A stretch of DNA of 64,000 nt from Halalkalicoccus jeotgali B3 (GTDB lineage Archaea; Halobacteriota; Halobacteria; Halobacteriales; Halalkalicoccaceae), in assembly GCF_000196895.1 (NCBI RefSeq), contig NC_014297.1, positions 372,001 through 436,000 of the forward strand. Reading direction: 5' to 3'. Position 1 is the stretch's first letter, and each line of letters starts with the position of its first letter. Positions 1 through 64,000 of this stretch are shown one piece after another. The position numbers and the translations under genes were made by a program. The notes beneath the pieces are model-generated. The model searched no databases and was not told the origin of the DNA. It saw nothing but the letters and a program-made list of their open reading frames with translations.

Positions 1-2
1 AG

Positions 3-92
3 CGCGAGGTCGACAACATCCGGGCGATCGCCCGCGGGCGGGAGGCCGGACTCACAGAGGAGGAGATCACCGAGGAACTGGTGATACTATGA
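3..92 (+). CDS. atpC: A-type ATP synthase subunit C, C-terminal tail (partial)
   Basis: Only the last 29 codons are inside the window, ending in TGA at 90-92. The tail is charged ([12 protein letters not shown], then a Glu-rich end [11 protein letters not shown]), as expected for the V/A-type ATPase C/d subunit that links the rotor to the membrane ring. The identity rests mainly on position: the stop overlaps the atpF start by four bases (ATGA), and the haloarchaeal order places subunit C directly before F, A and B. Family assignment from this short tail alone would be weak. Confidence 0.7.
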
Positions 93-415
93 GCCAGGAG
101 ATCGCCGCGATCGGCAGTCCAGAGTTCACGACCGGCTTCCGACTGGCCGGGGTGCGCGTCTTCGAGAACGTCCCCGACGACGAGAAGGAGGCCCAACTCG
201 ACGAGGCCGTCTCGCGCGTGCTCGAACGCGACGAGGTCGGCATCGCGATCATGCACGAAGACGACCTCGAGTACCTCTCGCGGAACCTCCGACGGGATGT
301 CGAGACGAGCGTCGAGCCGACGTTCGTCATGCTCGGGGGCGGTGCGGGAAGCGGCGGGCTGCGCGAGAAGATCAAACGCGCGATCGGTATCGACCTGATG
401 GACGAGGACTCCTAA
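89..415 (+). CDS. atpF: A-type ATP synthase subunit F
   Basis: A 108-residue protein with the V-ATPase F subunit pattern: an N-terminal strand followed by TTGFRLAGV, a central [15 protein letters not shown] segment, and a C-terminal helix reading [11 protein letters not shown]. Subunit F is a small central-stalk protein of the A1 head and takes part in coupling rotation to ATP synthesis. The start overlaps the stop of the preceding atpC by four bases, implying translational coupling. atpA follows after 35 bases, so this is the middle of the ATP synthase operon. Length is normal for archaeal AtpF. Confidence 0.95.
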
Positions 416-450
416 CTACTCTATTCCCTATACTACTACCACACAACACA

Positions 451-2213
<1,763 letters not shown>

Positions 2214-2214
<1 letters not shown>

Positions 2215-3704
2215 TGAAAGAGTATCAAACCATCACCGAGATCAGCGGGCCGCTGGTGTTCGCCGAGATCGACGAGCCCGTCGGTTACGACGAGATCGTC
2301 GAGATCGAGACGCCAAGCGGCGAGGTAAAGCGCGGTCAGGTACTCGAATCCGAGAGCGGCATCGTCGCGATCCAGGTGTTCGAGGGCACGACCGGGATCG
2401 ACCGGAAGGCCTCGGTCCGGTTCCTCGGCGAGACGATGAAGATGCCCGTCACCGAGGACCTCCTCGGGCGGGTGCTCGACGGCTCGGGCAACCCCATCGA
2501 CGGCGGTCCCGAGATCGTCCCCGAGGAACGCCAGGACATCGTCGGCGCGGCGATCAACCCCTACGCGCGTGAGTACCCCGAGGAGTTCATCCAGACGGGT
2601 GTCAGCTCGATCGACGGGATGAACACTCTCGTCCGGGGCCAGAAGCTGCCGATCTTCTCGGCGTCGGGCCTACCCCACAACGATCTGGCACTGCAGATCG
2701 CCCGGCAGGCGACCGTGCCGGAGGAAAGCGCAGAAGACGAAGCGACCGACGAGCCCGGAAGCGAGGAGGCCGACGACGGCGAACTCGGCGAGGGCGCCGA
2801 CGATGAAGGCTCGGAGTTCGCAGTGATCTTCGGCGCGATGGGGATCACAGCCGAGGAGGCAAACGAGTTCATCGACGACTTCGAGCGCACCGGTGCGCTG
2901 GAGCGCTCGGTCGTCTTCATGAACCTCGCGGACGACCCCGCAGTCGAGCGTCAGGTCACCCCGCGACTGGCACTCACGACGGCGGAGTACCTCGCCTTCG
3001 AGAAGGGCTATCACGTGCTCGTGATCCTCACGGACATGACCAACTACTGTGAGGCGCTCCGTGAGATCGGCGCGGCTCGCGAGGAGGTCCCCGGCCGGCG
3101 TGGCTATCCCGGCTACATGTACACCGACCTCGCCCAGCTCTACGAGCGGGCGGGCCGGATCAAAGGTCGGGAGGGTTCGGTTACGCAGATCCCGATCCTG
3201 ACGATGCCCGGAGACGACGACACCCACCCGATCCCGGACCTCACGGGGTATATCACCGAGGGCCAGATCGTGATGGATCGGGACCTGAACAGTCAGGGTA
3301 TCGAGCCGCCGGTGGACGTCCTGCCGAGCCTCTCGCGGCTGATGGACGACGGGATCGGCGAGGGGCTGACCCGCGAGGACCATGCCGACGTCTCCGACCA
3401 GATGTACGCCGCCTACGCGGAGGGTGAGGACCTGCGCGACCTGGTGAACATCGTCGGGCGCGAAGCGCTCAGCGAGCGGGACAACAAGTTCCTCGACTTC
3501 GCGGATCGCTTCGAGAACGAGTTCGTCCAGCAGGGCTACGACACCAACCGCGACATCAGCGAGACCCTCGACATCGGCTGGGAGCTCCTGGGGATGCTCC
3601 CGAAGACGGAGCTCAACCGGATCGACGAGGAGCTCATCGAGCAGTACTACCCCGAAGACGAGACCGACGAGGCCGAAGCCGTCGGCGTCGAAGCCGACGA
3701 CTGA
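2214..3704 (+). CDS. atpB: A-type ATP synthase regulatory subunit B
   Basis: A 496-residue non-catalytic nucleotide-binding subunit. It lacks a canonical Walker A, as expected for B subunits, and carries [35 protein letters not shown] and the [18 protein letters not shown] region. The ATG overlaps the atpA stop. At residues about 165-201 there is a strongly acidic insertion (runs of E, D, G and A) between the LQIARQA helix and [10 protein letters not shown], making the protein longer than the roughly 460-470 residues of most archaeal B subunits. Transcription would normally continue into atpD, but here the next gene is on the other strand. Confidence 0.97.
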
Positions 3705-3777
3705 GGACGTCCGTTCGGTCGATATCGATTTTTGTGACCACGTATCCGGGGAGCGTCGCGTCCCCTCGAAATACCGA

Positions 3778-4809
3778 TCAGTCCCCGTCGTTCCAGCGGT
3801 GATCGCGGCCCGCATCGAACGCGTTCGACTGCTGGTGGGTCGACAGCCTGCGTCCGAGCTGCTCGCGGTTGATGAGCGCGAAGCCCGCGAACACGACGAG
3901 GAAGCCGGCGACGGTCGTCACGGTGATCGCCTCGCCGAGAACGGCCCAGCCGCCGATGGCGGCGACGATCGGAACGAGGTAAAAGGTGAGGTTCGCTCTG
4001 GTCGCGCCGATCTCGTCGATGAGGCCGAAGTACGCCATGTACGCGAGCGCACCCGAGAAGACGGCCACGTAGCCGAGGGCGATGACGCTGGTGGCGTTCC
4101 ACTCGATCGCGGCGACCTGCTCGCCGCGCACTCCGGCCAGCAGGTGACAGAACGCCGCACCGAGCGGCAGGCCCCACGCCGTCCGGGCGGTGCTTGGCAT
4201 CGTCGCGTCGACCCGCTTGATGAGCACGCCACCAAGCGCGACCGCGACCGCGCCGACGAGGAGGATCGCGTGGCCGATACCGGCACTTGCAAGCAGGCTC
4301 GTGGGGTGTAGCTCCATGACGACGGCGACGCCGCCGAGCGCGACGGCCATGCCGATGGCTTCGACTACGTCGAGGCGTTCCTCGGAGAGCAGCAGTGTCG
4401 CGAACACCGGGGTCAGGATCGGGTTGAGGCTGAAGACGACCGAGGCGACGGCGCTGGTGACGTACTGTTGGCCGAGGAAGATCATCGCGTTGGCGAGCCC
4501 GATCGTCAGGAGGCCTGCGGCGGCGATCCCCGCGAGATCGGCGCGCGTCTTCGGCAGCCATCGCTCGCGGGGAACCGTCAGGAAGACGTAGCCGAGCAAC
4601 ACGACCGCCGCGATGTCAAAGCGAAGCGCAACGAACAACAGTGGAGGCATGTACTCGAGGCCCGCCTTCGCCGCGACGAAGGTGCCGCCGAAGAACACCG
4701 CCGTCGCGAGGAAGGCGACGACGCTGCGGGTCGTCGAGTCTATCGTCCCCACCTCCGTGATCGACCGACGAAACGAACCATTCTGACTCGAAGTAGGTCG
4801 CTCACGCAT
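3778..4809 (-). CDS. DMT-superfamily (EamA) permease
   Basis: Up to 343 residues with about ten hydrophobic segments arranged as two EamA repeats. The first begins ATAVFFGGTFVAAKAG and ends at the VFSLNPILTPVFATLLLSEE motif. The second contains YMAYFGLIDEIGATRANLTFYLVPIVAAIGGWAVLGE. These are the repeat-end signatures of drug/metabolite exporters; the substrate cannot be read from sequence. The ATG at 4809 is used here, but a TATA-like TTATATATG lies at 4810-4818, directly next to it. Translation may therefore begin at a downstream GTG (4752), which would leave a short N-terminus before TM1. It sits between atpB and atpD on the opposite strand. Confidence 0.9.
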   Translation of the reverse strand: MRERPTSSQNGSFRRSITEVGTIDSTTRSVVAFLATAVFFGGTFVAAKAGLEYMPPLLFVALRFDIAAVVLLGYVFLTVPRERWLPKTRADLAGIAAAGLLTIGLANAMIFLGQQYVTSAVASVVFSLNPILTPVFATLLLSEERLDVVEAIGMAVALGGVAVVMELHPTSLLASAGIGHAILLVGAVAVALGGVLIKRVDATMPSTARTAWGLPLGAAFCHLLAGVRGEQVAAIEWNATSVIALGYVAVFSGALAYMAYFGLIDEIGATRANLTFYLVPIVAAIGGWAVLGEAITVTTVAGFLVVFAGFALINREQLGRRLSTHQQSNAFDAGRDHRWNDGD

Positions 4810-4888
4810 TTATATATGTCCAGAAATAGATTCAATAAGTGATCAGAGAAACACGACCCAGTCAAATACTATCCGATGAATCGATTTC

Positions 4889-4913
4889 ACGGTACGAAAC
4901 CGTTTTGTGCCGT
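4889..4913. promoter_or_regulatory. imperfect inverted repeat upstream of HTH regulator
   Basis: The arms ACGGTACGAAAC (4889-4900) and GTTTTGTGCCGT (4902-4913) are inverted repeats matching at 10 of 12 positions, with one base between them. The element lies 11 bases before the likely ATG (4925) of the downstream winged-helix regulator and about 80 bases from the divergent permease. This suits an operator for autoregulation and control of the permease. This is a reading of position and symmetry only. Confidence 0.45.
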
Positions 4914-4924
4914 TGCCGTTCAGG

Positions 4925-5719
4925 ATGCGTATGGAGTCGGCGCTCGCAGAGATAGAGTTTCTCGCCCTCTCGTCGAACCGCGTCGCGGTGTTGGAGGCGC
5001 TCACCGAGGGGGTCCACACGCGAAGCGAGCTCGCCGACGTGACGGGTGCCTCTCAGCCGACGCTGGGGCGAATCCTCCGCGACCTTGAGGAGCGGCGCTG
5101 GATCGCCCGGACTGACGGCGGCTACGAGGCGACGGCGACGGGTCGCATGGTCGCTGAGGGAATGACTGATCTGCTCGCAATCGTCGAAACGGAGGCGAAA
5201 CTCCGTCCCGTCGTGGAGTGGCTCCCCGCCGAATCGATGGACTTCGACCTCGGGCGGCTTCGCGACGCGACGATCACGGTCCCGAGTCGAACGCGCCCGA
5301 GCGCGCCGGTAAAACGGGTAAACGAAACGCTCAGACGGGCCGAAGACGTTCAGGTCTGCTCGCACGCGCTCAACGAAGGAACGCTCGAAACTGTCCGCGA
5401 ACGGGTCGTAAACGGCCAGCAGCGGTTCAAGGGTGTACTCTCACGAACGGCGATCGACGCACTCGCCGAGGACGACTCCCTCCGGGCTCGCCTCCGTGAA
5501 CTCGTTGCCGCCGAGGATGCGACGATCCGAAGCCATCCCGAGGAGATCCCCATCGCGGTCACGGTCGCCGACGGGCGGGTGTACCTTTTAGTACGCGACG
5601 ACGACGGCGTGTTGCAGGCGGCGGTCGACACCGACGACCCCGACGTGGTCTCCTGGGCGGAGTCGGTCCATGAGCGTTACTGGTCGGCAGCGTCGCCCGT
5701 CGAGCCCGACACGCTCTAG
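4925..5719 (+). CDS. winged-helix transcriptional regulator with FilR1-like C-terminal domain
   Basis: About 264 residues. The N-terminal winged helix (roughly residues 5-70) reads LSSNRVAVLEALTEG, then the recognition helix ASQPTLGRILRDLEERRWI. The C-terminal part (about 110-250), with KRVNETLRRAEDVQVCSHAL and VTVADGRVYLLVRDDDG, resembles the FilR1 middle domain found in many haloarchaeal regulators. I chose the ATG at 4925; an upstream GTG at 4907 would translate through the inverted repeat and is less likely. It is divergent from the EamA permease across a short AT-rich region, so it probably controls that gene and itself. The ligand is unknown. Confidence 0.85.
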   Translation: MRMESALAEIEFLALSSNRVAVLEALTEGVHTRSELADVTGASQPTLGRILRDLEERRWIARTDGGYEATATGRMVAEGMTDLLAIVETEAKLRPVVEWLPAESMDFDLGRLRDATITVPSRTRPSAPVKRVNETLRRAEDVQVCSHALNEGTLETVRERVVNGQQRFKGVLSRTAIDALAEDDSLRARLRELVAAEDATIRSHPEEIPIAVTVADGRVYLLVRDDDGVLQAAVDTDDPDVVSWAESVHERYWSAASPVEPDTL

Positions 5720-5768
5720 GCCGATCGACTGAAAAGGATTAACAGCGTTCGCGTCTAACCCCCGCGTA

Positions 5769-6455
5769 ATGGCCAAGGACGTCAAACCGACTCGGAAGAA
5801 CCTGATGGCGATCGAGGATCGCATCGACCTCTCCGAGCGCGGCCACGACACGCTGGAGAAGAAACGCGACGGGCTGATCATGGAGTTCATGGACATCCTC
5901 GATCAGGCCCAGGACGTTCGGTCGGACCTCGACGACGACTACGAGCGCGCCCAGCGCACCCTCGACATGGCCCGCGCGATGGAAGGCGACGTCGCGATCC
6001 GTGGGGCGGCCGAAGCGCTCAAGGAACACCCCGAGATCACGCTTCAATCGAAGAACATCATGGGCGTGGTCGTCCCGCAGATCGAGTCCACGCGGGTGAA
6101 AAAGGGCCTCGATCAGCGTGGCTACGGCGTGCTCGGCTCCTCGGCGCGGATCGACGAGGCCGCCGACGCCTACGAGGAGCTCTTGGAGACGATCATCCTC
6201 GTCGCGGAGGTCGAAACCGCGATGAAGAAGATGCTCGACGAGATCGAAACCACGAAACGCCGCGTCAACGCCCTCGAGTTCACCTTGCTTCCCACGCTCT
6301 ACGAGAACCAGGAGTTCATCGAGCAGAAGCTCGAAGAACAGGAGCGCGAGGAGATCTTCCGCATGAAGAAGATCAAGGACAAGAAAGAACGCGAGGAAGA
6401 GGAGGCCGAAGAACCCGACGTCACCGAGGGCGCGCCGATCCCAGCCGACGACTGA
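5769..6455 (+). CDS. atpD: A-type ATP synthase subunit D
   Basis: A 228-residue rotor-shaft subunit. It has the family start [31 protein letters not shown], a central hairpin region, the second long helix [15 protein letters not shown] near residues 170-185, and a highly charged Glu/Lys C-terminal tail. Subunit D and F form the central stalk turning inside the A3B3 head. It is 2.06 kb downstream of atpB with two unrelated genes between, so it probably has its own promoter. A pyrimidine/AT-rich stretch precedes the ATG by about 20-35 bases. Confidence 0.97.
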
Positions 6456-6497
6456 GCCCGTCGCCCCGTTTTAGTTCCCTCCTCTCCTCTCGGTTTC

Positions 6498-6893
6498 ATG
6501 GACTGTGCTACCTGCGGCGGCGACACCCTGCTCGTTTCCGCACCCGATCTCGGTGCGTACCTGCCGGGCGAGCCCGAGACCGTCTCCGTCTGTCGGAGCT
6601 GTCTGTCCGTCGCGCCCGCCGAGACCGAGCCGACCGACGACCGCACGGCCGTCGCGGCCCTCTCGACCGGGCTGCCCGACGATCCGGATACCGCGCTGGC
6701 GCTCGCGCTGTTCGTGACGCTCTGTGAGTCGCTCGCGCTGTATCGCTCGGAGATCGAGGTACTCGTGGAACGAATCGAGCGGGCGGGCGTCGATCCCCTC
6801 TCGGCGCTCGACTACTTGCAGGAGGATCCCGCACTCGACCTCGCGCTCGACGTCGAGCGCCGTCGTCACCAGCTCGTCCAACTCCTCGACTGA
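6498..6893 (+). CDS. DUF6276-like zinc-ribbon protein
   Basis: A 131-residue protein with two CxxC pairs at the N-terminus (C3/C6 and C32/C35), a typical zinc ribbon. An acidic, mainly helical region follows, containing TALALALFVTLCESLALYRSEIEVLVERI. It matches my recollection of a haloarchaeal family of unknown function found next to atpD and prf1. No enzymatic motif is visible. The ATG lies about 40 bases after the atpD stop, so it may be co-transcribed. Confidence 0.75.
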   Translation: MDCATCGGDTLLVSAPDLGAYLPGEPETVSVCRSCLSVAPAETEPTDDRTAVAALSTGLPDDPDTALALALFVTLCESLALYRSEIEVLVERIERAGVDPLSALDYLQEDPALDLALDVERRRHQLVQLLD

Positions 6894-6906
6894 TCGAAAC
6901 GCGTGT

Positions 6907-8148
6907 TTAGACGCCGGTTTCGTAGCGCAATATTCCCGCAATACCCCCAAAGGCGTCGTAGAGCTGTTCGCCCTTCTCGAAGTCAGTCGAGATGAACTTG
7001 GGTTCGGTGCCGCGCTGTTCTGCGATCGCGATCAGGTGCTCGATGACGTCCTCGCGCTCTTTGACCTCGGCTTCGGTGCCGTCTTCGCAGGTGTGTTCGG
7101 GCGTCGAATGGCGCCCATCGACGATCTCGTACTCGTCGGTGTCACCGCAGTCATACACGACGACGTCCTTCCGGAGGTCTTCGCTGATCAGTAGGCGGTC
7201 GACCGACCCCATCACGAGGTTCCTGCGGGTGGCCTCGAAGCCGTAGGTCGCAAGGCCGCCGTCGTGAAGCTGTTTGAAGAACTCCTCCATCTGATTCTTG
7301 TCCTTCATCACCTCGGCGTCCGCAAGCGCGTCCTCGGCGGCGTCTACGAGGTCGTACAGGCCCGACTCGTCGGTGTAGGAGACGTCGAACTTCCCCAGGA
7401 CCTTGTCCTGGAGCTCGTGGTGGAGGTAGTCCCCGTCGAGGAACTCGTCCTTCGTTGGCGAGGGCCCACCCACCAGCACGCCTTCGAGGTCGTGGCGCTC
7501 GGGGACGAAGAGGTCGTTTGCCATCCCCGCGACCTCCTGATAGAAGTTGTCGATGGCTTCGAGGCGAAGGCGGGCGAATCGCTGTGCGGACTGGCCACCC
7601 TTCCGTTGCTTACCCGGTACCAGCGAGGAGGCGCTTTTGACGGGCTCGACGCGCTTGCCTCTGAGCCACCCGACGTTTGCCTCCCGGCGGTCGAGGACGA
7701 CAAGTCCATACAAGCCTTGGTCGGCGAGCATGTGCTCTAAGGGCTCGGTCAGGAAATCCGAATCGCAGTGATAGCGGAATGACTCGACGGGCTGGGGCGG
7801 GTTCTCGAGCACCCGGGTGATCATCTCGGTCTGGCCGCCGCCCGAGTTGACCGCGCCCGAAAACAGCACCATTCCGTTTTCGGGTGGGTAGGTGTCGTAG
7901 TATTTCAGGCGGTCCTTGATGCTCGTCAGGGCGTCCTGGACGTTCGTGCGTGTCTGTTTGGACTTGATGTTCGAGGCTTCCGAGTGCTCCTGGGTGACGT
8001 GGGCGGCCACGTCGGAGATCTGGCGGTCGTCGGGGACGTAGATCGTCACGAGTTGGGTTCCCGAGCCCTCGAACTCGTTGAGCTCCTCGATCACCCGCCG
8101 GAACTCGTATTTCTTCCTGTCGGACTCCTCCGTGTCCTGACTGCTCAT
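6907..8148 (-). CDS. prf1: archaeal peptide chain release factor aRF1
   Basis: A 413-residue class-I release factor that recognises all three stop codons and triggers peptide release. The stop-codon recognition motifs NIKS (residues 60-63) and YHCDSDF (126-132, the YxCxxxF element) are intact. The catalytic GGQ is at 184-186 in RKGGQSAQR. The C-terminal domain contains the usual DTDEYEIV and CEDGTEAEVKEREDV segments. Length is normal for archaea. It is convergent with the upstream zinc-ribbon gene, 13 bases apart. Confidence 0.98.
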   Translation of the reverse strand: MSSQDTEESDRKKYEFRRVIEELNEFEGSGTQLVTIYVPDDRQISDVAAHVTQEHSEASNIKSKQTRTNVQDALTSIKDRLKYYDTYPPENGMVLFSGAVNSGGGQTEMITRVLENPPQPVESFRYHCDSDFLTEPLEHMLADQGLYGLVVLDRREANVGWLRGKRVEPVKSASSLVPGKQRKGGQSAQRFARLRLEAIDNFYQEVAGMANDLFVPERHDLEGVLVGGPSPTKDEFLDGDYLHHELQDKVLGKFDVSYTDESGLYDLVDAAEDALADAEVMKDKNQMEEFFKQLHDGGLATYGFEATRRNLVMGSVDRLLISEDLRKDVVVYDCGDTDEYEIVDGRHSTPEHTCEDGTEAEVKEREDVIEHLIAIAEQRGTEPKFISTDFEKGEQLYDAFGGIAGILRYETGV

Positions 8149-8227
8149 TGGTTCATATAGCCCGTCCAGCCGGTAAGTACCCTTTGACCGCCCGCGTCGT
8201 CCGTTCTCACGCGCGGTGTCGCACGCG

Positions 8228-9976
8228 TCACATCGACTCGGGCGCCTCGATCCCGAGGACCGAAAGGGCGTTTGCGATCGTGTGGCGGGCGCCGGCGACG
8301 AGCGCGAGACGGGCTTCGGTCAGGTCTTCGTCCGCCGAGATGACCTGGCGCTCGCGATAGAAGGCGTTGAACGTCTCGGCGAACTCGCGAGTGTAGGTCG
8401 CGACTTGGTGGGGCTGGCGATCCGTCGCGGCGGACTCGATCACGGCGGGGAACCGCCCGATCACCTCTAGCAGGTCGCGTTCCTCCGGGCTATCGAGCAA
8501 CGCGGGATCGATCCGACCGGGATCGTGGCCCGCGCGCGCTGCTTCGGTGAGGATGCCACAGGTCCGGGCGTGGACGTACTGGACGTACGGTGCCGACTGG
8601 GCCTCGAAGTTCAGCGCGCGATCCCACTCGAAGGTGATCGCCTTCGAGGGCTGTTTCGAGACGATGTCGTAGCGAACCGCACCGATCCCGACCTGCCGGG
8701 CGATGCGCTCGATATCGCTTTCGGTCAGATCGTCGTCGCGGATCCGGTCGTCCATGCGCGTTTCGACCTCGTCGCGGGCGCGCGCGACCGCCTCGTCGAG
8801 CAGGTCATCGAGGTCAACGCCTGTGCCCGCGCGCGTGCTCATCTTGCCCTCGGGGAGGTTGACGTAGGAGTAAAACACCGAGTCGAGTCGGTCGGTATCG
8901 TTACCGAGCAGGTCGAGCGCCGCCCCCAGTTGCGTGGCCTGCAGCTTGTGATCCTCGCCAAGCACCGTGACGGCGTGGTCGTACTCGTCGAACTTCCACT
9001 CGTGATGGGCCAGATCCCGCGTCGTATAGAGCGAGGTGCCGTCTGAACGCAGGAAGACGAGGTTCTTCTCGAAATCGGGAAGGTCGAGCTGCCAGGCCTC
9101 CTCCTCGTAGACCGCCTCGTCGAGTTCCCTGAGCCGCTTGACGAGCTCCTCGACGCTCCCGTCGCGGATGAATCGTGTCTCCTTGACGAACGCGTCGAAC
9201 TCCGCGGGCAACCGGGAGAGGGACTCGCGCATTCCCCCTAATACCGTATCGACCACGTGGCCGACCCGCTCGTAGGCCTCCTCGTCGCCGTTTTCGAGGC
9301 CCTGCATGATCGATTGGATCTCGGCCTCGGCGGCCTCGACCTCGCCCTCGTCCGCCTCCTCGAGGAAGGCGTTGCCCTTGCGGTAGTAGCGGACCAGTTC
9401 GTAGTCGGCCTTCTCGCGGTCGGGGTCTGGGAGGTCGTCCTCCTCGAAGGTCTCGTAGGCCCACGTGAAGACGGCCATCTGCCGGCCGGCGTCGTTGACG
9501 TAGTAGTGGCGATCCACGTTGTTGCCCGCGAAGTCGAGTAGTCGGGCGATCGCGTCGCCGATGATCGGGTTGCGCGCGCGCCCGACGTGGACCGGGCCGG
9601 TCGGGTTCGCGCTCGTATGCTCGACGACGACCTCTCTCCCTGTGGGCTCGAGCCGCCCGTAGTCGGCTTCGCGGGCGGTTTCGAGGGTGTCGGCGTAGTA
9701 GGCGTCGCTCGCGTGGAAGTTCACGTACGGTCCCTGCGTCCCGACGCCCCCGAGATACTCACAGCCCGCGACGTCGGTCGCATCGGCGAGGTCGCCGGCG
9801 ACCTCGTGGGGGGACGTTCCGACCTCGCCGGCGAGCCGGAAGGCGACGCTAGAAGCGAGGACCGCCTCGACGTCTTCGGGCGGCTCTTCGAGACCGAGAT
9901 CCTCGGTCGGCAGCGAGAGCGCAGAGAGCGCCTCCGTGAGCACCTCGGCGGCCTCGGCGCGGAGCGAACGGAACAT
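8228..9976 (-). CDS. argS: arginyl-tRNA synthetase
   Basis: A 582-residue class-I aminoacyl-tRNA synthetase. The HIGH-type signature is HVGR (130-133) in the ArgRS block [17 protein letters not shown]. The KMSKS-like loop appears as GKMSTRAG near residue 376, and YVNDAGRQM is also diagnostic. The C-terminal DALR domain ends [11 protein letters not shown]. The start ATG at 9976 fits the ArgRS N-terminal domain. It is upstream of prf1 on the same strand with about 80 bases between. Confidence 0.97.
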
Positions 9977-10010
9977 ACACGCCGTTCTGGATCGGCGGAT
10001 AAAGCCGTTT

Positions 10011-10445
10011 TCAATCCGCGAGGCCGACGAGTTCGCCGTCGGTTTCGAGCGCAGTCAGACAGTCCCAGACGCTGTAGGCGGCGGTTTCGTCCCGACAGGG
10101 AAACACTCGGACGAGTTCGTCGCCACTGTGAACGGCGATACAGATGATCGGGAAGACGATCTCGCGGGCGTCGGCACGCTCGTGTTCCTGGAAGAACGGT
10201 TCGATGGTGTGACCGATCTCCGCCGCGCGCGCTTTGAACGCCTCGAACGTCTCGACGGTCCCATCGGCCCCGTTCTCGACGACGACTCGGTCGTCCCAGT
10301 GGCGAACGCGCAGTCCCGCGATCCGTCCCTGTCGTTCGAGGCGTTCGACCCGCTCGATTACCTCCCGCTGGCGCTCGCGGGCCGGGAGCGAGGCCGACGC
10401 CCGGAGATAGACGACGATCCTATGAGATGCGTTGCTGGTGGTCAT
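10011..10445 (-). CDS. conserved haloarchaeal protein of unknown function
   Basis: 144 residues. I start at the ATG at 10445 ([16 protein letters not shown]); an upstream ATG at 10490 would add 15 residues with no family character. A basic N-terminal half ([20 protein letters not shown]) precedes an alpha/beta half with IEPFFQEHE and the segment [22 protein letters not shown], then [12 protein letters not shown] recall haloarchaeal proteins of this layout annotated as HTH-like or hypothetical, but no DNA-binding motif is clear. It is tandem with argS, 34 bases upstream of it. Confidence 0.7.
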
Positions 10446-10508
10446 GGCTCTCACCCACACGGCTGTGGCGAATTCGCGTTGGATTTCCAACTACAAAGCT
10501 ACGGGGGG

Positions 10509-11129
10509 CTATGCGGGCTGTTCGTCGATGAGGACGACCGCCTCCCCGTCGATGAGTGTCGACCCGTCCGCCTCGGTTACCTCGGCGACGAGGCGATACC
10601 TGTCCTGTCCGAGATCCTCGACGATCTCACACCGCGCAGTCAACACCGACCCGATTCGGGCGGGTCCCTTGAATTCGAGGCTTTCCGAGAGGTAGATCGT
10701 CAGTCCGGGCAGGCGTGCCAGCGCGGCGCTGATCAACCCCCCGACGAGGGTGCCGTGGACGATCCGCGTGCCGAACCGGGTGCCGGCGGCGAACTCCTCG
10801 TCCAGATGCAGGCGGTTGGTGTCGCCGCTTGCCTGGGCGAACGCGTGGACGTCCGCGTCGGTCAGGGGCTTGGTGAACTCGACGTACTCGCCGACGCCCA
10901 GTTCCTCGCGGGTGTCGACCGAGCGCTCCATCGACCAGCCGACAGCGCCGTAGGAGAGCTCGTCGACGGGGGCGTTGATCCGCTCGGATTTGCTCGAGGA
11001 CAACCCCATCCCCGCGAGGATCGCCCGGTTTGCCTCGACGTAGCTGTTGACGACGTGCTTCGAAACGTCGGACCACGAGTCGACGAACTCGGTCATCGGC
11101 CGCTCCTCGGCGTTCGAGCTCTCGCTCAT
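10509..11129 (-). CDS. MaoC-family (R)-specific enoyl-CoA hydratase-like protein
   Basis: 206 residues from the ATG at 11129. The N-terminal about 75 residues form a helical extension (WSDVSKHVVNSYVEANRAILAG) seen in haloarchaeal MaoC proteins. The rest is a hotdog-fold hydratase with the motif DADVHAFAQASGDTNRLHLDEEFA and HGTLVGGLISAALARLPG, containing the Asp/His catalytic pair of the hydratase-2 family. It could supply (R)-3-hydroxyacyl-CoA for polyhydroxyalkanoate (PhaJ-like) or act in fatty acyl-CoA breakdown; the sequence does not decide. An upstream in-frame ATG at 11225 exists but lacks conservation signals. Confidence 0.85.
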   Translation of the reverse strand: MSESSNAEERPMTEFVDSWSDVSKHVVNSYVEANRAILAGMGLSSSKSERINAPVDELSYGAVGWSMERSVDTREELGVGEYVEFTKPLTDADVHAFAQASGDTNRLHLDEEFAAGTRFGTRIVHGTLVGGLISAALARLPGLTIYLSESLEFKGPARIGSVLTARCEIVEDLGQDRYRLVAEVTEADGSTLIDGEAVVLIDEQPA

Positions 11130-11273
11130 CGACGCCCTCCACGGGAAGGGACGGGAGTCGGACGACACACGGACTGCACGGTATGGTCCATGATCACACA
11201 TGGGATAGAAGCACCTTAAGTACATTGAACCTAAGCGGCGGGCTTTTCACCCCGCCAGCCTAACGACGGTTCC

Positions 11274-12242
11274 ATGAGCGGGCCAAAGCAGGTCTCCTCG
11301 CCGGAGTACCACAGCGAGAACCACACCGCCGCCCAGACCTGCGGGTGGACCGCAAACGCCCTGCGTGGCGAGGGGAAATGCTATAAGTACGCCTTCTACG
11401 GGATCGAATCCCACCGCTGTATTCAGATGACGCCCGTCGTCAAATGCAACGAGCGCTGTGTCTTTTGCTGGCGGGACCATCGCGGGCACGCCTACGAACT
11501 CGGCGACGTCGAGTGGGACGACCCCGAGGCCGTCGTCGACGCCTCGATCCGCCTCCAGAAGAAGCTACTCTCGGGCTTCGGCGGTAACGACGAGGTCCCC
11601 CGCGAGGTCTTCGAGGGGGCGATGGAGCCCCGTCACGTCGCCATCAGCCTCGACGGCGAACCCACGCTCTATCCCTATCTCCCCGAACTCATCGACGCGT
11701 TTCACGACCGGGACATCACGACCTTCCTCGTCTCCAACGGCACCGATCCCGAGATGCTGGCCCGATGTGAGCCAACCCAGCTCTACGTCAGCGTCGACGC
11801 CGCCGAACGCGCCACCTTCGACCAAGTCGTGCGCGCGGTCGACGACGACGCCTGGGAGCGCCTGATCGACACGATGGACGTGCTGGCCGAGAAAGAGGAC
11901 ACCCGGACCGTGCTTCGCACCACGCTCGTCGGCGGCGAGAACATGCAGGATCCCGACTGGTACGCCGCCTTCTACGACAGAGCCGACCCCGACTTCGTCG
12001 AGCTCAAAGCCTACATGCACGTCGGCCACTCCCAGGGCCGCCTCGACCGCTCGGCGATGCCCGACCACGAGGACGTCGTGGCGTTCGCCGAGGAGGTACA
12101 GGAGTACATGCCGGAACACGAGCATCTCAACGACGTACCGGTCTCGCGGGTCGCACTGCTCTCGAAGACCGAGGAGACGTGGGTGCCCAAACTGAAGAAG
12201 GGAAGCGAGTTCTGGGAGCGCGACCCGCTCGCGGCCGACTAG
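11274..12242 (+). CDS. twy1: tRNA 4-demethylwyosine synthase (radical SAM)
   Basis: 322 residues. The radical-SAM cluster motif is CNERCVFC (C58, C62, C65). Upstream cysteines (C23, C36, C49) fit the second 4Fe-4S cluster of Twy1. VAISLDGEPTLYP and the late ELKAYMHVGHSQ segment are strong family signatures. The enzyme condenses N1-methylguanosine-37 of tRNA-Phe with pyruvate to make the tricyclic base. It is divergent from the MaoC gene and stands alone. Confidence 0.96.
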   Translation: MSGPKQVSSPEYHSENHTAAQTCGWTANALRGEGKCYKYAFYGIESHRCIQMTPVVKCNERCVFCWRDHRGHAYELGDVEWDDPEAVVDASIRLQKKLLSGFGGNDEVPREVFEGAMEPRHVAISLDGEPTLYPYLPELIDAFHDRDITTFLVSNGTDPEMLARCEPTQLYVSVDAAERATFDQVVRAVDDDAWERLIDTMDVLAEKEDTRTVLRTTLVGGENMQDPDWYAAFYDRADPDFVELKAYMHVGHSQGRLDRSAMPDHEDVVAFAEEVQEYMPEHEHLNDVPVSRVALLSKTEETWVPKLKKGSEFWERDPLAAD

Positions 12243-12308
12243 TCCCTCATTTCTGTTACGCATCCCACATCCGTTACGCTTATACGGGACGCTCCCGGAG
12301 TCCGAGGT

Positions 12309-13007
12309 ATGTCACAGACCGCGGTACGGGAGGTCGGCCCCGACGAACTCGCCGTGCTCCGGCAGTTGGGACTCGACGGCGCGCTCTCGGGCGAAGCGAA
12401 GATCTCGTGTTCGGCGCTCGCGGATCGGCTCGATACGTCGAGTCAGACCGCCTCGCGCCGACTGCAGGCGCTCGAAAACGCCGATTTCGTCACGCGCGAG
12501 ACGGTCGCGGACGGGCAGTGGATCGCCATCACCGACGCCGGCGAGCGCGCGCTGCGCGGGGAGTACGACGCCTACCGCCGGCTGTTCGAAGGGGCCTCGA
12601 GCATCGACCTCGACGGCACCGTCACGGGCGGGATGGGCGAGGGCAAACACTACATCTCGCTTCCGGGCTACATGGCGCAGTTCGGCGACCGACTCGGCTA
12701 CGAGCCGTTCCCGGGGACGCTGAACGTCGAGCTGAGCGAAGAAAGCGTCCGACGGCGCGGCGCGATGGAGACGTTCGAGCCGATTCACATCGACGGCTGG
12801 GAGGACGAGGATCGCACGTATGGTCCCTGTGTCTGCTATCCGGCGACGGTCATCGCCGACGAGGAGTACGACACTGCACACGTCATCGCCCCCGAGCGCA
12901 CCCACCACGACGAGGATCAACTCGAACTGATCGCGCCGACGAAGCTTCGGGACGCACTCACACTGGACGACGAGGATGCGATCACCGTGCGAGTGGAGGA
13001 GAAATGA
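12309..13007 (+). CDS. ribK: CTP-dependent riboflavin kinase with N-terminal HTH
   Basis: 232 residues in two parts. A winged-helix N-terminus (about 1-90) contains [23 protein letters not shown]. The DUF120 archaeal riboflavin kinase domain (about 95-232) contains [28 protein letters not shown] and the ending [17 protein letters not shown]. It phosphorylates riboflavin to FMN using CTP; the HTH may also let it act as a regulator of flavin genes. The stop overlaps the ribB start (ATGA), so the two are translated together. Confidence 0.95.
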
Positions 13008-13666
13008 CCCAGCGCCAGCGAGCCGCGACCGAACGCGCCATCGGGTCGTTTCGCTCGGGCTCCCCAGTGTTGATCCACGATGCCGACGACCGGGAGGGCG
13101 AGACCGATCTGATCTATCCCGCGGGCGCGGTCACGCCCGAGGCGGTCTCCCGTCTTCGCAACGACGCCGGCGGGTTGGTCTGTGTCGCACTCTCGGCCAG
13201 CGTCGCCGGCCGATTGGACCTGCCGTTCGTCCAGGAGACGCTCGACCACCCCGCGGCCGAAGACCACGATCTGGCCTACGACGACCGCTCGTCGTTCTCG
13301 CTGACGGTCAACCACCGCAATACTCGAACCGGGATCACCGACGCGGACCGTGCGCTGACGATCACCGCACTTTCCGAGGCCGCAGGCGAACCGGATCCCG
13401 GCGCTTTCGCCGAGACGTTCCGTGCACCGGGACATGTCCACCTGCTTCGGGCCGCCGAGGGACTGCTTTCCGAGCGCGAGGGCCACACCGAGTTCGGGGT
13501 TGCGCTCGCCGAGGCCGCCGACCTGCCGCCCGCGGTCGTCGTCTGCGAGATGCTCGACGACCACACGGGGGGAGCGCTCTCGCCGGCCGACGCGCGGGCC
13601 TACGCCCAACGCCACGACCTTCCCTACCTCGAGGGCCGGGACCTACGGGCCGGACTCGGTCGATAG
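13004..13666 (+). CDS. ribB: 3,4-dihydroxy-2-butanone 4-phosphate synthase
   Basis: 220 residues. The active-site block [16 protein letters not shown] is near residues 24-39, followed by [14 protein letters not shown] and the later [15 protein letters not shown] and [13 protein letters not shown] motifs of the RibB family. It makes the four-carbon unit for riboflavin from ribulose 5-phosphate. It is coupled to ribK by a four-base overlap, giving a compact flavin operon. I see no recognisable FMN riboswitch, which archaea generally lack. Confidence 0.96.
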
Positions 13667-13714
13667 ACCCCCGGAAACCGCACACTCATTACCGAGGGAT
13701 TCGACGGGTCGGAT

Positions 13715-14638
13715 ATGGGATTCGACGAGATGGACGTCGACACGATCTGGATGGACGGCGAGTTCGTCGACTGGGACGACGCCCAGATCCACGTCCTCAG
13801 CCACGGGCTGCACTACGGTACCGGCGTGTTCGAAGGGATCCGTTGTTACGACACCGAGGAGGGTCCCGCGATCTTTCGCTGGGACGAACACGCAAAACGG
13901 CTCTATGACTCGGGCCAGCCCTACGGACTGGAGATCGACCACGACTCCGAGGAGCTCGAAGAGGCGACGAAGGAACTGATCCGGCGTCAGGAACTCGAAT
14001 CCTGTTACATCCGCCCGATCGCCTTCTACGGCTACGACAGCCTGGGCGTGAGTCCACAGGACTGCCCGACGCGGATCGCCATCGCCGCCTGGCCGTGGGG
14101 TGCGTATCTCGGCGAGGAAGCCCTCGAGGAAGGCGTGAAGGTCAAGGTCTCCTCGTGGCGCAAGCACGCCTCGAGCCAGATCCCGACCAACGCAAAAACG
14201 ACGGGGCTCTACGTGAACAGCCTGCTCGCCGGCGAGGAGGCCCGCCGGGAGGGCTACGTCGAGGCACTCGTGTTGAACAAGGAGGGCAACGTCGCCGAGG
14301 GCCCCGGCGAGAACCTCTTTCTGGTCCGGGACGGCGAGATCTACACCCCCGGGCTCTCGGAGGGAATTTTGGATGGGATCACCCGCAACAGCGTCATCAC
14401 CATCGCCCGCGATCTGGGCTACACGGTTCACGACGAGGCGACGATCAGCCGCGGGGAGCTACACACTGCCGACGAGCTCTTCTTTACGGGGACCGCCGCG
14501 GAGGTCACCCCGATCAAGCAGGTCGACAACGTCACCGTCGGCGAGCGCGGCCCCGTCACCGAGGAGCTCCAGTCGCGCTTTTTCGACGTCGTCGAGCGCC
14601 GGACCGACGACTACGACGAGTGGTTCAGCTACGTGTAG
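13715..14638 (+). CDS. ilvE: branched-chain amino acid aminotransferase
   Basis: 307 residues of fold-type IV PLP aminotransferase. It starts with IWMDGEFVDWDDAQIHVLSHGLHYG; the PLP lysine is K161 in NAKTTGLYVNSLLA. EGPGENLFLVRDGEIYTP and FFTGTAAEVTPIKQVD complete the signature. It catalyses the last step of Val, Leu and Ile synthesis, or the first of their breakdown. It is about 50 bases downstream of ribB on the same strand, but the pathways are unrelated. Confidence 0.96.
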   Translation: MGFDEMDVDTIWMDGEFVDWDDAQIHVLSHGLHYGTGVFEGIRCYDTEEGPAIFRWDEHAKRLYDSGQPYGLEIDHDSEELEEATKELIRRQELESCYIRPIAFYGYDSLGVSPQDCPTRIAIAAWPWGAYLGEEALEEGVKVKVSSWRKHASSQIPTNAKTTGLYVNSLLAGEEARREGYVEALVLNKEGNVAEGPGENLFLVRDGEIYTPGLSEGILDGITRNSVITIARDLGYTVHDEATISRGELHTADELFFTGTAAEVTPIKQVDNVTVGERGPVTEELQSRFFDVVERRTDDYDEWFSYV

Positions 14639-14668
14639 TCGCCTGCAGTCGTCATACCGGGCCTCGAG

Positions 14669-15493
14669 TTACCGGCCGACCCACCGCAGTATCAACAGCG
14701 TCCCTTCGAAGAGGCCGACCATCGTCAGCGCGACGATGATGGGGGCCATCCCCGTCGGGTCGGGACTGGAGACGAACGCGACGCCGAGAAACGCCCCCCA
14801 GAAGTAGAGCCGTCGTTCGGTGAGCCACCGCCTCGTCGTGAGCCCCATCATGATCGCCAGCATGATCAACAGCGGAATCTGAAAGACGATCGCGAGATAC
14901 CCCATCAGGATCAACATGAGCCCGAAGGTATCGCCCAGCCCGAACGCGATCGCGCCGGCGTCCTGTGAGTACGTCAGGAAGTAGGTGAAGATAGCGGGCA
15001 AGACGACGAAAAACGCGAAGAGCACGCCCACGATAGCCAGGATCAGGCTCGTGGGAACGGCCGCGAGGTAGTACTTGCGCTCGTTCCGGTAGAGGCCCGG
15101 ACGCATGAACCGGTAGGTCTCATAGACCATCACCGGCAGTGCGACGATCAACCCCGCGAGACTGGCGACCTTGATGCGCGCGAGGACGAACTCCAAGGGG
15201 CCGTACACCCGGGGTTGGGCGACGTCGCCGCCCGGAAGCACGGAGTACCAGATGAAGGTGATGAGCTGGTCGGCAAGCGGGAAGACGACGATGCTGACCG
15301 ATCCGGCGACGACGATGACGATCGCCAGTCGCTTTATCATCTCCTCGATGTGGTCGGCAAGCGGCATCTCCTGGTCCTCGGAGGGTGCGGAGAGTCCGCC
15401 GACGTCGGCTTCCTCCTCGGCCGTGGCCGCTGTCGTGGTCGTGCCGCCGTCGGGGACGGCCCGCTCACGGCCGGACCTGCGATGCTCGCCCAT
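14669..15493 (-). CDS. tatC: twin-arginine translocase subunit TatC (single-length)
   Basis: 274 residues with six membrane segments after an N-terminal charged region of about 45 residues. The family motifs are MPLADHIEEMIKRL, FMRPGLYRNERKYY, FGLMLILMGYLAIVFQIPLLIM and AFVSSPDPTGM. TatC binds the RR signal of folded substrates and starts their export. Haloarchaea send most secreted proteins through Tat. It is divergent from tatCt across about 105 bases, so both are probably controlled from the same short region. Confidence 0.95.
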   Translation of the reverse strand: MGEHRRSGRERAVPDGGTTTTAATAEEEADVGGLSAPSEDQEMPLADHIEEMIKRLAIVIVVAGSVSIVVFPLADQLITFIWYSVLPGGDVAQPRVYGPLEFVLARIKVASLAGLIVALPVMVYETYRFMRPGLYRNERKYYLAAVPTSLILAIVGVLFAFFVVLPAIFTYFLTYSQDAGAIAFGLGDTFGLMLILMGYLAIVFQIPLLIMLAIMMGLTTRRWLTERRLYFWGAFLGVAFVSSPDPTGMAPIIVALTMVGLFEGTLLILRWVGR

Positions 15494-15599
15494 TCAGCGT
15501 GAGCTAGGTATCCGGGCGGTTATAGGCTTTCTTTCTCGATGCGCTCGCACGCGCTATGGAGAAGAAGATTGATAACCGGCTACCGGCTAGCCCTACTGA

Positions 15600-18281
15600 A
15601 TGTCGGGTTCGATCGTCGACGAGGACACCGCCCGGAGTCTGAACAGCGGGCGAGAGACGATCGGGGCGGTACTGTCGACGATCCAGACCCACCTCCAGAA
15701 GGTCTTCATCGTTTTCGTCGTCGGCTTTCTCGGTACCTTCTATGCGCTCCGGGCCGTCGTCTGGGACTGGCTCCGATCGGTCACGGTCTCGGGGATGCCC
15801 CCGGAGGTGATCGATCGCTTCGCGATCATCGTCACGACCCCCTTCGAGGTGATCCTACTGCAGGCGAAAATCGGGATCGTCGCCGGAATCCTCGTCTCGA
15901 TTCCGCCGCTGCTCTATCTCTCGCGACACGAACTGCGCGCGCGGGGCTACTGGCCCCAGACCCCGATCGCACGCTGGAAGCTCGTCGGGATCGCGCTCAT
16001 GTCGCTGTTGTTGTTTCTGGGTGGGGTCTCGTATGCCTACGGCCTGTTTTTCCCGCTCATCCTCGGGTTTCTCGCGGAGTTCTCCTACGGCGTCGGGGTC
16101 GACCCGACGTGGTCGATCGTCATGTGGACGGAGTTTCTCGTCCTGCTTACGGTCTCGTTCGGGCTGGCCGCCCAGTTACCCCTCGCGATGTGTTCGCTCG
16201 CCTACGCCGAGATCGTCCCCTACGAGACGTTCCGGGACAAGTGGAAGTACGCGGTGCTCGGGATCTTCATCTTCGGCGCGATGTTCTCGCCGCCCGATCC
16301 CATCTCCCAGATCATGTGGGCGGTTCCGCTCGTGATCCTGTACGCGTTCAGCCTCGGCCTGACGCGCTTTGTCGTCACGCTCAAGCGGGGCGGTCGGGCC
16401 AACGTTCGGGGCACCCTAAAGCGGAACCTCCCGCTTCTGTTCGGCGCCCCGCTGTTGCTCGCTGCCGGAGCCTACGGCGCGCTCGTCGCCGGACTGGGCG
16501 AATATTTCAACGAACTGCTGCTCGAACCGCGTGATATCGCCCTCCCGCAGGCGCTCTGGCTGCAGGAACTGCTGGGCGTCCCCCGCGAGGTCGCGCTGGC
16601 GGTCGGGGCCGCGGCGGTCCTGTTCGCCGTGGCGTTCGTTCTGGTCGTCTTTTACTTGCTCATCTCCTCGGTCGAGCAGTCCCCCCCGGGGCCGACCGGC
16701 CGGATGGGCGATCCCGAGGCCATCGACCTCTCGGAACTCGACGCGGCGGGCGTTCGGGCCGCACCCGGAGGGGCCTTCGCGGCGCTCTCCGAGGAGGAGG
16801 CGCTTGCGATCGCCCGCGAGGCGATGGACGAGGAGAACCCCGAGAAGGCCCAGGCAGTCCTCGATCGGTTCGACGCGATCCACGCCGAGGAGGCAGAACC
16901 CGCCACGGCGGCCGACTCGGAGGACGCGGCCGCCGAGAGCGCCGGGGAAGACGACGAGGAGGACGTCGGCGGGATCCTGACGGGAACCGCGACGGGGATG
17001 TTCGCGGCGTTCTCCGAGGAGAAGGACGAGGACGACATCGGCGGGTACCTCTACGACGTCAAGTACATCGCCGACAGCCTCCGCTCGCGGCTGTTGTGGA
17101 TCTTCGCGGTCTTCGGGGTCGTACTGATCGGGGTCTTTACGTTCTTCTACATCGGCGGGGTGCGGATCATCACCCAGGACTTCGTCTCGCGGATGCCACG
17201 GGCCGTCGTCAGCATCGACGACGTCCGGGTCGTCGACCTCCACCCCGTCGAGACGCTGATGTTCATCATCAAGGTGAGCACCCTCGTGGCGTTGCTCTCG
17301 ATCGTGCCGATGGTGCTGTACTTCGCGTGGCCGGCGATGAAAGAGCGCGGGCTGACGCGGGGCCAGCGCTCGGTGGTCTACGAGTGGACCGTCGCGATCG
17401 CGCTGGCGTTGGCCGGGGGTACCCTGCTCGGGTACTACTACATCGCACCCGGCCTCATCGGGTTTCTCGTCTACGACGCCACCCAGGCCGGGATGGTGAT
17501 CTCCTATCGTATCAGCAAGTTCTCGTGGCTGATCATCTACACCACCGTCGGCGTCGGGTTGCTCGCTTGCGTGCCGCTCACGATGTGGATGCTCTTTCGG
17601 GGCAAGGTCGCCTCCTACTGGGGGATGCGCACCCGCTGGCGCGAGGTGACCATCGCCGTCTTCGCCGTCGCCGGGCTCGTGACGCCGGTCAGCGTCCTGA
17701 CGATGTTCATCGTCGCGATCCCGACGATGCTCGCCTACGGGGTCGGCCTCGCGGGGCTGTGGGCCATCACCCTCGGCGGGCGACGCGACTTCACCGAGCG
17801 CCCGGAGACCGGACCCGACGCCGGCAACTCGAAGTGGCTCGCGTTGATCATCGTCGTGTTCCTCGTGATCGGGGGCGCCGTCGCGGCCACCGGCGGGGGG
17901 ATCGGGTCGGTGCTCTCGGATGATATCCCCGACGCCCCCGGTCCCACCGAGGGCGATGACCCGGCGACCGGAAGCGACGACAACGGGACGGATACCGATT
18001 CGCCGGCTGAGGACCCCGAGGCCACAAGCGGTGACGGCTCGGCCGCCGAACCCGACGACGACGGGAGTTCGGGGAGCGGCGACTCGGCCGGCGACGGTTC
18101 GGCGGACACCGACTCGGGCCCCTTCGAGGGCGATGACGAGTCCGGCGATTCGAGCGACTCTGCCGGCTCCGATACCGACGCTTCCGAGGACTCCGACGGG
18201 AACGGCGGAACGGACGGGAGCGACGACGATGGCGAAAACGGGAGTTCGGGGATCGACGTTCGCGAGCCGATCGACGGGTAG
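15600..18281 (+). CDS. tatCt: double-length twin-arginine translocase TatCt
   Basis: 893 residues, the haloarchaeal fusion of two TatC units with 14 predicted membrane segments. Unit one spans about residues 20-260 (LQKVFIVFVVGFLG; GIFIFGAMFSPPDPIS). Two linking TM helices lie at about 275-360, an acidic cytoplasmic linker at about 365-480, and unit two at about 485-740. A further TM (WLALIIVVFLVIGG) is near residue 746. The last ~120 residues are a low-complexity Asp/Ser/Gly/Glu tail, making the protein longer than the roughly 700-750 residues I expect. Its stop directly abuts the stop of the convergent DUF4397 gene. Confidence 0.95.
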   Translation: MSGSIVDEDTARSLNSGRETIGAVLSTIQTHLQKVFIVFVVGFLGTFYALRAVVWDWLRSVTVSGMPPEVIDRFAIIVTTPFEVILLQAKIGIVAGILVSIPPLLYLSRHELRARGYWPQTPIARWKLVGIALMSLLLFLGGVSYAYGLFFPLILGFLAEFSYGVGVDPTWSIVMWTEFLVLLTVSFGLAAQLPLAMCSLAYAEIVPYETFRDKWKYAVLGIFIFGAMFSPPDPISQIMWAVPLVILYAFSLGLTRFVVTLKRGGRANVRGTLKRNLPLLFGAPLLLAAGAYGALVAGLGEYFNELLLEPRDIALPQALWLQELLGVPREVALAVGAAAVLFAVAFVLVVFYLLISSVEQSPPGPTGRMGDPEAIDLSELDAAGVRAAPGGAFAALSEEEALAIAREAMDEENPEKAQAVLDRFDAIHAEEAEPATAADSEDAAAESAGEDDEEDVGGILTGTATGMFAAFSEEKDEDDIGGYLYDVKYIADSLRSRLLWIFAVFGVVLIGVFTFFYIGGVRIITQDFVSRMPRAVVSIDDVRVVDLHPVETLMFIIKVSTLVALLSIVPMVLYFAWPAMKERGLTRGQRSVVYEWTVAIALALAGGTLLGYYYIAPGLIGFLVYDATQAGMVISYRISKFSWLIIYTTVGVGLLACVPLTMWMLFRGKVASYWGMRTRWREVTIAVFAVAGLVTPVSVLTMFIVAIPTMLAYGVGLAGLWAITLGGRRDFTERPETGPDAGNSKWLALIIVVFLVIGGAVAATGGGIGSVLSDDIPDAPGPTEGDDPATGSDDNGTDTDSPAEDPEATSGDGSAAEPDDDGSSGSGDSAGDGSADTDSGPFEGDDESGDSSDSAGSDTDASEDSDGNGGTDGSDDDGENGSSGIDVREPIDG

Positions 18282-19019
18282 TTACTGCTCGCCCGGCGCG
18301 GCGTCCTCGCTGATCGCAAGCGAGAACCCGAGTCCGTCGGGGGCGGCGTCGGGTGCCGATTCGGGGTCCTGGTAGCCGACGCCGAACGCCGAGTAGACGC
18401 GCCCGGCCTCGGGTGCGATCTCGAAGCGGGCGATGGTCTTTCCGTCGGTGGCGTTGATCGCCACGACGGTCTCGCCCGCCGGAACCGCCGTCGTTCGACT
18501 GTCCCCGAACGAAAGTCCCTCCGCGACCATCGTGCCGCCCTCGGTCATGACGTCGACCGCGGGCGTATCGGGTGAGGCGTGGACCGCCCGCAGGCGGGCC
18601 TGACCCGACGGTGGCGGGCTGTAATCGTCCGTCAACGCCACCAGATCGAACTCGTTGCCGCTCACCGCACAGACCTCGCCGAGCGCAGCGAGGGTACTCG
18701 GCCCCGATTCGACGGTCGTCTCGGTTTCGAGGAGGGCGTTCTCGACGCCTTCGCCGGTCGGGACGACGGCGACGTCGTAGGTGCCCGGCTCGGCGGGTGT
18801 CGTGCCCTCCTGGAGCGTGAGGGGCTCGACGCCCTCGAACCACAACTCGCCGTCGACGTGGACGTCGATCGCCGGGGCGTCCGGCGAGAGGTGCACGACG
18901 CGGGCGACGTTCTCCTGGTTCCGGTCGTGAGTGTCCGCACCGGCGACGGTGGTTCCGGCAGAGAGGGCCATTCCGGCTCCGAGCGCGGCGAGAACGCCGC
19001 GTCTGGTGTACTCGGTCAT
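18282..19019 (-). CDS. Tat-exported DUF4397-domain protein
   Basis: 245 residues. The N-terminus TRRGVLAALGAGMALSAG, ending near AGADTH, is a Tat signal with the paired arginines at residues 6-7. The mature part holds two DUF4397-type repeats, each beginning with a close copy of a VHxSPDxPAxDV motif (VVHLSPDAPAIDVHVDG and VHASPDTPAVDVMTEG). DUF4397 proteins are cell-surface or secreted beta-rich proteins without known enzymatic function. It is convergent with tatCt with no bases between the stop codons. The immediate linkage to a Tat translocase may be coincidental. Confidence 0.9.
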   Translation of the reverse strand: MTEYTRRGVLAALGAGMALSAGTTVAGADTHDRNQENVARVVHLSPDAPAIDVHVDGELWFEGVEPLTLQEGTTPAEPGTYDVAVVPTGEGVENALLETETTVESGPSTLAALGEVCAVSGNEFDLVALTDDYSPPPSGQARLRAVHASPDTPAVDVMTEGGTMVAEGLSFGDSRTTAVPAGETVVAINATDGKTIARFEIAPEAGRVYSAFGVGYQDPESAPDAAPDGLGFSLAISEDAAPGEQ

Positions 19020-19102
19020 CGTTACACTCCTCTATCGTACCGAATAATAAAAGCCGTCGATCGAGTCGGGCCGCTTATCAGTCCCCCCGATATTCTTCAG
19101 AT

Positions 19103-19282
19103 ATGCCCAAGATAAGCGTCGAAGTGCCCCGTGAGCTGCTTGCTGACCTCGACGCCCACGTCGGCGACGACGGGAAGTTCGTCAACCGAAGCGAGGCGAT
19201 CCGCGCCTCGGTACGAAAGACGTTGGACCTGCTCGACGAGATCGACGATCGCCACGGACGCCTCGACGATGAACTCGAGTGA
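19103..19282 (+). CDS. ribbon-helix-helix (CopG-type) regulator
   Basis: A 59-residue protein beginning MPKISVEVPRELLADLDAHV, with FVNRSEAIRASVRKTLD. This is a complete ribbon-helix-helix DNA-binding fold: a beta strand for dimer contacts, then two helices. Its last 14 bases overlap the start of the YhhQ-type transporter in another frame, so the two are translated together. The context suggests it represses the transporter operon. Confidence 0.88.
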   Translation: MPKISVEVPRELLADLDAHVGDDGKFVNRSEAIRASVRKTLDLLDEIDDRHGRLDDELE

Positions 19283-19979
19283 GTCGAACGCGCCGCGACT
19301 CGTGCTGGCGGCGGCGTTCGTTACGGCGCTGGTCGTCGCCCAGTTGCTCGCGGTGAAGATCCTCGCACTTTCGCTCCCCGTCGGGCTGCCGGTCGTCGGA
19401 AGCGAGATCATCGTTCCCGCGGGCGTGCTGGCGTACGCGATCACGTTCCTCGCCACCGACTGTTACGGAGAACTCTACGGCAAACGTCCTGCTCGGACGC
19501 TGGTGACGGTCGGTTTTGCGATGATCCTCCTCATGCTGGCGTTGCTCTGGCTCGCGATCCTCGCACCCGGATCGCCCGCGGGCGTCGACCCCGAGCTGTT
19601 CGAGCAAGTCCTGGCCCCGAGTACGAACGTCGTCCTCGGCGGCCTCCTCGCGTATCTCGTCAGCCAGCACTGGGACGTGATCGCCTTCCACGGGATCCGC
19701 GAGCGAACCGGCGACCGGCTGTTGTGGGCTCGTAACGTCGGCTCGACGGCGACCAGCCAGGCGCTCGATACCGTCGTGTTCGTCCTCGTGGCGTTCTCGC
19801 TTGCGCCCACGCTGTTCGGGATCGGGGTGGCGCTTCCGGCGGGCGAACTACTGGCGCTGATCGTCGGCCAGTACCTGCTCAAACTGCTGATCGCGCTCGC
19901 GGACACGCCCGTGGTGTACGGGGTCGTCGGGCTGGTGCACTCGCGCCGGGACGAGCGCGGAGCGACGCCCGCCGACTAG
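19269..19979 (+). CDS. queuosine-precursor transporter family protein (YhhQ/VUT-like)
   Basis: 236 residues with about six membrane helices. Recognition features are VTALVVAQLLAVKIL, the FLATDCYGELYGKRPAR motif and the conserved VSQHWDVIAFHGIRERTGDRLLWARNVGSTATSQALDT region, all typical of the ECF-like YhhQ family that imports 7-deazaguanine precursors. In archaea a plausible cargo is preQ0 for archaeosine. The ATG at 19269 lies inside the end of the RHH regulator gene. The gene is convergent with rlmE, overlapping by four bases. Confidence 0.9.
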   Translation: MNSSESNAPRLVLAAAFVTALVVAQLLAVKILALSLPVGLPVVGSEIIVPAGVLAYAITFLATDCYGELYGKRPARTLVTVGFAMILLMLALLWLAILAPGSPAGVDPELFEQVLAPSTNVVLGGLLAYLVSQHWDVIAFHGIRERTGDRLLWARNVGSTATSQALDTVVFVLVAFSLAPTLFGIGVALPAGELLALIVGQYLLKLLIALADTPVVYGVVGLVHSRRDERGATPAD

Positions 19980-20731
19980 TCGAGCCGCTTCGCGAACGCG
20001 AAGTTCGGCTTGACCTCCTCGATCTCGATCTCGGCGCTCTCGTCCTCCCCGGCGTCGGGAACGAACACGGTAAAGCCCTCCACTTTCGCGATCCCGTCGC
20101 CCTCGCTTCCGACGTCCTTGATCCCGACGGTCAGCCGTTGGCCGGCCTCGACCGGCGCGGTCAGGAAGCCCTTCGCGATCAGGTAGACCTCCGAGGACTC
20201 CTCGCGTGAGGCCGCAGGCGAGGTGGTGCGGACGTACTCGAACTCCGCCTCCATGTCGTCCCTGAGCGCGTCGAGGTCCCGTCCCTCGAAGACCTTCACG
20301 ACGAGATCGCCCCCCGGGGTCAGGATCTCGCGGGCGGTCTCGAACGCCTGGCGGGCGAGGTGGACCGAGCGGGCCTGATCGAGCGAGTACTCGCCGGTCA
20401 TGTTGGGCGCCATGTCCGAGAGTACCGTGTCGGCCTCGCCGATGCGCTCGATTATCTCCCCCCTCGTTCCCTCGTCGGTCATGTCGCCCTTGATCGTCTC
20501 GACCCCTTCCAGCGAGTCGATTCGCTGGAGGTCGACGCCGATCACGGTTCCGGTGCCGACGCGCTCGCTTGCGACTTGGAGCCACCCGCCCGGGGCGGCA
20601 CCCAGATCGACGACGCGGTCCCCGTGTGAGAGGAGGTCCTCCATTTCGTCGAGCTGCTGGAGCTTGTACGCCGCCCGGGAGCGATACCCCTGCTGTTTCG
20701 CCTTGTTGTAGTACTCGTCCTTGCCGGCCAT
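19976..20731 (-). CDS. rlmE: 23S rRNA (uridine 2'-O) methyltransferase with TRAM domain
   Basis: 251 residues. An N-terminal FtsJ/RrmJ methyltransferase (about 1-190) has [14 protein letters not shown], the SAM-binding [26 protein letters not shown] and LVVKVFEG, containing the K-D-K catalytic set. A C-terminal TRAM RNA-binding domain (about 192-251) includes [23 protein letters not shown]. This combination is typical of haloarchaeal RlmE, which methylates a uridine in the peptidyl-transferase region of 23S rRNA. It is divergent from pcn. Confidence 0.95.
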
Positions 20732-20787
20732 TCGATTACTGGACGTAGGCGTGCGAGGGGCTTACCGGCTTCGCTCCCGCCTCACGG

Positions 20788-20807
20788 TCACGCGCGCACG
20801 CGCGTGA
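20788..20807. promoter_or_regulatory. perfect 20-bp palindrome upstream of pcn
   Basis: tcacgcgcg (20788-20796), a two-base spacer, and cgcgcgtga (20799-20807) form a perfect inverted repeat. A TATA-like TTTTTA (20822-20827) follows, placed correctly for a leaderless start at the pcn ATG (20855). The palindrome sits immediately upstream of the BRE/TATA position, where an activator or repressor dimer would bind. It could equally affect the divergent rlmE (start 20731). Confidence 0.6.
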
Positions 20808-20854
20808 AAGGAAAAGCTGCCTTTTTACGTCGTGCTTTCGTAGCCGGAGCTAAG

Positions 20855-21598
20855 ATGTTCAACGCGATCGTGAGTGCCGACACGCTCGGGACGGCGCTCG
20901 ATTCGGTGAGCGCACTGGTCGAGGAGTGTACGATCCACTTAAACGAAGACGGGCTTGCGATCCGGGCTGTCGACCCCGCGAACGTCGGCATGGTCGATCT
21001 CTCGCTCGACGCGACCGCCTTCGAGTCCTACGAGGCCGACGGCGGGCGTATCGGCGTCAACCTCTCGCGGCTCGAAGACACCGTCGGGATGGCAGACGCC
21101 GGTCAACTGGTCCACCTCGAACTCGACGAGGAGACCCGCAAGCTCCACATCCAGATCGACGGGCTCGAGTACACGCTCGCGCTGATCGATCCCGATTCCA
21201 TCCGCCAGGAGCCCGATATCCCCGATCTGGACCTGCCCGCGAACGTCGTCGTCGAGGGCCGGGACATCAACCGCGCGGTCAAGGCCGCCGACATGGTGAG
21301 CGATCACATCGCGCTGGGCGTCGACGAGGCCGACTCGCTGTTTTACGTCGACGCCGAGGGCGACACCGACGACGTCCACCTCGAACTCGACGAGAGCGAT
21401 CTGATCGATCTCACCCCGGGCCCGGCCCACTCGCTGTTTAGCCTCGACTACCTGAAGGACATGAACAAGGCCATCCCCTCCGATGGCGAGGTCACCCTCG
21501 AACTCGGCGAGGAGTTCCCCGTCAAACTCCACTTCGAGATCGCAGAAGGCGAGGGCCAGGTCACCTACATGCTCGCACCGCGCATCCAGAGCGACTAG
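20855..21598 (+). CDS. pcn: DNA polymerase sliding clamp (PCNA)
   Basis: 247 residues, normal for archaeal PCNA. It starts [29 protein letters not shown] and contains the interdomain connector [20 protein letters not shown]. The ending [12 protein letters not shown] is the family C-terminus. It encircles DNA as a trimer and tethers polymerase, ligase and FEN1. The ATG at 20855 is used because a TATA-like element lies about 28 bases upstream. A long acidic surface is evident, as in halophile clamps. Confidence 0.97.
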
Positions 21599-21610
21599 CG
21601 CTCCGGACGA

Positions 21611-22381
21611 CTACCGTTTTATCCGCCACCGCTCCCGTAGCGGCGCCGCCTCGCGATTTCGGTGCTCGACGACCTCCGCGTTCCCGACGACGAGTAGCGC
21701 GCCGGCACCCGCGGCCATTACGGTCACCTGGAGGCTCGTGGAAACGGCGAGCGCCAGCAGCGTACCGCCCACGATGCCGATCCCGAACCCGACCTGCAGT
21801 AGGACGATCGCGATCAGCGCCCGTACGGAACCCCTCTCCGTGGCCACGTAGAGACCGGCAATGGCGGCAGTTTCGAGTGCGGCGTGGCCCGCTATCAGGA
21901 GCGCCCCGGCCGTCCCGACGGCCGACCCCGCGAGATAGACGGCCGCGAGGACGATCCCTTCGACCACCCGATGGGTGATCAACGCCGCGCTGGCCACCTC
22001 CGCGTGGTGCGTGCCAATGCGCGCGGAGATTGACCACGCGACTGTCCCCCCGCCGACGATCCCCGCGGTAGCGAGCAGCGGGTACTCGCCGATGGCCGAG
22101 ACCGCCAGGAGGACGCCGAGAAGGATGAGTACGATCCCGATCACCCTGTCGAACCCTGCCAGCATGCCGGGTCGAAGAGAGAGTCCCGTGAGCAGGACTA
22201 TCGTACCGGCGGCGATACCGATCCCGAGGATGCCGGCGATGACGGCTCCGAACGCCACACCGACGTCGTGGTCGGCCCCCGTTCCGTGAGCCCGGACCAG
22301 GGCCGGCATACAGAACACCCCTATCGCTACGAGCGTCGTCATCCGGAGCAACGACGTACTCTCCGGTGTTCGGGCGCTCAT
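21611..22381 (-). CDS. polytopic membrane protein of unknown function
   Basis: 256 residues with an N-terminal signal-like helix and about seven more hydrophobic helices (GAVIAGILGIGIAAGTIVLL; VIGIVLILLGVLLAVSAIG; ALITHRVVEGIVLAAVYLAG and others). A short HGTGADHD motif after the first helix and histidines in the middle (ARIGTHHAEVA) could bind metal. I cannot place it in a named family. Its ATG overlaps the stop of the ferredoxin gene (ATGA), so it is the third gene of the SBP56-ferredoxin operon and probably works at the membrane with them. Confidence 0.75.
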   Translation of the reverse strand: MSARTPESTSLLRMTTLVAIGVFCMPALVRAHGTGADHDVGVAFGAVIAGILGIGIAAGTIVLLTGLSLRPGMLAGFDRVIGIVLILLGVLLAVSAIGEYPLLATAGIVGGGTVAWSISARIGTHHAEVASAALITHRVVEGIVLAAVYLAGSAVGTAGALLIAGHAALETAAIAGLYVATERGSVRALIAIVLLQVGFGIGIVGGTLLALAVSTSLQVTVMAAGAGALLVVGNAEVVEHRNREAAPLRERWRIKR

Positions 22382-22692
22382 CGCCACGGGTTCTCGAACA
22401 GGCGAGCGCGGACGTCCGTCCCCACCTCGACCGTACAGTCGACCTCCGGCGTCGCGATACAGGTCAGGACGTAGCCCGCTTCGAGGTGGCGATCCTTGAG
22501 CGCTCGCGGCGGTTCGACGTGGCGCATCTCACCGTCGAGAACCCGTCCGGTACAGGTCCCACAGACCCCGATCCGACAGCCAAAGGGCAGACCGATTCCC
22601 GATCTCTCGGCGGCGGCGAGCAGGGACTCATCGGGATCGACCCGTACCGTTTCGCGTCGCTTGCCCGACCGTTCGAGACCCACGACGTGCAT
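22378..22692 (-). CDS. [2Fe-2S] ferredoxin
   Basis: 104 residues, plant-type fold. The cluster ligands are C39, C44 and C47 in GCRIGVCGTC plus C78 in VLTCIATP, the complete CX4CX2CX30C pattern. It lies between an SBP56/methanethiol-oxidase gene (4 bases between stop and start) and a membrane protein (4-base overlap). This points to a dedicated electron carrier for that operon rather than the general halophilic ferredoxin, which is longer and has an acidic N-terminal insertion that this one lacks. Confidence 0.92.
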   Translation of the reverse strand: MHVVGLERSGKRRETVRVDPDESLLAAAERSGIGLPFGCRIGVCGTCTGRVLDGEMRHVEPPRALKDRHLEAGYVLTCIATPEVDCTVEVGTDVRARLFENPWR

Positions 22693-22696
22693 GCGG

Positions 22697-24127
22697 TTAC
22701 TGCCAGACGTCGCTGGTGCAGTCGCCGTCGGGCCAGCGGATCTCGTGGGCCCGGGCCGGCCCTTCGGGGAGGGTCCCGAAGTCGACGAGAAAGTCCTCGT
22801 CGAGCGTCAGCGTTCCCCGTCGAGGGTCGACGTCGGCCTTGAGCATGACCGATCCGCGCTCTTTCTCCTCGGGGAAGAACTGGTCGTCCCACGTCGAGTA
22901 CAGCGAGGTCGTCCAGTAGAGGCGCTCGCCGTCGAGGCTCAACTGCACCATCTGTGGCCCGGCCGCCAGTTCGCGTCCCTTGACCTCCCTGACGTCGCCG
23001 AAGTAGCCTCCGATAGAGATCGAGTCGGCGTGTCGCGGGTTCGCCGGATCGGAGATGTCGTACATCCAGACCTCGCCGTGGAGCCAGTTCGCCCCGAACA
23101 GGTAGCGGTCGTCCATCGAGATCAGGATGTCCGTCGGGAGCGCCGGAACCGGCATGTCCCAGCCCTCGAGGTCGCGCCCCTCGAAGTCGATGACCTTCTC
23201 GGCGCGCCACCGGCCGTCTGCTCGCGGCTCATCGCCGCTCGCACCCTCCGAGGCGCTCCGCGCCTCGCGGTCCTCGAAGAAGTGGAAGATGTTCGAGGAT
23301 AGCGCCGCGTTGACGTAGCCGTGGGTCGCCTCGGGGCTGTGAAGGAAACGTACTTCGAGCGGGACCAGCCCTTCCTCTCCGAGGTCGACCGTCTGCTCGA
23401 CCGTCTTGTCCCCCCAGTTCCAGAAGTGCAGTCGGTGGCCGTACTTGCCGGCCTCGACGTCCTCCATGTCGAACCCTGGCTGATAGGTCTCCGGCGCGGC
23501 CCACTCCGAGGAGATCATCACGTTGTGACGCGGCTGATACCAGAAGTCGTAGTTCATCTCGATCTCCCCGGGGAGATCCCAGCGTCCCTCGATTTCGAGG
23601 TCCTCGTTCAGTTCGAGAAAGCCCCCGGGAAGTTCGCCGTCGGCATCCCCGAGCATGCTGACCATGACCCCACCGCCGGCGGGACAGTGAACGGTGTGGG
23701 GAGCCGAGAGATCGAGTTCGTGCACCTCCTCCGGTTCGATGACGCGGACGATCTCGGGATGATCCCTCTCCTTTGTATCGATGACCGTGATCCGCGAAGA
23801 CCGGTTACCCGGAACCACGAGGTAGCGTCGCTCTAATCCCTCCATATGGCACGACGACGAGCAGGCGTTCCACCCGAAGTGATGGAGTTCATCGCCCTTC
23901 GTCGGCATCTCGATCCGATGCGTTATCTCGCCGTAGGTCGAGGACTCCGGATCGACATCGACCACGGCCAGGAAGTCCGGCGCGTCGATGTCCGTCCCGG
24001 TGTATAATCCGATGACGTACGCGACCGTTTCCCGTTCGGACTCCTCGATCGCGGCCTGCGGCGTCGCGTATCCCGGTCCTTCAACCTCGGGGTGTTCGCT
24101 GTGTTCGCCTGTGTGTGAACTGCTCAT
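22697..24127 (-). CDS. selenium-binding protein 56 / methanethiol oxidase family
   Basis: 476 residues from the ATG at 24127. The beta-propeller SBP56 signatures are HHFGWNACSSSCH, ERRYLVVPGNRSSRI, MVTMxSEW-like segments (MISSEWAAPETYQPGF), FVRVEVRF-like EVRFLHSPEATHG and VPALPTDILISMDDRYLFGANW. Characterised relatives oxidise methanethiol to formaldehyde, H2S and H2O2 and bind copper. The cysteine block reads CSSSC here, where I recall CSSC in many relatives. First gene of a three-gene operon with a [2Fe-2S] ferredoxin and a membrane protein. Confidence 0.92.
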   Translation of the reverse strand: MSSSHTGEHSEHPEVEGPGYATPQAAIEESERETVAYVIGLYTGTDIDAPDFLAVVDVDPESSTYGEITHRIEMPTKGDELHHFGWNACSSSCHMEGLERRYLVVPGNRSSRITVIDTKERDHPEIVRVIEPEEVHELDLSAPHTVHCPAGGGVMVSMLGDADGELPGGFLELNEDLEIEGRWDLPGEIEMNYDFWYQPRHNVMISSEWAAPETYQPGFDMEDVEAGKYGHRLHFWNWGDKTVEQTVDLGEEGLVPLEVRFLHSPEATHGYVNAALSSNIFHFFEDREARSASEGASGDEPRADGRWRAEKVIDFEGRDLEGWDMPVPALPTDILISMDDRYLFGANWLHGEVWMYDISDPANPRHADSISIGGYFGDVREVKGRELAAGPQMVQLSLDGERLYWTTSLYSTWDDQFFPEEKERGSVMLKADVDPRRGTLTLDEDFLVDFGTLPEGPARAHEIRWPDGDCTSDVWQ

Positions 24128-24321
24128 GACTCCTCCCCGTTGCCCGAAGTCCCAACTGCTCCGGATCAACGGTGGAGATTAGTGTTGTCGGCACAAATAG
24201 ATTGATAGATAATAACACGCAGTTCATGCCGAGCGATCAACGGCTGAGCTTCGATACGGCATACGGTTCTGGTTACGGTGGAGGGACGCATACGATATCG
24301 GCGAGCAGAGACGACCTCCGA

Positions 24322-24591
24322 TCAAATCGCCTTCTCGTAGCGGTACTCCCGATGCTCTACACCGCTCAACTCCACTGTCCGCTCCTCGACACGGTCGAAC
24401 CCCCATCTCTCGTAGAACTCGACGCCAACCTCGTTTCCGGCGAGTACCGACAGCGCGAGTCGGTCACATTCGAGTTCCGTTTTGGCCGCCGCAAGCAACT
24501 GACTGCCGATCCCCTCGTCCCAGCGCTCGGCGGATTGGATCCCGACTAGACCGTTCGACCCCGGCGGTCGTATATAACTGGGGGCGTTCAC
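24322..24591 (-). pseudogene. GNAT acetyltransferase remnant (C-terminal half only)
   Basis: An 89-codon frame that covers only the C-terminal half of an N-acetyltransferase. It has the acetyl-CoA loop RWDEGIGSQLLAAAK and the following strand LALSVLAGNEVGVEFYERWGF, a strong GNAT motif. The usual first 70-80 residues are absent, and the sequence before the loop has no GNAT character. It is wedged between the priL start and the SBP56 promoter. Most likely a deletion remnant; whether it is still expressed is unknown. Confidence 0.7.
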
Positions 24592-24628
24592 ACAGGTTTA
24601 TCCACCCGGCGGCCATAGCCGCTGGCCG

Positions 24629-25714
24629 ATGAAGCCGCTGCACGCTCGCTACCCGTTTCTCGCCGATTCCCGGGCCGCCGTCGAGGCCGCCGAGGTCGAT
24701 CTGGTCGGGCTGGTTCGCGAGGACGGTCCGGTCGTCTCGCGGGCGAGCGAGCGGGTCACGGGGGCGCTGCGCGAGGGCTCGATCGGGGACGCCCACCGAA
24801 GCACGCGGGTCGAACTGCTCTCGTATCCCGTTGCGCGCGTGCTCGTCTCGCTGGTCGACGAGCGGATCTGCACCCGGAAGTACGCCAACGCGGAGGCCAG
24901 CCGGGCGATCTCGCTTTTCAGTACCTCCCGAAACGACACGACGGAACTCGCGAGCGCCCGAACCGAACGACTCTCGCTGTCGGAGCTCCTCGCGGAGTTC
25001 GACCTGACCGACGCGGTCGACGAGAGCCAGGACGGGTATCGGGTCGCCGTCGGAACCTACCTTCGGCTCGTCTCGGACCTCTGGGGCGACGAGTGGCGAC
25101 TGGTCAACCGGACGCTCGCCGACGGCGAGGTGTTCATCGCACGCGAGGAACTCTCCGGACTGCTCGAGGAGGCGATCAGCCAGCGCGTCTCCGACGGACT
25201 TCCCCTTTCGGTACCCGAGGGGGTCGCTGCACCCCTGGAGGACCGCGTCGAGGAGATCCGCAAGACCCTCGCAGAAATGGACCTCACCCGGGAGATCGAC
25301 ACCGTCGTCCCCGAGCGGTTCCCGCCGTGTATGAAGGCGCTGTTGGATTCCGTCCAGAAGGGCGAGCATCTGGGCCATCACTCCCGCTTTGCGATCACCG
25401 CGTTCCTCACGAGCATCGGGATGAGTACGGACGAAATCATCGACCTCTACATGGTCAACTCCGGTTTCGGCGAGGAGATGACGCGCTATCAGACCGATCA
25501 CATCCGCGGGGAGACCAGCCCCACCGAGTACACCCCGCCTAGCTGTGCGACCATGCAGTCCTACGGCGACTGTGTGAACAAAGACGAGATCTGCGAGGAG
25601 GAGATCAACGAGTCCCACCCGCTGAACTACTACGAGTATCAGTTAGACGAAGCCGACGAGGACGAACTCGTCGACTGGCGCGAGGAGGACGGCGAGGCGA
25701 TCACTCCCGATTGA
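24629..25714 (+). CDS. priL: DNA primase large subunit
   Basis: 361 residues. The N-terminal helical domain starts LHARYPFLADSRAAVEAAEVDL. The C-terminal domain has the four iron-sulfur cysteines: FPPCMKALL (about residue 234), TPPSCATMQSYGDC, and DEIC. HSRFAITAFLTSIGM is the conserved helix next to the cluster. PriL guides PriS in making RNA/DNA primers. It overlaps the convergent small membrane protein by 14 bases. Confidence 0.96.
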   Translation: MKPLHARYPFLADSRAAVEAAEVDLVGLVREDGPVVSRASERVTGALREGSIGDAHRSTRVELLSYPVARVLVSLVDERICTRKYANAEASRAISLFSTSRNDTTELASARTERLSLSELLAEFDLTDAVDESQDGYRVAVGTYLRLVSDLWGDEWRLVNRTLADGEVFIAREELSGLLEEAISQRVSDGLPLSVPEGVAAPLEDRVEEIRKTLAEMDLTREIDTVVPERFPPCMKALLDSVQKGEHLGHHSRFAITAFLTSIGMSTDEIIDLYMVNSGFGEEMTRYQTDHIRGETSPTEYTPPSCATMQSYGDCVNKDEICEEEINESHPLNYYEYQLDEADEDELVDWREEDGEAITPD

Positions 25715-25913
25715 GGTAGTGAGCGAGGCCGAACCCGACCAGCGTCATGAGTACCACGAACGCGGTGATCGCACCCACGAGGGCCACGCCGCCGTCCGCC
25801 GAGAGACCGTCCTGACTGTAGGTGGTGCCGATGCCGACCAGTACCGCGACGAACAGGCCCACCGAACCCACGGAGACGACGATTTCGGCGACCGTCTCCC
25901 GGTCTACGTCCAT
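25701..25913 (-). CDS. small membrane protein of unknown function
   Basis: 70 residues with two hydrophobic helices (VSVGSVGLFVAVLVGIG and ALVGAITAFVVLMTLVGFGLAHYL) and a short acidic N-terminus MDVDRETVAEIV. The ATG at 25913 is used; a longer frame from 25946 lacks haloarchaeal character. No functional motif. It overlaps the 3' end of priL convergently. I have a weak recollection of this pairing as common in haloarchaea. Confidence 0.7.
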   Translation of the reverse strand: MDVDRETVAEIVVSVGSVGLFVAVLVGIGTTYSQDGLSADGGVALVGAITAFVVLMTLVGFGLAHYLNRE

Positions 25914-26055
25914 AGCGTGGCGTTTCCCGCCCCGAAGTAAAAGCACTTCGAAGCGATTTCGACGGGGGCCGTTTCGGGTGGAAGACTTACCTTCTTCGGG
26001 CCCCTATCCCTATCCGTAGCGATTCGGGGGTTCCAGTGGAACCTCCGGTGATTCC

Positions 26056-26688
26056 ATGACGCACACCAGAACTACACCAGCGTCACTGCCGACCAGTGAG
26101 ACCGACCTCGACCGGCGTTCGACCCGCGCCCGAACCGACCCGATGAGCGTTACGGCGCTCGGCGATTCGCTTTACGAGGTCGATACCGACCACGGGACCA
26201 GCTACCTCGTCGACCTGCGGTCGCGGCGCTGTAGCTGTCCCGACCACACCTTTCGGGGCGTTCGATGCAAGCACCTCCGGCGGGTCGCCATCGAGATCAC
26301 CGAGGGTCGGACCCCACCGCCGGGACGACTCGCCGTCGAGTGTGCCGTCTGCGGCGCGGAACTGTTCGTCCCCGAGGACGAGACGGACCGACCCCACTAC
26401 TGCCCGCTCGACCGTCTCGAAGCGGGTGCGTTCGTCCGTGACCGGGAGACGGGCGACCGACTGCTCGTTGTGAGCGTTTCCGACCGACGGGCCGACCACA
26501 CCGCGGTCGGGAACTCCGCCTACAGCGTGGCGACCTACCCGAACAACCGCGAGTACGATCCGGCAGACCGGGTCGTCGGCGCGGTCTATCCCCAGTCGGT
26601 CTCGATGACCGAGGCGGGGCCCGACCCCGACGCGCTGCGGGTGTACTCGTTTCCGCATTCGCGGCTCGAACGCGTTTCGGGGACCTAG
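26056..26688 (+). CDS. SWIM zinc-finger protein
   Basis: 210 residues. A SWIM zinc finger (CxCx(n)CxH) is clear as [18 protein letters not shown] at about residues 58-75. A second small zinc site may be formed by CAVCGAELF plus HYC around residues 96-115. The C-terminal half is a beta-rich region ([23 protein letters not shown]). SWIM fingers bind DNA or proteins and occur in recombination-linked proteins; the convergent neighbour is the Holliday junction resolvase, overlapping by four bases. The function is unknown. Confidence 0.85.
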
Positions 26689-27167
26689 TCGAACATCCCG
26701 GCGGCCTCCTCGGCCGAGAGGGTGCCCTGTTCGACCGCGGTCAGCACCCGCTCGACGTCGGCACCGCCCGTTTCGGCCCGGTCGAGCAAGTCCTCGATCG
26801 TTTCACCCTCCGCGAGCGCGACCTCCTTTTTCACCCGGTAGTTCCCCCCGTCGGTCCGGTAGACGTCGCCGGGGTGGAAGAAGTACCAGTCCTCGCGGTC
26901 GAAGCGCACGCCGATCTTCGGGCGGGCGCCGAAGTTCCGCGAGAAGTAGACCAGCGCTTCTACCTCCTCGCCCGTGAGGTAGATCGGCTTTCCCGAGCTG
27001 GATTTCGCCTCGATCGCGTAGAACGCCTCGCCGTTGCCCGCGAGCACGTCCGGGAGCTCACGCTGGGTCGCTCCGCCGCTCGCGGGCGCGCGCATCACCG
27101 CAAAGCCCGCCTCGTCGAGCCGGTTGACGAGTTCGCGCTCCCGACGGTTCCCTTTCCGGTTTGCCAT
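26685..27167 (-). CDS. hjc: Holliday junction resolvase Hjc
   Basis: 160 residues. The archaeal Hjc nuclease motif is complete: an N-terminal basic [15 protein letters not shown], then [10 protein letters not shown] and [14 protein letters not shown], giving the acidic metal-binding E-D-E-K set. It is longer than crenarchaeal Hjc (about 120-140 residues) through an acidic C-terminal extension of about 40 residues ([17 protein letters not shown]), common in haloarchaea. It cuts four-way junctions during recombination repair. Confidence 0.96.
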
Positions 27168-27213
27168 CTCCGTCCGTCGATTTCCCCCGCTCGCACATAA
27201 GGGGTCCCGTTAC

Positions 27214-29709
27214 CTACCGGCCGAGCCCTCGCAGGAACTCTACGAGCCCCGCCGGGGCGTTCCCGTCGTCGAGGTCGAACCCGACCGCGGGTCGGTCGTC
27301 GGTGATGCTCCCGGCGTTCTCGACGCTCAGCGTCGTCGTCTCCTTGCCGGCGGTCAGTTCGTACTCGCCGGGCTCGACGACCTTCGGGAGGATTCCGGGG
27401 ACGTCGCCGGGGACGACCTCCAGCGCCGAGAGGTCGAGGTCGAGGTCGACGGTCGTCGACTCGCCCGCGTCGAGGGCGACCCGTTCGTAGCCCAGCAGCC
27501 GGCGGTCCGGTTGGAGCACCGAGCCGTAGGATTGGGTGTTGTAGACCTCGACGACGTGCTCGCCGGCCTCGTCACCGGTGTTCTCGACGCCGACGCTGGC
27601 CGTGACCGTCGGCGTGTTCGCCGGATCCGAGACGGACCCCGGCGAGACCGACAGGCCCGAGTACTCGAAGTCGGTATACGAGAGCCCGTGGCCGAAGGCG
27701 TACAGCGGCTCCTGATCGTCGAGCGGCGGGTAGGCGTCGTAGTTGTTGGGTACCTTTCCGACGCTCTCGGGCCAGTTGAACGCGAGCTTACCTGAAGGAT
27801 TGTTCCCCCCGAGCAGCGTCTCGGCGATCGCGTGGCCGCCGTCGCTGCCCGGTTGACCGGCGAAGACGACGGCATCGAGCGAGTCGAACGTTTCCGTCCC
27901 TCCGCGGGGACTGCCCGCAAGGACGACGCCGACGACCGGGGTATCGGGGGCCTCGTCCTCGACGGCCGCGACGAGTTCCCGTTGGGCGGGATCGAGTGCG
28001 AGTTCGTTGCGGTCGCCAAAGCCCTCGTTGTGGGGGCCCTCGCCCAGAACGACGACGACGGCGTCCGCGCTTCCGGCGGCCTCGCGGACGTCCGCCTCTT
28101 GTTCGTCGGTGAAGCCGAAATCGCCGTTGGCATCGGACGTCTCGGGGTTGTAGGGCTGGGCCCGGAAATCCGTCGGGACGTGGGTGAGCGTCCCGTCGAG
28201 GCTCCCCTCTAGGGCCTCGGTGATCGTCTCGCCGCGCGGACGGGGGCCACCTTCGCTCGGGGCACCCTCTTCGATACCCTGCCAGCCCAGCGTCCAGCCG
28301 CCGTGTCGCATGAGAAACCGGTTCTCGAGGTCGAGATCCGGGTCGTAGCCCGGCCCGGCCAGCAGGACGTCCTCGCCCCCCGAAAGCGGGAGAGCGTCGT
28401 CGTTTTTCAGCAGCACCATCGACTCGCGCGCCAACTGTTCTGACTCCGCTTGGCCCCCGCCCAGCACCGCGTCGATCTCCGACTCGTCGACGGTCGGTTC
28501 CTCGAACAGGCCGAGTTCGTCCTTGAGTTCGAGGATCCGGCGGACGGACTCGTCGATACACTCGGTCGACACCTCGCCGTCCTCGACGAGGCTTACCGTC
28601 GTCTCGATGAACTCGGCCGGACCGGGTGCCTCGCCACCGTTGCCGATCATGTACATGTCGACGCCGGCGTTGAGCCCTTCCTTCACTGTGCGCCGGAAGC
28701 TGTCGGTGTAGTCGTGGTTGCTGAGCATCCGATAGAAGTCGTCGTAGTCCGATACGACGACGCCGTCGAAGCCGTAGCGTTCCCGGAGCATCTGGGTCAG
28801 CAGCCACTCGGAGGCGTGGGCGGGCTTGCCGTTGACCGCCCCGCTGTTGACCATCACGGTGGCCGGATCGGCCTCCAGGGCCGTTCGGTAGGGCGGCAGG
28901 AGGCTCGTCCGCAGGTCCCGCATCGACGTCCGGGCGTGGGCCCGGTCGTTGCCGTTCTCGGGGATCGAGTACGCCCCGAAGTGTTTGACCGTCGAACAGA
29001 GCCGATCGTTGCTCTCCAGTCCCCGGACGCGGGCCTTCGAGACTTCGCCCAGATACGCGGGATCCTCGGTGATTCCCTCGTAGAAGCGGCCCCATCGCGG
29101 ATCGCGCTGGAGGTCGGTCGTCGGCGCGAACGTCCAGTGGGCGCCCATCGCCGCCGCCGAGTCGGCGGTCTGACGCGCCGCGTCCTCGATCGCCTCGATG
29201 TTCCGGGTCGCACCCATGTTGATGCGCTGGGGAAATGACGTCGAGCCCGCAAGTAGCGTGTTGCCGTGGAGCGCGTCGACCCCCCAGAGGAAGGGAATCG
29301 AATGGTCGGCGTTGTCGAGGTTGTACTCCTGGAGTGCGTTGATGCCTGTAACGGTCTCCTCGGGATCGAACGTCGGCGGCGACGCTCCCCCGGAAATGAT
29401 CGACCCGAGTTCGAGCTCCGAGAAGTACTCCCCGAGCGTCTCGACCCCGAAACTATCGGGGATCTCAGCGGACTCGGGATCGAAGGTACCGACGTCGACC
29501 TGGGTCATCTGGCCGACCTTCTGTTCAAGCGTGAGATCCGCGAGCATCGCCTCGACGTCGGTTTCTTCCGCTCGGTCCTCCGAGGCGGCACTCACCGCTC
29601 CCGTCCCGACGCCCGCGCTCGCCGTCGCCGCGCCGGTCGCCTTCAGGAACGTCCGCCGCGACGTGTCCCCGTTCTTCTCCGTGCCGTCGTCCGTTCGTCT
29701 ATCTACCAT
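27214..29709 (-). CDS. Tat-exported glycoside hydrolase family 3 beta-glucosidase-like enzyme
   Basis: 831 residues from the ATG at 29709. The Tat signal SRRTFLKATGAATASAG lies at about residues 17-33, predicting export. The GH3 N-terminal barrel contains DLQRDPRWGRFYEG and KHFGAYSIPENG. The catalytic nucleophile is D321 in GVVVSDYDDF. The C-terminal domain has LVAAVEDEAPDTPVV, GGHAIAETLLGGNNPSGKL and the fibronectin-like FSYTDF-type ending, here HGLSYTDFEYSGLSV. Probably an exo-beta-glucosidase or related glycosidase. It stands alone, with an AT-rich promoter about 30-40 bases upstream (TTATTATAATG on its strand). Confidence 0.94.
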   Translation of the reverse strand: MVDRRTDDGTEKNGDTSRRTFLKATGAATASAGVGTGAVSAASEDRAEETDVEAMLADLTLEQKVGQMTQVDVGTFDPESAEIPDSFGVETLGEYFSELELGSIISGGASPPTFDPEETVTGINALQEYNLDNADHSIPFLWGVDALHGNTLLAGSTSFPQRINMGATRNIEAIEDAARQTADSAAAMGAHWTFAPTTDLQRDPRWGRFYEGITEDPAYLGEVSKARVRGLESNDRLCSTVKHFGAYSIPENGNDRAHARTSMRDLRTSLLPPYRTALEADPATVMVNSGAVNGKPAHASEWLLTQMLRERYGFDGVVVSDYDDFYRMLSNHDYTDSFRRTVKEGLNAGVDMYMIGNGGEAPGPAEFIETTVSLVEDGEVSTECIDESVRRILELKDELGLFEEPTVDESEIDAVLGGGQAESEQLARESMVLLKNDDALPLSGGEDVLLAGPGYDPDLDLENRFLMRHGGWTLGWQGIEEGAPSEGGPRPRGETITEALEGSLDGTLTHVPTDFRAQPYNPETSDANGDFGFTDEQEADVREAAGSADAVVVVLGEGPHNEGFGDRNELALDPAQRELVAAVEDEAPDTPVVGVVLAGSPRGGTETFDSLDAVVFAGQPGSDGGHAIAETLLGGNNPSGKLAFNWPESVGKVPNNYDAYPPLDDQEPLYAFGHGLSYTDFEYSGLSVSPGSVSDPANTPTVTASVGVENTGDEAGEHVVEVYNTQSYGSVLQPDRRLLGYERVALDAGESTTVDLDLDLSALEVVPGDVPGILPKVVEPGEYELTAGKETTTLSVENAGSITDDRPAVGFDLDDGNAPAGLVEFLRGLGR

Positions 29710-29876
29710 CGCATGATGAACCACGGACATACATTATAATAATTTTTCTACAATTGAGTTATTCTTTACTAACACAACTACGGTCGATGGGTTCTGAGCC
29801 GTCGGCTCGTCGGTAGGCCGTCCGGTGAGAAGGGAATCGGGCCGCGATCAGACTCTGTCCGGTCCGTCCCGAACGA

Positions 29877-31166
29877 TCACGTCCCGTGTTCCCAGCTACC
29901 CATGTACTCGGTCTGGGTGTCGGTCAGCGAGTCGAACTCGACGCCCTCGGCTGCGAGCTTGATCTCGGCGATCTCTTCATCCAGCGCGTCGGGCACGTCG
30001 TGGACGCCCGCCCCGTACTCCTCGCCGCTTTCGGCGAGTTCGCGAACGCACGCTGCTTGGACGCCGAAGGATTGGTCCATCACCTCGACAGGGTGGCCCA
30101 ATGCGATGGGCGCCGCGAGGTTCACCAACCGCCCCTCGGCGATCACGTTCAGCCGCCTGCCGTCGTCCATCTCGTAGGCTTCGACGCCGTCGCGCGCCTC
30201 GTAGCGATCGACCGCCAGGTCCGAGAGCGCGTCAAGGTCGATCTCGATGTCGAAGTGCCCGGCGTTCGCGAGCAACACCCCGTCTTTCATCGTTTCGAAG
30301 TGTTCCCTTACTATTACGTCGCGGTTGCCCGTCGTCGTGAGGAAAACGTCGCCGACCTCGGCGGCCTCGGCCATCGGCATGACCTCGTAGCCCTCCATGT
30401 GAGCCTCGAGCGCCCGGCGGGGTTCGACCTCGGTGACGATCACGTTCGCGTTCTGGCCCGAAGCCTTCTTCGCGACGCCCTTCCCGCAGTAGCCGTAGCC
30501 GCCGACGACGACGTCCTTGCCGGCCCACGAGAGGTTCGTCGTCATGGCGATGCTCGCGAGCGAGGACTCGCCCGTGCCGTGGACGTTGTCGAACAGGCGC
30601 TTCATCGGCGTGTCGTTGACCGCGAAAACGGGGTAGTTGAGCGCGCCGTCTTCGTCCATCGCGCGCAGGCGATGAACGCCCGTGGTGGTCTCCTCACAGC
30701 CACCGAGGATCGAGTCGATCAGTTCGGGGTGCTCGTCGTGGATCGCGGCAACCATGTCCATGCCGTCGTCCACCGTAATGGTGGGTTCGTGGTCGATGAC
30801 GGCCTCGATGGCGGCGTAGTACTCCTCGTCGTCGACGCCGCGAACGGCATACGAGGTGATGTTCTCGTGGTTATCGAGGGCCGCACTTACGTCGTCGTGG
30901 GTCGAAAGCGGGTTACAGCCGGTGATGGCGACCTCCGCGCCGCCGTCGGCGAGCACCTCGACGAGGTTCGCGGTTTTCGCCTCGACGTGCATCGCCATCC
31001 CGATGCGCTCGCCCGCGAACGGTTTCTCCGCCTCGAACTCCTCGCGGAGCTGGGTGAGGATCGGCATGTGCTGGAACGCCCAATCCATCTTGCGTCGGCC
31101 CTCTTCGCGAGCGCTCTCGACATCGTCGAGGTGCTCGCTGATCGGGGAATACGCGGTCTGACTCAT
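29877..31166 (-). CDS. ahcY: adenosylhomocysteinase
   Basis: 429 residues from the ATG at 31166 (MSQTAYSPISEHLDDVE). It has GMAMHVEAKTANLVEVL, EETTTGVHRL, the NAD-binding block VVVGGYGYCGKGVAKKASG and the C-terminal LSDTQ-type ending. It hydrolyses S-adenosylhomocysteine to homocysteine and adenosine. Length suits archaeal AhcY, which lacks the long insert of some bacterial forms. An SAH/MTA deaminase-like gene lies 1.9 kb away, the other route for SAH disposal. Confidence 0.96.
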   Translation of the reverse strand: MSQTAYSPISEHLDDVESAREEGRRKMDWAFQHMPILTQLREEFEAEKPFAGERIGMAMHVEAKTANLVEVLADGGAEVAITGCNPLSTHDDVSAALDNHENITSYAVRGVDDEEYYAAIEAVIDHEPTITVDDGMDMVAAIHDEHPELIDSILGGCEETTTGVHRLRAMDEDGALNYPVFAVNDTPMKRLFDNVHGTGESSLASIAMTTNLSWAGKDVVVGGYGYCGKGVAKKASGQNANVIVTEVEPRRALEAHMEGYEVMPMAEAAEVGDVFLTTTGNRDVIVREHFETMKDGVLLANAGHFDIEIDLDALSDLAVDRYEARDGVEAYEMDDGRRLNVIAEGRLVNLAAPIALGHPVEVMDQSFGVQAACVRELAESGEEYGAGVHDVPDALDEEIAEIKLAAEGVEFDSLTDTQTEYMGSWEHGT

Positions 31167-31197
31167 GGTTTCGGGTGGGTGGCCCGCGCTCAAAACC

Positions 31198-31629
31198 CTA
31201 CCGAAGGTCGTCCCGGTAGTACCTGCCCATCGCGTCGACGAACAGCATCTTGAGCGCGAACGTGAGACAGAAGCCGGCGAGGGTCCGAACGGGGTACTGG
31301 CGGTAGGCCGCATACAGGGTGTAGCAGTACAGGGGGACGTTCACCGCGTTGAGGATCGCGGGGTAGCGAGTTCCGAACATCGGGTTTCCGTCGGCGATCC
31401 ACGCCCGCTCCCCGAGGACGCCCTCGCTCAGCCAGTTGTCGGTGCGTTCGGGTTCGGGGAACAGAACGGGGTTGAGCACGAGAAAGGCGATCACCGCACC
31501 GAGGCGCTTCCAGGCGTGGCGATAGAGCGCGAGCAGCAGTGTCGCACCCGCGAGCATGCGGCTCACACCGCTCCACGGGTTCGCGTGGCGGCGCCACGCC
31601 CGCTCTGACATCGGGTTCCGGATGGCCAT
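31198..31629 (-). CDS. DUF6653-like membrane protein
   Basis: 143 residues with an NPWSGVSRM motif and three or four hydrophobic stretches (MLAGATLLLALYRHAW; LGAVIAFLVLNPVLF; TLAGFCLTFALKMLFVDAMGRYY). NPWSG followed by a helix, and a later LNPVLFPEP, is the pattern I associate with DUF6653, a haloarchaeal and bacterial membrane family of unknown function. It is the gene before ahcY on the same strand, 31 bases upstream. Confidence 0.75.
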   Translation of the reverse strand: MAIRNPMSERAWRRHANPWSGVSRMLAGATLLLALYRHAWKRLGAVIAFLVLNPVLFPEPERTDNWLSEGVLGERAWIADGNPMFGTRYPAILNAVNVPLYCYTLYAAYRQYPVRTLAGFCLTFALKMLFVDAMGRYYRDDLR

Positions 31630-31668
31630 TCGAGAGTGTACGAGCCGAGTCGGGAAGACCGTTTTCGC

Positions 31669-32840
31669 CTACGATCCCTCGCCGACCCGACCGATCGCCC
31701 GGCTCAGGAACAACGGCGTCACGAGCACGGAGACGAACACGAGCGCGAGTACCGCCGAGAACAGCCGCCCGTCGATGACCCCTGCCGCCAGCGCACCCGT
31801 CACGACGACGAGTTCGACGCCGGCCCGCGGGAGCATCCCCACGCCGATGACCAGCGCCTCGTTGCCGGTCTGGCCGGCGATGCGAGCACCGAGATAACTC
31901 CCGCCGACTTTCACGACGACGCCGGTAACAACCACCGCGAAGAGGAACGGATCGGGCGTGAGGAACACGCTCGGATCCAGATGCGCGCCGACGTTCGCGA
32001 AAAACAGCGGGATGAACACCCCGTACGCGATGCCGAACACGCGCCCTCTCGAACGTCCAACTCCGCAAAGCGGGACTCGCTCCCGACGAGCAGCCCGGCG
32101 ACGAGCCCGCCGATGATGAGATCGAGCCCGACCGCGTCCGCGCCGTACGCAAAGAGGAACATGAGCCCCATGATCGCAACGAGGTCGGTCCCTCGCTGAC
32201 GCGAGCGCGCGAGCAACCCAGAGAGACGCCCGATTCCGAAGCGCCCGAACAGCGCGGCGAGCGCGAAAAAGGCGCCGACCGACCCGATGATCCCGAGGAG
32301 CCGGTCCGGGGACGCTCTCGTCCCTTGGCTCGCCATGAGCAACGAGAACGCGATCAGGCCGAGGATTTCGGCGGTCACGGCCGCCCCGACGACGTGGTTG
32401 CCGTATGTGGTATCGAGGCGGTCGAGGTCGATGAAGGTCCGGGCGCTCACCCCGATCGACGTCACGCCGATCGAGATGGCGAGCACCGCCGCGGCCGCAA
32501 ACGAGTATCCGAAGGCGACGCCGACGGCGAGGCCGGCGAGGAACGGTAGGCCGGCGCCGAACAGGGCGATGAGGGCGACCGAACGGCCGCCGCGTTTCAG
32601 CGTCTTCAGGTCGATCTCCTCGTAGCCGGCGTCGAACAACAGGAGGATCGACCCGACCGCCGCGAACAGTGCGAACGTCCCTGCCGGGTCGATGAGCCCG
32701 AGGACGTGGCTGCCGAGGAGGACGCCGACGAGGATCTCCCCGAGGATTGCCGGTTCGCCGAGACGTTCGATGACCTCGCCGGCCGCAAGCGCTGCGAGCA
32801 GCGTCACACCGACGACCAGAAACACCTGACTTTCGACCAT
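31669..32840 (-). pseudogene. cation:proton antiporter (CPA2/KefB-type), frameshifted
   Basis: From the ATG at 32840 (MVESQVFLVVGV) the frame encodes about ten TM segments of a monovalent cation:H+ antiporter (EVIERLGEPAILGEILVGVLLG; LLLFDAGYEEIDL) up to FAELDVREG. It then loses homology and terminates at 31911. The missing part (VFGIAYGVFIPLFFANVGAHLD to SRAIGRVGEGS) continues in a second frame to 31669. One missing base near 32041-32050 explains both halves. Either a recent pseudogene or a sequencing error. Joined, it would be about 390 residues, complete for this family. Confidence 0.85.
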
Positions 32841-32945
32841 CGATCCACCCGTCCGCGTAGACGGTCTGTAGACGTCCGGGCCACTCACAACCCTTTCGCC
32901 GCCAGCAGGCCACAGACCTTTGGGGCGCGCGGCCGATCGGTTTGT

Positions 32946-33101
32946 ATGAGCTACAACGACTCGGGCTACCGGACCACGATCGGCTGGTCGCTACTCAGTT
33001 CGGGTATCGTCACGCTGCTCTTGAAGGCGATGCCCTTCGACTCGCTGTGGTGGGGCCTGTTGTTGATCGCGGTGGGGATCGCCGTGATGGTCTACCGTTA
33101 G
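32946..33101 (+). CDS. 51-residue membrane miniprotein
   Basis: 51 residues beginning MSYNDSGYRTTIGWSLLSSG with two short hydrophobic helices (WSLLSSGIVTLLLKAM and LWWGLLLIAVGIAVMVYR). It is compositionally coding-like, with an ATG and a clean stop, and it overlaps the 3' end of the deaminase by four bases convergently. I recall similar small haloarchaeal proteins but cannot name a family. Function unknown. Confidence 0.65.
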   Translation: MSYNDSGYRTTIGWSLLSSGIVTLLLKAMPFDSLWWGLLLIAVGIAVMVYR

Positions 33102-34384
33102 GCACGCCCGACCAGTTCTACCGCCCGCTTTTCGGCGGTCTCGCGCACTTCTTTCTCGTCGAGCGTCAGGACCTCACGATCGCGCATGAGCACCTCGCCA
33201 TCACAGATCGTGTGTCGCACGTCCGAGCCGCGGACCGCGTACGCGAGGTGGCTCACCGGGTCGTGGGCGGGCGTGAGATGCGGTTTATCGAAGTCGATCA
33301 CGGCGAGGTCGGCGTTCGCACCTGCCTCGATTCTCCCCCCATCGATCCCGATCGCCTCGGCGCTTCCGGCGGTGGCCATCTCCACGACCTGCTCGGCGGG
33401 GACCGCACTGGCATCGTCGGCCGCGAGCTTCCCGATCATCGCTGCGTCGCGCAGCTCGCCGAAGAGGTCGAGGTCGTTGTTCGAGGCCGCGCCGTCGGTG
33501 CCCATTCCTACAGAGACGCCCGCATCGAGCATCGCCTGGACTGGCGCCATCCCGCTCGCGAGCTTCATGTTCGAGGCCGGACAGTGGACGACCCCCATCC
33601 CGGTCTTCGCAAGCAGTTCGATCCCCCGTTCGTCGGTGTGAACGCCGTGGGCGAGGAAGTTTTCCTCCTCTAGTAGCCCGAGTTCGTCGGCGTATTCGAG
33701 GGGGCGGATCCCGCGCTCTCCGACGATCGGCTCGACTTCGTCGCGGGTTTCGTTTATGTGAATGTGGATCGGGACGCCGACCTCACGAGCGCCCTCGACC
33801 GCCATCGAGAGACATTCCTCGGAGACGGTGGTCAGGCTGTGGGGCATCACCGCCGTCGAGAGTCGGCCTTCGGCTTCCCCGTCGAACTCCCGGGCGATCG
33901 CGAGGCTCTCCTCGACGTCCGCGCGGGCGGCCGCCTCGTCCTTGCCGACCGTGACGATCCCGTGGCCCAGACGGGCGCGCATGCCCGCCGAGTCGACGGC
34001 GGCGGCGACCTCCTCGACCTCGAAGTACATATCGGCGAAGGCGGTCGTCCCCGATTTGATCATCTCGACGATCCCGAGTTCCGTGCCCGCCCGCACGTCC
34101 TCGGGGGTGAGTTCGGCCTCGGCGGGCCAGATGTCCTCTTGGAGCCACGCGCCGAGCGGTTTGTCGTCGGCGTATCCCCGAAGAAGCGTCATCGCGGCGT
34201 GGCCGTGGGCGTTGACGAGGCCGGGAATCACCAGCGAGCCCTCGGCGTCCAGGTGCTCGTCGCCTTGGTCGGTTCCGCCGACGGCGAGGACCTCGCCCGC
34301 CGCCTGATCCACCAGTACGTCCGCGCGCTCGACGGTCATATCGGGTAGGAGGACCCGCCCGCCCGCGATCCGCAGTGTCGTCAT
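33098..34384 (-). CDS. SAH / methylthioadenosine deaminase-type amidohydrolase
   Basis: 428 residues from the ATG at 34384 (MTTLRIAGGRVLL). Metal and substrate motifs of the MTA/SAH deaminase group are present: the HxH as NAHGHAAMTLLRGYADD, HIHINETRDEVE, AHGVHTDERGIELL with VVHCPASNMKLASG, and the late Asp in MGTDGAASNNDLDL. It would deaminate S-adenosylhomocysteine, 5'-methylthioadenosine or 5'-deoxyadenosine; the exact preference cannot be read. Convergent with the miniprotein, divergent from hisG. Confidence 0.92.
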   Translation of the reverse strand: MTTLRIAGGRVLLPDMTVERADVLVDQAAGEVLAVGGTDQGDEHLDAEGSLVIPGLVNAHGHAAMTLLRGYADDKPLGAWLQEDIWPAEAELTPEDVRAGTELGIVEMIKSGTTAFADMYFEVEEVAAAVDSAGMRARLGHGIVTVGKDEAAARADVEESLAIAREFDGEAEGRLSTAVMPHSLTTVSEECLSMAVEGAREVGVPIHIHINETRDEVEPIVGERGIRPLEYADELGLLEEENFLAHGVHTDERGIELLAKTGMGVVHCPASNMKLASGMAPVQAMLDAGVSVGMGTDGAASNNDLDLFGELRDAAMIGKLAADDASAVPAEQVVEMATAGSAEAIGIDGGRIEAGANADLAVIDFDKPHLTPAHDPVSHLAYAVRGSDVRHTICDGEVLMRDREVLTLDEKEVRETAEKRAVELVGRA

Positions 34385-34488
34385 GTATCGCGGTTCTCGG
34401 CGCGTTCGCCTCAATCTGCCGGTCCATCGTGGTTCGGTCCACCCGCCGGATCGCAAGGCAGTTGCCACCCCCACGCGAGGGGTGATGT

Positions 34489-35337
34489 ATGAAGATTGCC
34501 GTTCCGAACAAGGGTCGACTCCACGAGCCGACGGTCGAACTGCTCGAACGTGCCGGGCTCCACATCGAAAACGGCGCGAACCGCAAGCTCTACGCCGACA
34601 CCGTCGACCCCGAGGTGTCGATCCTGTATGCGCGGGCGGCTGACATCCCCGAGTACGTCGCCGACGGTGCCGCGGACCTCGGTATCACGGGGCTGGATCA
34701 GGCAAAGGAGGCCGACGCGACGACCCTCGTCGACCTGCTCGATCTGGAGTTCGGGAGCTGTCGGCTCGTCCTCGCCGCACCCGAGGGCGGCGAGATCCGC
34801 GAGACGACTGACCTCGACGGCAAGACCGTCGCCACCGAGTTCCCGAACATCACGTACGAACACTTCGCCCAACGCGGAATCGACCCCGAGATCGTCGAGG
34901 TCAGCGGGGCGACCGAACTCACCCCACACGTCGACATGGCCGACGCGATCGTCGACATCACCTCGACGGGGACGACCCTGCGGATGAACCGACTGGAAAT
35001 CATCGACGAGGTACTTCAGAGCTCGGCCCGGCTGTTCGCCCGCGAGGACGTCGTCGACGAGCCGAAGGTCGAGCAGCTCCGGACGGCGCTCGAATCCGTG
35101 CTGACCGCGAACGGCAAGCGCTATCTCATGCTCAACGCGCCCGAGGACAGACTGGAGGAGATCCGCGAGGCGCTGCCCGGACTCGGCGGCCCGACGGTGA
35201 TGGACATCGCCGGTGAGGGCATGGTCGCGGTCCACGTCGTCGTCGACGAACGCGACGTCTTCGAGACGATCACCCGGATCAAGAAGCTGGGTGCGAGCGG
35301 CATTCTCGTCACCGAGATCGAGCGCCTCGTCGAGTGA
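34489..35337 (+). CDS. hisG: ATP phosphoribosyltransferase (long form)
   Basis: 282 residues. It starts [23 protein letters not shown] and contains [12 protein letters not shown], the PRPP loop [14 protein letters not shown], and a C-terminal ACT-like regulatory domain ending [10 protein letters not shown]. This is the long hexameric HisG that does not need HisZ and is inhibited by histidine. It catalyses the first step of histidine synthesis. No other his genes are near, as usual in haloarchaea. Confidence 0.97.
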
Positions 35338-35338
35338 G

Positions 35339-36286
35339 CTACCGCAGGTCCGGAAGCGCGACGCCCTCTCTTATACCGACGCTCCCGCGACGCCACCGCA
35401 CCCACGCGACGGTCGCCAGACAGCCGGCTATCATCGCACAAAAGCCCACGAGGCCGGCCTCCGGGCCGAACGAGCCGCCCGTAACTACCGTCGGACCACC
35501 CTGTTCGACGCCGACGATGCTCGTCCCGAAGTCCATCCCGCTGACCGGGAATCCATACACAGTCCCCTGAAAGAGGTTCCAGGTGACGTGTAGGCCGATC
35601 GGGATCGCGAGTTCGTCCGTCAGGACGTACCCCAACGCGAGCATGACGCCCGCAAACGAGATCGCGAGCGTGCTCACGAGGGTGGCGTTGGGGTTGCTCG
35701 CGTGCAGCGCGCCGAAGACGAGCGAGGAGGCCACGGTGCCGAAGACGATCGCACCCCCGATTCCGAGGGGCCCGCGTGCACCCTCCGCGAGGTTCGTCAG
35801 CAGGTAGCCCCGCAGGAGCAGTTCCTCGTAGATCCCGACGATCAAGAAGAGGACGACGCTCCCGACGACCACCCGGGCCAGCGCCTCACCGGCGAACGCC
35901 CCCGTCACCTCGATCCAGCCGGCCGCGAGTTCGAGGAGGAAGATCCCGGTCATCAACAGCGCGCCGAGCGCCAGCCCGAACCCACAGTCGAGCCACCACT
36001 CCCGGTCGATCCCCATCCCGAAGTCGGCGAACCGACGCCGGTCGACGTATCGTCCGGCCAACCACACTCCGAGGATCGCTCCGAGCCCGCTGAGACCGGT
36101 CGAGAGCACCGTCGCGCCGATGCCGGTGCCCGCAAGCAGCGCCACCTCCAGCACCGAGAGGACCGCAAGCGGCGGCACCACGAGCGCCACCGTGGCGATC
36201 ACGAGGATCACGACCCCGGCGACGATTCGCACCGGTGTTCGCGGCCGTCCCTCTTCGGCGTTCCAGACGGTCGATTTGAGGCTCAT
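35339..36286 (-). CDS. CPBP-family intramembrane protease
   Basis: 315 residues with about eight TM helices. The CPBP (Rce1/Abi) motifs are in order: YEELLLRGYLLT (EExxxR), FGALHASNPNATL and HVTWNLFQGTVYG, which supply the glutamates and histidines of the metalloprotease site. Substrates in archaea are unknown. The stop is only two bases from the stop of hisG. The ATG overlaps the stop of the next upstream gene (36283) by four bases, so both belong to one operon with tbp upstream. Confidence 0.92.
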   Translation of the reverse strand: MSLKSTVWNAEEGRPRTPVRIVAGVVILVIATVALVVPPLAVLSVLEVALLAGTGIGATVLSTGLSGLGAILGVWLAGRYVDRRRFADFGMGIDREWWLDCGFGLALGALLMTGIFLLELAAGWIEVTGAFAGEALARVVVGSVVLFLIVGIYEELLLRGYLLTNLAEGARGPLGIGGAIVFGTVASSLVFGALHASNPNATLVSTLAISFAGVMLALGYVLTDELAIPIGLHVTWNLFQGTVYGFPVSGMDFGTSIVGVEQGGPTVVTGGSFGPEAGLVGFCAMIAGCLATVAWVRWRRGSVGIREGVALPDLR

Positions 36287-36630
36287 GTCGGGGCGGTCCC
36301 CAGCAGTGCGAGCAGGTTCTGCAGGGCGAATCCCAGGAGGAAGCTCACGGTGAAGTGTACGATGGTAATCAGCCCCGAGATGCGATACGATACGTCGTAG
36401 ATCGACCCGATAACGATCAGTTCGGCGACGATCGCAAGGGCCGCCGCCGGAAGCGGCTGTCCGGCAAGCGTCAGCCCGAAAACGATCACCGCAGGGACCA
36501 GCCCCGCGAGGGCGTTCTTGATGGGAACGTCACCCAGAACGTATCTGGCGGCGATATGAAGGGTGAGACAGAACCCGAGCCCGATCACCAGCCCGCTCGC
36601 GACGAAGGTGAGGAGGGCGTCGAGAACCAT
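36283..36630 (-). CDS. small membrane protein of unknown function
   Basis: 115 residues with four predicted helices (LTFVASGLVIGLGFCLTLHIAARYVLG; LAGLVPAVIVFGLTLAG; LAIVAELIVIGSIYDVSY; ITIVHFTVSFLLGFAL). It resembles a haloarchaeal-only membrane family (possibly DUF7473), but I hold this loosely. It is five bases downstream of the tbp stop and overlaps the CPBP protease by four bases, so tbp, this gene and the protease look co-transcribed. Confidence 0.75.
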   Translation of the reverse strand: MVLDALLTFVASGLVIGLGFCLTLHIAARYVLGDVPIKNALAGLVPAVIVFGLTLAGQPLPAAALAIVAELIVIGSIYDVSYRISGLITIVHFTVSFLLGFALQNLLALLGTAPT

Positions 36631-36634
36631 CCGA

Positions 36635-37192
36635 CTACTCGAGGAGGCCCAGGTCCTCGAGTCGGGAGACGATCTTGTCGACGGCGTGTTCGGCGTCGAC
36701 GGGCTGTTTGCCGCCCGTGATCACGAGTTTGCCCGAGCCAAAGAGCAAGGCGACGACCTTCGGCTCGTCGAGCCGGTAGACCAGCCCGGGAAACTGCTCG
36801 GGTTCGTACTCGATGTTCTCGAGGCCGAGCCCGATCGCGATCGCGTTCAGGTTGAGGTTCCGGCCCAGGTCCGCCGAGGTGACGATGTTCTGGACGACGA
36901 TTTCGGGGTCGTCCTGCACCTGGATCTCCAGATCGCGCAGCTTATCGAAGACGATCTGGAGGCTCTCGTGGACGTCGTCGGTGCTCTTTGCGCCCGTACA
37001 GACGATCTTGCCCGAGCGAAAGATGAGTGCCGCGGATTTCGGGTTCTGCGTGCGATACACTAGCCCGGGGAACTGCTCGGGGTCGTAGTCGGCCCCTTCG
37101 AGGTCCATCGCCACGCTCTGGAGATCGAGTTCCTGTCCGATGCCCGTCGACGCGACGACGTTTTCGATGTTGATTGTCTCCTTTGGATCCAT
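36635..37192 (-). CDS. tbp: TATA-box-binding protein
   Basis: 185 residues made of two TBP repeats: INIENVVASTGIGQELDL...FPGLVYRTQNPKSAALIFRSGKIVCTGAKS and IVVQNIVTSADLGRNLNL...FPGLVYRLDEPKVVALLFGSGKLVITGGK. An acidic C-terminus follows. TBP recruits TFB and RNA polymerase. Haloarchaea often have several copies; this one keeps both full stirrups and looks like a main TBP. The gene is read from a perfect 16-bp palindromic TATA region (37216-37231), suggesting autoregulation. Confidence 0.97.
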   Translation of the reverse strand: MDPKETINIENVVASTGIGQELDLQSVAMDLEGADYDPEQFPGLVYRTQNPKSAALIFRSGKIVCTGAKSTDDVHESLQIVFDKLRDLEIQVQDDPEIVVQNIVTSADLGRNLNLNAIAIGLGLENIEYEPEQFPGLVYRLDEPKVVALLFGSGKLVITGGKQPVDAEHAVDKIVSRLEDLGLLE

Positions 37193-37215
37193 CGTTCTCT
37201 TTATAAGACGTATTT

Positions 37216-37231
37216 AACCTTTATAAAGGTT
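37216..37231. promoter_or_regulatory. palindromic TATA element, divergent tbp / trmG10 promoter
   Basis: AACCTTTATAAAGGTT is self-complementary over 16 bases, with a TTTATAAA core. Its centre is about 31 bases from the tbp ATG (37192), the standard distance for a leaderless archaeal promoter. It also lies 65-80 bases upstream of the chosen trmG10 GTG. A second TATA-like CTTTATAAG overlaps 37199-37207. A symmetric TATA can be bound by TBP either way round. Confidence 0.7.
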
Positions 37232-37296
37232 GGTGGGGCGGTGTCGTCCTCTTGCCGACCGGCAGGCTCTTTTCTTCGACCCGCGATCCACCGGAC

Positions 37297-38253
37297 GTGT
37301 ACCTGCTGGAGCTCGCGGGCGAGGACGACGCCTTCGCCCGGTGCGAGGCTCGAAGTGCCGTCACTGACGTCTCCCGGCTCGCACCCGGACTGGCGAGCGC
37401 CCGCGGGATCGACTCGCGTGGAGTACGACGGCTCGCCTACACCCACCGGGCCAGCGAGCTGGTCGGCACTACCGATGCAAGCGTCGAGTCGGCCCGGCTC
37501 CTGCTCGAACTCGCGGGGGTCGAGCGCGGTGGCTCCGTACGCGTGCGTGCCCGTCGGGTGCGCGACACGGCAGTCGACACCCAGCGCGCCGAACGCGAAC
37601 TCGGTTCGGTCCTCGTCGAGCGCGGTTTTTCGGTCGATCTCGAGGAGCCCGACCACGAGCTGCGGGCGGTCTTTTCGGGGGATACCTGCGCGCTGGGCTG
37701 GCTCGCTGCGGCGAGCCGACGCGATTTCGCCGCGCGCGCGCCGACGGACAAACCCTTCTTCCAGCCCGGCAGCATGGACCCTCTCCTAGCGCGCGCGATC
37801 GCGAACATCGCGGGTGCCGGCCCGGGGGCGACGATCCTCGACCCGATGTGCGGGACGGGTGGCGTGCTCGTCGAAGCCGGGCTGGCCGGCGCGCGCGTCA
37901 TCGGGGCGGACGCCCAATGGAAGATGACCCACGGTGCACGCGAGAACCTCGCACATTACGACGTGGAGTTCGACCTGTTTCGCGGCGATGCCACTCGGAT
38001 CCCCCTCCGGGACGGGACGATCGACGGCGTCGTCTTCGATGCGCCCTACGGCCGCCAGTCGAAGATCGAGGGCGAACTGACACCACTCGTCGAAGGGGCG
38101 CTCGGCGAGGCCCGTCGGATCGCCCCCCGCGCCGTCGTCGTTGCCGACCGCCCCTGGACGGATGCCGTCGAATCGGTCGGCTGGACGGTCGAAGACCGTT
38201 TCGAACGGCGGGTCCACGGGTCGCTGACGCGCTATATCTCGGTCCTCGGTTAG
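37297..38253 (+). CDS. trmG10: tRNA (guanine10-N2) methyltransferase
   Basis: 318 residues. I take GTG at 37297 as the start, because the family begins MYxLELxGEDDxFA and this frame reads VYLLELAGEDDAFARCEA there; a TTG at 37252 would add 15 unconserved residues. A THUMP-containing N-terminal half is followed by a Rossmann methyltransferase with DPMCGTGGVLVEAGL (SAM) and the catalytic VFDAPYGRQS. Trm-G10 makes m2G and m2,2G at position 10 of tRNAs. It is divergent from tbp. Confidence 0.92.
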   Translation: MYLLELAGEDDAFARCEARSAVTDVSRLAPGLASARGIDSRGVRRLAYTHRASELVGTTDASVESARLLLELAGVERGGSVRVRARRVRDTAVDTQRAERELGSVLVERGFSVDLEEPDHELRAVFSGDTCALGWLAAASRRDFAARAPTDKPFFQPGSMDPLLARAIANIAGAGPGATILDPMCGTGGVLVEAGLAGARVIGADAQWKMTHGARENLAHYDVEFDLFRGDATRIPLRDGTIDGVVFDAPYGRQSKIEGELTPLVEGALGEARRIAPRAVVVADRPWTDAVESVGWTVEDRFERRVHGSLTRYISVLG

Positions 38254-38687
38254 CTCTCGGCGTCGCGTGCGGCCGTCCGTAGTTCCCGTTCTTCGTCGGT
38301 TTCGGCCGTCAGTTCGGGCATCTCGACCGGCGAGCCGTCACCGTCGACGGCGACGAACGTAAAAGAGGCCTCCGTCGTGTGGGCGGTCTCGCCGGTCCGG
38401 GGATCCTCGCGCCACGCACGGATCCGGACCCGCACGCTCGTCCGCCCGGTCTCGTAGGCGTAGGCCCCGATCCGTGCGATCGCGCCGATCGGGACGGGCT
38501 GTTGGAAGTCGAGTTCGGTCACGCCAGCGGTCACACAGGACTCGCCGGCAAAGCGCATCGCGGCCATCGCGCCGACCTCGTCCATCCACTTCATCAGGGT
38601 GCCGCCGTGGAGCGACTCGTAGTTGTTGGCGTGGTTGGGCTGGACTCGATAGCGGTTCTCGATGCGCGTCTCGGAGAGCGTCACCAT
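38250..38687 (-). CDS. acyl-CoA thioesterase (hotdog fold)
   Basis: 145 residues of the YciA/BACH type. It has VQPNHANNYESLHGGTLMKWMDEVGAMAAMRFAGE, with the catalytic Asp/Glu in the hotdog helix, then TAGVTELDFQQPVPIG and the acidic C-terminal tail. It hydrolyses acyl-CoA to fatty acid plus CoA. It is directly downstream of two short-chain fatty acid transporter-like genes on the same strand, suggesting a role in short-chain acid metabolism. It overlaps the trmG10 end by four bases. Confidence 0.9.
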   Translation of the reverse strand: MVTLSETRIENRYRVQPNHANNYESLHGGTLMKWMDEVGAMAAMRFAGESCVTAGVTELDFQQPVPIGAIARIGAYAYETGRTSVRVRIRAWREDPRTGETAHTTEASFTFVAVDGDGSPVEMPELTAETDEERELRTAARDAES

Positions 38688-38725
38688 GCCCCTCCTTGGC
38701 CGCCGACCGTAATGACTGCGGGCGC

Positions 38726-40090
38726 TCAGAGCGCGAGCAGTGCCGCGCCCACGACCGCGAGCACGCAGACGGAGATCACCGCCGCGTACCGGGCGAACTC
38801 GCGGACGTCGAACCCACGGATCGAGAGGATCCCACAGAACAGGAAACCCAACCAGAGGTTCGACAGCCCCGCGGCGTACATCACGGCGACGAGCGAGGCG
38901 AGGAGGTCAGATCCTGCGGCCAGCAACCCCGGCCCGACCAGCAGCCAGACCGAGGCGGGGTCCGGTATCAACAGGCCGACGCCGAGGGCCGCGAGGAACC
39001 CGCCGCCCGCCCCGCCCAGCGCGGTCCCGATCGCCCCGTAGAGCCCGGCCGCCGAGAGCAACGCGAAGGCGACCGCATACAGCATGAAGGGGATCGCGAT
39101 GTGGTTCGCCCACCGGGTCGCGTGGGTGGTTTTCGACCGGAAGGCCATCGGCCGGACGTGGACGAGCAGCCCGAGCATCATCAGGACGAAGAGGACCCAC
39201 AGCAGCGTTAGCCCCCCGCCACCCGCGACGTACAGCCCGACCGAGGCGACCCCGACGACCACCGCAAGCAACGAGATGAGCCGGGACTGTTCGAGCCGGT
39301 CGGCCACCGTGGCGTCCGTCCCCGGTGTCCCGGTGTCGTGTTCGAAAGTTTCGGCGATGGTGCTCTCCAGGATCGATCCGCCCGCGAGTTCCGTCCGGTC
39401 CGCCTCCGCGTCCGGGGCGAGGACGACCAGCACCAGCGGAAGGGTGACGATCAGAACGGCGCTGGGGACGAGGTTCGCCGGCGCGAGGAGGAACTCGCCG
39501 ACGGCGAGCGACCCGGCCTCAGCGAACACGCCGGTCATCTCGGCGATCCTCGCATCCGCCATCAGCAACGCGCCGGGGCTGGTGGGGCCCTGGTTGGCGA
39601 GCACGAGCGAGAGCAACCCGGCGGTCAGAACGACCGGGTAATGGACTGCGACGCCCGATTCGCGGGCGCGCCGACAGAGCCGCCGGCCGACGAACACGCC
39701 TCCCAGCAGGCCGAGTGCCCAGTTGACCCACCCCAGCGCGAGCGCGAGGACGCCCGTCGAGTAGACGATCGCGGTCTGGCTCGTCGGGATCGCCGCCGCG
39801 AACCGGTCAAAGAGGACCCCGACCGGCGGGGATTCGACGACGGTCGCAGAGAGCACCCAGTACAGTATCAGCGCCATCTGGAGGGCGAACAGGTCGTAAA
39901 AGCCCGTCGCGAACAGCTCCAGTTGCTCGAGGGGTGCCAGATACGGGATCGTGACCAGCAACGCCACGAGCGCCAGTAGCGCCGACAGCGCCAGCGATTC
40001 GGGGAAGAAACGCCCGAGGAAGGGCACGAACTCCCGATCGGGGTCCGATCCCGACGTGGCGTCAGTCTCGGAGTCAGTGTGTGTTGCCAT
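38726..40090 (-). CDS. short-chain fatty acid permease (AtoE / TIGR00366 family), copy 1
   Basis: 454 residues with about eleven membrane helices. The AtoE signature elements are FVPFLGRFFPESL at the N-terminus, SQTAIVYSTGVLALALGWVNWALGLLGGVFVG, VHYPVVLTAGL and NQGPTSPGALLMA. It has a hydrophilic loop of about 60 residues in the middle. It would import short-chain fatty acids such as acetoacetate or butyrate. It is a divergent paralogue of the next gene, with 11 bases between them. Confidence 0.9.
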   Translation of the reverse strand: MATHTDSETDATSGSDPDREFVPFLGRFFPESLALSALLALVALLVTIPYLAPLEQLELFATGFYDLFALQMALILYWVLSATVVESPPVGVLFDRFAAAIPTSQTAIVYSTGVLALALGWVNWALGLLGGVFVGRRLCRRARESGVAVHYPVVLTAGLLSLVLANQGPTSPGALLMADARIAEMTGVFAEAGSLAVGEFLLAPANLVPSAVLIVTLPLVLVVLAPDAEADRTELAGGSILESTIAETFEHDTGTPGTDATVADRLEQSRLISLLAVVVGVASVGLYVAGGGGLTLLWVLFVLMMLGLLVHVRPMAFRSKTTHATRWANHIAIPFMLYAVAFALLSAAGLYGAIGTALGGAGGGFLAALGVGLLIPDPASVWLLVGPGLLAAGSDLLASLVAVMYAAGLSNLWLGFLFCGILSIRGFDVREFARYAAVISVCVLAVVGAALLAL

Positions 40091-40101
40091 CTGTATTCAC
40101 C

Positions 40102-41517
40102 TCAGAGGACCCCATAGCCCATCAGCAGCGTCCCAATGCCGAAGACGATCCCGCTGAAGACGAACAGTACGGCGACGTAGCCCATCATATCCCTGATCGA
40201 GAGGCCGGCGATCCCCAGGACGGGAATCGCCCAGAACGGCTGGATCATGTTGGTCCACTGATCGCCCATCGCGAAGGCGATCATCATCGTCTCGACGTCG
40301 GTCCCGGGGATGTTCTGGGTCGCGTTGACCAGCAACTCGCCGGTGACGGTCCACTGGCCGCCCCCCGAGGGGACGAAGAAGTTGACGGTGCCCGCAGACA
40401 GGAAGACCAGCAGGTACCACGTCGTCTCGCCGGCGTACTCGGCGGCCGTCGAGGCGATCAGTTCCGCCAGCCCGGAGGCGGCCATGATCCCCATGATCCC
40501 GCCGTAGAACTGGAACTGGATGATCACCTGACTCGCCCCCTCGATGGCGTCCCGAAAGACGTCGAAGAAGCTCCGGAACGTCGTATGAAACACGAATCCC
40601 AGCCCGAGCATCGCCGAGATGAAGAGGTTGATGTTGATGACCTCGGTGAACGGTGAGGTGGCAAACAGGTAGCCGAGATACCCCCACATCAGCAGCCCCG
40701 TCCCGATACAGAGCAATCGGCTATCGACGAGCGCGTCCTTCAGCGCCGAGGACCCGTCCCGATGGGGGGCGACCGAGTGCCCGCCGTCGGTCGCGATCTC
40801 GGCCTCGCCGGAGCGAAGCGTCTCGGCGGGAATTGTCAGTCGTTCCTCCTCGGGGCCCATCAGCGGCATGAGCACGATCGTCACCGCAACGACCCCGCCG
40901 ACGACCACGAGGTTCGCCGTCGTGAACATGGTCGCCGAGACCGGGATCACCCCGATCGAGTCCTCGAGGAAATGTCCCGACGTCGCACTCAGCAGATACG
41001 AGGCCCCCGAGAGACCCTGGTGCCACGGGAGCAAGCCGGCGTAGGCGGTCGCTACCACGAGCGGGTAGTGGACCGCGATGTCCTTTCGGTCCATCGCGAT
41101 CCCCACCTCGCGGGCGAAGATCCCGCCCACGACCAGAACCATCCCCCAGTGAAACAGCCCGACCAGCTGGCCGACGACCGCCGTCAGCAGGATCGCCTGG
41201 CGCTGTGAACTCGGCACCGTCGCGAGCCGACCCAGCACGCGTTTGACCGGCGGCGAGTCCGCGAGCGCCCAGCCGGTCAACAGCGCGAGCGAGGCCTGCA
41301 TCGAGAACGTGATGACGTACCAGAACCCCTCGCCCCACTGGGCGGCGACCGCCGCGGGCCCGCTCGGCGTCAGCCCCACCGCGAGGCCCATCGTTACGAA
41401 CGTCAACAGCAACGCGAAGATGAACGCGTCGGGAAGGTACCGCTGGACCACGCGACTGGCACCGGCGCCAAGCGCCGTGAAAGCCCCGCTGACGCGCCCG
41501 CCAACTCCCCCGCTCAT
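40102..41517 (-). CDS. short-chain fatty acid permease (AtoE / TIGR00366 family), copy 2
   Basis: 471 residues, better conserved with bacterial AtoE than copy 1. It has VQRYLPDAFIFALLLTFVTMGLAVGL, GLFHWGMVLVVGGIFAREVG, VHYPLVVATAYAGLLPWHQGLSG, FYGGIMGIMAASGLAELIA and NFFVPSGGGQWTVTGEL, all family hallmarks. The ATG at 41517 is followed upstream by a TATA-like ATATACACGCATATG region (41597-41611). Copy 1 follows it in the same transcript, then the thioesterase. Confidence 0.93.
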   Translation of the reverse strand: MSGGVGGRVSGAFTALGAGASRVVQRYLPDAFIFALLLTFVTMGLAVGLTPSGPAAVAAQWGEGFWYVITFSMQASLALLTGWALADSPPVKRVLGRLATVPSSQRQAILLTAVVGQLVGLFHWGMVLVVGGIFAREVGIAMDRKDIAVHYPLVVATAYAGLLPWHQGLSGASYLLSATSGHFLEDSIGVIPVSATMFTTANLVVVGGVVAVTIVLMPLMGPEEERLTIPAETLRSGEAEIATDGGHSVAPHRDGSSALKDALVDSRLLCIGTGLLMWGYLGYLFATSPFTEVININLFISAMLGLGFVFHTTFRSFFDVFRDAIEGASQVIIQFQFYGGIMGIMAASGLAELIASTAAEYAGETTWYLLVFLSAGTVNFFVPSGGGQWTVTGELLVNATQNIPGTDVETMMIAFAMGDQWTNMIQPFWAIPVLGIAGLSIRDMMGYVAVLFVFSGIVFGIGTLLMGYGVL

Positions 41518-41659
41518 CGGTCGTCGCCCCGGGCGGCGGGGTCGCCCCGATACCGATCGCTCCAGAACCTCGATCCGATCCCTCTAGTGACATTCATATA
41601 CACGCATATGTCACTCCGGGCGTCAGTTAAAATCCCTGCCTGCTACATCCCGAGCGTCG

Positions 41660-42664
41660 TCAGTCCGCACCCAGCTCGGCGAGCAGCTGTCCGAGATGGA
41701 TCCGGTCGCTGGTCCCTTCGGTCAGGTCCATGTCGATCTCACCCGCGCGTCGGTGGATCGCGACGAGTTCGTCGCCGTCGTATCGCGATCGCGAGACCGA
41801 CAGCGCGTCCGCCAGTACCTCCCCGCCGTCGTAGCCCTCGTCGATCAGCAGCTCGTCGAGCAGTTTGCGGGCGTCGGTAAACCGCCCGTTCTCGGCCGCG
41901 ACGAGCATGTCCTCGACCCGGTCGTCGACCCCGACCTCGCCGAGTGATTCGTAGGCCGCCTCCATCGTGATCTCGTCGGTCGCCTCGGCGGTCGTCTGCG
42001 CGCCGAGGATCGCCTTCCGGAGGTCCCCCTCGGCGTAGCTCGCGACGTATTCGAGTCCCTCACGGTCGTACTCGACCCCCTCGTCTTTGGCGATCCCTTC
42101 GAGCACCGCGACGATCTCGGCGGTCGTCGGCGCGCGCACGGGGACCGGGAAACACCGCGAGACGATGGGCGCGATCAGCGCCGAGGGCTGGCGGGTCGTG
42201 ATGACGAACTGGGCGGCCTCGTGGTGGCGTTCCATCACCCTTCGTAGGGCTTGCTGGAAGTCCTCGCGGATCGCCTCGGCGTTATCGAGCAGGATCGTCT
42301 TGTATTCGCCCGAGACGGGCGGATAGCTCGCCGACTCCTTGAGGACGTGGTTGATTAGCCCTGCCTTCGAGGTCCCGCGCCGTCGTTTCGGCGTGATGAA
42401 GTGCCCGAAGCGCGGGTCCTCGCTGATCTCCTTTTTGGTCATGCCGAAGAAGTCGGCGACGTTGATCTCGACGAGGTCGTTCTCCGAGTCGTGGGCCTCA
42501 CGCGCGAGCGCACGGACCGCGGCAGTCTTGCCGGCCCCCCGGGGTCCGTAGAGTGCGAGGTTGATCGGCTCCTCGCTCGCCCGCGTGAGGTACTCGCGGA
42601 CCCCGTCCTGTGGAAGCTCCGCGAGCGTCGGGGCGTGCGTCTCGGTCCACAGCGGCGCGTCCAT
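41660..42664 (-). CDS. rfcC: replication factor C small-subunit homologue
   Basis: 334 residues from the ATG at 42664. The AAA+ features are LALYGPRGAGKTAAVRALARE (Walker A), a degenerate Walker B (TILLDNAEAI in place of DEAD), the sensor FVITTRQPS, and arginine finger region IVSRCFPVPV (SRC box). The C-terminal collar domain follows. The altered Walker B and TETHAPTLAELPQ start match haloarchaeal RfcC rather than RfcA. It would be part of the clamp loader for PCNA. Confidence 0.88.
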   Translation of the reverse strand: MDAPLWTETHAPTLAELPQDGVREYLTRASEEPINLALYGPRGAGKTAAVRALAREAHDSENDLVEINVADFFGMTKKEISEDPRFGHFITPKRRRGTSKAGLINHVLKESASYPPVSGEYKTILLDNAEAIREDFQQALRRVMERHHEAAQFVITTRQPSALIAPIVSRCFPVPVRAPTTAEIVAVLEGIAKDEGVEYDREGLEYVASYAEGDLRKAILGAQTTAEATDEITMEAAYESLGEVGVDDRVEDMLVAAENGRFTDARKLLDELLIDEGYDGGEVLADALSVSRSRYDGDELVAIHRRAGEIDMDLTEGTSDRIHLGQLLAELGAD

Positions 42665-42701
42665 CACCGACGCTTCTCGCGGGACGGATACAAAGGCGTC
42701 G

Positions 42702-42884
42702 CTACGCCTCGGCGCGCCACGCTTCGAGACACTCCTCGTCGCAAAAGTGCAACGACGCCTCGTAGCCCGGTTCGTCGTCTATCGTCACCCACTCCATCGG
42801 ATCGAGGACCGTCCCGCAGTGTTCACAGACCTCCCGGGTGGTCTCGGCGTTCGGGTTCGGCGTCGTGTCGCTCGGTTCTTCCAT
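42702..42884 (-). CDS. small zinc-finger-like protein (DUF7576-type)
   Basis: 60 residues with an acidic N-terminus followed by CEHCGTVLD, then HFCDEECLEAW, giving a CxxC...CxxxC four-cysteine treble-clef-like zinc site. This is a small haloarchaeal family of unknown function, often near rfcC as here. The ATG at 42884 and the stop at 42702 are clean. It lies between rfcC and the TrmB-type regulator on the same strand, and could be co-transcribed with rfcC. Confidence 0.8.
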   Translation of the reverse strand: MEEPSDTTPNPNAETTREVCEHCGTVLDPMEWVTIDDEPGYEASLHFCDEECLEAWRAEA

Positions 42885-42906
42885 GGTCGTGGTTCGCGTG
42901 CGCCCC

Positions 42907-43710
42907 TCAAAACGACAGGGGGTTTGCCTCCTCCCATCGGGGGGCGAACTCCTCGTGGATCCCGGTCGCGAAGGTGGGGTCCTTCAGGTCGATCACCGAG
43001 AACACCTCGCCCGGCTTGAGGGGGTTCGAGACCTGCAACACCACTTCGACGCCGTCGATGAGGTTGAACGTGCCGTCGAGGTCCTCGGTCGTCCGCACCG
43101 AAAAGGCGGGATGCGAGGAGAGACGCCCCCGGTAGCGCTCGCCGACGCTCTCGGGGAGCGTTTCGACGACCGCCGGGGTCATCAACACGGAGACGTTCAC
43201 GCCCCGTTCGACGGCGGCTTCGAGGCGTTCGGTGACGACGTCGCCGATCTCGCCGAAATCGAACTGCGGCGAGCGGTTCGCCACGACCATGACGATGCTC
43301 TCGTCGGCTGCGGCCAGCCGCTCAAGTAAGAGTTCGAGCGTTTCCTCGTCACCGACGGCGGCCGTCCAGAACTGCTCTTCGACCGGTTCGGCGGATTCGA
43401 GCTCGTCGCCTAGCGTCTCGACGAGCTCCTCGTATCTCGCGACCGTCTCCTCGGCCTCGCGGCGTTTGTCCTCCAGCAGGCGTTCGAGGGCGGTATCGGG
43501 CTCGACGGCGACGTACTTCTTCGGGCGACTCGCCGTCTGGCTTCGCACGAGGTTCTGGCCCTCGATGCTGCTCAACACGTCGTAGATCCGACCCATCGGG
43601 ACCTCGCTCGCCCGCGACAACTCCTTTGCGGTTGTCGGACCCGTGTGTAGCAGCGACCGATAAACGCGAGTCTCGTACTCCGAGAGACCGAGATCCCTGA
43701 GGCTGGCCAT
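42907..43710 (-). CDS. TrmB-family transcriptional regulator
   Basis: 267 residues. An N-terminal winged helix starts LRDLGLSEYETRVYRSLLHTGPTTAKELSRASEVPMGRIYDVLSSIE, the classic TrmB recognition region. A coiled linker (residues about 78-105) leads to a C-terminal sugar-binding-like domain with VMVVANRSPQFDF and HPAFSVRTTEDLDGTFNLID. TrmB proteins sense sugars or other metabolites, but no target gene is obvious here. Confidence 0.92.
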   Translation of the reverse strand: MASLRDLGLSEYETRVYRSLLHTGPTTAKELSRASEVPMGRIYDVLSSIEGQNLVRSQTASRPKKYVAVEPDTALERLLEDKRREAEETVARYEELVETLGDELESAEPVEEQFWTAAVGDEETLELLLERLAAADESIVMVVANRSPQFDFGEIGDVVTERLEAAVERGVNVSVLMTPAVVETLPESVGERYRGRLSSHPAFSVRTTEDLDGTFNLIDGVEVVLQVSNPLKPGEVFSVIDLKDPTFATGIHEEFAPRWEEANPLSF

Positions 43711-43758
43711 ATCCCGTTCTATGATTCGACACGCAAAAACACATCGGCCGTTGTCGAT

Positions 43759-45363
43759 TCAGGGCGAGTCAGCGTCGAACAGCTCGCCGACGGCCCGTTC
43801 GAGTTCCGCCGGGCTCGACGCCGGGTCGCTCTCGCGCTCGCCGACGCTCGCGACCGCCCCCTCGCAGGCCGCGCCGGGCACGACGATGGCCTCGTGGTCG
43901 GCGATCCGCAACGCGGCGCGGTGCAGATCCGACCCGGCCGGCGCGCCGACCCGGATCGCGAGCGGGCCCCCGAGGAGCCGCGAGACGGCCGTGCCGTAGC
44001 CCGCGAGCTGGGGTCCCATCCGGTCGCTCGCTCCCGCGAACGCCGCCAGCGCGTCGCGGGCGACCTCCCGGTAGCGGTCCTCGCCGGTGAGGACGGCCAG
44101 ATCCACCAGCCCGTCTGCGAGTTCGGCGGTCGCATCGAGCGGGTACAGCGGGTCGGTAAGCAGGCCCGCCCCTTCGCTCGGGCCGTCCCGGAATCGCCCG
44201 TCCTCGGCCCGGAGCGTTTCGATCGTGTGATCCGCGACCGACCGGGCGCTCGCGAGTGCGTCCTCGTCCCCGAGGACCTCCCGTGCCGTCGTCAGCGCCC
44301 CGAGCGTTCGTGCCTGATCGCTCAGGACGTCCCGCTCGCCGCCCGCGTGGTGGGCCACGCTTCCCCCGTCGATCAGCCCGTCGAGATGGGCGAGCGCTCG
44401 CTCGGCAAAGCGCCTCGCGTCCCCCTCGTCGGTGTAGGCGTAGTAGGTCAGCAGCGCGTCGACCGCGAGCGCGTTCGTCCCGGCATACACCGTCCCGTCG
44501 ACCGGCGGGTCGGTCCGGTCTTCGGGCGCGCCATAGGAGTCGTCGGGACCGGGCGCCTGGCTCGCGGCGACGGCCTCGCCGGTCCAAAGGGTCGTCGTCA
44601 GGTACTCGACGGTGCGGGCGGCGGTTTCCCGGTAGGCCTCCTCGCCGGTCGCCAGATAGGCGTTCGAGTAGGTCCTGAGCAGGGCCGCGTTCCCGTCGGC
44701 GAGTTTCTCGTGGGCGATGTCGCTCCAATCGCGGTTCGCGGCGTATCTGAAGAACCCTCCCTCGTAATCGTCGTGCAAATGGGTGCGGACGGCTTCGAGG
44801 GTCCGGCGGGCCCCATTGCGGTCGCGTTTGAGCGCGAACTCGATCGTTCGGGGCAGGGGGAACTTGGGGGGCTCGCCCCACCCGCCGTACTGCTCGTCGA
44901 AACTCGCTTCCAGTTGCCCCGCCATCCGGCGCTCGATCCCCGAATCCAACTCGCCGGCCGGCGCCTCCGTCTCCCGGAGCGATCGCGGGATCCGACCCGG
45001 CTGTTCGCGCTCCTCGAAGACCTCACGGACGCGTTCGAGGACACTGCGCAGTCCCTCGATACCCAGCGCCGTCGTGCCCGTGATGACCTCGCCCTCGGGC
45101 GTGCAAAACACGGTCGAGGGGAACCCGCCCACGGTGTACCGGTCGCGGATCCGGGGCCGGCGATCGGCGTCGACCTTGATCGGGACGAACTCCCGGAGGT
45201 TGGCCCGGATCTGGGGCGTCGAGAGCGTCGTCTCCTCCATTCGCCGACACTCCTCGCACCACGTCGCCGAGAGGAACAACACCACCGGCGTCCCGTGTTT
45301 GCGGGCTTCTGCCAGCCCCTCCTCCCACGATCGCCACTCGATCGGCCCCTCGCTGTCGGACAT
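43759..45363 (-). CDS. DUF255 thioredoxin-fold protein with six-hairpin glycosidase-like domain
   Basis: 534 residues from the ATG at 45363. The first about 130 residues are a thioredoxin fold with SATWCEECRRMEE (Cys36 and Cys39) and GGFPSTVFCTPEG. The rest is a helical barrel (YGGWGEPPKFPLPRTIEF; EGGFFRYAANRDW) as in YyaL/spermatogenesis-associated proteins. The reading is a conserved fold with no established enzymatic role. It is shorter than the 650-700 residues of many relatives, which carry an N-terminal SPYLLQHA motif not found here. Confidence 0.9.
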   Translation of the reverse strand: MSDSEGPIEWRSWEEGLAEARKHGTPVVLFLSATWCEECRRMEETTLSTPQIRANLREFVPIKVDADRRPRIRDRYTVGGFPSTVFCTPEGEVITGTTALGIEGLRSVLERVREVFEEREQPGRIPRSLRETEAPAGELDSGIERRMAGQLEASFDEQYGGWGEPPKFPLPRTIEFALKRDRNGARRTLEAVRTHLHDDYEGGFFRYAANRDWSDIAHEKLADGNAALLRTYSNAYLATGEEAYRETAARTVEYLTTTLWTGEAVAASQAPGPDDSYGAPEDRTDPPVDGTVYAGTNALAVDALLTYYAYTDEGDARRFAERALAHLDGLIDGGSVAHHAGGERDVLSDQARTLGALTTAREVLGDEDALASARSVADHTIETLRAEDGRFRDGPSEGAGLLTDPLYPLDATAELADGLVDLAVLTGEDRYREVARDALAAFAGASDRMGPQLAGYGTAVSRLLGGPLAIRVGAPAGSDLHRAALRIADHEAIVVPGAACEGAVASVGERESDPASSPAELERAVGELFDADSP

Positions 45364-45503
45364 AGCCCTGGTACGCCCGGCACGCGTTAAGGCCCTCCGA
45401 TCGCGCCCTCGTCCTCCGATCTCCAGTCGGCCCCGATATCGGAATTCTGACCCATCGATACGTTGATATGATTGCGTAGAGTGCACGCTAGCGCAAGGAA
45501 TAT

Positions 45504-45728
45504 ATGTACGTCTCCAACGTCACTCGGCGAAACGGATCGCTCTCGTCGATCACCGTTGCGGACCCAGACGGGCGCAGTGCCTCCTTCGCCGTTGAGCGTG
45601 GGGAAAGCGGCGTCACGCTCGCACACACGCCCCGCATCTCGGAGGCGTGGCGCCGCGAGGCGTGGGCCTACGCGAACGTCATGCTGGCGACGGAACTCGA
45701 GACGAGCGCCGGATCGGCCACCGCCTGA
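45504..45728 (+). CDS. small conserved haloarchaeal protein
   Basis: 74 residues: MYVSNVTRRNGSLSSITVADPDGRSASFAVERG, then a short basic helix (WRREAWAYANVMLATELE). No named family comes to mind. It begins at an ATG downstream of an AT-rich stretch (45458-45500), and the base composition is coding-like. Function unknown; it could be a small beta-strand domain plus helix. Confidence 0.6.
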   Translation: MYVSNVTRRNGSLSSITVADPDGRSASFAVERGESGVTLAHTPRISEAWRREAWAYANVMLATELETSAGSATA

Positions 45729-45792
45729 TCGTCCCCTTCATATCGGATAGGCAATATAAAGCGTTTTGAGCGCACGCCCAGTAGAGGTCCGT

Positions 45793-46287
45793 ATGTGGAA
45801 GCGCCTGCTGGCGGTGTTGCTGATCGTCCCCCTCGTCGACGCGGTCTTTCTGGTCGTCGTCGCCGACTTCCTGTCGTGGCCGGTGACGGTGTTGCTCGTC
45901 GTACTGACGGCGCTGTTGGGGACGCTGTTCGTCCGCGCCGAGGGGAGACACACGATCCGGCGCTTCCAGCGTGCGCTCTCGGAGGGACGTGCGCCGACCG
46001 ACGAACTGCTCGACGGGGGCTTTCTGATCGCCGCGGGCGCGCTGTTGCTCACGCCCGGCCTCGTCACGGACGCCATCGGATTTCTGTTCGTCCTGCCGCC
46101 GAGTCGCTACGCGCTTCGGGGACTGCTCAAGCGGTTTGTGATCCGCCCCTACGTTGAGAAGAAAACGGACGGGTTCGTCAGCGGGAACGTCTACACCTAC
46201 GGCTTTCCGAACGGTGAGGACGAATCGGGCGACACCGTCGACATCGGCTCGGACAGCTACGACGTCCACGAGGGCGAGGGATCGTAG
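45793..46287 (+). CDS. fxsA: FxsA-family membrane protein
   Basis: 164 residues. Two close N-terminal helices (LLAVLLIVPLVDAVFLVVVADFL; VTVLLVVLTALLGTLFVR), then FQRALSEGRAPTDELLDGGFLIAAGALLLTPGLVTDAIGFLFVLPPSR, the FxsA core. The C-terminal tail is acidic and soluble. FxsA in E. coli modifies phage exclusion; in archaea the role is unknown. It begins at the ATG at 45793 and ends about 50 bases before tRNA-Ile. Confidence 0.88.
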   Translation: MWKRLLAVLLIVPLVDAVFLVVVADFLSWPVTVLLVVLTALLGTLFVRAEGRHTIRRFQRALSEGRAPTDELLDGGFLIAAGALLLTPGLVTDAIGFLFVLPPSRYALRGLLKRFVIRPYVEKKTDGFVSGNVYTYGFPNGEDESGDTVDIGSDSYDVHEGEGS

Positions 46288-46297
46288 CAAAGAGAAA

Positions 46298-46306
46298 CCC
46301 TTAAAC
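46298..46306 (+). promoter_or_regulatory. TATA-like box for tRNA-Ile
   Basis: CCCTTAAAC lies about 30 bases upstream of the tRNA 5' end, the expected distance for the archaeal box A of stable RNA genes. It follows the fxsA stop codon, so the tRNA probably has its own promoter. Confidence 0.5.
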
Positions 46307-46335
46307 AGCACACGGAAATAGGTGTAGGTGCGTTC

Positions 46336-46409
46336 GGGCCGATAGCTCAGTCAGGTTGAGCGCTCGGCTGATAACCGGGAGGTCCGCGGTTCAAATCCGT
46401 GTCGGCCCA
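46336..46409 (+). tRNA. tRNA-Ile (anticodon GAU)
   Basis: 74 bases fold into a full cloverleaf. The acceptor stem is GGGCCGA/TCGGCCC with discriminator A, followed by a GCTC...GAGC D stem. The anticodon stem CTCGG/CCGGG has the loop CTGATAA (anticodon GAT), and the T arm is CGCGG TTCAAAT CCGTG. There is no intron, and the 3' CCA is not encoded, as expected in haloarchaea. Confidence 0.97.
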
Positions 46410-46763
46410 TCCCGATTCCATCGGCTTCGGCCGGGAGGAATCCGGGACTACACCTCCCCAGCCACCCAATCCTTCGCGATTTCACCGAACTCGGGAGCGT
46501 CGCGTCTCTGAGGGGTTCAGCGACATATCTCCGTAAACCGAATTGACGACCCGTCCGGTCAGCGGGTACCATCGGACGAAACCCGAGAGAACCCCGCCGG
46601 AGGTGTTTTCCCGGAGTGGGTGCCTCTGACTCGTCTCCGGCGTTCGTCCTTCGGGACTGGTCATTATAGGCGTTGTTATGGCGTTCCATTGACTAGTAAG
46701 TTCAAAATTACATATACTCAATTGACAACAACGGACACGTATCGGAGCGGTTGTGCGGCGGGG
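46410..46763. other. gene-free stretch after tRNA-Ile
   Basis: No gene is visible here. A nested hairpin with a TTCG tetraloop occupies 46414-46442 (outer arms GATTCC/GGAATC, inner arms CGGC/GCCG), just after the tRNA, and could end transcription or guide processing. An AT-richer patch with promoter-like ACATATACTC lies at about 46660-46740, next to the end of the convergent pcp gene, without a gene to serve. No att duplication of the tRNA 3' end or integrase is seen. Confidence 0.5.
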
Positions 46764-47399
46764 TCAGGGCGCGGGGGTCCCGCGGAGACACCGCTTGACG
46801 AGCAGTTCGAGCGCCCGCCGTTGAGTTTCGAGGTCCATGCTCGGGGGCACCGATCCGGCGCCGGTCGCCGTTTCGCCCGCGTCTCGTGCCGCCATCCCAG
46901 GGGTCAGCGGTAGGTGGACGAACCCCGCCGGGGCGTCGGTCGCCGTCCGGGCGGTGTAGAGGGCGTAGTTACAACAGTGCGTGCCCGCCGTGTTCGAGAC
47001 GCGGGCGGGGATGTCGGCCTCTAGTAGGCTCTGGACGCAGGGGACGACCGGGATCGACGCCAGACGGGCGTCGGGTCCGCGAGGGTCGATGCGCTCGTCG
47101 TGGGGACTCACCCCGCCGTTGTCGGGCGTTCCGGCGGCGTCGGCGACGTTGATCGCGACGCGCTCGACGCTGATCGCACTCCGACCGGCGGCGAGCCCCG
47201 TCGAGAGCACCAGATCGGGATTCGTCCCCTCGATCAGCGTTTCGAGTTCCGCCGCGACCCGGTCGAACTCGACGGGCAGAACGCGCCCGAGCACGTCGTG
47301 AGACCCGAGTCGCGTCCCGTCGAGTCGGGTCGCGAGCCGCTCGCTGGGGTTGGTCTCGCGCTCGGCGAAGGGTTCGTAGCCGGTCAGCAGGACGGTCAT
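46764..47399 (-). CDS. pcp: pyroglutamyl-peptidase I
   Basis: 211 residues. The cysteine-peptidase C15 triad is clear: E79 in VERVAINV, C143 in AGTHCCNYALY and H162 in GFVHLPLTP. The start VLLTGYEPFAERETNPSE is also diagnostic. It removes N-terminal pyroglutamate (5-oxoproline) from peptides. It lies 3-9 kb from a PxpABC-type cluster that would use the released 5-oxoproline. Confidence 0.96.
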   Translation of the reverse strand: MTVLLTGYEPFAERETNPSERLATRLDGTRLGSHDVLGRVLPVEFDRVAAELETLIEGTNPDLVLSTGLAAGRSAISVERVAINVADAAGTPDNGGVSPHDERIDPRGPDARLASIPVVPCVQSLLEADIPARVSNTAGTHCCNYALYTARTATDAPAGFVHLPLTPGMAARDAGETATGAGSVPPSMDLETQRRALELLVKRCLRGTPAP

Positions 47400-47447
47400 G
47401 CGCCCCGCGAGGAACCGGCGGGCGATACGGCTTTCCGTTCCTCGGGA

Positions 47448-47651
47448 TCAGAGCAACAGCGAGACGATCGCGAGGATGATGAAGACGATAATGAAGATGC
47501 GTGCGATCTCCATCGAAACCCCCGCGACGCCGCGCGCGCCGACGGCGGCGGCGATGATCGCGAGCACGAAGAAAACGATCGCGTACTGGAGGAAGTCACC
47601 CGAGAACTGCAGCGGTGCGAGGGCATCCACGGCGGTGGTGAGCTGAACCAT
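47448..47651 (-). CDS. DUF1328 small membrane protein
   Basis: 67 residues with two hydrophobic helices ([24 protein letters not shown] and [22 protein letters not shown]), the DUF1328/YtjA pattern of small integral membrane proteins of unknown function. The ATG at 47651 lies about 25 bases from a TATA element at 47672-47680. The gene is divergent from the creatininase-family hydrolase. Confidence 0.9.
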
Positions 47652-47671
47652 ACCCCTTCTTCTCTACTATC

Positions 47672-47680
47672 CCTTATATG
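47672..47680. promoter_or_regulatory. shared TATA box between DUF1328 gene and creatininase gene
   Basis: CCTTATATG on the plus strand reads CATATAAGG on the minus strand. It is 24-30 bases from both the plus ATG at 47704 and the minus ATG at 47651, the leaderless spacing in both directions. One element could therefore serve two divergent genes. Confidence 0.55.
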
Positions 47681-47703
47681 AGTGCTGGCGGATCGCGATC
47701 CGA

Positions 47704-48510
47704 ATGACGCAGATTCATCACTCGCTCGCCACAAACGGCGGTATGGAACTCGCAGCCCAGACGTGGCCCGAACTCGGGAGCTACTTCGAGACCGAATCGC
47801 TCGCGCTCGTCCCCCTCGGCTCGACCGAACAGCACGGCCCTCACCTGCCCGAGGGGACCGACCACATCATCGCCGAATCCCTCGCCCGCGCCGCGGCCGA
47901 CCGGACGGGCTATCTCTGTACGCCGACCGTGAACGTCGGCGTCAGTCCGCACCACCGCCAGTTCCACGGGACGATGTGGGTCGACGCGCCGGTCTTCCGG
48001 GATTACGTCGAGAGCCTCGTCTCGAACCTGACCTACCACGGCATCGACCGGGTGGTCTTCGTCAACGCCCACGGCGGGAACATCACCCACCTGCGGGAGG
48101 TCGGCCGCCGACTGCACGACCGCGAGGAGGCCTACGCTATCGAGTGGATGTGGGACGAAAGCATCCCCACGCTCGTCTCGGAACTCTTCGAGCAGAACGG
48201 TCCCCACGGCGGCCCCAAGGAGACGGCGATGATCCAGCACCTCGCGGGCGAACTCGTCCGAGAGGACCGTCTCGAGGACGCCCACGAGGGTGGCGTCGTC
48301 TTCCCGACCGACGACTCGCACCGAAACGGCGCGCGGACGTTCTACGACTGCATCGACAACTCCGCGAACGGCGTGTTCGGTGACCAGACGGATGCGACCG
48401 CAGAGAAGGGGAAACGCCTGTTCGAGGCCGCCACCGAACAGCTCTGTGAGCTCTGTGAGTGGCTCGACGAGCAGCCCTTCGAGGACCTCGTCGCGAAACC
48501 GCACGTCTGA
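47704..48510 (+). CDS. creatininase-family amidohydrolase
   Basis: 268 residues with PLGSTEQHGPHLPEGTDH (metal-binding Glu, His and Asp), VSPHHRQFHGTMW, VNAHGGNITHLREVG and the late HGGPKETAMIQHL. The family includes creatinine amidohydrolase, the archaeal FAPy deformylase ArfB of flavin/F420 synthesis, and MftE. Which reaction this one performs cannot be fixed. The ATG at 47704 matches the leaderless distance from the TATA box; an alternative ATG at 47743 (MELAAQTWPE) is where many relatives begin. Confidence 0.88.
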   Translation: MTQIHHSLATNGGMELAAQTWPELGSYFETESLALVPLGSTEQHGPHLPEGTDHIIAESLARAAADRTGYLCTPTVNVGVSPHHRQFHGTMWVDAPVFRDYVESLVSNLTYHGIDRVVFVNAHGGNITHLREVGRRLHDREEAYAIEWMWDESIPTLVSELFEQNGPHGGPKETAMIQHLAGELVREDRLEDAHEGGVVFPTDDSHRNGARTFYDCIDNSANGVFGDQTDATAEKGKRLFEAATEQLCELCEWLDEQPFEDLVAKPHV

Positions 48511-48542
48511 GACCGTCTCCGCCCCGCCAAAGTAGTAGGAAA

Positions 48543-48551
48543 CTTATATAT
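48543..48551 (+). promoter_or_regulatory. TATA box of a small haloarchaeal gene
   Basis: CTTATATAT about 25-30 bases upstream of the ATG at 48573, in an AT-rich island, gives a clear leaderless promoter. Confidence 0.6.
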
Positions 48552-48572
48552 TTCAGAAACTATATAATTTAC

Positions 48573-48785
48573 ATGAGTACGACGTCGAACGGACCGACCA
48601 GCTACACTCATTCGCGCGAGTTCACGTACGACGGCTATCGGATCCGGCTGCGGATCAACGACGATCGGATGAGCTATACCGCGGTCGCCTCTCGCGATGG
48701 TGAGGTGGTCTCTCGGCTGTTCGATCTCGGGCCCGAGGCGGCCGGGTGGTCACACTCGACGCTCGCCAGCCTGATCGTCGAGTGA
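48573..48785 (+). CDS. 70-residue conserved protein of unknown function
   Basis: 70 residues: MSTTSNGPTSYTHSREFTYDG, then short beta strands (YRIRLRINDDRMSYTAVASRDGEVVSRLFDL) and an ending helix (WSHSTLASLIVE). A TATA box at 48543-48551 supports the ATG at 48573. No family is recognised. The stop lies 50 bases before the methyltransferase start. Confidence 0.65.
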   Translation: MSTTSNGPTSYTHSREFTYDGYRIRLRINDDRMSYTAVASRDGEVVSRLFDLGPEAAGWSHSTLASLIVE

Positions 48786-48834
48786 GGCGCGGGCGAGTCG
48801 CCGTGGCTTTAGGCGAGCGTCCCGTTCTCTCCCC

Positions 48835-49434
48835 GTGAACCCGAACGACGTCAAGCGCCAGTGGGCCGAGCGCTCGGGCGAGTATTCCCCCGAGTACTAC
48901 GCCTACTACGGGCCCGACGAGGCGAGCGAACTGCTCCGGCGCACGCTCGCTTCGTACTTCGGATCGGACCCGGCGATCCTCGAACTCGGCTGTAGTTCGG
49001 GTCGCCACCTCGCACATCTCCACGAACACGGCTTTTCGGACCTCTCGGGCGTCGAGATCAACGACGAGGCCGTCGCCGTGATGGAGCGGACCTACCCCGA
49101 ACTGGCCGACGACGCGACCGTGTACGTCGACGCCATCGAGGACGTCCTCGCCGGCTTCGAGGACGACCGGTTCGACGCCGTCTACTCGGTCGAGACCCTC
49201 CAACACATCCACCCGGACAACGCGTGGGTGTTCGAGGACGTGACACGCGTCGCGAGCGACCTGCTACTTACGGTCGAAAACGAGGGCGACGGGGAGGAGT
49301 CGGTGAACTACGTCCGCGACGAGTTCCCGCTGTACTACCGCGACTGGCGCGCCGTCTTCGCCGAGTTCGACTGTCGAGAGGTCGAGTCCGAACGCCTGAA
49401 ACGTGACACGTTTCGAGCGTTTCGACCGGCGTAG
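48835..49434 (+). CDS. class I SAM-dependent methyltransferase
   Basis: 199 residues from a GTG start (VNPNDVKRQWAERSGEYSPEYYAYYG). The Rossmann motif I is ILELGCSSGRHLAHLHEHG, motif II SGVEINDEA, and FDAVYSVETLQHIH is the post-motif acidic loop. The start uses GTG because the homologous region extends upstream of any ATG. Substrate unknown; no neighbouring pathway genes help. Confidence 0.87.
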   Translation: MNPNDVKRQWAERSGEYSPEYYAYYGPDEASELLRRTLASYFGSDPAILELGCSSGRHLAHLHEHGFSDLSGVEINDEAVAVMERTYPELADDATVYVDAIEDVLAGFEDDRFDAVYSVETLQHIHPDNAWVFEDVTRVASDLLLTVENEGDGEESVNYVRDEFPLYYRDWRAVFAEFDCREVESERLKRDTFRAFRPA

Positions 49435-49480
49435 TCCGCCGGTATCGCCTTCTCTGATACGATCCCGGTCGTCCACCGTT

Positions 49481-49524
49481 CCTGTAAATTTCTATATACT
49501 AGTGCGAAATACTAAATTTGCAGG
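49481..49524. promoter_or_regulatory. inverted repeat around an AT-rich promoter
   Basis: CCTGTAAATTT (49481-49491) and AAATTTGCAGG (49514-49524) match at 10 of 11 positions as inverted arms around 22 bases holding TATATAC-like sequence. The repeat ends about 26 bases before the ATG of a 36-codon zinc-ribbon gene (49551). It looks like an operator or stem over the promoter. Confidence 0.4.
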
Positions 49525-49550
49525 ATACGTATTGTGAAGCGAATAGCACT

Positions 49551-49661
49551 ATGAGAACCCACTCAGAAGGCCACTGTCCCGCCTGCGGCGAGCCCCTCCG
49601 ATTCCGACCGTGTCTCAACTGCCAGCGGCCCGGACGACCCCCCATTCGTAGTAGCGAGTGA
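49551..49661 (+). CDS. 36-residue zinc-ribbon microprotein
   Basis: A 36-codon frame starting MRTHSEGHCPACGEPLRF and containing RPCLNCQRPG, giving two CxxC pairs spaced for one zinc ribbon (C9, C12, C21, C24). It has an ATG, a clean stop and an AT-rich promoter with an inverted repeat upstream. Haloarchaea make many such zinc-finger microproteins with regulatory roles. It is followed about 100 bases later by the BCCP gene. Too short for certainty. Confidence 0.55.
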   Translation: MRTHSEGHCPACGEPLRFRPCLNCQRPGRPPIRSSE

Positions 49662-49767
49662 GTCGCCGGTCGGACCGCCGAACCGCACCATCGGGGACGT
49701 TCCTCGAACGGTTCCCGAGCCGATACGAAGAGAAAACTATACTTCCCGAGGGGTCCTCCTCGGACCA

Positions 49768-50016
49768 ATGACGGACACGACGACGATCCAAGCGCCGATG
49801 CCCGGCGTGTTCTACCGCCGCTCCGACCCCGAGAAGCCACCTCTGGCCGAACCCGGCGATCGGGTCGAGGCGGGCGAGACGATCGCCCTCATCGGCGTGA
49901 TGAAGAACTTCAACGACGTCACGACGGACGTTTCGGGCACCGTCAGCGAGTTCCTCGTCGAGAACGAGGCCGAGATCAAAGCCGGCGACGACCTCGTCGT
50001 CATCGACCTCGAGTAA
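49768..50016 (+). CDS. accB: stand-alone biotin carboxyl carrier protein
   Basis: 82 residues of a biotinyl/lipoyl domain: IQAPMPGVFYRRSDPEKPPLAEPGDRVEAG, with the modified lysine K46 in the hairpin GVMKNFNDV. It lacks any other domain, unlike the large haloarchaeal PccA/AccA proteins that fuse biotin carboxylase and carrier. Being stand-alone and close to a stand-alone biotin carboxylase (55403) and PxpB/PxpC, it is the probable carrier of this cluster. It is convergent with the amidase, 28 bases apart. Confidence 0.9.
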   Translation: MTDTTTIQAPMPGVFYRRSDPEKPPLAEPGDRVEAGETIALIGVMKNFNDVTTDVSGTVSEFLVENEAEIKAGDDLVVIDLE

Positions 50017-50044
50017 TCGCTCGGTTTCACCGTCCGCCGCGGAC

Positions 50045-51547
50045 TCAGTTTTCGAGCGCCGGCGCGGTCTCGGGTGGCCGACGAGGAGCCACCACCCGCT
50101 CGTAGGCGGCGGCCAGCCCCACCAGCGTCGCTTCGTCGTAGGGCTTGCCGATGAGTTCGACGCCCACCGGCAGGCCCTCCTCGGTGAGGCCGGCCGGCAT
50201 GGACACGGCACAACAGCCCGACTGGGAGGCGATGACGGTGTTGGTCGGGAACGTCAGCGTATCGAGTTCGCCCGCTTCGATCGAGGCCGCCGTCGGCGGA
50301 ACGACCTGCACGTCGGGACACAAGAGTACGTCCAGATCGTGGTCGGCATAGACTGTGAGGATCGACCGCTGGAAGGCCATCTGGGCGGCGACGCGCTCCC
50401 AGTAGTCGGGTTCGTCCTCGGGGTCTTCGGGGCCGTCCTCCGCGATACCGATCAGGAGGTCGAGGATCTCGTGATACTGGCCCGAGTCGTACAGTTCCGC
50501 GACCGAGTCGACCGGCGCGTCCTCGCGGGCGGCGAAGAAGTCGTTGAGGTCGCGTTTCGACTGGGCGATATACAGCGAGGTCCGCTCTATGTGTTCGTCA
50601 AGTGAGGGAATATCGACGGGATCGACGATCTCGGCTCCCGCCTCGGCCATGGTGTCGATAGCCTCGTCGACGAGTCGGGTGACTGGGCCGCTGTCGGGGT
50701 CATCGGGATCGCCGAAGGCGTCCCGCAGAACGCCGATCCGCGCGCCGCCGAGGGCGTCGGGATCGAGCGCGTCGGCGTAGGAGACGCCCTCGACGAACTC
50801 GGTGACGGCGGTGTACTCGTCGGACGGGTCGTAGCCGACGGCCACGTCGAGCACGGTCGCGAGGTCCGTGACTGTTCGCGTCATCGGCCCGGGGGTGTCC
50901 TGCGAGACGACGAGCGGGGACATCCCCGTCCGGCTCAGCAAACCGGGGGTGACGCGGATCCCGAAGAGGTTGTTGTAGGCGGCGGGCAGACGGATCGATC
51001 CACCGGTGTCCTCGCCGATCCCGACAGTCGCGAGGTTCGCGGCGACGGCAGCGCCGGTCCCGCTGCTCGATCCGCCGGGATCGCGATCCAGCGCGTAGGG
51101 GTTTTTCGTCCGTCCAAGCACCGACGAGTACCCGAACCACGAGGTCGCCCAGTCGGGCAGGTTCGTCTTCGCGAGGACGACCGCCCCCGCGTCCCGCAGT
51201 TCCTCGACCAGCGTCGCGTCGGCGCTCGGCTGGTAGTCCGCAAACGCCTCGGAGCCGAACGTCGTCCGCACCCCGGCCGTCTCGACTTGATCCTTGATCG
51301 CCACCGGGATCCCGTGAAGCGGGCCGACGAGCCCCTCCGATTCGAACGCTTCGTCGAGTTCCTCGGCCCGCTCGACGGCGTGTGGGTTCACGGTGACGAC
51401 CGCGTTGAGTTCCGGGCCGTTTCGGTCGTATGCCTCGATCCGCTGTTCGTACTGCTCGACGAGTTCGCGACACGTGAGCGTTCCCGCCTCGTAGGCGTCG
51501 TGGATATCGGCGACCGTCGCTTCGGTGATCTCGAATTCTTGTGCCAT
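50045..51547 (-). CDS. amidase-signature hydrolase
   Basis: 500 residues. The amidase Ser-cisSer-Lys triad is K85 (PVAIKDQ), S161 (DPGGSSSGT) and S184 (EDTGGSIRLPA). The full AS domain spans about residues 60-490. Amidase-signature enzymes include allophanate hydrolase, GatA and aliphatic or peptide amidases. GatA function is unlikely, because GatB/GatC are absent and the C-terminal part (LCPDVQVVPPTAASIEAG) is not GatA-like. It sits between BCCP and a decayed Bat regulator; in urea amidolyase the same fold hydrolyses the carboxylated product. Confidence 0.9.
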   Translation of the reverse strand: MAQEFEITEATVADIHDAYEAGTLTCRELVEQYEQRIEAYDRNGPELNAVVTVNPHAVERAEELDEAFESEGLVGPLHGIPVAIKDQVETAGVRTTFGSEAFADYQPSADATLVEELRDAGAVVLAKTNLPDWATSWFGYSSVLGRTKNPYALDRDPGGSSSGTGAAVAANLATVGIGEDTGGSIRLPAAYNNLFGIRVTPGLLSRTGMSPLVVSQDTPGPMTRTVTDLATVLDVAVGYDPSDEYTAVTEFVEGVSYADALDPDALGGARIGVLRDAFGDPDDPDSGPVTRLVDEAIDTMAEAGAEIVDPVDIPSLDEHIERTSLYIAQSKRDLNDFFAAREDAPVDSVAELYDSGQYHEILDLLIGIAEDGPEDPEDEPDYWERVAAQMAFQRSILTVYADHDLDVLLCPDVQVVPPTAASIEAGELDTLTFPTNTVIASQSGCCAVSMPAGLTEEGLPVGVELIGKPYDEATLVGLAAAYERVVAPRRPPETAPALEN

Positions 51548-51662
51548 TGGTACTCGAACGAGAGACTCCGCCGACCCGATTAAGCGTATTGTGTGGAAAA
51601 CGGAACGTATCGCCGCCGGACGGGACCGGGCGAGCGGCGACCGGCTCGACGAGCAGGCCGGC

Positions 51663-52321
51663 TCACTCCTCGGGCGGCGTGATGAGAACCTCGTTCTCCG
51701 CGAGCGCCCTGTGAGCCCGTCGGAACCGCTTTGAGAGCGCCTGTGGCGAGATCCCGAACTTCTCGGCCAACTCGGCCGATGTCGTTTTTCGGGGCGTCTC
51801 GTAGTAGCCCGATTCTAGCCCCGCGATCAGCGTCTCGCGCTGTGTCTCCGTGATCGAGGAGTGCGATTCGGTCGTCGGGGACGATGGGTGATACAGTCGC
51901 GTGAGATCGAGGACGAACTCGTTGTCGTCGATGTAGTCTTTGAACTATGTGAGGTCGTCTCCGAATCGAACCGTAACTGGAGTTCCCAGCGCTCGTCGCG
52001 TCCGGTCGCATCCAGCAGGACCGCGCCGGTTTCCGTGTACGCGTAGACGATCGACTCGACGTCCCGGATCCACTTCGCCCGATACAACACTGCACGGTCG
52101 AGTTCGTCGACCGTCCTGAGGTCTTCAACCGATGGGTCGTCTCTCGCCGCCGCCTCGAACGCCTCCCGGTCCCCACCCGCCGTCCAGAAATACGGCATGA
52201 TCTGATTGGGGCCGTGCGTGACGACGCGCTCGACCTCGACGACCATCCCGGGCACGTGGCATAGGGTGTCGTACAGTGCGAACTGTTCGGTCGGCACGGT
52301 GAATTCGGCGATGATGCTCAT
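51663..52321 (-). pseudogene. Bat-type HTH-10 transcriptional regulator, frameshifted
   Basis: The N-terminal part from the ATG at 52321 (MSIIAEFTVPTEQFALYDTL...) is a haloarchaeal bacterio-opsin-activator-like sensor region. It runs in one frame to about 51948 and then loses homology. The C-terminal HTH-10 domain (ITETQRETLIAGLE; TSAELAEKFGISPQALSKRF; ending LITPPEE) is in another frame and ends at 51663. A single missing base near 51945 restores a continuous reading (FxFKDYIDDNEFVLDLTRLY across the join). It probably once controlled the amidase or pxp genes. Confidence 0.85.
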
Positions 52322-52623
52322 GGGTGAAGGGTGTCGATGATACCACCGTCTGAACACGAGAATATATAAACACGTTTCTCTATCAACCCGTTGGCTTTGG
52401 CTTGTTGATCGCGTATGTCCTAGTGAACGCCACCATGGGGACGGCGAGGGGAGGGGATATACGAACCTCCACTGCGCTCATGGTTCCCCGCATGGGGCGT
52501 TCGACGGGTGCCTCTGACACACCGCCCGTTTTCGAACCGTTCTCGATCGATAGCGACGCCTCGGCGAGGCCACCGGATCGCCTCGGACGAAAGCTATAGT
52601 GCGCCCCGTCGCGAGTCTCTCGC
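52322..52623. other. intergenic control region between Bat pseudogene and pxpA
   Basis: The stretch holds GAATATATAAAC (52360-52371) 40-50 bases before the Bat gene start on the minus strand, and GCTATAGTGC (52592-52601) about 25-30 bases before pxpA. Between them I see no gene, only short frames without coding character. It is the divergent promoter region of the regulator and pxpA. Confidence 0.5.
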
Positions 52624-53385
52624 ATGGTACGGGTCGACATCAACTGTGACATGGGCGAGAGCTTCGGGAACTGGGAAATGGGCCGCGACGAGGCGGTAAT
52701 GCCCTACATCACCTCGGCGAACGTCGCGGGCGGCTACCATGCCGGCGATCCCCACGTGATGGACCGGACCGTCGCGCTCGCGTGCGAGCACGACGTGGGG
52801 ATCGGGATCCATCCGGGACTCCCCGATAAGATGGGCTTCGGCCGGCGGACGATGGACGTCACCCCCGAGGAGATGACCGAGTACGTCGTCTATCAGTTGG
52901 GGGCGCTCGACGCCTTCGCCCGCGCGAACGGCACGCACATCCAGCACGTCAAACCCCACGGCGCGATGTACTCGATGCTTTCCGAAAGCCCCGAGCACGC
53001 CCGCGCAGTCATGGAGGGGATCATCGAGGTCAATCCCGAGATCGTCTATCTGGCGACCGATACCAACATCTACGAGGTCGCCCGGGAGTTCGACTCCCTG
53101 CGGGCGGTCTTCGAGGGCTACGTCGACCTCACCTATCGTGCGGATCGCAGCCTCATCGTCGAACGCAAGAAGGAGTCGCTCGACCCCGAACTCGTCGCGG
53201 ATCGATTCGTGAGCATCGCCCTCGACGGCGAGGTCGAAGCCGCGGACGGCGAGATTATCGGCGTGCCCGCCGAAAGCATCTGTATCCACGGTGATACACC
53301 CAACTCCGTCGAGATACTCGAAGCGATCCACGAGCGGATCGCGGCCCACGACATCGAACTCGCGCCCCTCTCGGAGATCGCCTGA
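52624..53385 (+). CDS. pxpA: LamB/YcsF family protein, PxpA-like
   Basis: 253 residues with family signatures: VDINCDMGESFGNWEMG, SANVAGGYHAGDP (34-43), IHPGLPDKMGFGRR, HIQHVKPHGAMYS, YRADRSL and ICIHGDTPNS. PxpA binds 5-oxoproline in the PxpABC ATP-dependent 5-oxoprolinase. Here the near-invariant Cys of the ACGxHAGDP motif is Gly36, and HPGYPD reads HPGLPD, so this is a divergent member whose substrate may differ. It is convergent with pxpC, five bases apart. Confidence 0.9.
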   Translation: MVRVDINCDMGESFGNWEMGRDEAVMPYITSANVAGGYHAGDPHVMDRTVALACEHDVGIGIHPGLPDKMGFGRRTMDVTPEEMTEYVVYQLGALDAFARANGTHIQHVKPHGAMYSMLSESPEHARAVMEGIIEVNPEIVYLATDTNIYEVAREFDSLRAVFEGYVDLTYRADRSLIVERKKESLDPELVADRFVSIALDGEVEAADGEIIGVPAESICIHGDTPNSVEILEAIHERIAAHDIELAPLSEIA

Positions 53386-53390
53386 GTCGC

Positions 53391-54362
53391 CTACTCCAAG
53401 GCCTTTCGGATCGTCGCCAACCGCTCGCTTTGGTCCTCCCTCGCCGCCAGTGCCTCCTCGACCGTCACGGACTCGAACGAGACGGTGCCGTGGGTCGGGC
53501 GCTGGGCGAGACGATCCCGGTCGGGGCTGATGACCGTGGCGACCGTCGCGTAGCCCCCGCCGGTCACCGCATCGCGCATGACCACGATCGGCTCGTCGGG
53601 GACTTGGATCGAGCCGACGGGGTAGCCCAGATCGACGACGTTCGAGGGGTCCGGTCCGGCGCCGAAGGGCTGTTCGCGCTCGACGAACTCGATGTCGATC
53701 CCGTCGGTGAGCCGGTAGCCCACGCGGTCGGCCTCCGCGCCGACTTTCCACTCGGCGTCGAGAAACGCACGCTTGCACTCCTCGGTGAGCCGGTAGTCAC
53801 ACAGCCCCATCACGATCCGGATCGGGTCGTCCTCGCCGTAGCTCGGTCGATGACTCCCCTCGACTGCGCTCCCGGCCCGGTCGCTCCGGTCCCCGCTCTC
53901 CCCGAGCGCGAGCGAATCGCCCGCTTCGAGCGCCCGGCCCTCGTGGCCGCCCAGCCCGATCAAGGTGTACGTCGAGCGACTCCCCATGATCTCGGGGACG
54001 TCGATCCCGCCCGAGATGGCCAGGTAGGTTCGCGTGCCCTCGGTCGCGAACCCGAAGGCCAGTTCGTCGCCCGCCTCGACGGCGACCGCCTCCCAGGTGG
54101 GCATCGCCTCGCCGTTGAGCTCCGGGGACATATCGGGGCCGGTGACCGCGATCACCCGTTCGTCCCGGAACTCGACCGTCGGCCCCTGATAGGTGCATTC
54201 GAGGGTCGCCGCTCCTTCGGGATTGCCGACGAGGGCGTTGGCCACCTCGTGTGCGAACCCGTCCATCGCGCCCGAGGGCGGCATGCCGATGTGGTACTGG
54301 CCAAAGCGTCCGGTGTCCTGAACGGTCGTCGAGAGGCCGCCGTCACGGATTTCGATGCTCAT
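53391..54362 (-). CDS. pxpC: PxpC / KipA, biotin-dependent carboxyltransferase family
   Basis: 323 residues. It has IRDGGLSTTVQDTGRFGQYHIGMPPSGAMD, ALVGNPEGAATLECTYQGP, AVTGPDMSPELNGEAMPTWEAV, YLAISGGIDVPEIMGSRSTYTLIGLGGHEGRAL and GDP-type C-terminal RDAVTGGGYATVATVI, all diagnostic of the KipA (AHS2) fold. This fold is one half of the carboxyltransferase module in urea carboxylase and one subunit of PxpABC. The ATG overlaps the pxpB stop by four bases. Confidence 0.92.
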   Translation of the reverse strand: MSIEIRDGGLSTTVQDTGRFGQYHIGMPPSGAMDGFAHEVANALVGNPEGAATLECTYQGPTVEFRDERVIAVTGPDMSPELNGEAMPTWEAVAVEAGDELAFGFATEGTRTYLAISGGIDVPEIMGSRSTYTLIGLGGHEGRALEAGDSLALGESGDRSDRAGSAVEGSHRPSYGEDDPIRIVMGLCDYRLTEECKRAFLDAEWKVGAEADRVGYRLTDGIDIEFVEREQPFGAGPDPSNVVDLGYPVGSIQVPDEPIVVMRDAVTGGGYATVATVISPDRDRLAQRPTHGTVSFESVTVEEALAAREDQSERLATIRKALE

Positions 54363-55261
54363 TCGAGGGCCTCCACGAGTTCGTCGTTGTACTCGTAGGG
54401 TCGCTCGAAGAACTCGCCCGGGACGAACTCCGTCTGCTCGTACGTGTACTCGTAGGTCCCCGCCTCGACGCGCTCCCTGATCGCGTCGTACTCCTCGCGG
54501 TCGATCTGGCGGAATTTGATGATGTCGCCCGGATTGAGAAAGACCAGCGAGTCCTCGAAGCCCGGTAGCTCTTGCTTCACGTCGAGCACTTCGACGGGGG
54601 TGCGCCCGAACAGCTGGTAGCCGCCGGCCCCCGGAACGGGGTAGATCGCCGTAAACGCTCCCCCATAGCCGATCGCCCGGCTCGGGGTGTGGGTCCGCGG
54701 GGCGACGTATTTGGGTACCTCGATCTGCCGGTCGCGGGGCACCATCTGGAAGGCGAAGGGAAGTCCGGGGACAAAGCCCATCATCGTCACCATGTGTGGC
54801 TGGCCCGCGTGGGCCTCGATGAACGCCGCGACGCTCTCGTAGCCGTTGATCCGCGCGGAGTACTCGAGGTCCGTCGAATCGGGATCCTGATGGCGCTCCC
54901 GGAAGTCCATCAGCGCCTCCTCGGTCCACGGGTCCTCGTAGAGGACGGGGATCTCGACCACGCGGGTGTCCCAGCGGTACTCGGTCAGTTCGACCGATTC
55001 CTCGAGGTCCCGTAGCTCCTCGATCAGCGCGTCGGGGCGGAGGGTTTCGGGGTCGAACTGGATCAGATAGGAGGCGTTGGCCGGACAGATCTCGTTGACG
55101 CCGTCGAGATCGCGCTCGCGGATCTGCTGGGTGATCGCCATCGCCCTGAAGTTGGCGTCGAAGCTCATCTCCTCGGCCAACTCGACGAACACGTGATCGT
55201 CCCCGCCGTGCTCGTAGCGGACGTCGGTAAGCTCCGTCCGTCCAATGGTTGTTGCTGGCAT
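54359..55261 (-). CDS. pxpB: PxpB / KipI, carboxyltransferase partner subunit
   Basis: 300 residues of the KipI (AHS1) fold: VFVELAEEMSFDANFRAMAITQQIRE, EIPVLYEDPWTEEALMDF, MVTMMGFVPGLPFAFQMV, PRTHTPSRAIGYGGAFTAIYPVPGAGGYQLFGRTP and VFLNPGDIIKFRQID. The C-terminal about 50 residues (ERVEAGTYEYTYEQTEFVPGEFFERPY) extend it beyond the roughly 230-250 residues of bacterial KipI. It pairs with PxpC, which overlaps it by four bases. Divergent from the biotin carboxylase across 141 bases. Confidence 0.93.
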   Translation of the reverse strand: MPATTIGRTELTDVRYEHGGDDHVFVELAEEMSFDANFRAMAITQQIRERDLDGVNEICPANASYLIQFDPETLRPDALIEELRDLEESVELTEYRWDTRVVEIPVLYEDPWTEEALMDFRERHQDPDSTDLEYSARINGYESVAAFIEAHAGQPHMVTMMGFVPGLPFAFQMVPRDRQIEVPKYVAPRTHTPSRAIGYGGAFTAIYPVPGAGGYQLFGRTPVEVLDVKQELPGFEDSLVFLNPGDIIKFRQIDREEYDAIRERVEAGTYEYTYEQTEFVPGEFFERPYEYNDELVEALE

Positions 55262-55402
55262 ACACCGAACCGGTTTCGGCGGTAAGGGTATATACTCTGC
55301 TCGACAGTCCGGTTGTCAGTCATCTTCCCGCTGACTGTACGCCGTGTCACCGACCGGCCCCACAACTGCGCGCTTATATCGCCGGTCCGCGTACCGCCGG
55401 TA

Positions 55403-56737
55403 ATGTTCGAACGAGTGCTGATCGCAAACCGGGGAGAGATCGCCGTGCGGGTGATCCAGGCGTGTTACGACGCGGACGTAACGCCGGTCGCCGTCTACAG
55501 TGATACCGACGAGACGGCCAAACACGTCCGGTTGGCTGCCGAGGCCCACCACATCGGCGCGTCGGTCGCCCGTGAGAGCTATCTCGACCGTGAGGTCATC
55601 ATCGGGGCCGCCCGGGAGACCGGCGTCGACGCGATCCATCCCGGCTACGGCTTTCTCGCCGAGAACGCCGCCTTCGCCGCCGCCGTCGAGGACAGCGAGT
55701 TCGCCTGGATCGGCCCGCCCAGCGACGTAATGAGCGACTTCGGCGAGAAGACCCGCGCGCGAACACTCATGCAGCGCGCGGACGTGCCGATCGTTCCGGG
55801 GACGACCGATCCCGTCGCCGACGCCGAGGAGGCGAGGGAGTTCGGCGAGGAACACGGCTATCCGATCGCCATCAAGGCAGAGGGTGGTGGTGGCGGACGT
55901 GGGATGAAAGTCGTCGGTGACCCCGAGGAGGTCGACGCGGCGTTCGAAGCAGCCCGCCGCGAGGGCAAGGAGTACTTCGACAACCCGAACGTCTACGTCG
56001 AGCGCTATCTCGACGACGCGCGCCACATCGAGGTGCAGGTGATCGCCGACACGCACGGCAACGCGATCCACCTCGGCGAACGCGACTGTACGCTACAGCG
56101 CCGCCAGCAGAAACTACTCGAGGAGACGCCCGCACCCGGCTTGGACGACGAGGAGCGAACGGACCTCTGCGAGGCTGCCCGCCGCGGGATCGCCGAAAAC
56201 GACTACGTCAACGCTGGGACCGTCGAGTTCCTCTATCAGGACGGCGACTTCTACTTCCTCGAAGTGAACGCCCGGATCCAGGTCGAACACACGATCACCG
56301 AGGCTGTCACGGGGATCGACCTCGTCGGCTGCCAGCTACGGGTCGCCGCCGGCGAAAAGCTGCCCTACGCCCAAGCGGACGTCGATCCTCGTGGAGCCGC
56401 CATCGAGTTCCGTATCAACGCCGAGAACCCGGAGGAATCGTTCGCGCCGATGCCCGGCACCCTGGAGACGTATCGACCACCTCGCGGCTTCGGCGTCCGC
56501 GTCGACGACGGTGTGGACCAGGGCGACGCCATCAGCCCGTACTACGATTCGATGATCGCAAAGTTCGTCGTCACCGGCGCGGATCGCGAGGAGGCGATCC
56601 AGCGGGGACAACGCGTTCTGCGCGAGGCCGAAATCGAGGGCCTCCCGACGACGATCCCGTTCCACCGCGAGATGCTCGCAGACGAGGGCTTTCGCGCGAA
56701 CGAGCACACGACGACGTACGTCGACGAGCTGTTTTGA
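55403..56737 (+). CDS. accC: stand-alone biotin carboxylase
   Basis: 444 residues. It begins [19 protein letters not shown] and has [13 protein letters not shown] (ATP-grasp glycine loop), [16 protein letters not shown] and the C-terminal TTYVDELF. No BCCP or carboxyltransferase domain is fused. The stand-alone form with a stand-alone BCCP is unlike the usual haloarchaeal acyl-CoA carboxylase with BC-BCCP in one chain. Position next to pxpB suggests it loads carboxyl groups for the KipI/KipA transferase. Confidence 0.93.
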
Positions 56738-56767
56738 TTCCCCGTCGATCCCCTCACTACCGATAGG

Positions 56768-58284
56768 TTACGACCGCTCGTCGTGGCGCTCGGCCCGGTA
56801 CCGGACCTCCCGACCGTAGCCGAAAGCCTCGCTCGGCGCGGTCGAGTCGTTACCGGCATCGCTCGCAGTAGCGACACTGTCGGCCCGCCTCGGGGTCGGG
56901 CGCCCGGCGAAGCTCGCGATCGTGTAGCCGACCGCAAGCGCCCCGAGAACCGACCCCGGGCCGAACTGATAGAGGGTGTAGCCCTCGAACAGTTGGTGGA
57001 CGGCGAAGCCGACCGCGAGTGCGAGCATCCCGGCGTTCACACGGGCGTAGCGCAACCCCCGTGGACGATCGGGCCCAGCACGAGCACGCAGTAAGCGAGC
57101 CCGCCCAGCAGGCCGGTCCGGATCGCTATCGAGAGATAGGAGTTGTGTGAGGTGTAGGTCCCGACGGGATCGGGGAGGTACGGTTCGATGGCCTCCCGCG
57201 TCCCGACGATACCTTGCCCGAACAGTCCCGAGTCCCGGACGGTCGCCTCGAGCCCGGCCCGCCAGAGCGCGAACCGGTTCGCGGGGTCGATCGGTAGGAC
57301 CGAGTAGTAGATCCCCACGAGAAACACCGGAACGGCGACGAGAACGGCGAGGAGCGCGACCGGGAGGAGCCGCCTGTCCGTGCTCGCGAGGGTGTAGAGA
57401 CCGACGGCGATCGCGGTCGCGAGCATGCTCGCGCGGCTGTTCGAGAGGAAGAGCCCGAACGCCAGGATCGGGAGCGCACTCGCGGGGGCGAGTGCGAGAA
57501 CCGACCGCGAGCGAAGCGCCCGGTGGGTCGCGACGGTGGCCGCGACGATCCCCGGAAACACCAACAGTCCGAACGAGTTCGGGTTCGCGAAGACCGAGCG
57601 CACGATCGGGAACTCCCGGTCGAGAAGCGGGAGCGTCGTCGTCCCGTCCCACGTACGGGCCTCGAACAGCCAGAGGCCGTAGTCGCCGACGACGAGCGTC
57701 GGCAGGGCGAGGACGACCGCGCCGGTCGCGAGTGCGGTCGTCGCCCACCAGACGGCATCGGCCGAGACGTACCGCGGGAGAACGAAGCAGTTGAACGCGA
57801 GGACGACCCCCGCGAAGACGGGAAAGAGCCCGAGTCCCGAATCCGCCGGGAACTCCCCGGCGTGATACAGGAAGATCGCAAACAAGACCGCGAAGGCGGC
57901 CAGATACGGTCCCGCGGCCGGGAGATAACTCGGGAGGTCGTCGCGTGCGAGGACGAACGCCAACAGAAGGACGAAGACGGCACACAGTTCGAGGATCCGC
58001 ACGCCCAGCCCGCCGACGACCAGCACGATGAGGGCGGTGCCGAGCGCGAAGGTCAGGCCGACCTGCAGCGAGAACAGCGGCGAGATCCCCTCGTGGGCGC
58101 GAACGTCGTACTGGTTGAACGCGATGGCCGCCAGAAAGAGGTACGCGAGCACGAGGTGGATCGAGCTGAACCGATCCGTGACGGTCGCGAGGACGACCAG
58201 CCCGAGAACGGGCACCGCGAGGAGGTCGGTGAGCCTATCCACGGACGGCGAAGCGGTGACCACAGTCGGTTGATCGTTCGACAC
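56768..58284 (-). pseudogene. O-antigen-ligase-like polytopic membrane protein, frameshifted
   Basis: From the ATG at 58284 the frame codes for about ten TM segments with NSRASMLATAIAVGLYTLASTDRR and the ligase-like TSHNSYLSIAIRTGLLGGLAYCVLVLGPI. It then stops at 57037. The last about 90 residues (LRYARVNAGMLALAVGFAVHQLFEGYTLYQFGPGSVLG to HDERS) continue in another frame to 56768. The join is at a run of five C at 57056-57060 (five G in the gene). Six G would restore HGGLRYARVNAG. Wzy/WaaL-type proteins ligate or polymerise surface glycans. Confidence 0.85.
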
Positions 58285-58326
58285 AGGGGTTCAAATAGCT
58301 GTGTGTGGGTCGTCGGCCGGAATGGC

Positions 58327-58833
58327 TTACTCGAAGGTCCAATCGGTCCCCATCGCGGGCGCGTTCGCGAGCGTCTGATAGACGACGCAGTACTTCTCGG
58401 TCGCGCGCTGGAGGGACGCGGCCGTCTCCGCATCGACGTCCCCCTCGACGGTGACCTCCATCCGGATCTCCTCGAACCCCACCGGGACCTCCTCGTCGAT
58501 CCCTAGGGTGCCCCGCAGGTCCAGCTCCCCGCTGACCTCCGTCTCGATCGAGACGTCGAGGCCGAAGGCGTCGGCGACCGCCTGAGCGGTGAGCTGTGAA
58601 CAGGCAGCGAGCGCGCCCAACAGCAGGTCGCCAGAGCACGCGCCGGTCCCCGGGCCCGCCGCGCCCTCGTGGAGTTCGGCCTCGTAGACCGCCCGCCCGA
58701 TGTCGACGTCACACGACCGGACGTCGGCCTGCTCGCTGCCGGTCGCAGACAGCGTGATCCGGGCGGCATCGGGGTTCTCCGTGTACTCCTCTTTCAGCGG
58801 CGCCTGCTCCTCCTGTAAGGTACTGTCTACCAT
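58327..58833 (-). CDS. OsmC family protein
   Basis: 168 residues. It has GPGTGACSGDLLLGALAACSQLTAQAVADAFGLDV, with two cysteines (C65 region and C82 region) placed as in the OsmC/Ohr peroxidase fold, and RATEKYCVVYQTLANA at the end. OsmC proteins reduce organic peroxides, but many relatives have other or unknown roles. Stands alone between the glycan gene and a transporter. Confidence 0.9.
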   Translation of the reverse strand: MVDSTLQEEQAPLKEEYTENPDAARITLSATGSEQADVRSCDVDIGRAVYEAELHEGAAGPGTGACSGDLLLGALAACSQLTAQAVADAFGLDVSIETEVSGELDLRGTLGIDEEVPVGFEEIRMEVTVEGDVDAETAASLQRATEKYCVVYQTLANAPAMGTDWTFE

Positions 58834-58944
58834 GCCCTTCGGGCTACGGCGGGATACTACTTAGTCGCTGGCGACGCCGACCCCGAAATCGGCGTCGGTC
58901 ACCTCCTTCACAACGCTTAGGACCGGTCCGTGGGAGTGTCGGAT

Positions 58945-60225
58945 GTGAGCGCCCTCTCGGACCCGACGAAACGCCGATGGCTCGCGTGGGGAGCGCTCGC
59001 GACGGTCTTTTTGCTCGTGAACCTCCACCGGCTCTCGACGGCGGTCCTCTCGGGGCGCCTGAGCGCCGGGTTCGATCTGACGGCCGCCCAACTGGGGACG
59101 CTTCACGCCTCGTTTTTCCTCGTCTACGCGCTCGTCCAGGTTCCGACGGGCGTGCTCGCGGACCGGGTCGGTCCCCGTCACGTCGGGTCGGCCGGTGCCG
59201 TGCTCTTGAGCGCCGGTGCGGTCGGGTTCGCGCTGGGCGGGAGCTACCCCATGGCGCTGTTCTCGCGGGCGATCATCGGGCTGGGAAGCGGCGTGATCTT
59301 CGTCTCGATCCTTCGATTCTGTGCGAACTGGTTTCGGACCGACGAGTTCGGGACCATGGCGGGACTCACCTCCGGCGTCGCCGGCCTCGGAGCGATCCTC
59401 GCGACGACGCCGCTTGCGGTCGCGGCCGCGACCGTCGGCTGGCGACGGACCGTGCTGGCGCTTGCGGCCGTCGGTCTCCTCGCGAGCGTCGCCGTCTACG
59501 CCCTCGCGCGGAGTTCGCCCGCCGCCGCCGGCCTCGACCCCATCGAGGGCGTTCCCGAACAGCCCTCGGTGTCGCTCGCCGGGACCGGGCGTCACCTGCG
59601 GACGCTCGCCGGCGACCTCGACCAGTGGCTGCTTTCCGCCGTCTTTTTCGCGGGAATGGGGACGCTCCTGACGCTCATCGGCCTGTGGGGCGTGCCGTAT
59701 CTCGTGGTCGTCTACGGGCTGGACGTGACGACCGCGTCGTACTTCACCCTGCTGGGCTCGGTCGGGATGTTTATCGGGCCGCCCGCGATCGGCTGGTTCT
59801 CCGATCGGATCGAGCGTCGGCTGCTCCCCATGAGCGTCGGCCTCGCACTGTTCGCGCTCGCGCTCGGGGTCATTCCGGTCTTCGGTCGGCCGCCGCTTCC
59901 CGTCGTCGCCGGCGTCTACTTCTGTTGTGGGTTTCTCGTCGGGGCGGCGGTGCTCGCGCTGTCGGTCGTCAAGGAGCGCTATCCTCCGGAGGCGAGCGGG
60001 GTCGCCACCGCGACCGTCAACACCGCCGGGTTCGTCGGCGCGACCGTCTTCCCGACGGCCATGGGCGTGGTGCTCGACGCCTACCGGACCGGGGATGTGG
60101 TCGGCGGCACGGTCGTCTACACCGAGTTCGGCTACCGGGTCGCCTTCGCCATCGTCACCGGGGCGCTCGTCGTTGCGCTCCTGTGTTCGCTGTGGCTGTT
60201 CGTCCGGAATCCGACCCCCTCGTAG
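58945..60225 (+). CDS. major facilitator superfamily transporter
   Basis: About 426 residues with twelve TM helices. The MFS loop 2-3 motif is GVLADRVGPRHVGSAG, with RAIIGLGSGVIF and FSDRIERRLLPMSVG in the second half. I use GTG at 58945 (VSALSDPTKRRW); GTG at 58930 or 58936 are alternatives. The pattern resembles nitrate/nitrite or oxalate-type MFS (HASFFLVYALVQVPTGVLADR), substrate unknown. The next gene on the same strand is a regulator fragment. Confidence 0.9.
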   Translation: MSALSDPTKRRWLAWGALATVFLLVNLHRLSTAVLSGRLSAGFDLTAAQLGTLHASFFLVYALVQVPTGVLADRVGPRHVGSAGAVLLSAGAVGFALGGSYPMALFSRAIIGLGSGVIFVSILRFCANWFRTDEFGTMAGLTSGVAGLGAILATTPLAVAAATVGWRRTVLALAAVGLLASVAVYALARSSPAAAGLDPIEGVPEQPSVSLAGTGRHLRTLAGDLDQWLLSAVFFAGMGTLLTLIGLWGVPYLVVVYGLDVTTASYFTLLGSVGMFIGPPAIGWFSDRIERRLLPMSVGLALFALALGVIPVFGRPPLPVVAGVYFCCGFLVGAAVLALSVVKERYPPEASGVATATVNTAGFVGATVFPTAMGVVLDAYRTGDVVGGTVVYTEFGYRVAFAIVTGALVVALLCSLWLFVRNPTPS

Positions 60226-60298
60226 GTTCAGGCACTCGTGCCGGCGAGAGACCGGACAACCACCAAACATCCTTTATCGCTCATCCCGATCGGCAGGT

Positions 60299-60712
60299 AT
60301 GGTCAGGGAGAAGGACGAGCGGCTCCTCCTCGACGAGATCGATCGGGGGATCCTGTACATGCTCCAGGAGAACGCGCGCACCACGACCCACGACGAGATC
60401 AGTGCGGAGGTCGGCGTCTCGCCGAGCACCGTCCGCAACCGGATCGGACAGCTCGAAGAGGCCGGGATCATCGAGGGGTACATGCCAAAGATCGACTACG
60501 AACGTGCGGGCTTCCCGCTTCACGTCCAGTTAGTCTGCACCGCCTCCTCCGAACGAAGCCAGCGAGCACAGGAGGCCCTGACGGTCAACGGTGTCGTGAA
60601 CGTCCGCGATACGACCCTGCGTGATCCCGGTCGAACTGCAAAACCACAGCGGTTGTCCGCCGTCAGCATCCGCTCCTGTTCCTCTACAAATATCGCCGGA
60701 TCGCCCGGATGA
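60299..60712 (+). pseudogene. Lrp/AsnC-type regulator, probably truncated
   Basis: 137 codons. The winged helix (DRGILYMLQENARTTTHDEISAEVGVSPSTVRNRIGQLEEAGIIEGYMPKIDY) and the first strand of the C-terminal domain (FPLHVQLVCTAS... VNGVVNVRD) are sound. After residue about 105 the sequence (TTLRDPGRTAKPQ...) no longer resembles the family, and no other frame restores it. So about 50-60 residues of the ligand-binding domain are missing. The DNA-binding part may still work. It follows the MFS gene by 73 bases. Confidence 0.75.
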
Positions 60713-60741
60713 AGAGTCGTGTTACCAATACTCATGAGTGA

Positions 60742-62229
<1,488 letters not shown>

Positions 62230-62282
62230 CCACGAGACGAACGCGGGCGAGGAGTTATGTCGCCGGGTTCGGACGGTCGAGT

Positions 62283-64000
62283 ATGAACACCGAGCGGATG
62301 GCGGCGCTGCTCGCGCCCGATTCGATCGCGGTCGTCGGCGCGAGCCCCGACTCGTGGTACGCCTCGAACCTGATCGAGAACCTCGCCGAGTACGGCTTCG
62401 ACGGCGAGGTTTACTACGTCAACCCGAGCCGTGAGGAGGTCTGGGGCGAGCCGTGTCACGATTCGATCAGTGACGTGCCGGTCGTCGATCTGGTGGTGGT
62501 AAGCGTCCCCCGCAAGTACGTCCTCGGGGTCGTCGAGGACGCCGGCGAGATGGGGGTCCCGAGCGCGCTGGTCATCACCGCCGGCTTCGCCGAGGCTGAC
62601 GACGAAGGTGCGGCCCTCGAAGCGAAACTGGGCGAATTGGGAGAGACGTACGGCATGGCGATCTGTGGGCCCAATACCATCGGACTGGCGAACACCCACG
62701 ACGAAACGGTGATCACCTCGACCTGCTCGCGAAAACCCGGCGCGGGCTCCATCGGGCTAGTGAGCCAGTCCGGCGCGCTCGCGTTTACGACCTTCTACGA
62801 GCGAGCCGCCGACGAGGACATCGATTTCGCCTATATCGTCGCGACCGGCAACGAGGCGGGTCTCTCGATGGCCGACTACGTCGAGTTCATGGCCGATTCC
62901 GACCGGGTCGAGGCGATCTGTGCGTACATCGAGGGGATCGACGACCCCCGGCGGTTCGTCGAGAGCGCGAGCGAGGCGGTCCGAGGGGGGACGCCGGTCC
63001 TCGCGACGAAGGTCGGCCGGTCCGCCGTCGCCGAGCAGGCCTCCCTCTCGCATACGGGCTCGGTGACGGGCGACGCCGCCGCCTGGGACGCCGCCTTCGA
63101 GCGCGCGGGGGTCGAGCGGGTCCCAGACATCCCCGATCTGCTCGGCAGGTCGCGCGCCCATACGGCGTTCGACCCGCCGGAGAGCGCGAACGTCTGTCTC
63201 GCCTCGACCAGCGGCGGGCTCGCGAGCCTCCTTGCGGATATGGCCGCCGAACGCGACCTCTCCCTGCCGCCGCTGTCGGGTGACACCGAGCAGGCGTTGC
63301 TCGACATGGAGGACTTACTCACCTTCGGTGCGATGTACAACCCCGCCGACATTCGTGGGTATGGCGCGGACGTCCTCCCCGAGATCGCGGAGGTCCTGTT
63401 CGCCGACGACGCCTTCGACGCCTACGTCTTTGCGGTCGGACTGCCGGCGGTCGGCGAGCGCGCCGAGGAAATCGCGGACGCCATGCTCCGGGTGCGCGAG
63501 ATGGCCGACGACCCCGTGCTCTTCCTCTGGACCGGCCGGAAGGCGAGCGAGGACGACTCGCCGCTTCCGTACGAGCGGGTGCGCCGGGAGACGCCGCTGT
63601 ACTACGACCCCGGCCGGTGTCTCGACGCGCTTTCCTCGCTGGTCCGCTTTGGCGAGCGAACCGGCCAGGGCACGCCACGACCGCTGACCGACGTACCGGC
63701 GGTCGAGACGCCAACACTCCCCGCCGGGCGGGTGTTGACGTGGACGGAGGGCGCGACACTGCTCGAAGCAGGTGGGATCGAGCCCGCCGAGACCCGACTC
63801 GTGACGAGCACCGGGGAAGCGACCGACCACGCGAACGCGATGGGCGGGCCGGTCGTCCTGAAGGTCGACTCCAGAGACCTCCCCCATCGTAGCGACGCGG
63901 GTGCGGTCGCAGTTGGCGTGGAGCCAGCAGACGCAGCCGACGAGTACGAGCGGGTGATCGGAAACGCTCGCGAGCATCTGGCCGACGCCGATCCCGCCAT
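62283..64000 (+). CDS. ADP-forming acyl-CoA synthetase, fused alpha-beta (partial)
   Basis: 573 codons from the ATG at 62283, open to the right edge. The alpha part has VGASPDSWYASNLIENL (CoA-binding Rossmann), GPNTIGLANTH, VSQSGALAF and the catalytic histidine in SLSHTGSVTGDAAAWDAAF. The beta ATP-grasp part starts near residue 490 (LLEAGGIEPAETRL; GGPVVLKVDSRDLPHRSDAGAV). It converts acyl-CoA, ADP and phosphate to the acid, ATP and CoA, the archaeal ATP-yielding route to acetate. Both domains in one chain is the fused archaeal form. Confidence 0.95.
   Translation, partial: MNTERMAALLAPDSIAVVGASPDSWYASNLIENLAEYGFDGEVYYVNPSREEVWGEPCHDSISDVPVVDLVVVSVPRKYVLGVVEDAGEMGVPSALVITAGFAEADDEGAALEAKLGELGETYGMAICGPNTIGLANTHDETVITSTCSRKPGAGSIGLVSQSGALAFTTFYERAADEDIDFAYIVATGNEAGLSMADYVEFMADSDRVEAICAYIEGIDDPRRFVESASEAVRGGTPVLATKVGRSAVAEQASLSHTGSVTGDAAAWDAAFERAGVERVPDIPDLLGRSRAHTAFDPPESANVCLASTSGGLASLLADMAAERDLSLPPLSGDTEQALLDMEDLLTFGAMYNPADIRGYGADVLPEIAEVLFADDAFDAYVFAVGLPAVGERAEEIADAMLRVREMADDPVLFLWTGRKASEDDSPLPYERVRRETPLYYDPGRCLDALSSLVRFGERTGQGTPRPLTDVPAVETPTLPAGRVLTWTEGATLLEAGGIEPAETRLVTSTGEATDHANAMGGPVVLKVDSRDLPHRSDAGAVAVGVEPADAADEYERVIGNAREHLADADPA

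Follow-up and report, generated by a model that had tools for sequence, protein, structure and literature searches.

A conserved five-gene cluster of Halalkalicoccus jeotgali that may encode a biotin-dependent, lactam-opening enzyme

Main finding

A gene cluster in the haloarchaeon Halalkalicoccus jeotgali B3 appears, on balance, to encode a multi-subunit, ATP- and biotin-dependent enzyme that opens cyclic amides (lactams). Its core is made up of five genes, for a stand-alone BCCP, a biotin carboxylase (BC), PxpB, PxpC and PxpA. Sequence comparison makes it very probable that BC, BCCP, PxpB and PxpC are subunits of a single biotin-dependent carboxylase and that PxpA is its partner. This view rests on the conserved linkage and co-occurrence of the genes, a lysine of the urea carboxylase type in the carboxyltransferase (CT), biotin transporters encoded close by, and the presence at another site in the host genome of an acyl-CoA carboxylase that is self-sufficient. 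It is further well supported by the likeness of PxpB to urea carboxylase in model score, tree, fold and lysine, by the apparent repeated recruitment of BC, and by a PxpB and a BCCP that are of the cluster's type.

Gene content of the cluster

The window, the whole stretch of 64,000 nucleotides that was analysed, holds the cluster at positions 49768-56737 (Table 1). The sequence-only reading had recognised six families there, namely BCCP, amidase, PxpA, PxpC, PxpB and BC, with Lys46 of the BCCP as the biotin site; strong profile scores bear out all six, and the lysine is confirmed.

Table 1. Features of the cluster (positions in the window)
Feature	Position	Strand	Family or remark
Stand-alone BCCP, 82 aa, AccB-like thumb region	49768..50016	+	PRK07051/NF005457
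BCCP Lys46 codon, predicted biotinylation site	49903..49905	+	within family motif VMK[NSTQ][FY]
Amidase-signature enzyme, 500 aa	50045..51547	-	PF01425, 345.8 bits
Broken BAT/HTH_10-type transcription regulator, between amidase and PxpA	51663..52321	-	PF15915, 61 bits, N-terminal part
PxpA (LamB/YcsF), metal-type hydrolase, predicted ring-opening subunit, 253 aa	52624..53385	+	PF03746, 288.9 bits
PxpC-like CT subunit (KipA, CT_A_B), 323 aa	53391..54362	-	PF02626, 285.1 bits
Long-form PxpB-like CT subunit (KipI, CT_C_D), 300 aa	54359..55261	-	PF02682, 145.7 bits
PxpB Lys184 codon	54710..54712	-	aligned with urea carboxylase general base Lys1605 (K. lactis)
Stand-alone BC, 444 aa	55403..56737	+	full BC, PF02786/PF00289/PF02785

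The BCCP scores 93.4 bits against NF005457 (cut-off 87) and 57.8 bits against PF00364, and the best of its PDB relatives is the E. coli AccB BCCP; the biotinylation-site lysine and the methionine before it are invariant in 83/83 linked BCCPs. PxpA satisfies the curated PxpA model NF003814 (297.9 bits, cut-off 226). PxpC is above the cut-off of TIGR00724 with 251 bits, and its gene shares 4 nt (ATGA) with that of PxpB. The BC, which most likely starts at ATG 55403 rather than TTG 55313, reaches 604 bits against NF006367 (cut-off 597), and the signature residues, including the conserved catalytic ones, are kept at 95% or more across the 83 linked BCs. Three-frame translation shows the regulator to be disrupted by a frameshift and an in-frame TAG; the amidase-PxpA gap in three congeners is too small for such a regulator. 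A creatininase-family gene at 47704 was set aside as a pathway member because its adjacency to the cluster is kept in the closest congeners only.

By its model scores and distribution, the amidase is an optional partner and not an allophanate hydrolase. It lies far below the allophanate hydrolase models (TIGR02713, 184 against 511 bits; NF006043, 205 against 487 bits); its orthologues, at 55% identity or more, occur near other clusters, which are a minority overall, and it adjoins the cluster in 4/4 congeners that have the cluster. Taken strictly, the name 'split urea amidolyase' thus finds no support. The broader proposal of one biotin enzyme built from six modules survives for BC, BCCP, PxpB and PxpC with PxpA, on the strength of linkage, co-occurrence and the CT lysine, and loses the amidase as a fixed member.

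Conservation and origin of the genes

Co-occurrence was surveyed in 391 haloarchaeal genomes, of which 51 hold PxpA (6 and 45 in two sets). A dedicated BCCP is present in 47 of these (all 6 in one set, 41/45 in the other), and in the 4 genomes that do not have it PxpB and PxpC are likewise missing around PxpA. Among 59 relatives, a stand-alone BC is confined to genomes with PxpBC. All five genes stand together, in more than 10 gene orders, at 75/87 long-form loci, a sample obtained with long-form peptide patterns and hence skewed to the long-form clade. The bacterial survey covered related loci, plasmid records and the genomes reached via those loci. The five-gene linkage spans Halobacteria, Bacilli, Actinomycetes, Rubrobacteria and Betaproteobacteria (with Bacillota, Actinomycetota and Pseudomonadota among the phyla), and the cluster is also carried on alphaproteobacterial plasmids. 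Since the linkage is repeated across phyla in many gene orders, it goes beyond chance, and the outcome of no co-occurrence elsewhere, against which the sequence-only reading had staked its claim, did not arise.

The biotin transporter gene BioY sits between BC and PxpB in Rubrobacteraceae and, together with ECF parts, adjoins PxpA in one haloarchaeon. PxpA without BC/BCCP also exists in some genomes. Several bacteria also link short-form PxpB, which has Arg in place of the CT lysine, to BC/BCCP, in some cases together with D-glutamate cyclase, and these clusters rule out BC/BCCP linkage as a mark of Lys-type PxpB alone.

The initial expectation that BC had been inherited together with the CT was rejected by the trees. 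Monophyly of the cluster BCs is rejected (AU p 3.6e-7), and BC appears to have been recruited independently at least three times, PxpB and BCCP being the cluster's own type. Recruitment was judged on the tree and the AU test only, because pairwise-distance correlation between subunits failed to set BC apart (rho 0.79 for BC, 0.70-0.84 for the rest). The haloarchaeal cluster BC probably derives from the haloarchaea's own propionyl-CoA carboxylase, whose BC is its nearest relative (61% to the host's own). The cluster BCCP belongs with the bacterial pxp proteins in type, unlike that of the host carboxylase.

A carboxyltransferase of the urea carboxylase type

The cluster encodes a CT domain of known type (PF02626 and PF02682). 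On the curated equivalog TIGR00370 the window PxpB scores 86.9 bits, below the cut-off of 145.55 (E. coli PxpB, 355.6; an Aneurinibacillus short-form PxpB, 258.6) and below its own 126.5 bits on the urea carboxylase model TIGR02712. PxpC falls below the PxpC 5-oxoprolinase equivalog NF045499 (200.3 bits, cut-off 500). In the PxpB tree the window protein stands outside the short-form clade, to which E. coli PxpB belongs, on the urea carboxylase side (split 100/99), and not inside the clade that the urea carboxylases form by themselves. The fold match to urea carboxylase has a Z of 26.2 over 280 residues, compared with 18.5 over 200 for E. coli PxpB; the best match, K. lactis KlUA (PDB 3va7, 5i8i), takes in the C-terminal extension of PxpB. 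The position equivalent to Lys184 is Lys in 111/111 long-form or urea carboxylase proteins and Arg in 28/28 short-form ones, and its KlUA counterpart, Lys1605, is the CT general base (PMC5770610). By these measures the window PxpB is distinct from the canonical 5-oxoprolinase PxpB.

Urea amidolyase, of which KlUA is an example, is like the cluster in its BC, KipA/KipI-type CT and BCCP modules and in this lysine. It differs in that the window subunits are separate polypeptides with a PxpA among them, and in the thumb of the window BCCP; the separate genes failed the test for a single BC-CT-BCCP polypeptide (TIGR02712), with partial scores of 505, 230, 126 and 22 bits against 1303.85. Canonical PxpABC (E. 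coli; B. subtilis KipI/KipA/YcsF) has in common with the cluster the PxpA, PxpB and PxpC homologues and the pxpBC overlap, but its PxpB is shorter and passes TIGR00370, and E. coli pxpABC has no adjoining BC/BCCP. A physical precedent is PDB 9yx5, in which a short-form PxpB/PxpC pair of M. smegmatis (MSMEG_0435-MSMEG_0436) is bound to the long-chain acyl-CoA carboxylase, a biotin-dependent complex. As in the proposed enzyme, the pair is physically bound to a biotin carboxylase subunit, although that subunit is the shared AccA3 and not a dedicated BC with BCCP. Lactamases of the caprolactamase/OPLAH/HyuAB type also open lactams at the cost of ATP, and the enzyme studied requires bicarbonate; unlike the cluster, they employ an unrelated ASKHA-type ATPase and a zinc subunit, with no biotin (PMC8453981).

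Proposed mechanism and substrate

The mechanism envisaged has five steps, of which the first two are well supported by comparison; the other three we infer. BirA would put biotin on Lys46 of the small BCCP (step 1). BC would make carboxybiotin from ATP and bicarbonate, and PxpB-PxpC, a CT of the urea carboxylase type with Lys184 as general base, would pass the CO2 to the substrate (step 2). A lactam would be the acceptor, through its ring nitrogen, and the N-carboxy group so formed would leave the ring carbonyl open to attack (step 3); PxpA would then hydrolyse the ring (step 4), and the carbamate product would shed CO2 to give an amino acid (step 5), so that the CO2 would serve as a temporary activating group only, with the cost paid by ATP. 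The scheme would parallel urea amidolyase, with PxpA replacing allophanate hydrolase. In some lineages the amidase may be an accessory that feeds or finishes the pathway, and a class III aminotransferase may often act after ring opening. A biochemical study of BC/BCCP-linked PxpABC was not found in the open literature that was searched.

We infer that the substrate is a lactam, carboxylated on nitrogen and then opened by PxpA. The neighbour genes, which differ between lineages, make small lactams yielding omega-amino acids the likely substrates, and if one is to be named, the best guess is 2-pyrrolidinone, converted to GABA. A class III aminotransferase is found at 17/41 haloarchaeal loci against about 2 expected, with none near the window cluster; a Ruegeria cluster is flanked by GABA transaminase and succinate-semialdehyde dehydrogenase, and Mo-hydroxylases are among the neighbours in some lineages. 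The family name LamB of PxpA comes from lactam utilisation by LamA/LamB in a fungus, the eukaryote A. nidulans, where the two are reportedly needed for the use of 2-pyrrolidinone alongside GABA transaminase and amidase; this lead was not found in the open literature that was searched.

Alternative explanations

The same biotin-dependent machine could instead act on 5-oxoproline, as a biotin-dependent 5-oxoprolinase in place of canonical PxpABC. PxpA satisfies the 5-oxoprolinase model, all haloarchaeal PxpB sequences analysed are long-form, and the short-form clusters with D-glutamate cyclase tie BC/BCCP to 5-oxoproline chemistry; with BC/BCCP linked to an Arg-type PxpB too, the lysine may be no guide to biotin dependence, which keeps this substrate in play. 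Bacteria with a long-form cluster, however, usually hold canonical short-form PxpABC elsewhere in the genome, PxpB and PxpC fall below the 5-oxoprolinase equivalogs, and GABA-type aminotransferases and Mo-hydroxylases as neighbours point away from 5-oxoproline. The 5-oxoproline of the sequence-only reading is thus a possible substrate that is less likely than another lactam, and we regard the 5-oxoprolinase as unlikely. Database names imply a plain ATP-dependent PxpABC 5-oxoprolinase with BC and BCCP as unrelated neighbours, and canonical PxpBC is reported to hydrolyse ATP, in the summary given in PMC8453981. Cross-phylum linkage in many gene orders, strict co-occurrence with BC/BCCP, the repeated independent recruitment of BC and the CT lysine make this very improbable.

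Even less probable is a split urea amidolyase in which BC, BCCP and PxpBC make allophanate for the amidase to hydrolyse. The modules are identical in kind, the nearest CT fold is that of urea carboxylase, and the amidase keeps its place in the congeners; yet it is missing from most clusters, urea breakdown offers no role for PxpA, and some of the same genomes hold a genuine fused urea carboxylase separately, with its own amidase neighbour. The least probable case has BC and BCCP here by chance, as parts of an acyl-CoA carboxylase that might, for instance, include the host's second PF01039 carboxyltransferase (C1:2115331). The kinship of BC with propionyl-CoA carboxylase would fit, but a fused BC-BCCP and a BirA (C1:1303446; TIGR00121, 179.5 bits) are already encoded in the operon of the host carboxylase itself, stand-alone BC tracks PxpBC across genomes, and the BCCP type is not the host's. 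The pairing of BC with an acyl-CoA carboxylase that the sequence-only reading had allowed for was accordingly not encountered.

Implications

Whether the cluster stands for an unrecognised class of biotin enzyme in haloarchaea and several bacterial phyla is, in our estimation, evenly balanced. Such a class would carboxylate lactams on nitrogen by carboxybiotin, hydrolyse them by PxpA and release the CO2 by spontaneous decarboxylation, the haloarchaeal version combining a bacterial-type CT, BCCP and PxpA with a BC from the host acyl-CoA carboxylase. If so, many haloarchaeal and bacterial proteins labelled '5-oxoprolinase subunit PxpB/PxpC' or 'acetyl-CoA carboxylase' would be wrongly named, and the Lys/Arg position of PxpB together with the BCCP motif could serve as markers for re-annotation. 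Cyclic amides would then form a further class of biotin-enzyme substrates beside acyl-CoAs, pyruvate/2-oxoglutarate and urea, and the cluster would represent a biotin-based route of lactam breakdown, separate from the caprolactamase type.

Gene complement and layout

All six genes named by the sequence-only reading are present on the 2.8-Mb host contig, and five of them, encoding a stand-alone BCCP, a biotin carboxylase (BC), PxpB, PxpC and PxpA, constitute the core of the cluster. PxpB, which shares 96% identity with its Halalkalicoccus paucihalophilus counterpart, overlaps PxpC in an ATGA, and given that BC and PxpB are divergently oriented, the cluster comprises several transcription units rather than one operon. 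Three congeners have no space for a gene like the broken regulator between amidase and PxpA. A creatininase-family gene and a methyltransferase (47704-49434, +) adjoin BCCP. Two congeners (L038, L039) retain this gene order and genome G006 does not; cyclic amides are opened by creatininases, too.

Genes of the cluster, in window coordinates
Feature	Position	Strand	Remark
BCCP	49768-50016	+	strong family score
Amidase	50045-51547	-	strong family score
BAT/HTH_10-type regulator, broken (frameshift and in-frame TAG)	51663-52321	-	between amidase and PxpA
PxpA	52624-53385	+	strong family score
PxpC	53391-54362	-	strong family score
PxpB	54359-55261	-	strong family score
BC	55403-56737	+	strong family score

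Conserved linkage in bacteria and haloarchaea

A genome-wide scan with the long-form PxpB, the type found in the window, yielded 80 loci. Counting the window, its relatives and the scan loci, the five core genes all lie within the fetched stretch at 75 of 87 loci, many of the incomplete ones being interrupted by contig ends. The core recurs in haloarchaea and bacteria in widely varied orders. Actinomycetes and proteobacteria have PxpA-BCCP-BC-PxpB-PxpC, Bacilli have PxpB-PxpC-BCCP-BC-PxpA, and haloarchaea show several divergent layouts. That the content is kept despite such rearrangement is strong evidence for a shared function. In Rubrobacteraceae, BC and PxpB flank BioY, a biotin transporter component, and BioY, CbiQ and an ECF ATPase adjoin PxpA in haloarchaeon G035; these are two separate biotin links for the cluster. 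Six loci of Bacilli and relatives (L226, L231, L232, L233, L238, L239) combine two long-form PxpB-PxpC pairs with a single BC/BCCP set, and in most PxpA too, as if two carboxyltransferases (CTs) used one carboxylase.

Six of 59 relatives have PxpA, each also with a short BCCP and PxpC, and all three are absent from congeners G001 and G003. Stand-alone BC genes are confined to PxpBC-bearing genomes in this set, nearly all other BCs being fused proteins of ~580-790 aa of the propionyl-CoA carboxylase type. Class-wide (391 genomes), PxpA is found in 51, of which 47 have a dedicated BCCP (the six relatives and 41 of the 45 others), nearly always at most about 10 kb away; the other four likewise lack PxpB and PxpC around PxpA. 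In one incomplete genome (L044), a contig end holds PxpC, PxpB and BC. Locus L043 (G038:C11, 8834-9580) is a decayed cluster, with a PxpC fragment bearing in-frame stops and a BCCP, and no PxpA, PxpB or BC was found nearby.

The type of PxpB

The window PxpB scores 86.9 with the curated PxpB model, below its cut-off of 145.55, and higher (126.5) with the urea carboxylase model. Two other long-form proteins behave likewise; E. coli PxpB and an Aneurinibacillus short-form PxpB pass the curated model. Lys184 aligns exactly with Lys1605 of Kluyveromyces lactis urea amidolyase, which probably acts as the general base in carboxyl transfer; mutating it severely impairs activity (PMC5770610). Across 139 sequences, which include related genomes and second copies and are not independent, this position is Lys in 107/107 long-form and 4/4 urea carboxylase proteins and Arg in 28/28 short-form ones. 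The PxpB tree splits the short form from long-form PxpB plus urea carboxylase (support 100/99). The AlphaFold model (mean pLDDT 84.9) best matches the urea carboxylase fold 3va7 (Z 26.2, 280 residues), versus Z of about 17-20 over about 200 residues for short-form structures. Taken together, profiles, Lys184, tree and predicted fold identify the window PxpB as a CT subunit of the urea carboxylase type, distinct from the canonical 5-oxoprolinase PxpB.

Origin and partners of the carboxylase

The linked BCs retain the BC signature residues, and the 83 linked BCCPs share the motif VMK[NSTQ][FY] where AMKM is usual; its Met and Lys never vary. The window BC clusters with propionyl-CoA carboxylase BCs of haloarchaea (61% to that of its host), apart from bacterial-cluster BCs. 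Among the latter, those of Bacilli fall with the BCs of urea carboxylases, and a third group contains the actinobacterial and proteobacterial ones. The AU test rejects a common clade of all linked BCs (p 3.6e-7), and the nearest relatives of the window BCCP are bacterial pxp-linked BCCPs, the host carboxylase BCCP being weakly similar. BC has therefore joined the same CT more than once, and such repeated recruitment suggests that carboxybiotin is needed. Since propionyl-CoA carboxylase is common and the cluster rare, duplication of the haloarchaeal propionyl-CoA carboxylase BC is the simpler reading, and we infer transfer from there into the cluster.

It could be argued that the window BC serves an acyl-CoA CT elsewhere. 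The host has only two BCs, and the second, fused to BCCP, sits with an acyl-CoA CT and the biotin ligase BirA (C1:1299670-1304132), so this operon can do without the window genes. A further acyl-CoA CT (C1:2115331) comes without a BC and might draw on the window BC/BCCP, but co-occurrence does not favour this link. No other PxpC and no urea carboxylase was found in the host genome.

The amidase and substrate clues

The amidase is a recurrent yet optional partner. All four congeners having a cluster carry it nearby, as do several other haloarchaea and an actinobacterial MAG (58%). In two haloarchaea (L186, L187) and, similarly, on a Microbacterium plasmid (L248), PxpA and amidase pair in the absence of PxpB and PxpC. 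The window amidase fails allophanate hydrolase models, and the urea-amidolyase label, taken strictly, is not supported.

Canonical short-form PxpABC usually occurs elsewhere in bacterial genomes that have the long-form cluster, and some of them also encode a fused urea carboxylase; functional overlap with either is possible but not needed. In Ruegeria sp. TM1040, the genes immediately upstream of the cluster include a true GABA transaminase (832 bits, cut-off 724) and a succinate-semialdehyde dehydrogenase. Xanthine-dehydrogenase-type Mo hydroxylases, which can produce lactams from cyclic imines, lie downstream in Diaphorobacter and Sulfitobacter, and a Rubrobacter plasmid encodes a Mo-hydroxylase subunit. 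Of 41 haloarchaeal clusters, 17 have a class III aminotransferase close by, where about 2 would be expected from the count of such genes in the host genome, with kinship between genomes left in, and the last gene of a Phyllobacterium cluster is an 'allantoin permease'. Together these neighbours would fit, though not prove, a route from lactam to omega-amino acid to transamination, 2-pyrrolidinone being the simplest case. At L195 (G339:C1, 2680-7187), a second PxpA copy without carboxylase genes directly adjoins a Mo hydroxylase of the xanthine-dehydrogenase type. On plasmids of Klebsiella, Shinella and L. plantarum (L244, L245, L246), short-form PxpBC and BC are accompanied by an NRAMP transporter and a putative hydro-lyase. 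The hydro-lyase of Shinella matches D-glutamate cyclase (PF07286), suggesting that 5-oxoproline is handled in a biotin-linked way.

A probable biotin-dependent enzyme

PDB 9yx5 (2025), a structure of the mycobacterial long-chain acyl-CoA carboxylase complex, which is biotin-dependent, with short-form PxpB/PxpC (MSMEG_0435-0436) attached, offers by analogy a physical precedent for such pairing, although the mycobacterial PxpB has Arg at the Lys184 position, unlike the window protein. The open-access papers covered by the search include none that treats BC/BCCP-linked PxpABC as an enzyme. Linkage, co-occurrence and CT type strongly support the proposal that the cluster would encode one biotin-dependent enzyme. 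It probably works in the same way as urea amidolyase, with PxpA as the hydrolase; its modules are known, and their combination is a new variant.
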